A model generated the notes under the pieces. That model was not told the DNA's origin. It saw nothing but the letters and a program-made list of their open reading frames with translations, and did not search any database. The translations under genes and the position numbers were made by a program. 44,982 nucleotides of DNA from Candidatus Altarchaeota archaeon (lineage in GTDB: Archaea; Altiarchaeota; Altiarchaeia; IMC4; QMZM01): positions 1 to 44,982 of the forward strand of contig JAFGDV010000017.1 of assembly GCA_016931955.1 (NCBI GenBank), written 5' to 3'. Position 1 is the first letter of the stretch, and the number at the start of each line of letters is the position of its first letter. Shown in pieces: positions 1-44,982 of this stretch.

Positions 1-15
1 CAAAGGAGGTGCAAG

Positions 16-74
16 CGCAAGGTAACGGGATATACGCAATTCCTCCGTGGACTAAAGTCCACGGTATCCTTGCG
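16..74 (+). repeat. Nested inverted repeat: outer CGCAAGG/CCTTGCG, inner CCGTGGACT-AA-AGTCCACGG; resembles an IS200/IS605-type right-end hairpin or a 5' leader structure
   Basis: 16-22 CGCAAGG pairs with 68-74 CCTTGCG; 45-53 CCGTGGACT pairs perfectly with 56-64 AGTCCACGG. Confidence 0.5.
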
Positions 75-82
75 TGTTTGTA

Positions 83-1093
83 ATGAAAAAAACAAAAAAG
101 ATTTATATTTTAATTTTTTTGGCCGTCGTTGTGAGTTTGTTTTATTTATCATGGTCACAGAACACGCCAACTGGCGCATTTATAGGAACAAAGGATGAAC
201 CTGTAAGGATATCTCTTTTAACATATACCGGTTATGCACCATTTTATCTTGCAAAAGAATTGAGTTTTTTTGAAAAAGAGGGTGTGAATGTTGAACTTAT
301 AAGGATAGATGATATTGGTGAAGGCAGAGCCGCATTAAAGTCAAAAAGAGTTGATGCTGCACCCATGACATTGGATATGATGATTGCAGCAGCAGATGCT
401 GGTGTTCCATGTACTGCTGTTTCAATGGTTGATAGATCACTGGGTGCCGATGGGATAGTCACTACAAATGAGATAACGAAAGTTGAGGATTTGCAAGGGA
501 AAAAAATTGCGCTGCAACGAGGTTACCCGTCATATACGCTTATGTTGTATCTCCTCCAGAATAAAGGCATGAAAACAGATGATATAGAGATAATAGAGAT
601 GAATGGAGAAGATGCTGCAGCAACCTTTATAGCAAGAAAAATTGATGCTGCTGGAACATGGGAACCATGGTTGAGTAAAGCAACATCAAGAAAAAATACA
701 CATGTACTTATATCCAGTAGAGACGAACCCGGCATAATATCCGATGTTTTAGTCTTCAATTCAGAGTTCGTAAAAGAAAGACCTGATGAAGTTAGAGCCA
801 TTATGCGAGCATGGTTTGATGCAATCGAATACTGGGAAGAACACAAAGAAGAATCAAACAGGATAATGGCTGATGCATACGATCTAAGTTTAGATGATTT
901 TATTATAATGACCGAAGGTGTTGAATGGTCAGACTACAATATGAGCCAAGAGTATTTTAGAACAGATGTAGAGTGCAAAATTTGTGAGATAAAGAAAACA
1001 ATAGAAAAGGCATACATAAATGAAGGTGTTATATCCGGCAATTCTTTGGCTCGCATAGATTCTTCATTTATGAAGGGACTTTATACGCTTTAG
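83..1093 (+). CDS. ABC transporter substrate-binding protein, NMT1/THI5/SsuA-like
   Basis: N-terminal hydrophobic signal/anchor, then LTYTGYAPFYLAKELSFFEKEGVNVELIRIDD...GRAALKSKRVDAAPMTLDMM...GKKIALQRGYPSYTLMLYLLQNKGM typical of NMT1-type periplasmic binding proteins; ATG at 83 preferred over GTG at 74. Confidence 0.85.
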   Translation: MKKTKKIYILIFLAVVVSLFYLSWSQNTPTGAFIGTKDEPVRISLLTYTGYAPFYLAKELSFFEKEGVNVELIRIDDIGEGRAALKSKRVDAAPMTLDMMIAAADAGVPCTAVSMVDRSLGADGIVTTNEITKVEDLQGKKIALQRGYPSYTLMLYLLQNKGMKTDDIEIIEMNGEDAAATFIARKIDAAGTWEPWLSKATSRKNTHVLISSRDEPGIISDVLVFNSEFVKERPDEVRAIMRAWFDAIEYWEEHKEESNRIMADAYDLSLDDFIIMTEGVEWSDYNMSQEYFRTDVECKICEIKKTIEKAYINEGVISGNSLARIDSSFMKGLYTL

Positions 1094-2094
1094 GGTATAC
1101 TAATCACCTCGCCAGTTACATCAACAATTGGACGTAATTCCTTAAAGTCTATAAGGGAAAAAACGAACCGCGTATCAGATGTTATACCATACTCTCCCAA
1201 AGCAAAAATTAAGAATTCACCACCTAGTGCAGACACACCAGCGTAGTTCTCTGTAGGTAACACACCCAAAAATGGATGCGCTGGTTTCCCTATCAAGTAA
1301 AGGCCCCCAAATATCTCTGCAATTTTCCTTAGCTTGTCTCTAACCGCAAGTATTGATGTACCAGGATACTCTCGGTAATCTACTGGGATGAAACCATGTC
1401 CTGTTTCTGCTACTGATCGTATTTCTGTCATACCCTTCAGTAGAAAATCTTCGAATGGATCGACAGAACAATCTTTGGTAGGTACGAGATAAACGAACCT
1501 TTGCGGTTTTTTGTCAAAGAACTCTGCCATGCCCCCATATTTTACAATAGTGTATATCCCACTGTTGAGGAATATACCATCTAATATTGTGCTTGATATC
1601 GTGATTAAAGCCATTTTCCCTTCTGGGACTCTATAATCTAAGATGTCCTCCCCTTCATGCGCTGTCGCAACGAAAGGCGGTGCAAAATTTAAATCCATAC
1701 AAATCTTTTCAAGAAGTTTGAAAACTTCGGTTTCTTTTTCTGCGTCGAATAGTGAAAGATTTGCAACAACATTGCCTTTTTTCTTTTCTAAATCAAAAGA
1801 CATTTCAGTACTCAACTGTATAATTTCGTCAATTACGTAATTTAACTTCGTATGCACCATCGCTTTTCTCTTTTCTTCTTTACCTGCCGCGGTTATTAAT
1901 CTCCCATCTCTTCCATGATTTTCACTAAACCCTTTACTATCCAACAATTCAAGGTACTGTGTAATTCGTCTCCTGCTTAAGTCAATCCCGATTTTTTGTA
2001 ATTCTCTTTCTATTTCTGCTGAAGTCACTGCCCGGTTTTTCCGGTCTAGTACTGATAGTATTTCGTATTCTGTTCGGTCTGTTACTATCTCCAT
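1090..2094 (-). CDS. NrpR-like transcriptional regulator (winged helix + NrpR/DUF128-type domain), copy 1
   Basis: N-terminal EYEILSVLDRKNRAVTSAEIERELQKIGIDLSRRRITQYLELLDSKGF; C-terminal domain with VPEGKMALITISS, SFDPF-like and FGGLYLIGKP motifs shared with the other copies. Confidence 0.85.
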   Translation of the reverse strand: MEIVTDRTEYEILSVLDRKNRAVTSAEIERELQKIGIDLSRRRITQYLELLDSKGFSENHGRDGRLITAAGKEEKRKAMVHTKLNYVIDEIIQLSTEMSFDLEKKKGNVVANLSLFDAEKETEVFKLLEKICMDLNFAPPFVATAHEGEDILDYRVPEGKMALITISSTILDGIFLNSGIYTIVKYGGMAEFFDKKPQRFVYLVPTKDCSVDPFEDFLLKGMTEIRSVAETGHGFIPVDYREYPGTSILAVRDKLRKIAEIFGGLYLIGKPAHPFLGVLPTENYAGVSALGGEFLIFALGEYGITSDTRFVFSLIDFKELRPIVDVTGEVISIP

Positions 2095-2132
2095 GGTTAT
2101 TACCTTATCGGTTTCAGGCTAAAAATACTTTC

Positions 2133-3125
2133 CTATAGAAGAAGGACTTCGCCGCGGATGGGAGCGATAGGAGTGAGTTCTTTGAAGTTGATTGTTGATG
2201 CTAATGTGTCGTAGTTTGTTTTCACTCCTTTTGCTTCAAGTACTTCGAAAAGGGACTCAGGTGCTACTGTTATTAGACCAAAGTAGCCGCGTCTCGTTGG
2301 GATGCCGCGGAGGTTGTCTCCGTAGCCTCCAACAATTATCGTACCCCCAAGTATGTGCGCCACCTTCCGTGCTATGTCTACAACTCTTGCTCGGACAGTG
2401 TAAGGGACTTCGTCATACTCGAATAGGACTTGTCCATTACCGTTAGATACACAACCATATGTATCCGCCTGCTTATGTTCTATGAACGACTTAAACGGGT
2501 CGAAGGAAACACCTTCCAGTGAAACGAAATTCGTGCATCTTATGGGTTTCCATTCTCTGAATTCCAAGGTCCCTGTACTGCTAAAGCACATGAAGATTCC
2601 GTTATTGAACAAGATTTGTTCCATGACCGAGCATGTTAGCAGCGTCAACCCGAACATGCCTTCTGGAACTACTCTGCTGCCTATTTTCTCCCCTGAGTGC
2701 GAAATTTTTGCTAACTGAGAAAATAGCGGGCTCTGACAGATTTTTTCGAGAATGCACATAGTCTTCTCCTCGTATTTTTCTTTGATTATGCATGAATTGG
2801 CTAATAGTTCTCCTCTCTGGCGGACAAGATCAAAATTTGCATCCATAATCATCCGCGCGATGAGGTCAAAAATAAAATCCGCCCTAGCATAAACATAACC
2901 AGTCTTCAGCTCACCCCTACCCCCCTCAGTAATCCTCCTACCCTTCTTCCCCAAGTTTTCGGTGAAGCCTTTCTTGTCGAAGTCCTGTAGATAATTCCTA
3001 ATCATACGATCCGTCAGACGAATGCCTAAATCATCCAATTCCTTCTTCAGCTCACCCGAAGTCATCGGCTTATTATTTCGCTCCAACGCAGACAAAATCT
3101 CGAAGACATTATGCTCACGCTTCAC
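2133..3125 (-). CDS. NrpR-like transcriptional regulator, copy 2
   Basis: FEILSALERNNKPMTSGELKKELDDLGIRLTDRMIRNYLQDFDKKGFTENLGKKGRRIT...VPEGMFGLTLL...VSFDPFKSFIEHK; GTG start overlapping copy 3 stop by 4 nt. Confidence 0.88.
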   Translation of the reverse strand: MKREHNVFEILSALERNNKPMTSGELKKELDDLGIRLTDRMIRNYLQDFDKKGFTENLGKKGRRITEGGRGELKTGYVYARADFIFDLIARMIMDANFDLVRQRGELLANSCIIKEKYEEKTMCILEKICQSPLFSQLAKISHSGEKIGSRVVPEGMFGLTLLTCSVMEQILFNNGIFMCFSSTGTLEFREWKPIRCTNFVSLEGVSFDPFKSFIEHKQADTYGCVSNGNGQVLFEYDEVPYTVRARVVDIARKVAHILGGTIIVGGYGDNLRGIPTRRGYFGLITVAPESLFEVLEAKGVKTNYDTLASTINFKELTPIAPIRGEVLLL

Positions 3126-4114
3126 AGCAATATCACCTCACCTCTGACGGGAGCGATTGGTTCAAGCTCCTTAAAGTTAGTTTTTGTTGTGAATGTGTCG
3201 TAGTTCGTTTTTATGCCTTTTTCTTCGAGGGCGGCGATTATTGATTCTCCTGCGATTGGTATGATGCCGAAGTATCCTCTTTTTGTGGGTATGCCTAGGA
3301 GGTTGTCTCTGTAGCCTCCGACGACTACTGTGCCGCCTAGTACGCTCACCATCTTCTGGAGTACTTTTATTGTCTTGGATCTGACGGTGTATGGTATATC
3401 ATCGTATTCGACGAGGACGCCTCCGCGTCCTCTGGTTGCTGCATCATATACACCAACCATTTTGTAGTCTATGAACAACTTCCATGGGTCGAATGATACC
3501 CCTAAGCCCGATGCGAATTCCGTGCATCTAACGGGCGTATGGTCTTCGATTTTAGCTATGCCGCTATAACCGAAGTCGACAAATATTCCATTATTGAAGA
3601 TGCATTGATCTACTGCGCCGCTGCTGACAACAGAAAGACCGAACATATCCTTTGGCACTTCTCTGCCAGATATTTTTTCGCCTGCGTGGCTTATTTTAAC
3701 GAGCGGCGAGAACAGGCTGCTTTGACAGACTTCTTCAAGAATATGCAAAGTCTTCTCTTCATGGCTTTCTTTAATTAATACGTGGCAGGTCACCACTTCC
3801 CCTTTCAGCCTATCCAAATCAAACTTAGCGTCCATCATCAAACGCTTAACCAAATCAGAGATCAAGTCTGTGCGAGCATATATAAAAGAATTCTTCAATT
3901 CATCTCTTCCTCTTTCCGTGATCTTACGACCTTCTTTCCCAAACGTCTGAGTGAATCCCTTCCTGTCGAAGTCCTGCAGGTAGTTACGGATCATACGATC
4001 AGTTAGACAAATACCGATATCATCCAACTCCGCCTTTATTTCAGCCGAAGTCATGAATTTATTGCTCCGCTCTAAAGCAGAGAGTATCTCGAATATTTTA
4101 GGCCGATTCTTCAT
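3122..4114 (-). CDS. NrpR-like transcriptional regulator, copy 3
   Basis: Same architecture; ATG start overlaps copy 4 stop (ATGA); ends APVRGEVILL*. Confidence 0.88.
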   Translation of the reverse strand: MKNRPKIFEILSALERSNKFMTSAEIKAELDDIGICLTDRMIRNYLQDFDRKGFTQTFGKEGRKITERGRDELKNSFIYARTDLISDLVKRLMMDAKFDLDRLKGEVVTCHVLIKESHEEKTLHILEEVCQSSLFSPLVKISHAGEKISGREVPKDMFGLSVVSSGAVDQCIFNNGIFVDFGYSGIAKIEDHTPVRCTEFASGLGVSFDPWKLFIDYKMVGVYDAATRGRGGVLVEYDDIPYTVRSKTIKVLQKMVSVLGGTVVVGGYRDNLLGIPTKRGYFGIIPIAGESIIAALEEKGIKTNYDTFTTKTNFKELEPIAPVRGEVILL

Positions 4115-5106
4115 AACAATATCACCTCACCTCTGACGGGAGCTATTGGCTCTAACTCCTTGAAGTTGATGGCTGATAAAAGCGTTGAATAATTGGTTTT
4201 GATTCCTTTTTCTTCCAATGCCGCGAAAATAGACTCACTGCCAACCAAGACAAGACCACAATAACCAGCCCTCGTTGGCACCCCAAGAAGATTATCGCCA
4301 TAGGAGCCGACTACCACTATACCGCCGATTATGTCCACAGTCTTCCTCAGCAAACTTATAACCCTTGCCCGGGCAGTGTATGGTATTTCACAATACTCTG
4401 CTAGAACACTTCCACCCCCCTTAGTGACGCAGTCATAGACCTGCACATATTTATGTCTTATAAACATCTCCCACGGATCAAAGGAAACACCTGAACCTGA
4501 AACGAATTTTGTGCATTTAACCGGATTCCAATTCTTGACCTCTAATATGGTGCTGTTTCCAAAATGCATAAAAACCCCATTATTAACTAAGATCTGATCC
4601 ATCACAGTAGCTGTGCTCAGCACAGCTAAACCAAACATTCCTTCAGGTACTACCCTATTACAGAGTCTCTCCCCTGAGTGGGCAGTTTTCACAAGAGGAG
4701 ATAAAAGACCACTCTGACAGATTTCACCTAAAATTTCCATGACTTTATCTTCCTTACTTCCCTTAATCATCACCAATGAAACTATAAGCTCGCCACGCTG
4801 CCTATTTAAATCAAATCTTGTGTCTGTTACCATTCGCGCGATTAAATCAAAAACAAAATCAGAGTGAGCATAAATAAAAGACGTCTTAAGTTCGTCTCGG
4901 CCTTTTTCTGTGATCTTCCTGCCTTCTTTCCCGAACGGCTGAGTGAAGCCCTGCTTGTCGAATTTCTGTAAATAGTTGCGGATCATGCGGTCAGTTAAAC
5001 GAATACCTATGTCAACTAGTTCGGCCTTAATTTCATTAGACGTCAGCGGCTTATTATTCTTTTCAAGCACGGACAAAATCTCGAAGACATTATGCTCTCG
5101 CTTCAC
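4111..5106 (-). CDS. NrpR-like transcriptional regulator, copy 4
   Basis: Same architecture; GTG start overlaps copy 5 stop (GTGA); ends APVRGEVILL*. Confidence 0.88.
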   Translation of the reverse strand: MKREHNVFEILSVLEKNNKPLTSNEIKAELVDIGIRLTDRMIRNYLQKFDKQGFTQPFGKEGRKITEKGRDELKTSFIYAHSDFVFDLIARMVTDTRFDLNRQRGELIVSLVMIKGSKEDKVMEILGEICQSGLLSPLVKTAHSGERLCNRVVPEGMFGLAVLSTATVMDQILVNNGVFMHFGNSTILEVKNWNPVKCTKFVSGSGVSFDPWEMFIRHKYVQVYDCVTKGGGSVLAEYCEIPYTARARVISLLRKTVDIIGGIVVVGSYGDNLLGVPTRAGYCGLVLVGSESIFAALEEKGIKTNYSTLLSAINFKELEPIAPVRGEVILL

Positions 5107-6092
5107 AGCAAAATCACCTCACCCTTAACCGGAGCTATTGGTTCAAGCTCCCTGAAATTGATGGCGCCATCTATCGTCTCAGTATTAGTCTCTATACCCT
5201 TCTCCTCCAAGGCAGCGGGCAGAGACTCTCCACTGAATGCCACAACGGGGGTATATGTTTCTTTGGGATGGATCCCGAAAATATCTTCCCCCGCCCTGCC
5301 CACAGCAACTTTACCTCCTAAAACCTCCAATCCCCCCCTGAGCAGCTTTATCGCCTTAACCCTTGAAGTATAGGGAAACTCCCGGTAATCCCCAAGTATC
5401 CTCCCAGTCCCAGTGGTTGCCGCACCGTAAACAGAGGCTGCTTTTTTTTCAATAAAGAATCCTAGTGGATCAAAAGAACAACCTATTGCATTTACAATAT
5501 CAACGCAACGCGTCGGCCTGTGATTTTTGATTTCAAGAATAATACCCCAAGAGATAATAGAGTATATGCCTTCATTCAACAACATTTGGTCGACTGTTAT
5601 GCTACTCATGGTGACGATGCCTATTTTGCCTTCAGGCACAAACCTATTACAGAGCTTCTCCCCCTCATGCCGGACACAGATAAAAGGTGGGAAAACCCCG
5701 GATGAACAAACATCCTCAAGAACCTTCAGAGCCCGGCTTTCTTCCTTTTCGAGGATATAGGACAGATTAACTATTACTTCGCCTCGACATCGATTGACAT
5801 CAAATTTCGTTTCAGTAATCATCCTCACAATCTTATCAAAAATAAAATCTGTCCGAGCATAAACATAACCGGTCTTCAGCTCATCCCTACCCACATCAGT
5901 TATACACCGACCTTCTTTGCCAAGATTCTTAGTGAAGCCTTTTTTGTCAAAATCCTGGAGATAGTTGCGGATCATGCGGTCAGTTAAACGAATACCTATG
6001 TCATCGAGTTCCGCCTTAATTTCTCCAGAAGTCATAGGCCGATTATTCCTCTCCAACACCGATAAGATCTCGAAGACGTTGCGTTCCTTCAT
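5103..6092 (-). CDS. NrpR-like transcriptional regulator, copy 5 (first gene of the overlapping chain)
   Basis: MKERNVFEILSVLERNNRPMTSGEIKAELDDIGIRLTDRMIRNYLQDFDKKGF; start trimmed from ORF 6167 to the homologous ATG at 6092. Confidence 0.88.
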   Translation of the reverse strand: MKERNVFEILSVLERNNRPMTSGEIKAELDDIGIRLTDRMIRNYLQDFDKKGFTKNLGKEGRCITDVGRDELKTGYVYARTDFIFDKIVRMITETKFDVNRCRGEVIVNLSYILEKEESRALKVLEDVCSSGVFPPFICVRHEGEKLCNRFVPEGKIGIVTMSSITVDQMLLNEGIYSIISWGIILEIKNHRPTRCVDIVNAIGCSFDPLGFFIEKKAASVYGAATTGTGRILGDYREFPYTSRVKAIKLLRGGLEVLGGKVAVGRAGEDIFGIHPKETYTPVVAFSGESLPAALEEKGIETNTETIDGAINFRELEPIAPVKGEVILL

Positions 6093-6193
6093 TCTGGAAT
6101 AATATTTAGGGGAGCAGACGCTATAAAGAATCCTAAGGGGGATGATCACGATGAATAGATCCCGCAATTAGTCAAAATAAAAGAAGAAAAAAC

Positions 6194-6481
6194 TTAGAGG
6201 TGCTTTTCAGCGTACTCCATAGCAGACTTCGCGTCCCCCAGCTCAAGGTTCACTGGAATACAGTAGGTCTTAAGCAGATCAAGGAACTCGGAAAGAGAGA
6301 CTCCGGCGAATCTCGCACCCAAGCCAAGGCTGACCTTACCCTCCCTGTAAAGCTCCAACGCCTCCATCTGCCTCCCCTTAAACAAAAGACTTCTTATAAC
6401 CTTGGACCTCTTCTTCCTCAGAATCCTGCCGATAAAATCCAAATCCTTCACACGCTCCAATCGAACAGATACCGTCTCCAT
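6194..6481 (-). CDS. UPF0175-family putative antitoxin
   Basis: METVSVRLERVKDLDFIGRILRKKRSKVIRSLLFKGRQMEALELYREGKVSLGLGARFAGVSLSEFLDLL: UPF0175 pattern; adjacent to a DUF3368-like gene. Confidence 0.75.
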   Translation of the reverse strand: METVSVRLERVKDLDFIGRILRKKRSKVIRSLLFKGRQMEALELYREGKVSLGLGARFAGVSLSEFLDLLKTYCIPVNLELGDAKSAMEYAEKHL

Positions 6482-6486
6482 TTTTT

Positions 6487-6972
6487 TTACTCCAACCTGC
6501 TTTTAAAGTAAGCATAAACCTCCTTCGAATACCTCCCATAATCATAAAGCCTGTCCAGCTTCCCCTCAGCCTCCTCTTTCGTAAAAAGCCCCTTCTCAAA
6601 CAACCTGACGACCACAGCCATCGCACAAACGAAGGGGATCCTCTCAACCCTGCACAACTTTATAAGCTCCCCGTCATCTGTCAACAAAGCCTTGGCTTCG
6701 GCTTCATTAAACAAAACATAAGCAGCTGCCTCGCCTTCATGGAGCCTGAACTGCTTAAGCACTGCCGTCAATTTACTCTTTTTTATTTCCCTCACCTCAA
6801 GTCTACCCCTCTCCACTTCCTTCCGGATGAGCACGGAATCAAATGCGTCCTTGTTCACAGACACCTCCCCTAAAACCTCCCCAGGAATAACCACCCTAAA
6901 GTTATCTAAAAACTCCTGGATAACAGACGCCTTCGCCAACAAAATCAAAGTCGACGCATTAGAAACCAACAT
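6487..6972 (-). CDS. DUF3368/PIN-like putative toxin
   Basis: MLVSNASTLILLAKASVIQEFLDNFRVVIPGEVLGEV...LHEGEAAAYVLFNEAEAKALLTDDGELIKLCR...AMAVVVRLFEKGLFTKEEAEGKLDRL: PIN-like acidic residues and DUF3368 layout; ATG at 6972 preferred over 7047. Confidence 0.78.
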   Translation of the reverse strand: MLVSNASTLILLAKASVIQEFLDNFRVVIPGEVLGEVSVNKDAFDSVLIRKEVERGRLEVREIKKSKLTAVLKQFRLHEGEAAAYVLFNEAEAKALLTDDGELIKLCRVERIPFVCAMAVVVRLFEKGLFTKEEAEGKLDRLYDYGRYSKEVYAYFKSRLE

Positions 6973-7003
6973 ATTACAAATATATACATTTGCAATATAA
7001 AAA

Positions 7004-7200
7004 TCACAGCAACAAAAACTCGCCACAGACGGAGGCAACCGATTCAAGCTCCCTGAAGTCCATCATAGTGCACAAAAACATGAAAATATGTGCAGTACAT
7101 TTTATCCACAGCCCAACCCGGATCCGATCCCGCCCGACATCATAGGCCGATTATTCCTCTCCAACACAGACAAGATCTCGAAGACTTTGCGTTCCTTCAT
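7004..7200 (-). pseudogene. Internally deleted NrpR-like gene (seventh copy): N-terminal and C-terminal ends retained
   Basis: Minus strand from 7200: MKERKVFEILSVLERNNRPMMSGG... (compare copy 5 MKERNVFEILSVLERNNRPMTSGE); ending at 7004: MDFRELESVASVCGEFLLL* (compare NFRELEPIAPVKGEVILL*); the ~290 internal codons are missing. Confidence 0.88.
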
Positions 7201-7340
7201 TTTCTTGGGTTATTGTTTAGGGAACACTGAGTTATAAGGGGGGGAGAACTTGGCTTATTTGTTTCTTGCAGACAATATTTAAGAGGACGTATTTTTATAA
7301 TTATACAACAAACCCCACACAGGCCCTGGAAAAACATAAA

Positions 7341-8801
7341 ATGATGCATTGGATAATGGCGGCCGTGGTAGGATTCTTCGCCATAATAATATTGGTAGGC
7401 TTATACCTCTCCAAGTCAGTGAAGGGGAGAAGCGAAAACTACATAGTAGCAGACAGAAAACTGATCCTCGGAGTAACAGCGGCAACGCTGACCGCCCAAA
7501 GCATCGACGCAGACATAACACTGGGGTTGACGAATTTCACCTTCCAATACGGTTTCTGGTCGGGTGCGGCAATGATCCTGGGCCTAGGCGGCGCACTAAT
7601 CCTGATAGGATTATTCTTCGCCGAACCACTGAACAAGATGAAACTACTCACACTACCAGACTTCTACCGGAAAACCTACGGAAGACACATGGAAGCCATG
7701 GTATCCATGCTAATGGCCCTAAGCGCCTCAATATTCATCGGCGGATGCCTCGTCGCCCTAGGCTTCATCTTCCAAAGCTTCCTCGGAATACCCTACTGGC
7801 CCGCCATAATACTCGTCTCGGCAGGCATACTAACATACACTATGGCAGGCGGCCTGGTCTCAATATCCAAGACAGACATCATACAGTTAGTCTTCGTTCT
7901 ATTAGGAGCAGCAGCCCTCATGTTCATCGTATTAGATTATGGATTACTATCCAACATAACACAGGGAATAGAAAACCCGAGCAAGATGCTGGACTCGAAC
8001 ACGGGTCCGGCAGTCAACATAGCGATCCTACTGGCCCTAGGGTTAGGGAACATTGTCGCAATAGACTTCATGGAGCGCGTATTCGCGACCGACAAACCAG
8101 AAACATCCAAGAAAGCATGCTACATCGCAGGAATAGGGACCATACTCATAGGGATACCCTTCATCCTCGTAGGAGTGTCCTCCAACAGCCTATTCACTGA
8201 ATTAGACATCCCAGTCAACCCAGACGCTGAGCCCGTGCTGCTGACCTTCCTATCCAATGTGCAGCCTCAGATCCTTACTTACCTGATCCTGTTGGGGCTT
8301 ATCGCGGCCGCCGTGTCTACGGCAGACGGATTGATTCTGGCGGCCTCCTCTATAACCTCCCACAACCTGCTGGGGTATAAGCCAGGTTCTTTGAATAAGA
8401 GAGGAGACCGGCTGCTGTACATGTCGAGGCTGTGCATGATACCTGTTCTCGCATTCAGCATAGTGTGCGCCATCACCCTGCCCTTCCCAGGCACGCTAAT
8501 AATACTATCATTCGACATACTGCTCTCCGGGGCAGCTATTCCATTCATACTGGGGGTGCACTGGAAGAAAGCCAACAAGCCGGCGGCCATCGCATCCTTT
8601 GTGGCGGGAGTGCTCACACGCCTCCTCCTCTTTGTGCTGACGCCGACCTTCTACGGCATAGAGAACAACATACTGTTCATAGAAGGCTTCCTAACACCAG
8701 CCTTCGATGGAGTGCCGACCATCCTATCACCCCTCATCGGCTTGGTGGTCTTCGTCGCAGTCGCCTCGATAACGCAAGAAAACAACATAAAGACGGGCTA
8801 A
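7341..8801 (+). CDS. Sodium:solute symporter (SSS family)
   Basis: Multi-TM protein; GRSENYIVADRKLILGVTAATLTAQSIDADITLG...LPDFYRKTYGRHMEAM...YTMAGGLVSISKTDIIQ...LGLIAAAVSTADGLILAASS typical of SSS transporters. Confidence 0.85.
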   Translation: MMHWIMAAVVGFFAIIILVGLYLSKSVKGRSENYIVADRKLILGVTAATLTAQSIDADITLGLTNFTFQYGFWSGAAMILGLGGALILIGLFFAEPLNKMKLLTLPDFYRKTYGRHMEAMVSMLMALSASIFIGGCLVALGFIFQSFLGIPYWPAIILVSAGILTYTMAGGLVSISKTDIIQLVFVLLGAAALMFIVLDYGLLSNITQGIENPSKMLDSNTGPAVNIAILLALGLGNIVAIDFMERVFATDKPETSKKACYIAGIGTILIGIPFILVGVSSNSLFTELDIPVNPDAEPVLLTFLSNVQPQILTYLILLGLIAAAVSTADGLILAASSITSHNLLGYKPGSLNKRGDRLLYMSRLCMIPVLAFSIVCAITLPFPGTLIILSFDILLSGAAIPFILGVHWKKANKPAAIASFVAGVLTRLLLFVLTPTFYGIENNILFIEGFLTPAFDGVPTILSPLIGLVVFVAVASITQENNIKTG

Positions 8802-9793
8802 TAGAGTAATAGACCGCCTCTCAATTCAGCGATCGGTTGAAGCTCATTGAAGTCCATGCTCGCCTCCACCGTCGTTGTGTTCGTTTTTATGTTACGCTCT
8901 TCTAGAGCAGACAACAGAAGTTCTCCGCCGAATCCAACTATTCCAGTATAGCCCTCCTTGGTCTTTAAGCCGAGCACTTCAGACCCTGTTCTGCCGATAA
9001 CGACCAAGCCGCCGAAGACGTCGACGAACTCTTTCAGTACTTTAAGCGCCCTCAGCCTGGCTGTTGAAGGTATCTCCCTGTAGTCGGCTGGTATGCCCCC
9101 AAGATTCTTCTTCACTGCCTCATAGACGCTGCCCATCCTGTTCGAGATAAAGATCTGGAGAGGGTCTATGGAGCTTCCCTCATAGGAGATCAGTTCAGTG
9201 AATCTCTTCGGCTTATGTTCTAGGAACTCAATAAGGCCGCCGTAGAGGGGGTTCACATAGATCCTCTCATTCAGGAGTACTTCCTCTATCGTCACACTCG
9301 ATATGGTGGCTAAACCGAACATGCCCTCAGGAACCTCTCTATTGCACAGGTTATCCCCCTGTCTCGCTGTTTTTATGAACGGGGGAGTCAGGTTTATTCC
9401 ATCGCAGATTTCCTTGAGTGTTTTTATGGTCTCATCCTCCTGGTCTTCTTGGATGAATGAAAGATTCACTATGACGTCGCCCTTCCCCCTCTCCAAGTCG
9501 AATCTAGTATCCGTGATAAGCCTGACGATCCTATCCAGTATGAAATCCGACCTACCAAAGATGTAGGCCTTCTTCAGCTCTTCCCTCCCAAGCTCGTTTA
9601 TCTGTCTCCCGGATCTGCCGAGTTTTCGGGTGAAGCCCATCCCATCAAGGGATTCCATATAGTTTCTGACCATCCTCTCAGTCAGATCAATACCGATATC
9701 ATGTAGTTCGTCCCTGATCTCTCCAGAAGTCATGGGCTTGTTCGCCCGATCCAACGCAGACAAGATCTCGAAGACGTTTTTTTCTTTGGTCAT
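8798..9793 (-). CDS. NrpR-like transcriptional regulator, copy 6
   Basis: MTKEKNVFEILSALDRANKPMTSGEIRDELHDIGIDLTERMVRNYMESLDGMGF...VPEGMFGLATISS...SSIDPLQIFISNRMG. Confidence 0.88.
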   Translation of the reverse strand: MTKEKNVFEILSALDRANKPMTSGEIRDELHDIGIDLTERMVRNYMESLDGMGFTRKLGRSGRQINELGREELKKAYIFGRSDFILDRIVRLITDTRFDLERGKGDVIVNLSFIQEDQEDETIKTLKEICDGINLTPPFIKTARQGDNLCNREVPEGMFGLATISSVTIEEVLLNERIYVNPLYGGLIEFLEHKPKRFTELISYEGSSIDPLQIFISNRMGSVYEAVKKNLGGIPADYREIPSTARLRALKVLKEFVDVFGGLVVIGRTGSEVLGLKTKEGYTGIVGFGGELLLSALEERNIKTNTTTVEASMDFNELQPIAELRGGLLLY

Positions 9794-9829
9794 CTTATGG
9801 TTATGGCTTAGGTAGGGAGAAGCTATATG

Positions 9830-10714
9830 CTATTTTCGGACGATGAGGTAGTTGGATAACAGGATCAATGCTCCGCCGGCTACTATGTTCAAGGTAATAG
9901 GCTGCTGGAAGAATACACAGGCGAGGAGGGTCGCGCTGATGGGTTCAAGGGGCATGATAACGCCCGCCCTAGAAGCCGACACAAAATCCAAGCCAGTATA
10001 GAACAATGTGTCGGGGATGATGAAGGCGACAAAAACATAGAGAAAGAAGAAAACAGGATACATTAAAGGAAAACCAAGAGAGAAACCGATGATGCTGGAA
10101 TCGTTCACGAAAAAAGACAATACAGGGAAAAACAACAACAGCCAGAAGAGGGGGAAGACCATGGAAGCAAATGTTGTCGTAAAATGATGCTGTTTATGTA
10201 GTTCGCTTTCTCTGCTGTAGATCACCCAAAGAGACAAGAAGACCCCGGAGAGTAGGGCGAGGAATAGCCCAAAGTTACCCGCTACGCCGCCGAAGAGCCG
10301 AGGATCCACTACTATGAAAACCCCCACGAAACTCAAAAGGATGGCTGAAAGCTTGTCTCGGGTGACTGGCTCCCCTAGGAATGGCTTCGCGAATAAGACA
10401 GTCCACAGAGGCTCCGTGTACAGGAGAAGTACTGCTACAGCAATTGGGACGCCTAAGACGATGGCACCGAAACAGGAAAGCTGGAGAAGACATCCAATAA
10501 GACCATAACCGAGGAAAAACAGGAACATACCCTTCTGGATCATGTACTGTCTCCTCAAAAGGAGGACGGAAGACATGAACAAGGAACCGGAGAGGAAGGT
10601 GTAGAAGGCGATCTCGTAGAGAGAGAAGCCAAGCTCTTTGAAGAACTGGCAGCCTACGGATATGAAGCCATAGAATACGGCAGCCAGCATGACAAAGGAG
10701 TAACCCTCGCGCAT
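9830..10714 (-). CDS. EamA/DMT-superfamily permease
   Basis: ~10 TM segments, two EamA-like halves (LLYTEPLWTVLFAKPFLGEPVTRDKLSAILLSFVGVFIVV; MPLEPISATLLACVFFQQPITLNIVAGGALILLSNYLI). Confidence 0.85.
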   Translation of the reverse strand: MREGYSFVMLAAVFYGFISVGCQFFKELGFSLYEIAFYTFLSGSLFMSSVLLLRRQYMIQKGMFLFFLGYGLIGCLLQLSCFGAIVLGVPIAVAVLLLYTEPLWTVLFAKPFLGEPVTRDKLSAILLSFVGVFIVVDPRLFGGVAGNFGLFLALLSGVFLSLWVIYSRESELHKQHHFTTTFASMVFPLFWLLLFFPVLSFFVNDSSIIGFSLGFPLMYPVFFFLYVFVAFIIPDTLFYTGLDFVSASRAGVIMPLEPISATLLACVFFQQPITLNIVAGGALILLSNYLIVRK

Positions 10715-11015
10715 AAGCTATAATACAACGAAGGAGGTAAAAAACTTGACGGTTTCGGAAGAACCATTGAGTTATGGAAGGGGGTTTCCGTTTGCGGGGA
10801 CCAAAACACCCATTTTAAGGAACTTTAGAGTATTTATATCATCTTACTGCATAACATCCAGCATCATAGAACCCCAATACATATAAAAAAAGGATTTGTC
10901 TGGCTTATTTCCATTTCTAAGGCTGTCTGTGGCTGAATCAAGGCGGTAATGGGTTTCCGTAAGCTTTTTAAAGGCATGATACAGATATTAAGATTACATA
11001 GGGGCTTGTGAAAAA

Positions 11016-11055
11016 AAGGGTGCGCCCACGGAAAATACGGTGGGCGCATCCCTTA
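11016..11055 (-). terminator. Strong hairpin followed by a T-tract on the minus strand; candidate intrinsic terminator of the 12253..11195 gene
   Basis: AAGGG(T bulge)TGCGCCCAC...GTGGGCGCA CCCTT stem; on the minus strand the 3' arm runs into TTTTTTT. Confidence 0.55.
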
Positions 11056-11074
11056 CAAAAAAAAGGTGATTTAA

Positions 11075-11260
11075 GTGAACCGAAAATTTGTTGGGGTGTT
11101 CTCGATAGACGGTTCAGGTAACGGCATCATAGAGGTAACGGAAGAATCCTTAGGGATAGAGGATGGCGAAGAAGTGAGTATCCTATGGGAGAGATCAGGC
11201 AAGGCTGAAACGCTTAAGGACGTCGTAGATGGAGAGAACGTTATACATCCCCCTGCTTAG
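11075..11260 (+). CDS. Small acidic protein, possibly AbrB/SpoVT-like; weak
   Basis: GTG start with AAAGGTGAT upstream; FSIDGSGNGIIEVTEESLGIEDGEEVSILWE; overlaps the 3' end of the convergent CDS by 66 nt. Confidence 0.35.
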   Translation: MNRKFVGVFSIDGSGNGIIEVTEESLGIEDGEEVSILWERSGKAETLKDVVDGENVIHPPA

Positions 11261-12253
11261 GTCCACTACGTAGTGGTTGTGTTCGAAGCCATCCCCCTTC
11301 TTAAACAATTGCAGAAGGGTTGTATCCCCTGATATGATCTGGCCTCGTTCTATGGGAGTCATTATCTGCTCCACAGTGGTCTCCGCAAGAAAGCCCACAT
11401 TACCCAGGTTACTGCCTATCTTGTTCATTACGTTCTTCGTCGTTATAATACCCTTCGGCTCAGTGGAGAAGGCTATCACGAAATCGTTTGTGTGTAGGAT
11501 CCTCAGAAGCTTATGCGCTGAATCCCTCAGATCGGCTATAGGAACGGTCTCCGTAGTAAGATCACTCAGAGGGAGCTTCCACATGTCATGAATCCACTTC
11601 TCAATGGAGTTCTCATATTCCTTAAGGAATCTGTCGAAGATTTCATGAAGCCTTACGCCGTCCTCTGTCAGATGGTAGTCTCGCCCCTTGATGCCGAAGA
11701 TGCTTATCTTGGTGTCCCCGATCCTTATCTTTCTCGTCGAGAGGTGATAGCGTAGGGTGCTTGCTGGTAGATAGCCGTGGGCGCTCCGATACATGTCACC
11801 TATCTCGTTGAATTTTCTCGGCTTCATCATCAGCACATGTATGAGTATGTTGCTCACGTTGTCGAAGAACAGTTCAGAGAACACGTTCGCCGTATTCTGT
11901 AAGTCTTTGTCGTTTATCTTCCCGTCCTTCGGCTTATCCCCCACGAGGTCCAGTACCTGTAGGGCGGTCTCTGAGAGCAGGCGGAAAAATATGTCATTCT
12001 TTAAGACGTAGGTCTTCTCCACCTTGTCTACTATGTTGTGGTTCCTTAGCAGGGAAAGGGATTTGCTCACCACGAAGCTCTGCACATCCCTTAGGCTTCT
12101 GCGTATTTCGCGGACCTCCATTTCTTTTTTCTCATCGAGGAGGAACATTATCTTGCACACAGGCGACTGGGAGAATATGCTGAGCAGGCTTCCTATGTGT
12201 TCGTATGTGTAGCCGAACCTGCTGAGCTTTGAGATGTTGTATCCCTTTGGCAT
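11195..12253 (-). CDS. Transcriptional regulator with N-terminal winged helix(es) and C-terminal CBS-like pair
   Basis: HTH-like EVREIRRSLRDVQSFVVSKSLSLLRNHNIVDKV; second helical region KFNEIGDMYRSAHGYLPASTLRYHLS; C-term DSAHKLLRILHTNDFVIAFSTEPKGIITTKNVMNKIG...IMTPIERGQIISGDTTLLQLFKKG...MYNVLSIYDVLKRF reads as a CBS pair. Confidence 0.65.
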   Translation of the reverse strand: MPKGYNISKLSRFGYTYEHIGSLLSIFSQSPVCKIMFLLDEKKEMEVREIRRSLRDVQSFVVSKSLSLLRNHNIVDKVEKTYVLKNDIFFRLLSETALQVLDLVGDKPKDGKINDKDLQNTANVFSELFFDNVSNILIHVLMMKPRKFNEIGDMYRSAHGYLPASTLRYHLSTRKIRIGDTKISIFGIKGRDYHLTEDGVRLHEIFDRFLKEYENSIEKWIHDMWKLPLSDLTTETVPIADLRDSAHKLLRILHTNDFVIAFSTEPKGIITTKNVMNKIGSNLGNVGFLAETTVEQIMTPIERGQIISGDTTLLQLFKKGDGFEHNHYVVDLSRGMYNVLSIYDVLKRFSLA

Positions 12254-12288
12254 TTTAAGTCAGATTTGATGCAATTTTTCGGAATATT

Positions 12289-12336
12289 ATTACATGTGCA
12301 GTCAAGATTAAAAAACTATTCTTGACAAAATGTAAT
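12289..12336. promoter_or_regulatory. Interrupted nested palindrome in a divergent regulator promoter
   Basis: ATTACAT(12289-12295) / GTCAAGA(12301-12307) / TCTTGAC(12320-12326) / ATGTAAT(12330-12336). Confidence 0.6.
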
Positions 12337-12398
12337 ATATTGTAATTAGATGGTTTACTTTCTGTTAGGTATATAAGCCTGTGAGAGTAATTTATACC

Positions 12399-13436
12399 AT
12401 GCTGAAGCTCACAGAACGAGAGAAGAAGGTCTTCTACGGCCTGATAAGGTGGCCGGAGCTGACAGACAAAGAGCTTTCAGAGAAGCTAGGTATTGGAAGG
12501 TCAACGGTAACCACAATAAGGAACCGATTAGAGGGACATGATTTATACAAAACGATAAACGTCCCCGACTTCGAGCGTATAGGCTGCGAGGTCTTCACCG
12601 CACTGTATGGAGAATACCATCCGAAAGCAAGCTACAGCAAGATCAGAGAAGACATAGAAAAAGAATTCGGTAGCATGTTCTTCATGATGTCGATGGGCGT
12701 CCACAAGCTCTCACTGGGGGCGTCAAAAACCTTCACCGAGGTAAAGAAGCACATAGAGGAATACCACCTCAGACACCACGAGATAGGGGTCTCATATGAG
12801 AAAAAACACACCTACGTTCTATTTCCGCTAAAACTGAGCAGGATCTTCAGGTTCTTCGACTACTCTCCGCTGCTGAAGGAACACTTCAAGCTGGATATAG
12901 AGGAAGAAGGAGAGAAAGGGGATGAGAGGAAGATAACGCTAACCAGAAACGAAAAAGAAGTGTATCACGCATTGATAAGGCATCCTGAGCTCACGGATGG
13001 GAAAATAGCCTCAAAGACTGGGATGAGCAGGCAGACAGTAAGCGCGATAAAAAAGAAGATCATGGAGCATGGGCTCATAAAGAGGATAAGGGTACCAGAT
13101 GTTGGGAAGCTCGGATTCGAGCTGCTGGCGTTCACGCACATGCACATGAACCCCAAGATGCCCATAGAAAAGAGGAGTGAAGGAATAGAGCTGATGATGG
13201 AAAGCCCGGCGAACATACTCAAAGTCTCAGGAAACCTGGAAAGCATCATGCTGTCCGTATTCAAGGACTACACTGAATACCTGAATACGTATGATAAACT
13301 GTTCTCATACTACAAGGAAAACGATTTCCTGTTAGAGGAGCCCACGGTCAAGATATTCTCCACCAGGGAGGCGGACTTGGAGATGCACCACCGCTATCAT
13401 CCCCTCGTAGAAAGTGTCTTTATGTCGACTGAATAG
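12399..13436 (+). CDS. Regulator with two tandem Lrp/AsnC-like winged-helix modules
   Basis: LTEREKKVFYGLIRWPELTDKELSEKLGIGRSTVTTIRNRLEGHDLYK and internal repeat LTRNEKEVYHALIRHPELTDGKIASKTGMSRQTVSAIKKKIMEHGLIKRIRVPD; TATA-like tatataag ~25 nt before ATG suggests a leaderless transcript. Confidence 0.75.
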   Translation: MLKLTEREKKVFYGLIRWPELTDKELSEKLGIGRSTVTTIRNRLEGHDLYKTINVPDFERIGCEVFTALYGEYHPKASYSKIREDIEKEFGSMFFMMSMGVHKLSLGASKTFTEVKKHIEEYHLRHHEIGVSYEKKHTYVLFPLKLSRIFRFFDYSPLLKEHFKLDIEEEGEKGDERKITLTRNEKEVYHALIRHPELTDGKIASKTGMSRQTVSAIKKKIMEHGLIKRIRVPDVGKLGFELLAFTHMHMNPKMPIEKRSEGIELMMESPANILKVSGNLESIMLSVFKDYTEYLNTYDKLFSYYKENDFLLEEPTVKIFSTREADLEMHHRYHPLVESVFMSTE

Positions 13437-14227
13437 ATGGCTCCGCCCATGTCAGCTAAGGCGTATACGAGGATGTTCAAAGCCTGGTTTATAGCGTTTT
13501 CATCCATTCCAGTGACATCGATGAATAGATCAGTAGTGTCATAGGTCACCCTAGTAAGTTCGCCATTGATTATCGGGGGAAAGGAGAGAACATCATTGTT
13601 TCGGTCGACTATGATGGGATACCTGTCGCAGGATTCAAGAGTCCAGGCGTAGTCCACGCCCTTAGGATGATCTCTGAGGATCTGCTGCAGATTCATCCTC
13701 TCGCTCATGTCTAAGGGAACGAAGGAAATCTCTGTAGGCTTAACCGCTTTGTAGAGGAAGGGAGGCACCACCTTGCTTAGGTCGTGGACTCCGATGGCTA
13801 CCTTCTTGCGCTTTCTCCCATGCGTTATGTGGAGTTTCTCCTGCAGGTCCATCAGGGAGACCAGTTTTCCCTCATCAAAGCACAGGTTTCTCACAACGGC
13901 GGAGGTGACATATGGTCTGACTGAGGAAACGGAGGGATCCACCCTTAGCTGGATCCCCGAGTCTTTAAGGTGGATCTCACTGAATCCAGTCTCCAAGCCA
14001 AGTTTGCCCTTCAATGCTCTAGCAAAACCTTCAACTGAGAGGAGGTCAGGCCTGTTCGGGAAGACTTCCAAAGAGATCTTCTCTGTGTCTATGTGTTCTA
14101 AGTCGACGCCCAGCATGGATATCTCGTTCCTCAGATTCTCTGGCTTGTATTCTCTTCCAAGAAGGGATACAAGCTCCTGGAAACTAAACTCGACTGAAGG
14201 CATGTAATTTATAGTGTTTTCATCCAT
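13397..14227 (-). CDS. Truncated or stand-alone phenylalanyl-tRNA synthetase beta-like protein (B1 + B3/B4 only)
   Basis: MPSVEFSFQELVSLLGREYKPENLRNEISMLGVDLEHI...ISLEVFPNRPDLLSVEGFARALKGKLGLETG and PPIINGELTRVTYDTTDLFIDVTGMDENAINQALNILVYALADMGGAIYSVDI typical of archaeal PheT; stops before B5 and the catalytic-like domain. Confidence 0.85.
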   Translation of the reverse strand: MDENTINYMPSVEFSFQELVSLLGREYKPENLRNEISMLGVDLEHIDTEKISLEVFPNRPDLLSVEGFARALKGKLGLETGFSEIHLKDSGIQLRVDPSVSSVRPYVTSAVVRNLCFDEGKLVSLMDLQEKLHITHGRKRKKVAIGVHDLSKVVPPFLYKAVKPTEISFVPLDMSERMNLQQILRDHPKGVDYAWTLESCDRYPIIVDRNNDVLSFPPIINGELTRVTYDTTDLFIDVTGMDENAINQALNILVYALADMGGAIYSVDIKTLSTRG

Positions 14228-14239
14228 AATTAATCCACA

Positions 14240-15745
14240 ATGTTGACCCTACGCATGGAAGACCTAAAGATCGTAGCAAACGACCTTCGGGAGATATGCA
14301 AGATAGGCTCCTTCATCATGTTCGTGCCTCTCATAGTGACCATTTTTTTTCTTATAAAACAAGGCAACTCCGACTCTTTACACATACTGAAGAAGTTCGC
14401 AGCATTCATAATCCCGTCAATAGCACTACACCTCATGTATCTGGGATTGGGCAGGATACGCTCAGAAACCCAACCGAGGACAAAGCACAGAATGATCACG
14501 GTATCGCTAGCATGGCTCATCATCGCCTTGATAGGCTCCCTACCATACATCATCAACGGAACACTGGATCCACTAAGCTCGGTCTTCGAATCCATGTCAG
14601 GGTGGACGACCACTGGCATGACCATGATTTCGGCACCCGAAGAATTCGACATGGACGTTATATTCTACCGCAGCTTCACCCAGTGGGTGGGCGGCGTCGG
14701 CATAATAGTGCTAGCATTGGTTGTCTTCATGAGGAAGGGGACGTTCGCCATGGACTACTACGCATCAGAGGTTGGGGAGCAGAGGATAAAGCCAAGACTG
14801 AAGGGCACCATCAAGGAGACATGGAAGATCTACACAGTATACACGCTAGCATGTATCGTGCTCCTTTATGTACTTGGTGTGGAGCCATTCGATGCAATAG
14901 TCCACGCCTTATCTGCGTTGTCTACTGGGGGATTCTCAAGCCACGCAGACAGCGTGGGATACTACAACAACCACGCAAACGGTCTGCTGATACAGCTGAC
15001 ACTAATCGTGTTCATGATCATCGGGGCGATAAGCTTCTTGCTGCACTTCAGACTCTTTGAAGGCAAGTATAAGACCATGTTCAACAACGTTGAATTGAGG
15101 TACATGGTCTGGATTCTCTCCACCGCGACACTGATTACGTTCCTCCTTCTCCACACCTCAAACCCGGAAGACCCTATGAAAACGTTCATGGACAGCCTCT
15201 TCCACATGGTTGCTGCAATGACCTGCACTGGTTTCTCCACTGTTGACTTGCGCGCTTGGTCTGATCTGCCGCAGAGCATAGTGATAGTTCTGATGTACAT
15301 AGGCGGACTATATGGTTCAACTGCAGGCGGAATAAAGATCCTTAGACTGGTATTGATCGTCCAGGTGATAATGCATAGCATAAAGAGACTGCTTCTGCCG
15401 AAAACCGCGGTCCTGAGAATGAAGATCGAGGGAAAACAGGTGGAAGGCAACGAAATAATCTACGTATTCGCCCTCTGCTCAGTGTATTTGCTGGTCTCTG
15501 TCGTAGGGGCGGGATTTCTCATGTACTCCGGATATGGTGGAATACAGTCCATGTTCCTAAGCTTCTCCGCCATGGGCAATACCGGACTTACTGCGGTAAG
15601 CAATGACCTGTGGTTCACCATGCCGTGGACCGACAAGATCGTTTTAACGCTTTTGATGTGGATAGGCAGGTTGGAGATATTCCCTGTTCTAGTCTTATTC
15701 TCTTCATTGATTTACCGGGGAAAACAGATTAGGAGGGATACGTAA
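14240..15745 (+). CDS. trkH: TrkH/KtrB-type potassium uptake protein
   Basis: Repeated SF motifs: FESMSGWTTTGMTMI, ALSALSTGGFSSHADSVGYY, MVAAMTCTGFSTVDLRAWSDLPQ, FSAMGNTGLTAVSND; GGLYGSTAGGIKILR. Confidence 0.9.
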   Translation: MLTLRMEDLKIVANDLREICKIGSFIMFVPLIVTIFFLIKQGNSDSLHILKKFAAFIIPSIALHLMYLGLGRIRSETQPRTKHRMITVSLAWLIIALIGSLPYIINGTLDPLSSVFESMSGWTTTGMTMISAPEEFDMDVIFYRSFTQWVGGVGIIVLALVVFMRKGTFAMDYYASEVGEQRIKPRLKGTIKETWKIYTVYTLACIVLLYVLGVEPFDAIVHALSALSTGGFSSHADSVGYYNNHANGLLIQLTLIVFMIIGAISFLLHFRLFEGKYKTMFNNVELRYMVWILSTATLITFLLLHTSNPEDPMKTFMDSLFHMVAAMTCTGFSTVDLRAWSDLPQSIVIVLMYIGGLYGSTAGGIKILRLVLIVQVIMHSIKRLLLPKTAVLRMKIEGKQVEGNEIIYVFALCSVYLLVSVVGAGFLMYSGYGGIQSMFLSFSAMGNTGLTAVSNDLWFTMPWTDKIVLTLLMWIGRLEIFPVLVLFSSLIYRGKQIRRDT

Positions 15746-15778
15746 CGGTTATAAGGGTGAACAGTGTAAGATATAATC

Positions 15779-17074
15779 ATGAATGGGTTCCTGATAGTAT
15801 TCACGCTCTTCCTGACAGTGTCGTTCCTCATATCGGAGGTATTCTATAAGCTAAGATATCCGAGGGTTATTGGTTTAATCCTTGCCGGGATACTGCTAGG
15901 ATTCTTCTCCGGTCTCATATTCCCAGAAGGGAGCTTCATGTCCGCCCTTGAGAAGGAAAACCCGATAGCGTTGGTCATCAAGGGTCTGGGTGACGTGGGT
16001 GCTATATTCCTCCTCCTTATTGTGGGGTTGGAGATAGACCTGAACAAGTTGAAGACGGTCTCCAGGGATGTTTTCGCCATCGGCATATTCGCCTCCTTGA
16101 CCCCATTCATCGCAGGTTTTCTCTTGATGAGGTTAATCTTCCAAGTAACAATGACTGTGTCCTTTATCGTGGCTGCGTGCCTGGCCATATCAGCTGAAGC
16201 GACAACGAGTATGATGCTGCTTGAGGAGGGGAAACTCAAGAGCAGGGTCGGCGGGATCATGCTGGGCGCCGGGGCGATAGATGACGTCCTTGCAGTGATA
16301 TTCCTCAGCGCAATCATCGTCCTCACCCATGGAGTGGATCCCTCCAACATAGGAGCCTTCGCAGTTCACATAGTACCGTCCCTACAGGTATTAAATGAAA
16401 GCAGTAACGGTTTGTTTCTTCTACTGCTCCTGCCAGCGGAATTCTTCATATTCCTCATACTCTGCCGCCTCCTCTTCAACATAGTCCCGCAGGTGGTCGA
16501 GTACTCCAAACAGGAGCGCTCAGAGATAGCTGAATTCATGACCGTGGTCATAATCGGGCTCTCAATAGCCATAATCTCACAGTTCTTCGGGCTTGAGACC
16601 ATCCTCGGGGCATTGATTGCCGGCATTATAATGCAGACCTCCGTGAAAGACACTAAAGAGGAGGAGAGGATAATCAACACGCTCAAGATAGTAAGCCTCA
16701 GCCTTATAGTTCCATTCTTCTTCATAAGCATAGGTCTGTATTTTGATCCGACCTCCTTGTTTAGGACATACGCGCTCATCCTATCGGTATTAGTCATCTC
16801 GATCTTGGGGAAACTGGTCGGCAGCCTTGTCTCTAAGCCGTTCACTGACCTCAGTTACAGACAACTCTACCTGATAGGTTGGGGGTTGAATTCCCGGGGA
16901 GCTATAGAAATCGTCATAGCCTCCGTTGCGCTGCCCCTGCTGATCGAGGAGATGGGTGTTAAATACGCGACCGACATCTTCTCCGTCATAATAACAATGG
17001 CAATAGTGACGACATTCATATTCCCGTTCTTCATGAGGCGCGAGATAGGGAAATACCCGAAGATAATGGATTAA
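15779..17074 (+). CDS. CPA2-family (Kef/NapA-like) cation/H+ antiporter
   Basis: LRYPRVIGLILAGILLG...GLEIDLNKLK...AISAEATTSMMLLEEGKLKSRVGGIMLGAGAIDDVLAVIFLSAII; C-term GWGLNSRGAIEIVIASVALPLLIEEMGVKYATDIFSVIITMAIVTTFI. Confidence 0.88.
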   Translation: MNGFLIVFTLFLTVSFLISEVFYKLRYPRVIGLILAGILLGFFSGLIFPEGSFMSALEKENPIALVIKGLGDVGAIFLLLIVGLEIDLNKLKTVSRDVFAIGIFASLTPFIAGFLLMRLIFQVTMTVSFIVAACLAISAEATTSMMLLEEGKLKSRVGGIMLGAGAIDDVLAVIFLSAIIVLTHGVDPSNIGAFAVHIVPSLQVLNESSNGLFLLLLLPAEFFIFLILCRLLFNIVPQVVEYSKQERSEIAEFMTVVIIGLSIAIISQFFGLETILGALIAGIIMQTSVKDTKEEERIINTLKIVSLSLIVPFFFISIGLYFDPTSLFRTYALILSVLVISILGKLVGSLVSKPFTDLSYRQLYLIGWGLNSRGAIEIVIASVALPLLIEEMGVKYATDIFSVIITMAIVTTFIFPFFMRREIGKYPKIMD

Positions 17075-17080
17075 ATTGGG

Positions 17081-18835
17081 TTGGATTCTTTATTATATGA
17101 TGTTCAGAGGATGGTGCGTTATCCAGCACAGACCAGGGAGGCGTTATACCATATAACGCTGGCCATATTCGTCGGCTTATGCGGCGGAGTCGGCGCGATA
17201 GTACTGCGTCAAATGATTTCCCTAAACCTTAAACTCTTCTTTGAATGGGTTCTACCGTCGATATCAGTCATCTTTGGATACAATGCTGCGATAATAATGC
17301 TGCCTATGTTGGGTGGCCTGCTCGTTGGATTGATAACGGTGAAGACGACTGCTGAAGCGAGAGGCCACGGCATCCCGGAGGTTATAGAAGCCGTGAACGT
17401 GTACGGGGGCAGGATCCGAGGCAGGGTGGCGTTCATCAAGGCGTTTGTTTCATCCATAACATTGGGTTCTGGGGGGAGCGGAGGACGAGAAGGCCCCATA
17501 GGACAGATCGGCGCCTCCCTCGGCTCCTTACTAGGTCAGACACTAAAGCTGGGTGAGAGAGAGACTAAGCTGTTGGTAGCGTGTGGGTTGGCCTCCGGCA
17601 TAGGTGCGACCTTCAACGCACCGCTGGGTGGGGCAATATTTGCCATGGAGATACTGTTGACTGAATTCGAGGCCGTCTCAGCTACCTACATAATACTGGC
17701 CTCAGTTGTTGGTACAACATTCGCAGTCTACCTTCCAATACCTGGGCTGGAATCCTATGCCCTGGGGGCCTCCCCAGCCTTCAACGCCGTGGGGCTTAGT
17801 TTCAACCATCCCCTGGAGATTATATTTTACTTGATCATGGGCCTGGCCTTCGGTGTGCTCTCAATCATCTGGGTGAAATCCTTCTATGGGGTGGAGGGAT
17901 TCTTCGACAGACTCAATACTTCTCCTATCATAAAGCCTGCGATCGGCGGCTTTCTTACAGGGATCGTGGGTATCTTCGCCCTCGAATACGGGATACTTGG
18001 AGGTGGCTATGAAGGAGTAGACATCGCTCTCTTGGGCGGGATTCCATTCATCGTATTGCTACTTCTCGGTTTGGGTAAGATCATCGCAACATCCCTCACA
18101 GTAGGCTCTGGCGGCAGCGGAGGAACCCTGGCCCCATCGCTCTACATAGGCTGTATGTTCGGCGGAGCCTTCGGCATATTCTTCCATGGTGTATCACCGG
18201 ATATAGCGATTAATTCAGCAACCTATGCACTTGTGGGAATGGGCGCCCTCTTCGCCGGAGCCGCTAAGGCCCCTTTGACATGCATCATAATGATACCTGA
18301 GATGGTGAGTGACTGGGGTCTTCTAGCACCGATGATGGCTGCCTGCGTCTCAAGTTATCTTGTCTTCTCGTTGTTCACGAAAGAGAACCTGTTCACGTTG
18401 AAGCTCCACCGGCGCGGAGTTCCATTGGATGTCGACCACGTGCTAAGCGAGGTGCGCGTCGGAGACATAATGACGACTAACATAGACTATGTGCCAAACG
18501 ATGTAAGGGTCTCTGAATTGATATCAAAGATGCTGGTTCTGGGTCATACAGGATACCCTGTCATGAAAGACGGTAGATTGTTCGGTATCGTAACCTTCGA
18601 CGACATACAGCGGGCTGACCTCAATAAGACTGTTGAAGAGATATGCAGCAAGGATGTGTTCAAGCTCACCAACAGGAACTCAGTGCAGAAGGCTGTTAGG
18701 ATGCTCTACGAAAAAGACGTCGGAAGGCTTATTGTCGTGGACAAGGATGACCCGGAGAAGGTCGTCGGAATAGTCTCCAGGTCGGACATAATAAAGGCCT
18801 ACCAGAGGATGCTGGACGCAAAGAAGAAGTGGTGA
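17081..18835 (+). CDS. ClC-family chloride channel/transporter with C-terminal CBS pair
   Basis: EARGHGIPEVIEAV, LGSGGSGGREGPIGQIGASLGS, TFNAPLGGAIFAMEILL, SGGSGGTLAPSLYIGCMFGGAFG; CBS pair at C-term; TTG start. Confidence 0.92.
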   Translation: MDSLLYDVQRMVRYPAQTREALYHITLAIFVGLCGGVGAIVLRQMISLNLKLFFEWVLPSISVIFGYNAAIIMLPMLGGLLVGLITVKTTAEARGHGIPEVIEAVNVYGGRIRGRVAFIKAFVSSITLGSGGSGGREGPIGQIGASLGSLLGQTLKLGERETKLLVACGLASGIGATFNAPLGGAIFAMEILLTEFEAVSATYIILASVVGTTFAVYLPIPGLESYALGASPAFNAVGLSFNHPLEIIFYLIMGLAFGVLSIIWVKSFYGVEGFFDRLNTSPIIKPAIGGFLTGIVGIFALEYGILGGGYEGVDIALLGGIPFIVLLLLGLGKIIATSLTVGSGGSGGTLAPSLYIGCMFGGAFGIFFHGVSPDIAINSATYALVGMGALFAGAAKAPLTCIIMIPEMVSDWGLLAPMMAACVSSYLVFSLFTKENLFTLKLHRRGVPLDVDHVLSEVRVGDIMTTNIDYVPNDVRVSELISKMLVLGHTGYPVMKDGRLFGIVTFDDIQRADLNKTVEEICSKDVFKLTNRNSVQKAVRMLYEKDVGRLIVVDKDDPEKVVGIVSRSDIIKAYQRMLDAKKKW

Positions 18836-18836
18836 G

Positions 18837-19583
18837 TTAGGGCAGAAAAACCTTGATTCCCTCACCTTCCACGAACTCTATTGGGTGGATCATCTCGCTG
18901 TGTTTTGTAGCCCTCATCTTCCTGATCACGAGATTCCTTCCCTGCATGGAATCACCTATCGAATAATGCAGGGTTATCACCCCATCCGCCAAGAACTCTG
19001 ATATCGTGTCCCTGCTAAGCCCCTTAGACCCCTCCAATAATTCGGATATTATTATCGAAGTGCAGTCCATTTCCCTGATCTCTGTTAGTATCTTGTTAAG
19101 CAGGATCCTCGACGCAACCATGAGATTCTGCGGATCCGGTATGAGCTCATCCAGCTTTCCGGTGAAGATATACGGCACATCCATGTCCTTCCAGGCTATG
19201 GGATGCAAGAGGATGGCTGAAAGGGAGTCTATCACAACCCGCTTGTATCCCCCAGACCTTATCTCCCTCAGTATGTCATCTATCCGGATGTCCTTTATGT
19301 CATAAGACTTTAGTTTGAGCATTCCATTATCCATCAAGGTGCGAAGATCCCATCCAAAGACCCCCCCCTGCAGGATGACGTCATCGACCCTTTGGTCGAA
19401 GCCTATGTAGATGCCCTTCTCTCCTTTACGCGCTCCATGATACAGAAACTGCATAGCAAATATTGTCTTCCCTGTCCCGGGAGAACCAGAAATCAGGATC
19501 GTGTGATCCTTGGGAAAGCCTCCTTGAATCAACTCATCAAGACCCCCGACCCCAGTACTCACCCTTTCTATAACCATCCCCAT
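18837..19583 (-). CDS. Single-domain KaiC-like RecA-superfamily ATPase
   Basis: RVSTGVGGLDELIQGGFPKDHTILISGSPGTGKTIFAMQFLYHGARKGEKGIYIGFDQ; Walker A and KaiC-family layout. Confidence 0.88.
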   Translation of the reverse strand: MGMVIERVSTGVGGLDELIQGGFPKDHTILISGSPGTGKTIFAMQFLYHGARKGEKGIYIGFDQRVDDVILQGGVFGWDLRTLMDNGMLKLKSYDIKDIRIDDILREIRSGGYKRVVIDSLSAILLHPIAWKDMDVPYIFTGKLDELIPDPQNLMVASRILLNKILTEIREMDCTSIIISELLEGSKGLSRDTISEFLADGVITLHYSIGDSMQGRNLVIRKMRATKHSEMIHPIEFVEGEGIKVFLP

Positions 19584-19604
19584 CAGTTAGATATTATCTT
19601 CAGA

Positions 19605-20876
19605 TTAAAAATAGTCGGAGAGTTTTCTCTGCCTTAGGATCTCTGATCGTTCAGTGTACTCCTTTATGGGGATCCTCAGCCTGGAGCTGATGTCGTCTAA
19701 GGCCTCCTTTAGTGTTGTGAACCTGCTTGGTTTTTTCTCTAATGCGTGCCTGACGTTCTCTCTGACCTCCCACACTCCTACTGGAATCGTATACCCCCCA
19801 TATATTTCCCTGAACACTACGACTCGGGCTTGTTTTTTCATTCCGTGGAGCTTCTCTACCACAGCTATCCTCCCAGCGTAGTAGCCGCCGCCTTCCTTGT
19901 CGGCGTATCTTGTCCTGCCCTTAAAGCCCTCGTATTCCTCTTGGATCACGGGCTGATCATATGCCATCGTCCACAGCGTCTTGGGAGCCCACGCCTCGAA
20001 CTGCTCGAACTCCCATCCCCCCGGCATCATCAATACCTCAAAGTGGTTTTCAAGGTACGTGTTCTCGTATACCAGAAATCCGTTAAGCTCTGGGAAATCT
20101 CTTATATCCGCTATAAGCCCCTTCGCTATGATGTCGTCTATTGCGGTGATGGACCAACGTGTTGGCACAAGTCTTCTGTCTTCCTGAAGACCTAAGGCGC
20201 CTGAGGAGAGAACATTTGTGAGATAGTACACGTCAAGGTTTTTATTGTATAGTTGCAGGACGGCCTCACCTGCCCGGATTTCGTCCGAGACTACCGAGTC
20301 AACCCTTCTCGGAATCGTCGGATTCTCAGTTATCCTGAACCTCTCCACTACCCCGGAAGGACCCATTGGCTGGGTTATCGGGGAGAAGCTTACCCTGTAT
20401 GTGGGTTTCTCTTTGAATAAAACTTCGACGTCGGTGGGCTTTACTGAGAGCGCCAGCTCCTTCGAATTTTCAACGTACTTTGTTCTCTCCCTGATGCCCT
20501 GCCGCTTCTTAGACCTAACAAGAAGAGAACGCATATCTATTATTTCATCGATGCTTGAGCCGTACCATTTCTGGGGATTGTCCAATAGACAGGCCTTTTC
20601 TGGCTCCAAGGACGTCATGGGGCCGATGAATACGTCAGGGTACCCTTGTCGGCCGACGAAAATCGAGGGTGATGGCCCGAAGAAGTCCTCGACCAGTTTC
20701 TCCCTTACCGGATTCTGGATGTGTATCTTCTTGAGAAGAGGGCATGGCGTGATTCCGCATAAAGCCCGGCCGCCCTTGCATATAAGACAAAGCTGCTTTG
20801 ACATCGGCCGCTTCTTCTGCATGGCCCGCACTATCTCGCAGCCCTTCCTCTTGGGATAAGATAACTGACGACGCAT
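19605..20876 (-). CDS. nreA: NreA-type archaeal DNA repair protein with C-terminal PIP box
   Basis: CLICKGGRALCGITPCPLLKK...GPSPSIFVGRQGYPDVFIGPMT...LDNPQKWYGSSIDEII; C-terminus ...RQRKLSDYF matches PCNA-interacting QxxLxxYF. Confidence 0.88.
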   Translation of the reverse strand: MRRQLSYPKRKGCEIVRAMQKKRPMSKQLCLICKGGRALCGITPCPLLKKIHIQNPVREKLVEDFFGPSPSIFVGRQGYPDVFIGPMTSLEPEKACLLDNPQKWYGSSIDEIIDMRSLLVRSKKRQGIRERTKYVENSKELALSVKPTDVEVLFKEKPTYRVSFSPITQPMGPSGVVERFRITENPTIPRRVDSVVSDEIRAGEAVLQLYNKNLDVYYLTNVLSSGALGLQEDRRLVPTRWSITAIDDIIAKGLIADIRDFPELNGFLVYENTYLENHFEVLMMPGGWEFEQFEAWAPKTLWTMAYDQPVIQEEYEGFKGRTRYADKEGGGYYAGRIAVVEKLHGMKKQARVVVFREIYGGYTIPVGVWEVRENVRHALEKKPSRFTTLKEALDDISSRLRIPIKEYTERSEILRQRKLSDYF

Positions 20877-20902
20877 TTGAATTTATCTCAATGCCTCAAA
20901 AA

Positions 20903-21556
20903 CTACATTAATTTAATGCTTTTGAAATATTTTCTCATTTTTTGGAATCGCTTGAAATCTAATCTATACATTTTGTGTGTTTGCTTGATGTCGGAGAGTA
21001 AAATCCTTACTACGTTGCTGGTTTCTTTTTTCCCGACAATTTCTGTTACAGTAGACCAGTTGATGTTCTTGTGGTTTTCATCTAAGATGGCAAGTAGATC
21101 AGACAGGTCTTTCTCACCCTTTGCACTCCCCATTCTATCGATTACTGATCTCAGCTTCATTATCGTCAAATCTGTGATTGAGGCTATATCTACTTTTTTA
21201 TCGTCGATCCTCTCTTTGATGGCGTTCTCTATCACGGTGTTAACGTCAAAGCTCGCGACGGTTTCATCATAAACGTCAATCTCTATTTTATCGCCTTGGT
21301 ACAGCATAACAAATCCTTTTTTATCTAAATGTTCGCCGTATGTCTCGGAAAAGCCGAAGGATAAAAGAAATTCCTTAAGCCTCCAGTAATCCTTTCTGCC
21401 TACGACAAGGTCTATGTCTCTGGATTTCATATAGGGGTTGTAGGCATACACAGCCCAACCTCCAACCAATACAATCTTGAAGTTATTTCTCTCTTGGGCG
21501 TCGATTATCTGTTTCAATACCTCCAGTGATCTGTCATAGATATCCATCTCAACCAA
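20903..21556 (-). CDS. Nucleotidyltransferase (AbiEii-like/MNT fold)
   Basis: FKIVLVGGWAVYAYNPYMKSRDIDLVVGRKDY: GG...DxD nucleotidyltransferase motif; paired with an AbiEi-like HTH protein. Confidence 0.75.
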   Translation of the reverse strand: MVEMDIYDRSLEVLKQIIDAQERNNFKIVLVGGWAVYAYNPYMKSRDIDLVVGRKDYWRLKEFLLSFGFSETYGEHLDKKGFVMLYQGDKIEIDVYDETVASFDVNTVIENAIKERIDDKKVDIASITDLTIMKLRSVIDRMGSAKGEKDLSDLLAILDENHKNINWSTVTEIVGKKETSNVVRILLSDIKQTHKMYRLDFKRFQKMRKYFKSIKLM

Positions 21557-22148
21557 TCAATCCATATTTTTCAGCCAAGTTAAATGCAACCCTTGACCCT
21601 GTTCCGCCAAGACTCATAAGATCTGTATAGTTCTGCACTACGGAGACCAATCTAAGTTTGTTAATGGTCTCCATGCCCTCAAAGACCTGTTCCTCACATT
21701 CATAGACGATGAAATTTGTTGGATTCTCTGTTCTGGCACCTAATTTTTTAGTGAATCCTTCAATCTTATCCGACACTACATAAACTTCAAAGGAATCTGT
21801 TTTCATGAACTTTGTCCTATGCCATGCAGCCCTAAATAATGTCAATACATAGCCTTTTTCTCTTCTAAGTAATCCTTCAATTTTCTCTTCAGAAAATGAT
21901 GTTCTTATGTAAATTGGTTGAGGTAGTTTTCTCGTGCTACTCCATCTATTCAAAAGCTTTGAGAATCCGATCAACACAACCTGGTTTTTATAGGGTCTTG
22001 CTATGATGTTTTCTGATTGAAATTTTTTCATTAGTTTGCTTACGAATGCTGTGGAACAATGCGTTTTCTCTGCCAGATCCTTTTGCACCCATCTCCTCTT
22101 TGGGTGTGTGAGTAACAAACGGATTATCCTCTCAGTTGAATTTTCCAT
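21549..22148 (-). CDS. AbiEi-like winged-helix putative antitoxin/regulator
   Basis: RWVQKDLAEKTHCSTAFVSKLMKKFQSENIIARPYKNQVVLIGFSKLLNRWSS...; overlaps the downstream nucleotidyltransferase by 8 nt; AT-rich TATA-like region upstream. Confidence 0.65.
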   Translation of the reverse strand: MENSTERIIRLLLTHPKRRWVQKDLAEKTHCSTAFVSKLMKKFQSENIIARPYKNQVVLIGFSKLLNRWSSTRKLPQPIYIRTSFSEEKIEGLLRREKGYVLTLFRAAWHRTKFMKTDSFEVYVVSDKIEGFTKKLGARTENPTNFIVYECEEQVFEGMETINKLRLVSVVQNYTDLMSLGGTGSRVAFNLAEKYGLIG

Positions 22149-22194
22149 ATATAAATAAGGGTTTTATTTATAAAAAGTTAACCTTTAGGTTAAT

Positions 22195-22566
22195 TCACGC
22201 CTTCAGTTTCTCCACCAACTCCCCTCTTGAAGGAACGTCCTTGATGAACGCGAGCTCTCCGTCAACCACCAATGCGGGGGTGGAGGCTATCTGGTATTGG
22301 AGGGCCTCTATCGTGAAATCCTGACCGCCTATTGCCGCTGGCGTCTCCGTGATGTTCACAATGGAATCTGCGATATAGATATCCATTCCTTCGAGGTTCA
22401 TTCTCTTTCCTGGCTTCACGTTTTCCCCGTCTATCAGCTTCTCCACAAAGTCTCTGCCTTCCACCAAGCCCAGCTCCCCAGCAACCTCCCTGAGGAGTTT
22501 CCTGAAAGCGGGACAGTTAGGGCAGCTTGTGGACGTGTAGAGTATCGCCTTCATTTTTTTTCCCAC
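22195..22566 (-). CDS. Thioredoxin/glutaredoxin-like protein with CPNC motif
   Basis: MKAILYTSTSCPNCPAFRKLLREV...STPALVVDGELAFIKDVPSRGELVEKL; directly downstream of nrdD. Confidence 0.8.
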   Translation of the reverse strand: MGKKMKAILYTSTSCPNCPAFRKLLREVAGELGLVEGRDFVEKLIDGENVKPGKRMNLEGMDIYIADSIVNITETPAAIGGQDFTIEALQYQIASTPALVVDGELAFIKDVPSRGELVEKLKA

Positions 22567-22567
22567 G

Positions 22568-24886
22568 CTATAGGTCGGTCTGCGTCGAGGTCCCGTATCT
22601 TCTCCGGTCCTTTAATTCAGCTATCTTTCCCTTATTCCAGCCCCCGACATTCTGGTAGTATCCTGTAATGCGAGACCACCAATCGATTTCCTTGTTCCCG
22701 CAGTTGGGGCATTTATTCAGTAGGCCGCCTGCAGTGAAAGAACAAGCCCTGCAGACTGAGAGGTCTTTAGTGAACGCGAAATATTGTATTGCTGTCTTCG
22801 TGGCTATCTTCTTCGTCAGCTCGTATATTCCTTCAGGTGAGGGATTCGCCTCGCCGAGGAAGACATGGCTCATGGCGCCTCCATCCGTCAGAGGATGGAA
22901 TGCCCCCTCTATGGTAAGCCTCTTCCATAGTGGAACGTCCGCTGAAGGCCTCACGTGGAATGAATTGGTGTAGTAGGCTGAATCTGCTGATCCGTTAAAC
23001 ACGGCTTTTCCATCATATCTGGCTAAGTCTATCTGAGGAAGCCGATGAGAGCAGCTTTCTGCAGGGGTCCTGGCGAGCGCGAAATTCAATCCTGTTTCCT
23101 GCCTGAACTCTGAGACGATTTCCTTCATCCTCTTCATGACCTTAAGACCAAAGCGCCAAGCATAGTCTGATTCATGTAGTTCGTCTCCGGTATGGGCCTT
23201 GACCATCTCATTTATCCCTAAGACGCCGATGATGTAGCTCTGCTTGTCCGGCTCCAAGTATCTTTCCTTGTCATTCACTGGCTGGCTCATGAAGGGCAGT
23301 AGATTGTTTTCCAGGTTCTTGTGTATGATATCCCTCTTCAGTTTATGGACGCTCTCTGCCTTCTTCATAGACTCCATCAGTATCTCAAACAATCTGTCGT
23401 CGTCTCCGTCGGCCCTGTAGGCCACTTGGGGCAGGTTTATCGTCACAACCTGCAGTCCTCCCCCCCTTATGGTTCCATTTATCTTGTCCTCGTCGGTGGA
23501 TGATTCAGAGAGGGGCATGAGGAAACTGCAGCATTGATAGCATGCGAATTCTGGCATGTAGGGCTGGTTTATTATGTAGTAGGGTGTCCCGAACTTTGCG
23601 GCAAGCTGAGAGACCTTAATCAACTCCTCCTCATTCCTACCCTGTCTTATGTCGCTTGGATAGACTTGGACCTCAAATTTCGGGAAATTGAAAAGCTTCC
23701 CTATGTAGTCGCCTTCCATGTAAACGTCTATGAGTGCGTTGAATATTGTTTTGGCTTCATCCTCGAAGTCTGCATAGGTCATTGAGTCCGCTACCTTCCC
23801 ACCTGGAAGAACAGCTGGTACGTCGAGGAATTGCTTTGGGATTGACATGTCGCAGTCTATTGATGAAAAAACGGTCTGCCCTCCCCTCGCAACATACATC
23901 TGGCTCAGCTCGTAGATAAACATCTGGGCTAGCTGCTTCACCTCCTTGTATCCCAAACCCCTCACGTATGGAGCCAGGAATGTGTTGAAATAGCTGAATC
24001 CCTGTCCGCCGGCGCAGTTCGTCTGGGATGCTGCGAGAACCTTCGTGGCATGCAGGAATGCAACCTCTGGTCTCTTGGCGGGAGCTGCTATCGCCGTATG
24101 GTTTCCAATCCCGTCCGCCTTGAATCCATTCCTAAGGAAGAACCTGATGTCATGGGAGAAGCAGAACGGCCTGATGAAGTAGTCGAGGTCATGTATGTGT
24201 ATTTCGCCGCACATGTGAGAGTCTGCAAGGTCTGTGGGCAGAATATTTATCAGAGCGTATTCTCTGGATATCTGATCTGCCATCAGTTTGTGGATTGATT
24301 CGGGATTGTATTGGAGGTTTGCGTTCTCCTTCGACGGCTTATCTATCAGATTCTTTACGTCGTAGACCGGCATACCCAACCTAGTGTACCGTGCCCTGTG
24401 TGCTTCTAAACCATACTCCAGGAGTTTGACGCTAACGATTTCCCTGATTAATGGAGCGGTCACGTAGCCCAACCGCATCCTACCAAGTTCTTTCTCAACA
24501 TCTCTGGCTATTGTTTCAGCCAGCCTCTCATCCAGTTTCGTCTCCCTTATCAGGGACTCCACGATCTTCTGTTTGTCGAATCTGTCCAGTGTGGTCTTCG
24601 ATGTCCTGACCCTGAGGTTCTCCCTGTACTTGAATCTTTCCGCGAGTTTCAGGTTTGTCTTCCTCAGCTGTGCGTATATCATGGAGCGGATTTCTTTGGT
24701 GCTTACCCCATCATACACTTTTTTCGATATTTCAGAAGCTGCCGCTGAAGCTGTTGCATAAGGGGCTCCGGCGTTCATACAGCTCGTGACTATCTTGTTG
24801 AAGTCGAAGCGCTCTGTGGAGTTGTCGCTTTTTACCACGCTTATTCTGTCGTCCTTAAAAAAAGCCAGATCAACCAAAACAATCAC
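22568..24886 (-). CDS. nrdD: Anaerobic ribonucleoside-triphosphate reductase with two N-terminal ATP-cone-like modules
   Basis: HIHDLDYFIRPFCFSHD; NCAGGQGFSYFNTFLAPYVRGL; C-term CRACSFTAGGLLNKCPNCGNKEIDWWSRITGYYQNVGGWNKGKIAELKDRRRY (zinc site and glycyl-radical tail); two ATP-cone-like segments at the N-terminus. Confidence 0.93.
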   Translation of the reverse strand: MIVLVDLAFFKDDRISVVKSDNSTERFDFNKIVTSCMNAGAPYATASAAASEISKKVYDGVSTKEIRSMIYAQLRKTNLKLAERFKYRENLRVRTSKTTLDRFDKQKIVESLIRETKLDERLAETIARDVEKELGRMRLGYVTAPLIREIVSVKLLEYGLEAHRARYTRLGMPVYDVKNLIDKPSKENANLQYNPESIHKLMADQISREYALINILPTDLADSHMCGEIHIHDLDYFIRPFCFSHDIRFFLRNGFKADGIGNHTAIAAPAKRPEVAFLHATKVLAASQTNCAGGQGFSYFNTFLAPYVRGLGYKEVKQLAQMFIYELSQMYVARGGQTVFSSIDCDMSIPKQFLDVPAVLPGGKVADSMTYADFEDEAKTIFNALIDVYMEGDYIGKLFNFPKFEVQVYPSDIRQGRNEEELIKVSQLAAKFGTPYYIINQPYMPEFACYQCCSFLMPLSESSTDEDKINGTIRGGGLQVVTINLPQVAYRADGDDDRLFEILMESMKKAESVHKLKRDIIHKNLENNLLPFMSQPVNDKERYLEPDKQSYIIGVLGINEMVKAHTGDELHESDYAWRFGLKVMKRMKEIVSEFRQETGLNFALARTPAESCSHRLPQIDLARYDGKAVFNGSADSAYYTNSFHVRPSADVPLWKRLTIEGAFHPLTDGGAMSHVFLGEANPSPEGIYELTKKIATKTAIQYFAFTKDLSVCRACSFTAGGLLNKCPNCGNKEIDWWSRITGYYQNVGGWNKGKIAELKDRRRYGTSTQTDL

Positions 24887-25006
24887 CAGACATTAGGGTA
24901 AACTATTAGAGACTTCGGGAATAAATACGTTATGGTGGGATTTTTATAGATTAAACATTGACCCTTAACTCTAGACTTATTTATATTTCTAAAAGTAAAT
25001 AGATAC

Positions 25007-26209
25007 GTGTTAGACATACTATTGCTCGCTGTTCTGGGGTGTGTGCTCGGCGTTATAACAGGTCTGACGCCTGGGCTTCACGTGAACACTGTGGCAGTAA
25101 TCGGTCTCTCCGTCTTCCCTTCACTGGAACTCACGCCAACGCAGTTCGCCGTCGTTATGGTTGGGATGGCAGTAACGCACACCTTCCTGGACTTCATACC
25201 AGCCATATTCCTTGGAGTCCCGGAAGAGGAAACAGCGTTAAGTGTTCTGCCGACTCATCAACTCCTGCTCCAGGGAAAAGCCATCGAAGCAGTAAAGTTA
25301 ACAGCGTTGGGAAGCCTCCTAGGCCTAGGTTTCGCTCTACTAATGCTGGTGCCGACACTGATCTTGATCCCCTTGATCTACGAAGGCTTAAGGGGTTTCA
25401 TCGTATACGTGCTCATCCTGGCTGTTCTGTTCCTCATATTGAGGGAGAAATCCAAGGAGAGAATACTCTGGTCTTCTGCCACATTTATCCTATCAGGCTG
25501 CCTAGGAATCATCATGTTCGACCTGAAGATCCTGTCCACAACCCAGGTGTTGTTCCCCGTCTTCGTGGGCTTGTTTGGTTTAAGCAACATCCTCTACTCC
25601 CTAGGATCGAAGACCACAAACATCCCGCAGGAGCAGTTTATTCCATTAAAGATGAAAAAGGGTTACCTATCATCCGGCTTCCTGGGGGCCTTAGCAGGTC
25701 TTTTGGTCGGAGTCCTCCCAGCGATGAGCCCATCACAGCTTGGAATCCTTATGTACGGCCTGCTTAAATCAGACGTCAGGAACTTTCTGGTGTCGGTGTC
25801 TGCAATAAACACCTCCGACGCCATCTTTTCCTTTGTCTCCCTCTACACCATAAACAACCCCAGAAGCGGCGTCGCCACCATGGTAGGTAAGGTGCTAGAA
25901 TTCGATTTCCCCACACTATTATTGCTTGTAGGCGTTACCTCCTTCATCGCCGTCTTCGCCACCTATCTGCATATACGGATCGGGGGATTCACCATGAACG
26001 TTGTGGGAAGAATCAACTACCGGAATCTATCCATTGCCACCATCTTGCTCGTGCTGTCGCTAGTCTACCTGATCACCGGCTGGTTTGGCTCTCTCTTAGC
26101 GTTATTGGCAACGTCCATCGGCTTGCTGCCGATCTTCGCCGGCGTGTCGAGGACGCACTGCATGGGGGTGCTGCTGGTTCCTACCATATTGTATTTTCTG
26201 GGATTCTGA
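25007..26209 (+). CDS. TctA-like (DUF112) integral membrane protein
   Basis: LLAVLGCVLGVITGLTPGLHVNTVAVIGLS...GLLVGVLPAMSPSQLGILMYGLLKSD: the two related TctA-type GxxxGLxPG motifs. Confidence 0.78.
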   Translation: MLDILLLAVLGCVLGVITGLTPGLHVNTVAVIGLSVFPSLELTPTQFAVVMVGMAVTHTFLDFIPAIFLGVPEEETALSVLPTHQLLLQGKAIEAVKLTALGSLLGLGFALLMLVPTLILIPLIYEGLRGFIVYVLILAVLFLILREKSKERILWSSATFILSGCLGIIMFDLKILSTTQVLFPVFVGLFGLSNILYSLGSKTTNIPQEQFIPLKMKKGYLSSGFLGALAGLLVGVLPAMSPSQLGILMYGLLKSDVRNFLVSVSAINTSDAIFSFVSLYTINNPRSGVATMVGKVLEFDFPTLLLLVGVTSFIAVFATYLHIRIGGFTMNVVGRINYRNLSIATILLVLSLVYLITGWFGSLLALLATSIGLLPIFAGVSRTHCMGVLLVPTILYFLGF

Positions 26210-26224
26210 GTTAGGCACTACATG
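26210..26224 (+). repeat. Intergenic repeat GTTAGGCACTACATG, copy 1
   Basis: Exact 15-mer, immediately after the TGA stop of the 25007..26209 gene. Confidence 0.85.
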
Positions 26225-26244
26225 AACCTTTGATAAAGGTTCAT
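26222..26244. repeat. Perfect hairpin ATGAACCTTT-GAT-AAAGGTTCAT
   Basis: 10-bp stem, 3-nt loop. Confidence 0.85.
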
Positions 26245-26343
26245 CAAAGATGCTGCATGCGCTTACGCTTAGCCGCGCTGTACAATCCGCCCTTTGTCCA
26301 CCCCTGCCCGCAACCCTTATAGATCCACCCTGAAGAGAGAGAA

Positions 26344-26357
26344 GTTAGGCACTACAT
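26344..26357 (+). repeat. Intergenic repeat GTTAGGCACTACAT, copy 2
   Basis: Exact 14-mer match to copy 1, same orientation. Confidence 0.85.
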
Positions 26358-26358
26358 C

Positions 26359-26377
26359 CGAGCTTTAGGAAAGCTCG
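26359..26377. repeat. Perfect hairpin CGAGCTTT-AGG-AAAGCTCG
   Basis: 8-bp stem, 3-nt loop, directly after repeat copy 2. Confidence 0.85.
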
Positions 26378-26485
26378 AGCAAAAGAAACTCGATGATTAG
26401 CAGACCCAGTAAAGCGAAAGCTATTTTAACAAGGAATTATAAATATATTCACCCTAATTGGGGTATTAGGTTGTGTAACAAGAAA

Positions 26486-26731
26486 ATGGCGGAAATAGAC
26501 AAGGACAGGGTCGGTATAAGGATGGATGTGTTGTATAAAATTATCAAAGACCTTAACAACGACGTGGAGCTCCAACGGCTGTTCGGTGCACCAGTTGCAA
26601 AATCACTGTTCGCCGTCGCAGAAGAAAACGACTTCCGGATAGAGGAAGGCGGCAACGTCGAATTAAGCGACGAAGAGATCCAACAATTTCTCCAAAGGCT
26701 GAACAAGATTATAAAATCAAACACGGTCTGA
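26486..26731 (+). CDS. Small uncharacterised helical protein
   Basis: MAEIDKDRVGIRMDVLYKIIKDLNNDVELQRLFGAPVAKSLFAVAEENDFRIEEGGNVELSDEEIQQFLQRLNKII; start trimmed from 26393. Confidence 0.5.
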   Translation: MAEIDKDRVGIRMDVLYKIIKDLNNDVELQRLFGAPVAKSLFAVAEENDFRIEEGGNVELSDEEIQQFLQRLNKIIKSNTV

Positions 26732-26739
26732 ATTCTGAA

Positions 26740-27033
26740 ATGCTAGAATGCATCCGATCCAGCAGAGCAGGAACATCAATAGACATACTTGTGATCCCAG
26801 AATCGCGAAAAGAGGGTCTGGAATATGATAAAACAAGAAAACGGCTTAAGATAAGGATTGCTGAACCGGCTGTAAAAGGAAAAGCAAACAAGGCCGCCCT
26901 GAAAAAGTTCAACAACCTCCTTGGGGAATGCGTAATCGTCTCCGGAAGACTCTCAAGAAAAAAGACCATCTTGGTGAAGGGGAAAAGCATCGAAGAAGTC
27001 GCCCAAATACTGGAAAAGGGGGGTTTTTATTGA
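26740..27033 (+). CDS. UPF0235/DUF167 (YggU-like) protein
   Basis: IDILVIPESRKEGLEYDKTRKRLKIRIAEPAVKGKANKAALKKFNNLLGECVIVSGRLSRKKTILVKG. Confidence 0.82.
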   Translation: MLECIRSSRAGTSIDILVIPESRKEGLEYDKTRKRLKIRIAEPAVKGKANKAALKKFNNLLGECVIVSGRLSRKKTILVKGKSIEEVAQILEKGGFY

Positions 27034-27082
27034 TTAAATACAAAATATTATAGCTTACATGAAGATTATATCAAATTCATTA

Positions 27083-27169
27083 AGTCAAGAAAGCTGAGGT
27101 TTACCTCATCATGCTAATCAATCAGTTCATTTCATTAGATTAGGGGTATTTAGGAACTCTTTCTTGACT
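27083..27169 (+). ncRNA. Candidate structured leader/ncRNA upstream of dnaG: 11-bp closing stem enclosing two hairpins
   Basis: AGTCAAGAAAG(27083-27093)/CTTTCTTGACT(27159-27169) perfect; inner TGAGG-TTTA-CCTCA (27095-27108) and CTAATC-N18-GATTAG (27114-27143); strand uncertain. Confidence 0.45.
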
Positions 27170-27214
27170 AAAGGATATAATCTGATTCTTAGGATTTTTT
27201 GTGAGGTGATTTAA

Positions 27215-28357
27215 ATGGCGAAAGCGCCAGCAGACACAATAAAATACAACATCTATGCGGAGATCTCAATAGACGGCGTAGTTGAGAAACCAGACGTCGT
27301 TGGAGCGATCTTCGGCCAATCTGAGGGATTGCTTGGAGAAGACCTAGAACTGAGGGAACTGCAGAAGACGGGCAGGATAGGTAGAATAGAGGTAGATATA
27401 AAGACGAAGGTTGGTAAATCCGTTGGTACGGTAATAGTGCCCTCGAGCCTGGACATGGTTGAGACATCTATAATCGCCGCGGCAGTCGAAACAGTAGACC
27501 GCGTCGGACCATGTAATGCGAAGATAAAGGTCAACGAAATCGAAGACGCCCGTTCATCGAAGAGAAAACACATCATCGATAGAGCGAAGGAACTGCTCAA
27601 GAAGCTGGTTGAGGAGGAGATCCCAGAAAGCGACCAGTTGACTGATGAAGTCAAGAAGTCGGTCCAGTTAAGCGAGATCACCAACTACCAAGGCCTGCCT
27701 TCCGGGCCTGGAATAGATGTGGCTGAAAGCGTGATCCTTGTGGAGGGAAGAGCGGACGTTCTAACATTGCTTAAATGCGGCATAAAGAACGTCGTCGCAG
27801 TCGGAGGCACAAACATACAGAAGCAGATAATAGACTTGAGCAAGGAGAAAACAACCATCGCCTTCTTGGACGGCGACCGTGGCGGGGAAATAATACTGAA
27901 GGAGTTAACCCAGGTTGCTGATGTTGACTTCGTCGCCAGAGCCCCGAGGGGTAAGGAGGTTGAGGAGTTAGGTAAGAAAGAGATAATAATGGCCCTCCGC
28001 AGAAAGGCCCCATTAAGTCAAGTGAGGGGATATGAGTCAAAGAAGGGACAACCGCAGAAGACTGAAGAAAAGGTGGGAGAAGACGATAAAAAACTGCTCG
28101 AGCTCCTGAAGGAGGTTAAAGGCAACCTGACTGCGCGATTATACGATAAAAACCTTGAATTGATAACCGAAATCGAGATTAAGGATCTTGTAGACAGCCT
28201 GAAGGACGTACAACCCTACTGCATCGTCTTCGACGGCATAGTAACCCAACGCCTCGTTGACGCTGCCGCAGATAGTAAGGTGGGGTATATCGTCGGTGTC
28301 AACAAGTCCGCAATCTCGAACACACGGAAGGTGAACATCCTAACAGAGAAGGAATAG
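27215..28357 (+). CDS. dnaG: Archaeal DnaG-type primase (TOPRIM)
   Basis: DTIKYNIYAEISIDGVVEKPDVVGAIFGQSEGLLGEDLELRELQKTGRIGRIEV...VILVEGRADVLTLLKCGIKNVVAVGGT...IAFLDGDRGGEIILKEL; SD GAGGTGAT upstream. Confidence 0.97.
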   Translation: MAKAPADTIKYNIYAEISIDGVVEKPDVVGAIFGQSEGLLGEDLELRELQKTGRIGRIEVDIKTKVGKSVGTVIVPSSLDMVETSIIAAAVETVDRVGPCNAKIKVNEIEDARSSKRKHIIDRAKELLKKLVEEEIPESDQLTDEVKKSVQLSEITNYQGLPSGPGIDVAESVILVEGRADVLTLLKCGIKNVVAVGGTNIQKQIIDLSKEKTTIAFLDGDRGGEIILKELTQVADVDFVARAPRGKEVEELGKKEIIMALRRKAPLSQVRGYESKKGQPQKTEEKVGEDDKKLLELLKEVKGNLTARLYDKNLELITEIEIKDLVDSLKDVQPYCIVFDGIVTQRLVDAAADSKVGYIVGVNKSAISNTRKVNILTEKE

Positions 28358-28416
28358 CTTCGCCTTTTATTTCTTTTTTAAGGCTTTTATATCCAAGAAT
28401 CTACATTATACTTAGC

Positions 28417-29898
28417 ATGACTTCTCCAGGAGGAACGTATCTAGATGACATAGAGACTACAGAGGATGTTGAGATACCCCGAAATCCAATAGAGAGGATC
28501 ATCGGACAAGGCCATGCCATCAACAAGGTAACAAGCGCCGTAAAACAGCGGAGGAATCTTCTTCTCGTCGGCCCACCCGGCATAGGTAAGAGCATGATTG
28601 CCCAAGCCCTCGCATTAAATCTGCCGAAGCCTACTGAGGAGGTAAGGGTCGTGCATAACCCACATAACCCTGAGAGGCCGATTCTTGAGACCATAAAGGG
28701 GGAAGAGATGGAGAAGGAACATAAAAGCCAGTACATTAGCGGCTTCGTCGTCTCCGCCAAAGAGGTTCCGTCATTTGTTGCAGAGCAACTGGGTTTCAGG
28801 TGCAAGACCTGCGGCGAAATCAGCGACGTCAGTGAGACCATATGCCCCAAATGCGGTACAAACAAGTACAGCAAGATTTCATGGGGTAGACGGAACACGC
28901 CATTCGGTGACATAATAACTGAGGTCTTTGAAATAGGGACTAAGAGGCCTGAGAGGGAGGTTAGAACCACAAGGATAGGCAGCGATGGAAAAGAAACGAT
29001 TATCGTCTACCAGCATGCCGGCGACGGAAAGATTCGAGTCATGGACCAGTCTGCCATTGAGAATATAAAACAGAAAGACTGCAAGACGCAGATGAAGATC
29101 ATTGTTCCGCTAGACCGCTTCCCCTTCGTGCAGGCAACTGGTGCCTCTGAGACTGAACTGTTAGGTGACGTGCGGCATGATCCATACGGCAGTCATCCTG
29201 AGATAGGGACTCCTGCGTATCAGCGGGTTGTTCCGGGAGCGGTTCACGAAGCGCATGAGGGTGTTTTGTTTATAGACGAACTGCCTCAGATGGAGTATCT
29301 GCAGACCTACATACTTACGGCAATGCAGGAAAAGAAATTCGCAATAATCGGTAGAAACCCGCATTCTGCGGGGGCGTCTGTGAAGGTGGATAATGTTCCA
29401 TGCGACTTCATCTTCGTGGGGGCCTGTAACATAGGAGACATCGCTAGGATTCTCCCGCCTTTGAGGTCGAGGATACTGGGCAACGGATATGAGATTCTAT
29501 TGGAGACCTTGATGGAGGACAACGAAGAAAACAGAAAGAAGCTTACGCAGTTCATCGCCCAGGAGATAGAAAGCGATGGCAGAATACCCCACGCCAGCGC
29601 AGGGGCTGCTTTGGAGATAATCAACGAATCGAGGAAAAGGGCCTTCGAGCTGGATGGGAAGAGGAACATGCTAACCTTAAGGCTGCGGGACCTTGGGGGG
29701 TTGATACGGCTTGCTGGCGACCTAGCAATCCTTGACGAATCTGATGTGATAGAAGCAGAACACGTCAAGAGGAGCGTTAAAGAATCAACGCCTATAGAGC
29801 ACCAGATACAGGAGAGGTATGGTTCCATGTGGCTGGGCGCTGAAAAGGATCGCAACATCTCCTTTAGACGCGACAGACCGGATGAAGGATACATATGA
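28417..29898 (+). CDS. LonB-like AAA+ ATPase lacking the Lon protease domain, with zinc-ribbon insertion
   Basis: LLLVGPPGIGKSMIAQALA; CKTCGEISDVSETICPKCG; QATGASETELLGDVRHDPYGSHPEIGTPAYQRVVPGAVHEAHEGVLFIDELPQM; ends shortly after the AAA+ lid, no Ser-Lys protease domain. Confidence 0.88.
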   Translation: MTSPGGTYLDDIETTEDVEIPRNPIERIIGQGHAINKVTSAVKQRRNLLLVGPPGIGKSMIAQALALNLPKPTEEVRVVHNPHNPERPILETIKGEEMEKEHKSQYISGFVVSAKEVPSFVAEQLGFRCKTCGEISDVSETICPKCGTNKYSKISWGRRNTPFGDIITEVFEIGTKRPEREVRTTRIGSDGKETIIVYQHAGDGKIRVMDQSAIENIKQKDCKTQMKIIVPLDRFPFVQATGASETELLGDVRHDPYGSHPEIGTPAYQRVVPGAVHEAHEGVLFIDELPQMEYLQTYILTAMQEKKFAIIGRNPHSAGASVKVDNVPCDFIFVGACNIGDIARILPPLRSRILGNGYEILLETLMEDNEENRKKLTQFIAQEIESDGRIPHASAGAALEIINESRKRAFELDGKRNMLTLRLRDLGGLIRLAGDLAILDESDVIEAEHVKRSVKESTPIEHQIQERYGSMWLGAEKDRNISFRRDRPDEGYI

Positions 29899-29947
29899 GG
29901 GGGGGGTCACTTCCTGTATTATTGGATGGGTTCTTGTTCTGGAAGAA

Positions 29948-29962
29948 GTTAGGCACTACATG
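29948..29962 (+). repeat. Intergenic repeat GTTAGGCACTACATG, copy 3
   Basis: Exact 15-mer between convergent genes, inside a GAAGAAGT...ACTTCTTC stem. Confidence 0.85.
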
Positions 29963-29968
29963 ATGTAT

Positions 29969-31180
29969 CTACTTCTTCAAATGCTTTTTAGAAACACCAA
30001 GACAGTACATCAGGCCCTTCAGGTTGTTTTTTGTTATACTGCCGTCGGCGACCTTCTTCAGAACATCCTTCGCGTTAAAGGCTATGCCAAGTCCGGCATT
30101 CCTCAACATGATCTGGTCATTCGCCCCATCACCGACAGCGACAACGTCTTCCCTGGGTATGCCTTCCCTTCTAGCGAGTTCTTGCATGATTTCTGCCTTC
30201 CTTTCTGAGTCTATGATTTCGCCCTTGACTTCGCCGGTTACCCTCCCATCTAGGATAACCAACTCATTACCAAAGGCATAATCAAAGCCAAGCCGCTCCC
30301 TTAAGGCGTCGGTGAAGTAGGTAAATCCCCCACTTATTAATGCGATCCTATAGCCCATGCTCTTCAGTGTTGTTATCAGCTCCTCCGTCCCGGGGGTGAG
30401 CTTCATCTCATCTCTTATCTTCTCTAGAACAGGCTCCGGCAAACCTTCTAGCATCTTAACCCTTCTGCGCAGGGACTCCTTAAAGTCCATTCCCCCCTGC
30501 ATCCCCCTCGCAGTGATTTCCGATACCTGCGGTCCGACACCCGCCGCCTTAGCCAGTTCGTCTATGATCTCGTAATCAACTATGGTTCCATCCATGTCAA
30601 AGACGACCAGCCCCCTCTTAGACCCTGAAACCTCCTCGGGTTGAACTATTATGTCCACTTCTATGGACCTGCTTGTTTCATCCATGATACTTCTCAGCTC
30701 GCTTAGCGAGACATTCTTGGAATCAACGAGCATCTCCATGGCGAGCAAATCGCCACGAGCTATCATCTTGATCCTCTCAATGTTCAGGTTTACGTCAAAC
30801 AAGGCCTTGGAAATCCCTGCAACAATCCCTGGCTTGTCTTTCCCGAATATAGTTATCCTCTGAATGTTTCTTTCATCGTTTGCTTTCTCGCCATCGTATT
30901 CAGATAAGGAGACAATGCTCACTATCATGCCCTGCTTTTTTACGTAGTCACTTAGCATATCCTCTAGCTCATCAGCATTTACGGTCGCTTTACTCAGGTC
31001 CACCAGCATGAACATGGAGAATAAGCCGTGAATGACACTCTGCTCTATGTCTACTATGTTGATTTCGGCTTTCGCTAATTTGCCTGTGATTTCAGAGACA
31101 AGGCCTTCCCTGTCCTTGCCTAACACGGTGACAACAAATAAGTTATCGATCATCTTCAGTGGAATAGAGACTTCCATCAC
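29969..31180 (-). CDS. serB: Phosphoserine phosphatase SerB with two N-terminal ACT domains
   Basis: ACT: FVVTVLGKDREGLVSEITGKLAKAEINIVDIEQ and ITIFGKDKPGIVAGISKALFDVNLNIERI; HAD: LVVFDMDGTIVDYEIIDELAKAAGVGPQVSEITARGMQGGMDFKESLRRRV...VAVGDGANDQIML. Confidence 0.95.
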   Translation of the reverse strand: MMEVSIPLKMIDNLFVVTVLGKDREGLVSEITGKLAKAEINIVDIEQSVIHGLFSMFMLVDLSKATVNADELEDMLSDYVKKQGMIVSIVSLSEYDGEKANDERNIQRITIFGKDKPGIVAGISKALFDVNLNIERIKMIARGDLLAMEMLVDSKNVSLSELRSIMDETSRSIEVDIIVQPEEVSGSKRGLVVFDMDGTIVDYEIIDELAKAAGVGPQVSEITARGMQGGMDFKESLRRRVKMLEGLPEPVLEKIRDEMKLTPGTEELITTLKSMGYRIALISGGFTYFTDALRERLGFDYAFGNELVILDGRVTGEVKGEIIDSERKAEIMQELARREGIPREDVVAVGDGANDQIMLRNAGLGIAFNAKDVLKKVADGSITKNNLKGLMYCLGVSKKHLKK

Positions 31181-31183
31181 ATG

Positions 31184-31468
31184 TTACTCTACAACAATCT
31201 TCCCGAATTTTCCGGCGCCCACCTGAAGCTCTCCTCTGTATTCCTTCGTCCAACCGTTTTCAATCCTTATCTTGACGCCTTGGCTGACTAGATTGATTTC
31301 GTCATTCCATAGAGTGAGCTTAACCTCCCCTGTTTTGTCCTTAACTGTGGCGTTGGCTACCTTTCCACTTCCGCGAAAGCTGCTGAATTCCCTTGGTTCG
31401 CTGACCTCGGAGACCTCTACCTCCAAGACGTCTATGGGCGTGTTCGGCTTCAAATCTTTTATCTGCAT
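31184..31468 (-). CDS. OB-fold nucleic-acid-binding (SSB/RPA-like) protein
   Basis: MQIKDLKPNTPIDVLEVEVSEVSEPREFSSFRGSGKVANATVKDKTGEVKLTLWNDEINLVSQGVKIRIENGWTKEYRGELQVGAGKFGKIVV; start trimmed from 31549. Confidence 0.83.
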   Translation of the reverse strand: MQIKDLKPNTPIDVLEVEVSEVSEPREFSSFRGSGKVANATVKDKTGEVKLTLWNDEINLVSQGVKIRIENGWTKEYRGELQVGAGKFGKIVVE

Positions 31469-31525
31469 CAGATTCACCTCTATCCCAGAGTTAAGTATTA
31501 TGTAATGAAGTATAAAAGTCAAATT

Positions 31526-31540
31526 CATGTAGTGCCTAAC
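31526..31540 (-). repeat. Intergenic repeat GTTAGGCACTACATG, copy 4
   Basis: CATGTAGTGCCTAAC on + strand. Confidence 0.85.
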
Positions 31541-31588
31541 TTTTCCCAACCTTCACCCACCGAATCCCACTCAAGGTGTTCCTTCCGT

Positions 31589-31601
31589 TGTAGTGCCTAA
31601 C
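31589..31601 (-). repeat. Intergenic repeat GTTAGGCACTACA, copy 5
   Basis: TGTAGTGCCTAAC on + strand; tandem with copy 4. Confidence 0.8.
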
Positions 31602-31614
31602 TCCCCACCAAAAA

Positions 31615-32394
31615 CTATGTGCCGATATGCACAACATTAGTCAACTTCTTCAGTAAGGCGATCGCTGATAGCGCAGCGATCCAGCTGGTCTTGGGGTTCT
31701 GCGTAGAAGGCAGATTCTTCGCGATGGTCGTGAATTCCCCGAAGTCCCCTTTGACATGAACTTCGTGAATGTTTTTGTCGACCTTTGGGTCAGCCACGAT
31801 CCTGAGAAGGGTTCCGTCCAAGCCGACGCCTGCGATGCCTAGGGTTGCGGCAACGTTCACGCTCTTCGGGAATTTCCTCACACCATCGAGAGCCGCACCC
31901 TTGAAGATGACAGTCTCCTCTTTAACGTCTACACCCAAGGTCTTCGGATTCTTCCTTGTCGTTATCTCCACAGAATCTATGGTAGCGAGGCTTGCAGCGT
32001 TCAAACCATCGACTCCGACGATGCCGCCGGAGGGGATGTAGATTTTCACATTCCGTTTCATGGCGGCCTTTTTCATATCCCTGAAGAGTCTGTTGTCCGC
32101 AAGCGCCCCGACACTCATAATCATAAGGCTTTTCCCAGACTCCAAGATTCTTAGTGCGTATTCTGTAACGGCTTCCTGTGAGGCCGCTTCCACGACCAAA
32201 TCTACGCCCTCGATGAGGTCATCTATGTTGTCCACTACCTCGAAGTCTAGGTTAACATCCTTGAGGAAGTCTTTCGATCTGTTTTTGTCTTTGTCGAAGA
32301 CCTTAACCAGCTTGCAGTGTATTATGCCTCGGTAAACTGCGTTGGCGATGAATTCCCCGATGTTCCCGCAACCCAATAAAGCAATCTTGATCAT
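31615..32394 (-). CDS. nadX: L-aspartate dehydrogenase
   Basis: MIKIALLGCGNIGEFIANAV...VVEAASQEAVTEYALRILESGKSLMIMSVGALAD...IPSGGIVGVDGLNAAS...RKFPKSVNVAATLGIAGVGLDGTLLRIVADP. Confidence 0.92.
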   Translation of the reverse strand: MIKIALLGCGNIGEFIANAVYRGIIHCKLVKVFDKDKNRSKDFLKDVNLDFEVVDNIDDLIEGVDLVVEAASQEAVTEYALRILESGKSLMIMSVGALADNRLFRDMKKAAMKRNVKIYIPSGGIVGVDGLNAASLATIDSVEITTRKNPKTLGVDVKEETVIFKGAALDGVRKFPKSVNVAATLGIAGVGLDGTLLRIVADPKVDKNIHEVHVKGDFGEFTTIAKNLPSTQNPKTSWIAALSAIALLKKLTNVVHIGT

Positions 32395-33191
32395 CTTCTG
32401 AATCTAAATTTGATTTTCATGAATATATACACAAAGATCAGGGAGATGAGAAGCGGCAATAACTGTATCTTGGATACTGGGCGCAGTTCCGATAGCTTCT
32501 CCATCTTGATTCCTTCAGGATTCCTGAGGTAGTGGTCTATCCCCTTAAGGTGGCCGGCGCCAACCACCGCCACGATGTTGGCCTCAGGAAAACACCCCAT
32601 TAGTTTGAGAAGCGCTTGAGCCATGTACATGTCTCGTTCATCGACCAACGCAGAGTATAGCATTGGAAGTGTCTGCCTCAATTCGTGGAGGATCTTTTCT
32701 ATGTTTTTTTCCTCCAGGATATCCTCAATGTTGGTTCCAAGGAGTGAGCCTAGCATCTCCATCTCCTTACCGCCTCGCGAAAAAAGCCTTAATTTCTCTT
32801 TTAATGGTATGCTGAGGACGTGATTCAGTGTTATGTTGATGTCTCTATCGATTAAGGCGATCTTGCAGCCAATTTTTCTAGCTGAATGGATTGCTGCGAG
32901 CATGTCCGAACCTGCGTGCACCCCGAATTGTCTGCCCAGGTCTCGCTGTATCATGGCGAGAAAGCCCTCCAATAATACAGGAAGTGACCCCCCCCTCACA
33001 GCGTCCTTCAGGAGGGAGACAATACTGGTCTCCTCAGGCAAGTCAAGACGCCACCCGCGCGCTTCAAGAGCAGCGAACCTCTTACCATCAAGTTCTATCG
33101 CCACGATGTCGGGTTTCTCGCCATCAACGGATTTTTCAACGGCTTGAACGCTTTTCTCGAAAATATGACCTGTGCCTATCAGACGTATCAT
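32391..33191 (-). CDS. TraB/PrgY-like protein with C-terminal TM segment
   Basis: MIRLIGTGHIFEKSVQAVEKSVDGEKPDIVAIELDGKRFAAL...VDERDMYMAQALLKLMGCFPEANIVAVVGAGHLKGI; start trimmed from 33347. Confidence 0.85.
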   Translation of the reverse strand: MIRLIGTGHIFEKSVQAVEKSVDGEKPDIVAIELDGKRFAALEARGWRLDLPEETSIVSLLKDAVRGGSLPVLLEGFLAMIQRDLGRQFGVHAGSDMLAAIHSARKIGCKIALIDRDINITLNHVLSIPLKEKLRLFSRGGKEMEMLGSLLGTNIEDILEEKNIEKILHELRQTLPMLYSALVDERDMYMAQALLKLMGCFPEANIVAVVGAGHLKGIDHYLRNPEGIKMEKLSELRPVSKIQLLPLLISLIFVYIFMKIKFRFRR

Positions 33192-33233
33192 ATTTATACC
33201 CATCTTACATAATTTAATAAATAGGGGATTAAA

Positions 33234-33518
33234 ATGAGCAAACGATTGTCGGAGATATATGGGATGGACATCTTCACGGAAAAGGCAGAATATGTCGGCA
33301 AAGTAGGTGATATCATCCTGAACCTGGAACAGGGGGAAATCATGCAATTAAGCCTTTCGCCTCTGAGAACACTCGGCACAGATGTGAGGAGAGTCCTTCA
33401 GGAGGAGACAATCCCATACGAGGAAGTCATCAGGATCGGAGACATAATAATATGCAAGAAAAACCCCCGCAGGGAAGGGAAGACGAAGGAGGGAAAAGCC
33501 CCCAGAACAACAGTCTAA
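33234..33518 (+). CDS. PRC-barrel domain protein
   Basis: MSKRLSEIYGMDIFTEKAEYVGKVGDIILNLEQGEIMQLSLSPL. Confidence 0.82.
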   Translation: MSKRLSEIYGMDIFTEKAEYVGKVGDIILNLEQGEIMQLSLSPLRTLGTDVRRVLQEETIPYEEVIRIGDIIICKKNPRREGKTKEGKAPRTTV

Positions 33519-33584
33519 GGTAAACAGTCAATACACAGTAATTCTATTTAATTATCCTGTAAAATCTAATTCTTATTGTTTAGA

Positions 33585-34364
33585 ATGGGCATATCCAATA
33601 TCGGTGTAATAACACACCCTAGGGTGGGCGACGATTTCGCAAGAAAGGTGTTGGATAGATTAGCCGTTGATGGCATAGTGTTATCCTTAGACCCCATAAC
33701 CGCGGAAAAGATAGGCGAAGAGAAAACGGATGTGAAGGATATGAGGGTAGACCTTGCAGTCATCATCGGTGGAGATGGCACCATCCTGTGGGCGATCAAT
33801 GAACTGCAGAAGGATCCATTGGTTCTCGGCATTAATGTGGGAAATGTTGGATACCTGACGGAGCTGACACCGGAAGACGTTATGGATAAGCTTGATCTAC
33901 TATTAAAGGGAGACTATGAAGTAGAAGAGAGGATGAAGCTGTTGGTTGACGACCGCGTTGAGGCGTTGAACGAGGTCCTGGTAGTATCTGCCGAACCTGC
34001 AACGCTCCTCGAGTTCGGGGTAAGGTTGGACAATCTGGAAATCGCACGCTTTCGTGCTGATGGCGTCATCGTTTCCACACCGACTGGTTCAACAGCGTAT
34101 TCCCTGTCTGCAGGAGGCGCCTTGTTGCATCCAAAGGTGAAAGGATACGTAATAACCCCCGTAAACCCATTCCAGCGTAAACAGCACCCATTGGTCGTGC
34201 CCGAGGATTCGGAGACAACAATAGAGTTGCTCAGAGAGGAGAGGGAAGCATGCCTCATAGTTGACGGCAGGCGTGTGAAAAAAATAGGCGCGCACCAAAA
34301 AATATCCATAAGAAAAGCGCAACATAAGGCGAGATTCGTCAGATTCACGCAAAAAAGAGGATGA
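33585..34364 (+). CDS. nadK: NAD kinase
   Basis: LAVIIGGDGTILWAINEL...GINVGNVGYLTEL...RFRADGVIVSTPTGSTAYSLSAGGALLHPKVKGYVITPVNPF. Confidence 0.95.
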   Translation: MGISNIGVITHPRVGDDFARKVLDRLAVDGIVLSLDPITAEKIGEEKTDVKDMRVDLAVIIGGDGTILWAINELQKDPLVLGINVGNVGYLTELTPEDVMDKLDLLLKGDYEVEERMKLLVDDRVEALNEVLVVSAEPATLLEFGVRLDNLEIARFRADGVIVSTPTGSTAYSLSAGGALLHPKVKGYVITPVNPFQRKQHPLVVPEDSETTIELLREEREACLIVDGRRVKKIGAHQKISIRKAQHKARFVRFTQKRG

Positions 34365-34909
34365 ATAAAAGAAAAAGGCTTCTGGAATTGATACGAGAGA
34401 AGGCATTATCCAAGGAAGCCATGACCCTATCATCAGGGAAAAAGAGCGACTACTACGTGGACTGTAGATTGATTACAATGGAGCCTGAGGGGGCGACCCT
34501 CATATCAGAGATATTCTTCGACATGTTGAAGGACAAGGGCGTGGATTCGCTTGGTGGGCCGACCATCGGTGCAGACCCGATAGCGGGGTCATTCGCAGTG
34601 ATAAGTCTCCAGCACGGGCAACCAATCCCTACATTCATCATCAGGAAGGAGCAGAAGACTCATGGAAAACAGAAAACAGTAGAGGGCCCCCTTAGAGAAG
34701 GATCGAGGGTTGCGATAGTGGATGATGTTGCCACCACAGGAAACTCACTACTTAACGCAATCCGGGCGGTTGAGGAATATGAATGTAAAGTTGAGGCTGT
34801 TTTGGTTGTAGTAGACCGCCTTGAAGGCGCTAAAGAAAAACTTGCCGAAAGAGGGTATGAGTTGATGAGCATCTTCACCAAAGAAGACCTTCTGAAGAAT
34901 GAACCCTGA
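34361..34909 (+). CDS. pyrE: Orotate phosphoribosyltransferase
   Basis: ALSKEAMTLSSGKKSDYYVDCRLITMEPEG...RVAIVDDVATTGNSLLNAIRAVEE (PRPP-binding loop). Confidence 0.93.
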   Translation: MNKRKRLLELIREKALSKEAMTLSSGKKSDYYVDCRLITMEPEGATLISEIFFDMLKDKGVDSLGGPTIGADPIAGSFAVISLQHGQPIPTFIIRKEQKTHGKQKTVEGPLREGSRVAIVDDVATTGNSLLNAIRAVEEYECKVEAVLVVVDRLEGAKEKLAERGYELMSIFTKEDLLKNEP

Positions 34910-35735
34910 GGTACTGGAGGAGAAACTCCTCAAGATGGTTGAAGAAGATGAGGGAAGCGGGGACATTACATCAGCCCTAACGCCGAACAAGACCGTTGAG
35001 GCAGAGATCATAGTAAAAGAGCAATGCGTCCTTTCCGGCATATCTGAATTAAAGACACTATTCAGGCTCTTCAACATAAAGGTCCTTAAGTCCGCCGACG
35101 ATGGTGAATCGATAAAAAAAGGGCAACAGGTCCTCATGCTATCAGGGAAAGCCCACGATATACTCCTTACTGAGAGAACGGCGTTGAACATACTGTCGAG
35201 GATGAGCGGTATAACCTCCCTTACGAGAGAATTCATCAAGCAGGCACGGAAGGGGAATACCAGGGTTAGGGTCGCAGCCACAAGGAAGGTCACCCCCCTC
35301 TTTGGGTACTTCGAGAAAAAGGCGGTGATGGTTGGGGGAGGAGATCCGCATCGTCTGGGATTATATGACATGGTCCTGATAAAAGACAACCACATCAGGC
35401 TGTTCAAGGACGTGAGGGCTGCCGTCAGAAAGGCCAGAGAGTCCTCTTTTGCCCACAAGGTAGAGATCGAGGTCGAAACGGTTGAGGGGGCCGTTACAGC
35501 AGCTGAGGAGAAGGCGGACATAATAATGCTGGACAACATGTCTGTGAAGCAGGTCAGGTCTGCGATCTTGAAGCTGGGGGAAAAGGGTTTGCGTAACAAC
35601 GTATTGATTGAGGTCTCAGGTGGGGTAACCCTGGGAAATATTGCAGAATATGCTGCGTGCAGCCCAGATATTATCTCAGTCGGTAGATTAACGCATTCTG
35701 TGGGGGCTAAAGACTTCTCCCTTAAAATCCTCTAA
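34899..35735 (+). CDS. nadC: Nicotinate-nucleotide pyrophosphorylase (quinolinate phosphoribosyltransferase)
   Basis: EDEGSGDITSALTP...LTERTALNILSRMSGITSLTREF...RVAATRKVTPLFGYFEKKAVMVGGGDPHRLGLYDMVLIKDNHI...IEVEVETVEGAV. Confidence 0.95.
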   Translation: MNPEVLEEKLLKMVEEDEGSGDITSALTPNKTVEAEIIVKEQCVLSGISELKTLFRLFNIKVLKSADDGESIKKGQQVLMLSGKAHDILLTERTALNILSRMSGITSLTREFIKQARKGNTRVRVAATRKVTPLFGYFEKKAVMVGGGDPHRLGLYDMVLIKDNHIRLFKDVRAAVRKARESSFAHKVEIEVETVEGAVTAAEEKADIIMLDNMSVKQVRSAILKLGEKGLRNNVLIEVSGGVTLGNIAEYAACSPDIISVGRLTHSVGAKDFSLKIL

Positions 35736-35780
35736 AATTGTCTTTTAAAGAAATGTTTCTAATTAATAACCCGAGGGCTG

Positions 35781-36215
35781 ATGATACCCAACAATAATCC
35801 GGTCTATAAGAGGCTTGAGAAGAGCCTTTTCCTCTTTGGTTTATTGTTGGTAATCTCCTTTCTCTCGTATTTCGTGTTCATGGATGAGGTCTTCATGTGG
35901 AGGTTTTTCGCATTCGGCCTTGGTGCTTCAATATCATTGTTCATCTTCTATCCGACAATCCGCGGTATCAAGGCAGGTGACATAGTCATGGTCCCCATAT
36001 GGAAGGAGATAGAGACCCCATTCATGGAGGAATCCTACATGGATTCTGTTCCCACTGTGGCGATGGAAGGCGGCAGGAGGAACGAGTTAATAGAAGTCCG
36101 CCTCGGCGATGGAACCTCTGGTCTGGTTAAACTACTGCACTACGGGCTTATCTCGTTCCCAGAAGGCAGGTTGATAGAGATAGAGAAACCATTGAGTGAT
36201 GTGCAGTCTATGTAG
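35781..36215 (+). CDS. Small membrane protein of unknown function, two TM segments plus soluble domain
   Basis: Two hydrophobic segments then GIKAGDIVMVPIWKEIE...LIEVRLGDGTSGLVKLLHYGLISFPEGRLIEIEKP. Confidence 0.6.
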   Translation: MIPNNNPVYKRLEKSLFLFGLLLVISFLSYFVFMDEVFMWRFFAFGLGASISLFIFYPTIRGIKAGDIVMVPIWKEIETPFMEESYMDSVPTVAMEGGRRNELIEVRLGDGTSGLVKLLHYGLISFPEGRLIEIEKPLSDVQSM

Positions 36216-36789
36216 GCCTAAGGACTCTACCGCTTTTCAGGTCAACCACTTTGGATGGCTTACCTATCCTGCACCTACCAGAATCTATTGCAAGGTCTGC
36301 ATTGGAAAGTATGCCCGCACTTATCTCTTCAAAGCTGGCGGGGTAAGGCTCGCCCGAGACGTTGGCGGAGGTCGTTATTATCGGAACACCAGCGATTTCT
36401 ATGACCTTTTTAACCACCAAGTGGTTTGGGATCCTCACCCCCACAGTATCACCCCCAGAGGTTACTATGTCAGGGATAGATCTTTTCTTTTCAACTATGA
36501 AGGTGTAAGGCTTCAGTATGTTCTCTCTGATGAATGATTCCTCCTTGGGTGTTATGTGGGTGTATTCTTTCACCATGTCCATGTCCGAGCACGCGATGGA
36601 TAATGGCCTATTCAGGGGGCGCTTCTTTATCCTGAACACTTCCATGACCTTCTCTGAGTGGTGGGAGCAGCCGATGCCGTAGACCGTGTCTGTTGGATAT
36701 ACAAGAATCCTACCCTCCTTTAAGGCGGTTGCAGCAAGAAGTATCGAGGATTTGTCTGGTTTCTTGGGGTCTATCCTGAGAACTTTCAT
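36208..36789 (-). CDS. Sua5/YciO/YrdC L-threonylcarbamoyladenylate synthase
   Basis: LLAATALKEGRILVYPTDTVYGIGCSHHSEKVMEVFRIKKRPLNRPLSIACSDMD...IPDIVTSGGDTVGVRIPNH...PIITTSANVSGEP. Confidence 0.94.
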   Translation of the reverse strand: MKVLRIDPKKPDKSSILLAATALKEGRILVYPTDTVYGIGCSHHSEKVMEVFRIKKRPLNRPLSIACSDMDMVKEYTHITPKEESFIRENILKPYTFIVEKKRSIPDIVTSGGDTVGVRIPNHLVVKKVIEIAGVPIITTSANVSGEPYPASFEEISAGILSNADLAIDSGRCRIGKPSKVVDLKSGRVLRPT

Positions 36790-36941
36790 GGCCCCTCGAA
36801 TTCGCATTCACTGCAGCGGTACTTGGCTCCAAGGGTCCTGCATGAACTACACCTCACTATAAGACCTTTACCGCAGTTGGGGCACTTAAATTCGGTGTGT
36901 CCCTTGTCTGCCTCTGTCCCACAGCTTGTACACTTCTTCAT
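36786..36941 (-). CDS. 51-aa zinc-ribbon protein (DUF1610/HVO_2753-like)
   Basis: MKKCTSCGTEADKGHTEFKCPNCGKGLIVRCSSCRTLGAKYRCSECEFEGP: four CxxC knuckles; start trimmed from 37214. Confidence 0.85.
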   Translation of the reverse strand: MKKCTSCGTEADKGHTEFKCPNCGKGLIVRCSSCRTLGAKYRCSECEFEGP

Positions 36942-36986
36942 ACATATTATTTTGTATTGAAAAGTAATAAGTAACAACTTAATAAA

Positions 36987-37505
36987 ATGGCGGTTAAAGT
37001 CTTCGCAAAACTGGGGGACATAACAAGGGAGAGGGCTGACGCTATCGTAAACCCGGCTAACTCCCTCGGCGTTATGGGCGGCGGCGTGGCGTGGGCTATC
37101 AAGAGTAAAGGAGGAACCGAGATTGAGAAGGAAGCCGTTGAGAAGGCCCCTACGCCGGTAGGCAAGGCCATTGCGACAACAGCTGGTAGATTGCCTGCCC
37201 GCTTTGTGATACATGCACCTACCATGAGTTCCCCAGCCCAGAGAATAGGCATAAAAAACATTGAGAAGGCGACGTATGCTGCTCTTGAGTGTGCCTCCAG
37301 GCTTGGGGTTAAGTCGATAGCCTTTCCTGGGATGGGTACTGGGGTGGGTGGTGTTTCGAAGAGGGATGCTGCGGAAGCCATGATAAGATCGGTTAAGGGG
37401 TTTATAAGCTCGGAGCTTTCTGGTCTTGATAGTATTTCATTGATAGCGTTCGACCGTGAGTTGTTGGAAGCGTTTGAGGTGAGCCTGAAGGATGCTGGAA
37501 TGTGA
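36987..37505 (+). CDS. Macro domain (ADP-ribose-binding) protein
   Basis: VFAKLGDITRERADAIVNPANSLGVMGGGVAWAIKSKGGTEIEKEA...SIAFPGMGTGVGGVSKRDAAEAM. Confidence 0.93.
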   Translation: MAVKVFAKLGDITRERADAIVNPANSLGVMGGGVAWAIKSKGGTEIEKEAVEKAPTPVGKAIATTAGRLPARFVIHAPTMSSPAQRIGIKNIEKATYAALECASRLGVKSIAFPGMGTGVGGVSKRDAAEAMIRSVKGFISSELSGLDSISLIAFDRELLEAFEVSLKDAGM

Positions 37506-38766
37506 GCCTGGTGATTGGGTCGAGATAGAAACCGAGGATGGGAAATACACAGGAATCTTAATGGAAAGACCAGAGTTAGCTGGTGATAAGCATATGGTAA
37601 TAAAACTGGAATCTGGGTACAACATAGGAATAAAGAAAGACAAAATCAAGAAGATACGGAAGATTAGCACAAGAATAAGGGAAGAATTCAAGCTAAAAAA
37701 ACACGAAAGGGATCCCTCAAAGAAGGACATCTCAATCCTGGCTACAGGCGGAACCATAGCAAGCAGAGTAGACTACATAACAGGCGGTGTGCATTCAGCG
37801 TTCTCAGCGGAGGAACTAATCTCAGCCGTACCGGAGCTGGGGGAAATAGCAAACGTACAAGGAAGGCAGATATTCAACAAATTCTCTGAAAACGTTGCCC
37901 CCACTGATTGGGTCACAATAGCGGAAGCCGTCTATGAGGAGATAAAGAAGAAAGCCTCTGGTGTGGTGATAACGCATGGAACGGACACCATGGGTTACAC
38001 CTCAGCAGCCGTGGCATTTATGCTCCAAACTTCAGTTCCTGTGGTTTTAACTGGCGCACAGAGAAGCTCTGATCGAGGAAGCAGCGACGCAGCCACGAAC
38101 CTCATACACTCAGCGATCGTTGCATCTTGCGGAAATTTCTCCGAGGTTGTGGTAGTAATGCACGCCGAAAGCTCAGACTCATACTCTTTTATACATCCGG
38201 CGACGAAGGTAAAGAAGCTGCATTCCAGTAGAAGAGACGCCTTTAAGACGGTGAACACGAAACCCCTCGGCAGGGTTTTCAGGGAGGGGGTAGAGTTCAT
38301 GCAGGAGGTTAAGAAAGACAAGGAACTAACATTAGACACTAAATTGGATGAACAGGTCTTTTTGCTTAAGTATTTCCCCGGGCTTAAGCCCTCAGTAATA
38401 GATTCTCTCGTAGATGGCGGCTATCATGGGATCGTGTTGGAGGGGACCGGCTTAGGGCATACCGCGGAGGGGCTTTTCGAAGGGATACGAGAAGCAATAA
38501 ACAGCGATGTAGTGGTTGCAATGACCTCTCAGACCATCTTTGGCAGGGTTAACATGAACGTCTACTCCACCGGGCGCATCCTGTTGGATACTGGAGTAAT
38601 ACCCTGCGAGGACATGCTTTCGGAGACGGCCTATGTGAAACTCATGTGGGTCCTAGGGCACACAAGAAAGCCAGACAAGGTAAGGGAGATGATGCTAACA
38701 AACTATGCGAGAGAAGTCAGTGAGAGAAGCATTTTCACTCACAAGAACTCAAGGAAAAACCAGTAA
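37492..38766 (+). CDS. gatD: Glu-tRNA(Gln) amidotransferase subunit D (archaeal GatD)
   Basis: N-terminal beta domain then DISILATGGTIASRVDYITGGVHSAFSAEELISAVPEL...GVVITHGTDTMGYTSAAVAFMLQTSVPVVLTGAQRSSDRGSSDAATNL. Confidence 0.96.
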   Translation: MLECEPGDWVEIETEDGKYTGILMERPELAGDKHMVIKLESGYNIGIKKDKIKKIRKISTRIREEFKLKKHERDPSKKDISILATGGTIASRVDYITGGVHSAFSAEELISAVPELGEIANVQGRQIFNKFSENVAPTDWVTIAEAVYEEIKKKASGVVITHGTDTMGYTSAAVAFMLQTSVPVVLTGAQRSSDRGSSDAATNLIHSAIVASCGNFSEVVVVMHAESSDSYSFIHPATKVKKLHSSRRDAFKTVNTKPLGRVFREGVEFMQEVKKDKELTLDTKLDEQVFLLKYFPGLKPSVIDSLVDGGYHGIVLEGTGLGHTAEGLFEGIREAINSDVVVAMTSQTIFGRVNMNVYSTGRILLDTGVIPCEDMLSETAYVKLMWVLGHTRKPDKVREMMLTNYAREVSERSIFTHKNSRKNQ

Positions 38767-39980
38767 ACAACGAAGTTTATAAGAGTCAGAGGCAGTCCGA
38801 CCCGGGAGAACTCTGTAAAGGAGATGGTTTCGCCCGCTTTTTTTTCCGCATTCTGTATCACTATAACGTTGCTAGCAGCTCCTAGGATTGTTAGGTTTCC
38901 TGCGATGGTGCTTCCAGCAGCCAATGCTATCAATCCCGTCTTCGACACACTGGAGTGGAGCAGCAGCGGCAGATACAGCATAACAAGTGGAACATTTGAT
39001 ATCAGTTGGCTGAGGAGGGCGCTTATCAATAAAATAGCTTCATTCGAAGTCGGATCGAAGCCCGCGCCCTCAATGAATCCCTGGAAGAAGTTCGAATCCC
39101 AGACACTCTCCATGAGCACGAACATTGCCGCAAAAAAGATCAGCGTATGCCAGTCGATTTTCTTAGCTATCTCAAACCTTTTAGTGCTTAACGCAAGCAC
39201 CGGCAAGGCAGCAATGAGGGCGATGTACGTAAGTTTTAGATCGACGTTAACCTCAAGGAAGACCGCAGCCACCTTAACCACCACCAATAGGATGATCAGG
39301 ATAAGAGAGAACCGGCAAATAGCGGCAAGTCCAGGGTCTATGATCGGTTCCCTGTAGTGATTCAGAGGATTGTCGTGGAAGTGCTCACGGTAGAAGAACT
39401 TCAACACAAAATAAGCCAAGAATAGATTTATTATCGTTGGAATCAGCAGAAAAAAGAAGAAGTCGACGAATGGATTCTCCATACCCCCATTGATGGCTAT
39501 CAGAAGGTTCTGGGGGTTACCTATAGGGCTCATGACGCTGCCAATAGTCACGGCAAAGCAAAGGGAAAGCAGCAGAATCTTGGGGGGCATGTTATGCTTC
39601 TTCGCGAGCAGAAGGACAACTGGCGTGCCTATTATGGCTAAGGTGTCATTCATCAATAACGCTGAGGAGATGCCAACCACGAAGAGGATGGAGAGCACAA
39701 GGGTGTCAACTGATTTCGCTCGCCTAAAAAACCTATAGGAGATGTGTGAGAGGTAGCCGCTTTCCTCGAGGGCCTGACCTACAACAAACATACAGAAAAG
39801 AAACACCATGACATCGGGGTTTATTGAATTCAGGGCATCTGCGGGCGTTATCTGTCTCGTAAACAATACCGCGAGAGCCCCGAAGAGCATTATCTGCCAT
39901 ATACGGAGATTGATGCCGCCTGTCCTCCTTACAGCGATCAGAAGGAGAACCACGATGAGGATCAATACAGGGATTTCCAC
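38739..39980 (-). CDS. ArsB/NhaD (ion transporter superfamily) permease
   Basis: ~11 TM segments; INPDVMVFLFCMFVVGQALEESGYL...SSALLMNDTLAIIGTPVVLLLAKK...SPIGNPQNLLIAI...LISNVPLVMLYLPLL...GSTIAGNLTILGAASNVIVIQNAEKK. Confidence 0.85.
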   Translation of the reverse strand: MEIPVLILIVVLLLIAVRRTGGINLRIWQIMLFGALAVLFTRQITPADALNSINPDVMVFLFCMFVVGQALEESGYLSHISYRFFRRAKSVDTLVLSILFVVGISSALLMNDTLAIIGTPVVLLLAKKHNMPPKILLLSLCFAVTIGSVMSPIGNPQNLLIAINGGMENPFVDFFFFLLIPTIINLFLAYFVLKFFYREHFHDNPLNHYREPIIDPGLAAICRFSLILIILLVVVKVAAVFLEVNVDLKLTYIALIAALPVLALSTKRFEIAKKIDWHTLIFFAAMFVLMESVWDSNFFQGFIEGAGFDPTSNEAILLISALLSQLISNVPLVMLYLPLLLHSSVSKTGLIALAAGSTIAGNLTILGAASNVIVIQNAEKKAGETISFTEFSRVGLPLTLINFVVYWFFLEFL

Positions 39981-39998
39981 GTCAGCTTTCCAGGAGGA

Positions 39999-40631
39999 TT
40001 ATTCTTCTTTCCGGTATTCGAGATAGGAGTAGACTACGGTGTAGGCTGTAACCAGCAGCACTGGAGCGAGGATGAAGTACATTGCATAGTCCGGTAGAAG
40101 AACTCCAGCAAGCGCTATCAATCCAGCGGCTTTGAACAGTTTTCCGCCTATTCGGTGGGTTTTCTCCCACACGCGGTCGCTGCTCAGCGTCCAAGGCGTC
40201 CTGATCCCGATGAACCAGTTCCTCTTAGCGTTCTCTATCAGGATGCCGCAGTAATAGAATAACCCGGCTAAGGCGGGGGACAGCACAAGGTTCATATTCA
40301 GCCTGGTTCCGAGATTCCATAGGAGGATTATCACGTGTATGTAGAAAAGGAACAAAACAATTAATACGACGAAAATGTCATAGTATTTCCTGAATTCTTG
40401 GATGTTCTTCTTTAGGGGATCGATTTTTGGGATTAGAATGAACAGCACAAGCAATCCCGCCAATATTACTGGTATGAGGAAGATACTCCATACCTTGGGC
40501 ATGTAGCCGTCGACCTCCCACCTAGCGTTCCAGTGAGACGCCATCCTGTCCGGCATCTGAGGGTAAAGCCAGACACCTAAGGCAAAAGCCAATACGATCA
40601 ATCCCAAGGCCATGTATTCGCTTCGTCTCAT
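39999..40631 (-). CDS. SdpI/DUF1648-family membrane protein
   Basis: LYPQMPDRMASHWNARWEVDGYMPK (DUF1648) and WFIGIRTPWTLSSDRVWEKTHRIGGKLFKAAG (SdpI signature). Confidence 0.88.
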   Translation of the reverse strand: MRRSEYMALGLIVLAFALGVWLYPQMPDRMASHWNARWEVDGYMPKVWSIFLIPVILAGLLVLFILIPKIDPLKKNIQEFRKYYDIFVVLIVLFLFYIHVIILLWNLGTRLNMNLVLSPALAGLFYYCGILIENAKRNWFIGIRTPWTLSSDRVWEKTHRIGGKLFKAAGLIALAGVLLPDYAMYFILAPVLLVTAYTVVYSYLEYRKEE

Positions 40632-40644
40632 TGCAGTTCCACTT

Positions 40645-42705
40645 TTAATAAGCAGTTGGTTTCTTATCCACTAAGGTCATCTGTGCCTTGTCCTTCAAAT
40701 GCTCTTCCTCTAAGCGCACCCTCAGCCTATGCTCTGCGGACTTCAGGATGGATGCGAGCATCTCGGAGTATTTCATGCCAATGGCCTTCGCCATCTTAGC
40801 CAGATGCCCGTCCCAGCACCATCCGGGGTTGGGGTTGACCTCAAGCAGCTTCGGCTTCCCATCAGAATTCAGTCGCCAATCGAACCTGCAGTAGTCCCTA
40901 CACTCAAGCCGCTCGAACAATTTCAGGCAGCATTCGACCACGAACTTCTCCGTATCCTCCGGGAGGTTGGCTGGGATGGATTTTATTTTCCAGTAAGGCG
41001 AGTCCGGAAGCCACTTGGCCTCGTATCCACATATCTTCGGCAGATCAGAGGGCAGCTCTGAGTAGTCTTCTTCCGTGATCGGCAGAACCGTGTAGGATTC
41101 GGGTGGATTTCCTATGATGCCGACGCTGATGTCGTTCCCTGTCAGAAATTCCTCGATGATGAATGGTTTGTCGTAGCCGAATTTTTCCCTGATGTTGGAG
41201 ATGGCGTTGACGAGTTCTTCACTGTTGCTGGCTATGCTCTTCTGGGTTATCCCGAAGCTCGAGTCGCCGAAGTTCGGTTTAATTATTACCGGAAAGCTGA
41301 AGGGCAGCTCAAATGTGCTGTCCTCAGGCTTGATGAATAAGCCCTTGGGCACTGGGATACCCATCTCCTCAGCGATTCCGCGGACGAGGGATTTGTCGTA
41401 GCAGAAGGCGAGACACTGCGGCCCAGAGCCCGTATATGGGATGTTGAGCATCTCAAGCAATGCTGGAACGTGAAGCTCTTTTCTGGCGTCGTTGTTGTAT
41501 CCCTCATCGCAGAGGTTGAAGATGAAGTCTATCCTACCCTTTATCTTCATCATGTCATGTATCAGTGAGTCGTGGTTGTTCAGATAGACGAACTTGTAGT
41601 TCTTGTTTTCCCTCAACGCAGCCTTCAGTTGGTCGATTGTATAAAAGTCGTCTTCGTCGAATACGCAGCAAGGTTTTAGTGGATCTGGCTTGCTGTAGTC
41701 ACCCAAGACCACGGCAACATTCCTGACAGCCGCCTTCGGTTTTCCTCTAACAGGAGACCACTGCTTTTTCACCACAGCGGTCACAATAAGCCTGCGCTCC
41801 ATCATTCCAAGATCCTGGGCCCTCTGTGATTCAGTCGCTATCCCCCCATTGAACTCTACGTTACTGAAGCCCGCGGTCTTCAGGAACCTATTCAGGTCTT
41901 CCTTGTTGTAGAGGCGTTCAGCGTAGAACTGGTCTGCGATGACCCCCTTGTTTACGTGGGATATGACCTCTCTTGAGATTAAACGTTCTCCGTCTACGGA
42001 GAGGGAGCGCTCCCGGCAGACGAAGTATTTCTTGTCTATCCACTCCCAGGAGCGGGGCTGAAAGTTCTGCTTCATGTGTTCGCCGTCTGCTACATCAATA
42101 AGGAGCCTGCCCCACGGCTTCAGGACCCTGAAGATCTCCCTCAGAACCTTCAGGTCGTCTTGGGAGTTTTCGAAGTATCCGAAGCTGTTCCCGAGAATCA
42201 TCACGACGTCGAACGTATCAGCTGGGTAGGGGATCTTTCTTGCATCGCCTTCCTTGAATTTCACTGGTAGGACGTCGCGTTTTGCGTCAGCCTTTGCCTT
42301 CTGTATCAGGTAATGTGATCTGTCCAGTCCTTCAACGTTCTCGAATCCGCGCCTCGCGATTTCGAGGGAATGTCTTCCTTGGCCGCAGGCGAGGTCTAGG
42401 ATCCTGCTCTTTGGTGAAGGCTTAAGGATGTCGAGAAACATGTCAATCTCTCTGCTGGTTATGTTCTGGTCGTCAACTACATCCGAGTCCGTTTTCAGGT
42501 ACATTGAGTTGAAGATGTAACGCCACCAGTCTGAACGGACGTGTTCTTCGAGATTTAGTACCGGCCCCAGAACCCCCCTCTGGTGTTTGCCGTTTCCCTT
42601 GCTTTGACGGCCTTTCTCCTTTGTTGAATCCCGCTTCACTTCTAAACAACCCATGTGTGAGTTTACCTTCCGCCCCCGGGCAATAAATTTTATAGGTTGA
42701 CTCAA
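40645..42705 (-). CDS. Fusion: N-terminal class I SAM methyltransferase + C-terminal D-Ala-D-Ala-ligase-like ATP-grasp
   Basis: MTase: SRILDLACGQGRHSLEIARRGFENVEGLDRSHYLI; ATP-grasp: LNIPYTGSGPQCLAFCYDKSLVRGIAEEMGIPVPKG...PVIIKPNFGDSSFGI...YCRFDWRLNSDGKPKLLEVNPNPGWCWDGHLAKMAKAIGMKY. Confidence 0.9.
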   Translation of the reverse strand: MSQPIKFIARGRKVNSHMGCLEVKRDSTKEKGRQSKGNGKHQRGVLGPVLNLEEHVRSDWWRYIFNSMYLKTDSDVVDDQNITSREIDMFLDILKPSPKSRILDLACGQGRHSLEIARRGFENVEGLDRSHYLIQKAKADAKRDVLPVKFKEGDARKIPYPADTFDVVMILGNSFGYFENSQDDLKVLREIFRVLKPWGRLLIDVADGEHMKQNFQPRSWEWIDKKYFVCRERSLSVDGERLISREVISHVNKGVIADQFYAERLYNKEDLNRFLKTAGFSNVEFNGGIATESQRAQDLGMMERRLIVTAVVKKQWSPVRGKPKAAVRNVAVVLGDYSKPDPLKPCCVFDEDDFYTIDQLKAALRENKNYKFVYLNNHDSLIHDMMKIKGRIDFIFNLCDEGYNNDARKELHVPALLEMLNIPYTGSGPQCLAFCYDKSLVRGIAEEMGIPVPKGLFIKPEDSTFELPFSFPVIIKPNFGDSSFGITQKSIASNSEELVNAISNIREKFGYDKPFIIEEFLTGNDISVGIIGNPPESYTVLPITEEDYSELPSDLPKICGYEAKWLPDSPYWKIKSIPANLPEDTEKFVVECCLKLFERLECRDYCRFDWRLNSDGKPKLLEVNPNPGWCWDGHLAKMAKAIGMKYSEMLASILKSAEHRLRVRLEEEHLKDKAQMTLVDKKPTAY

Positions 42706-42793
42706 AAATGGTTATATATGTTTTTTTGCAAACTCTAATAAATATTTGTTATTATGGTTATATAAGTTTTTAAGTCGAACTTTTTTGGTGAGA

Positions 42794-44095
42794 ATGTTTA
42801 TCGGAGTAGACGACACTGACTCGTTGAAGGGTGGCTGCACCACCTACTTGGCTGCTTTGCTTTGTGATAGCTTAGGGGTTACTGGTTATCCTAAACTTAT
42901 CCGTTTAAACCCTAACATACCCTATAGAACACGCGGTAACGGTGCAATAGCATTCCAAGTTGAAGGTGATGCTGGGAAGATAGAAAAGACGACACTTGAT
43001 CTGGTGAAGAAACACGCTCAACTGGGGGATGATAACACTAACCCTGGGGTAGTGTTCATCCATGAATTAACCCCAGAGCAGAGGAAGAGGCTTGAAGGAT
43101 TCTACCTGAAGACTGTATCGGAGCTGGTCACCTTAGAGGAAGCTGAAAGTGTTGCAGCCGAAGTCAACGCAGAAGTCCATAGGTTCAAGAACGGCCGTGG
43201 CGTCATCGGTGCGCTGGCGGCGGTAGGTTCAAAATTACCCGACAAAACATATGAGCTTATAGCTTACAGGGTGAAGAGGAACTATGGGAAAGAAAAGAGC
43301 GTAGATGAGGAGTCAGTTTACAAGATGGACAGAGAAACATACCCTGAAACCTTCGATAATATAGATCCTGATAAGAAACAGATCCTTATCTCACCTCACG
43401 GATATGATCCAGTGCTATGCGGCATACGCGGCGATTCCGTCGAGGTTGTCCGCCGCGCCTGGAAGCTGCTGAAGGTTTCCGAGGAGGTTGAACGCATCCA
43501 GGTGTTTGAGACCAATCAGGGAACAGATGCGCACTTGAGGGATAGGCGGATATCTGAACTGAAGCCTTACGATTGCGTGATTATCGAGGGCGAGGTGATC
43601 ATATCACCTCAAGACATCGAGGGCGGGCATGTGTTGTTCGGTTTATCTGATGGCTCTGGGAAGATTGCTTGCGCCGCCTATGAACCAACCGGTGACTTCA
43701 GAAAAGTTGTAAGGAAGCTGGCGGAGGGGGACAGGATTCGGGTTTTTGGCGGCATAGGTAAGCATCCGAACACATTGAACCTGGAAAAGCTGCAGGTTTT
43801 GGAGTTAGCCAGGTTGTGTGAGAGGATCCCTCCAGAGTGCTGCGGCAGGAGGATGACCTCGGCTGGAGCAGGTAAGGGTTTTAAGTGCAGGAAGTGCGGC
43901 AAAAAGGCTGGGATGGATGCGGTCGTCTTGAGGGAGGTGGGGAGAGACCTTGGTCCTGGGTTATATGAGGTTCCTCCGAGGGCTAGAAGGCATCTTAGTA
44001 AGCCACTTGTCAGGTTCAGGCAGCCTAAGGGCAGATTTAATTCCCTGAAATCCAAGTTATTTAAGGTGATGAGAAGAGGGTCATCTGAGCCTTAG
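42794..44095 (+). CDS. tiaS: tRNA(Ile2) 2-agmatinylcytidine synthetase TiaS
   Basis: MFIGVDDTDSLKGGCTTYLAALL...LIRLNPNIPYRTRGNGAIAF...GVIGALAAVG; C-terminal OB-fold and CGRRMTSAGAGKGFKCRKCGKKA zinc ribbon; start trimmed from 42746. Confidence 0.95.
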   Translation: MFIGVDDTDSLKGGCTTYLAALLCDSLGVTGYPKLIRLNPNIPYRTRGNGAIAFQVEGDAGKIEKTTLDLVKKHAQLGDDNTNPGVVFIHELTPEQRKRLEGFYLKTVSELVTLEEAESVAAEVNAEVHRFKNGRGVIGALAAVGSKLPDKTYELIAYRVKRNYGKEKSVDEESVYKMDRETYPETFDNIDPDKKQILISPHGYDPVLCGIRGDSVEVVRRAWKLLKVSEEVERIQVFETNQGTDAHLRDRRISELKPYDCVIIEGEVIISPQDIEGGHVLFGLSDGSGKIACAAYEPTGDFRKVVRKLAEGDRIRVFGGIGKHPNTLNLEKLQVLELARLCERIPPECCGRRMTSAGAGKGFKCRKCGKKAGMDAVVLREVGRDLGPGLYEVPPRARRHLSKPLVRFRQPKGRFNSLKSKLFKVMRRGSSEP

Positions 44096-44148
44096 GCTGT
44101 GATGAGACTTATGAGCGCTGAATTTAGTGTTATGTGTTAAGTCGTTGT

Positions 44149-44167
44149 ATGGGGCCGCAGGCCCCAT
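44149..44167. terminator. Perfect hairpin ATGGGGCC-GCA-GGCCCCAT between convergent genes
   Basis: 8-bp stem, GCA loop, between tiaS and GT2 gene ends. Confidence 0.5.
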
Positions 44168-44182
44168 GAACTCGTTCTGGTC

Positions 44183-44842
44183 TTAGTCTCCGAGGCGGCT
44201 TGTTATGAGCATCATAATAAGGAAGCTTACTAGTTTTATCCCGTCTCTTATGCTGAAGTAGCTCTTATTGGCTTTGTAGTTAATCGATACTGGGGTCTCC
44301 GTTATCCTGCAACCGGTTTTCTTTAACTTGATCAGCATCTCGGTTTCTGTTCGGAAGTCGTCTCCAATCAATTCTATACTCTTTATGGAGTCTCTGGTTA
44401 CTGCCCGGAAACCTACCAAGGGGTCTCTGAATTTTTTGTCTGTAATCAACCACATAGCGAACCTGGTTAGTTCGTTTGTTATGCGCCTCTTTAGGGGGAT
44501 GAGGTTGAAATCCCTGACTCCCAGAACGAGGTCTGCCTTGTTTTCCTGTATTGGCGTGATGAGCTTCTGGATTTCTGAGGAATTGAATTGACCGTCTCCG
44601 TCTAGGAAGACGAGGACTTCGCCGGTGGAGTTTTTTATCCCTGTTTTTATGGCGGCTCCTTTGCCGCTCTTCTTTGGGTGGGTTATCACCTTAACCTGTG
44701 GGAATTTCTCAGCAGCCTGTTTTGTCTTATCTGTTGAGCCGTCGTCTACCACTATTGTTTCATATGCTCTGGGTATCGATTTTAGGACGGAGCCGATGAA
44801 TTTTTCTTCATTGTATGCGGGGATTATGATGGATACTTGCAC
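44183..44842 (-). CDS. Family 2 glycosyltransferase (DPM1-like)
   Basis: VSIIIPAYNEEKFIGSVLKSIPRAYETIVVDDGSTDKT...GKGAAIKTGIKNSTGEVLVFLDGDGQFNSSEI. Confidence 0.92.
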   Translation of the reverse strand: MQVSIIIPAYNEEKFIGSVLKSIPRAYETIVVDDGSTDKTKQAAEKFPQVKVITHPKKSGKGAAIKTGIKNSTGEVLVFLDGDGQFNSSEIQKLITPIQENKADLVLGVRDFNLIPLKRRITNELTRFAMWLITDKKFRDPLVGFRAVTRDSIKSIELIGDDFRTETEMLIKLKKTGCRITETPVSINYKANKSYFSIRDGIKLVSFLIMMLITSRLGD

Positions 44843-44877
44843 GTAAGTATTTTGTTGCGGCCTAAATAAATAGTTTT

Positions 44878-44892
44878 CATGTAGTGCCTAAC
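44878..44892 (-). repeat. Intergenic repeat GTTAGGCACTACATG, copy 6
   Basis: CATGTAGTGCCTAAC on + strand. Confidence 0.85.
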
Positions 44893-44895
44893 TTC

Positions 44896-44982
44896 TTTCT
44901 TTGGGAAAGAAAAGCGTTGGCGGAAAAGAAAGAAGAATTCCCGCAGGGAATTCCTTTGGGATGATAGCCCTTTTTGAAAGGG
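44896..44982. repeat. Three consecutive perfect hairpins: TTTCTTT-GGG-AAAGAAA, GAATTCCC-GCA-GGGAATTC, CCCTTT-TTG-AAAGGG
   Basis: 44896-44912, 44935-44953, 44968-44982, all with 3-nt loops; the last touches the window end. Confidence 0.75.

Follow-up and report, generated by a model that had tools for sequence, protein, structure and literature searches.

Regulators of the NrpR family repress nitrogen genes and are released by 2-oxoglutarate; for the array copies described below, this function is assigned by family name only. In the literature, nothing was found on NrpR in Altiarchaeota or on tandem duplication combined with translational coupling. The closest described systems are pairs of overlapping genes, for which the mechanism and the frequency of termination-reinitiation have been published (PMC6728339, PMC10666635). 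Reinitiation is nearly abolished by gaps of about 20 nt, and overlapping pairs are enriched for subunits of heteromeric complexes (PMC10666635). Removal of the Shine-Dalgarno (SD) sequence had a partial or no effect at several of the overlaps tested by Huber et al. 2019 (PMC6728339). Here we describe a stretch of archaeal DNA of 44,982 nucleotides (the window) in which four genes for diverged NrpR-type proteins overlap one after the other.

Results

The window corresponds to contig C28 of a 1.55-Mb genome of an Altiarchaeales relative, which contains seven full NrpR-type copies, six within the window and one (L004) on contig C37 (Table 1). All six copies of the window match PF08461 (HTH_12) followed by PF01995 (NRD1_2) above the curated Pfam cut-offs, and the array proteins showed no match in NCBIfam. 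The minus-strand genes A, B, C, and D are arranged head-to-tail with successive 4-nt overlaps (GTGA, ATGA, and GTGA, respectively). The proteins B, C, and D share only 51-54% identity with A, and the possibility that the array is an assembly artefact was rejected for this reason.

Table 1. NrpR-type genes and SD strings of the array and its surroundings.
Feature	Position	Strand	Description
Gene A	5103..6092	-	NrpR-type regulator (HTH_12 + NRD1_2); first gene of the array; SD-less leader; ATG at 6092
Gene B	4111..5106	-	NrpR-type paralogue; GTG start, 4-nt overlap with stop of A
Gene C	3122..4114	-	NrpR-type paralogue; ATG start, 4-nt overlap with stop of B
Gene D	2133..3125	-	NrpR-type paralogue; GTG start, 4-nt overlap with stop of C; last overlapping gene; tail GEVLLL without SD string
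Gene E	1090..2094	-	more distant NrpR-type paralogue; start 38 nt after D; tail GEVISIP holds GAGGTGATT at 1103-1110
Gene F	8798..9793	-	solitary NrpR-type paralogue with tail GGLLLY; by synteny and tree, orthologue of L030, the only copy in B52_G2
Remnant copy	7004..7200	-	first ~20 and last ~20 codons kept, interior missing; tail GEFLLL without SD string
L004	contig C37		solitary seventh NrpR-type copy
GAGGTGAT in A tail	5113..5120	-	predicted SD, 6 nt before GTG of B
GAGGTGAT in B tail	4121..4128	-	predicted SD, 6 nt before ATG of C
GAGGTGAT in C tail	3132..3139	-	predicted SD, 6 nt before GTG of D

The start region of the remnant copy (27 residues) is 81% identical to that of A, and its leader is also kept; this copy is evidence of copy loss beside the array. 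By inspection only, a TATA-like element is found about 30-37 nt before the start of A, F, and the remnant, and all three have a short leader lacking an SD. The agreement of these upstream elements fits a scheme in which first genes would start without an SD and inner genes would use one. Between A and the remnant, a small UPF0175-type gene (6194-6481, minus strand) lies directly downstream of a 161-aa ORF (6487-6972, minus strand), which appears PIN-like by eye and was matched by no Pfam or NCBIfam model; the two form a possible toxin-antitoxin pair.

E has a 4-nt tail-to-tail overlap (1090-1093) with the convergent gene of an NMT1-like substrate-binding protein (98-1093, plus strand), and F overlaps or abuts a convergent sodium:solute symporter gene tail to tail (8798-8801). 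In a scan of genome contigs, the only close homologue outside the source genome was found in Candidatus Altiarchaeales B52_G2, where the two genes adjoin as well (L030 2715-2727). Since the pair of an NrpR-type gene and a symporter gene shows conserved synteny with B52_G2, the symporter may be a target of the F-type NrpR gene.

The tails of A, B, and C all encode GEVILL (GGT GAG GTG AT(T/A/A) TTG (CTG/TTA/CTG) TGA), and in each of them the string GAGGTGAT ends 6 nt upstream of the next start codon. The first-pass annotation had reported these tails, the string, and the GTGA/ATGA overlaps at 5103, 4111, and 3122, all of which we found in place. It had further stated that GAGGTGAT complements the typical archaeal 16S rRNA 3′ end and also precedes dnaG; the latter was confirmed, and the former holds for relatives. 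The 16S copy of the genome itself is incomplete in the assembly (the match stops at model position 828), and 16S sequences of relatives were used instead. In 14/14 genomes of the same order that hold it, the congener included, the 16S 3′ end is GGATCACCTCC, which pairs with GAGGTGAT at eight of eight positions. In front of dnaG, the string is located at 27203 and the ATG at 27215. The array junctions, with a stop/start overlap (ATGA/GTGA) and an SD in the upstream tail matching the 16S of relatives, thus have the form of overlapping pairs with an intragenic SD. Because of the complete pairing with this 16S, the use of GGTGA-type SDs, the 6-nt spacing, and the stop/start overlap, GAGGTGAT is predicted to be the SD site for the following gene. 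With the two genes overlapping, the tail is the only place available for it. An Rfam scan of the window detected no RNA family at the gathering threshold.

SD use and codon usage across the genome were counted in about 400 kb, sampled by stretches from the 1.55 Mb. Upstream of the starts of 314 long ORFs, GAGGTGAT occurred seven times compared to 0-1 times for control strings, indicating that it is an ordinary ribosome-binding site (RBS) in this genome; for AGGTGA, the count was 24 compared to 1-4 for the controls. Among 43 candidate 4-nt overlaps, an 8-nt match to the anti-SD was present at the three array junctions only and at none of the 40 others. The ends of 380 long ORFs showed a match of at least 8 nt only at these junctions, in E, and in one further case. 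Matches of at least 6 nt were found at 11/93 gene ends with a close follower and at 11/287 without one (Fisher p = 0.008), and p was 0.09 once the three NrpR junctions were set aside. A strong SD is therefore not the rule at the overlaps of this genome. GAG GTG accounts for 12.5% of the Glu-Val codon pairs in the sampled ~400 kb, which gives a chance of 0.002 for its presence in 3/3 tails if these were independent.

Comparison of the copies argues against such independence. Over the last 20 codons, A, B, and C show 79-84% DNA identity, and A is as close to the uncoupled L004 (84%) as it is to the coupled B and C (79-81%). The tree places L004 between A and B-C-D, within the array clade, with support of 97/99 for the whole group and 87/91 for L004 with B-C-D. 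Across the stop-start region, the A/B and C/D junctions are identical at 50 of 52 nt (minus strand, 5080-5131 and 3099-3150). For B and D, identity is 85% in the first 22 codons compared to 60-65% elsewhere. This junction block is near-identical although the surrounding genes are far more diverged. At A/B and C/D, the junction is probably a tract that was converted or duplicated and that covers the ribosome footprint. Because of the identity of the last 20 codons, the closeness of A to L004, and the shared junction block, the three array tails are not independent, and the value of 0.002 does not hold for them. Judged by the same alignments, they are alike through descent or conversion, owing to a common C-terminal stretch and to junction-spanning duplication or conversion. 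Since the uncoupled L004 sits inside the array clade, GAGGTG in the tail is probably older than coupling, or else was retained after coupling had been lost.

According to the first-pass annotation, copies without an overlapping follower lack the string. This is correct for D, the remnant, and F: the tail of D reads GAA GTC CTT and that of the remnant GAG TTT TTG, and these two tails as well as that of F are devoid of GAGGTGAT. It is not correct for E (1090), whose tail (GGC GAG GTG ATT AGT ATA CCC TAA) holds the full 8-mer while no same-strand gene follows within the window. The likewise uncoupled L004 (GGT GAG GTG TTG TTG CTG TAG) retains GGTGAGGTG, six of the eight bases. Compared to the L004 tail, the coupled copies have Ile in place of Leu, which completes the 8-mer, and TGA instead of TAG. 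With E (full) and L004 (partial) uncoupled in the same genome, the rule that the string occurs only where a paralogue follows is broken. An equal frequency of the string in solitary homologues, which the annotation had named as speaking against its proposal, was thus found by half, with the whole 8-mer in one of these copies and most of it in the other.

The tails of 90 PF01995 genes from other archaeal genomes contained neither GAGGTGAT nor a GEVILL ending; GGTGA was present in five. In L156 and L157, the tail holds GAGGTGA 6 nt before the start of an overlapping unrelated gene, and these two represent an independent case of a putative SD within an NrpR-family tail. In both loci (genomes G117 and G587, respectively), the ATG overlaps the NrpR-family stop by 8 nt and an unrelated ORF of ~160 aa follows. 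The tails of L050 and L057 carry AGGTGA just upstream of a close downstream ORF, and L010 has a GGTGA tail without a follower. Because the unrelated tails of L156/L157, L050, and L057 hold their own SD near a close gene, it seems that an SD tends to arise where the next start lies, whatever the tail encodes. Among the matches listed, the other examined genomes, those of the phylum Halobacteriota included, contained no adjacent HTH-NRD genes, and none of them exceeded seven NrpR-type copies. No full-length copy was found in 27 of the 29 Altiarchaeota genomes searched, many of these genomes being incomplete.

Discussion

The junctions are, very probably, those of an ordinary operon coupled via intragenic SDs, which would work by termination-reinitiation and whose SD would have been inherited as the array grew. 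A-B-C-D would form one head-to-tail operon of diverged NrpR-type regulators on a single transcript. Translation would begin at A, which has a short leader of its own without an SD. When a ribosome finishes A, B, or C, the 16S 3′ end would pair with GAGGUGAU in the terminal codons of that gene and so keep the ribosome close to the GTGA/ATGA overlap, from where it would reinitiate at the start of the following gene, 6 nt further downstream. The GGT GAG GTG codons of the common C-terminus presumably provided the greater part of an SD before the genes became coupled, and the array may have grown by duplication or conversion of junction-spanning blocks. Two of the junctions have a GTG start, which is weaker than ATG; this counts against the explanation, as does the weak enrichment (p = 0.09) of SDs at close gene pairs apart from the NrpR junctions. 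Coupling of E to D was considered and rejected; E is probably uncoupled from D because the 38-nt gap exceeds the working distance of reinitiation (PMC10666635).

The first-pass annotation had gone further and proposed that selection acts on the GEVILL tail as an RNA signal by which every new head-to-tail copy would be coupled from the outset. Such selection could account for the retention of the string in all three coupled tails despite the 51-54% protein identity to A, and for the three junctions being the strongest SDs of the 43 candidate overlaps. The terminal copy D retains GEV, but with GAA GTC, and Ile, which completes the 8-mer, is found in the coupled copies as opposed to Leu in L004, D, and B52_G2. 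However, E and L004 keep all or most of the string uncoupled, and the tails share descent or conversion, A being as similar to L004 as to B and C. The tail is also absent from the 90 other archaeal homologues, with no second array among the matches listed. We therefore consider selection for duplication improbable. Another reading, in which the change from Leu to Ile together with TGA completed an RBS latent in GGT GAG GTG of the C-terminal stretch conserved in this clade, and constraint on the encoded protein pre-adapted the family for repeated coupled tandem copies and operon growth, appears doubtful.

Conversely, the string might simply follow from the conserved protein sequence and the choice of codons, and overlap-driven reinitiation might not need it. 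E and L004 show that a tail can contain the string, wholly or for the most part, without using it, and the results of SD removal by Huber et al. 2019 (PMC6728339) point in the same direction. An exact 8-nt match with a constant 6-nt spacing at 3/3 overlaps, compared to 0/40 other candidate overlaps, and the enrichment of the same motif upstream of other starts make this very improbable. The preferred explanation remains the coupled operon with an inherited intragenic SD, and the array is a clear but ordinary instance of a known translation linkage, not a tail evolved to spread copies.

The mildly unusual part is the array itself: this Altiarchaeales genome contains seven NrpR-type genes, four of them overlapping. 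At successive overlaps of paralogues, the same bases are here under both coding and ribosome-binding constraints, a tidy example from an archaeal phylum that has been little studied. Should the genes of the array indeed be coupled, the cell would produce four diverged NrpR-type proteins at a linked ratio, which would fit the enrichment of overlapping pairs for heteromer subunits (PMC10666635) and would suggest mixed-subunit regulators. Compared to the NrpR proteins of the Methanocaldococcus and Methanosarcina types, the six copies of the window are alike in having an HTH_12 winged helix followed by NRD1_2, and differ in having one NRD per protein and in their number and overlapping arrangement within one genome. 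Compared to the described ATGA/GTGA overlapping pairs with an intragenic SD (PMC6728339, PMC10666635), whose coupling the array is predicted to share, it joins paralogues of a single family through three overlaps in a row, with an SD stronger than at the other overlaps of the genome.
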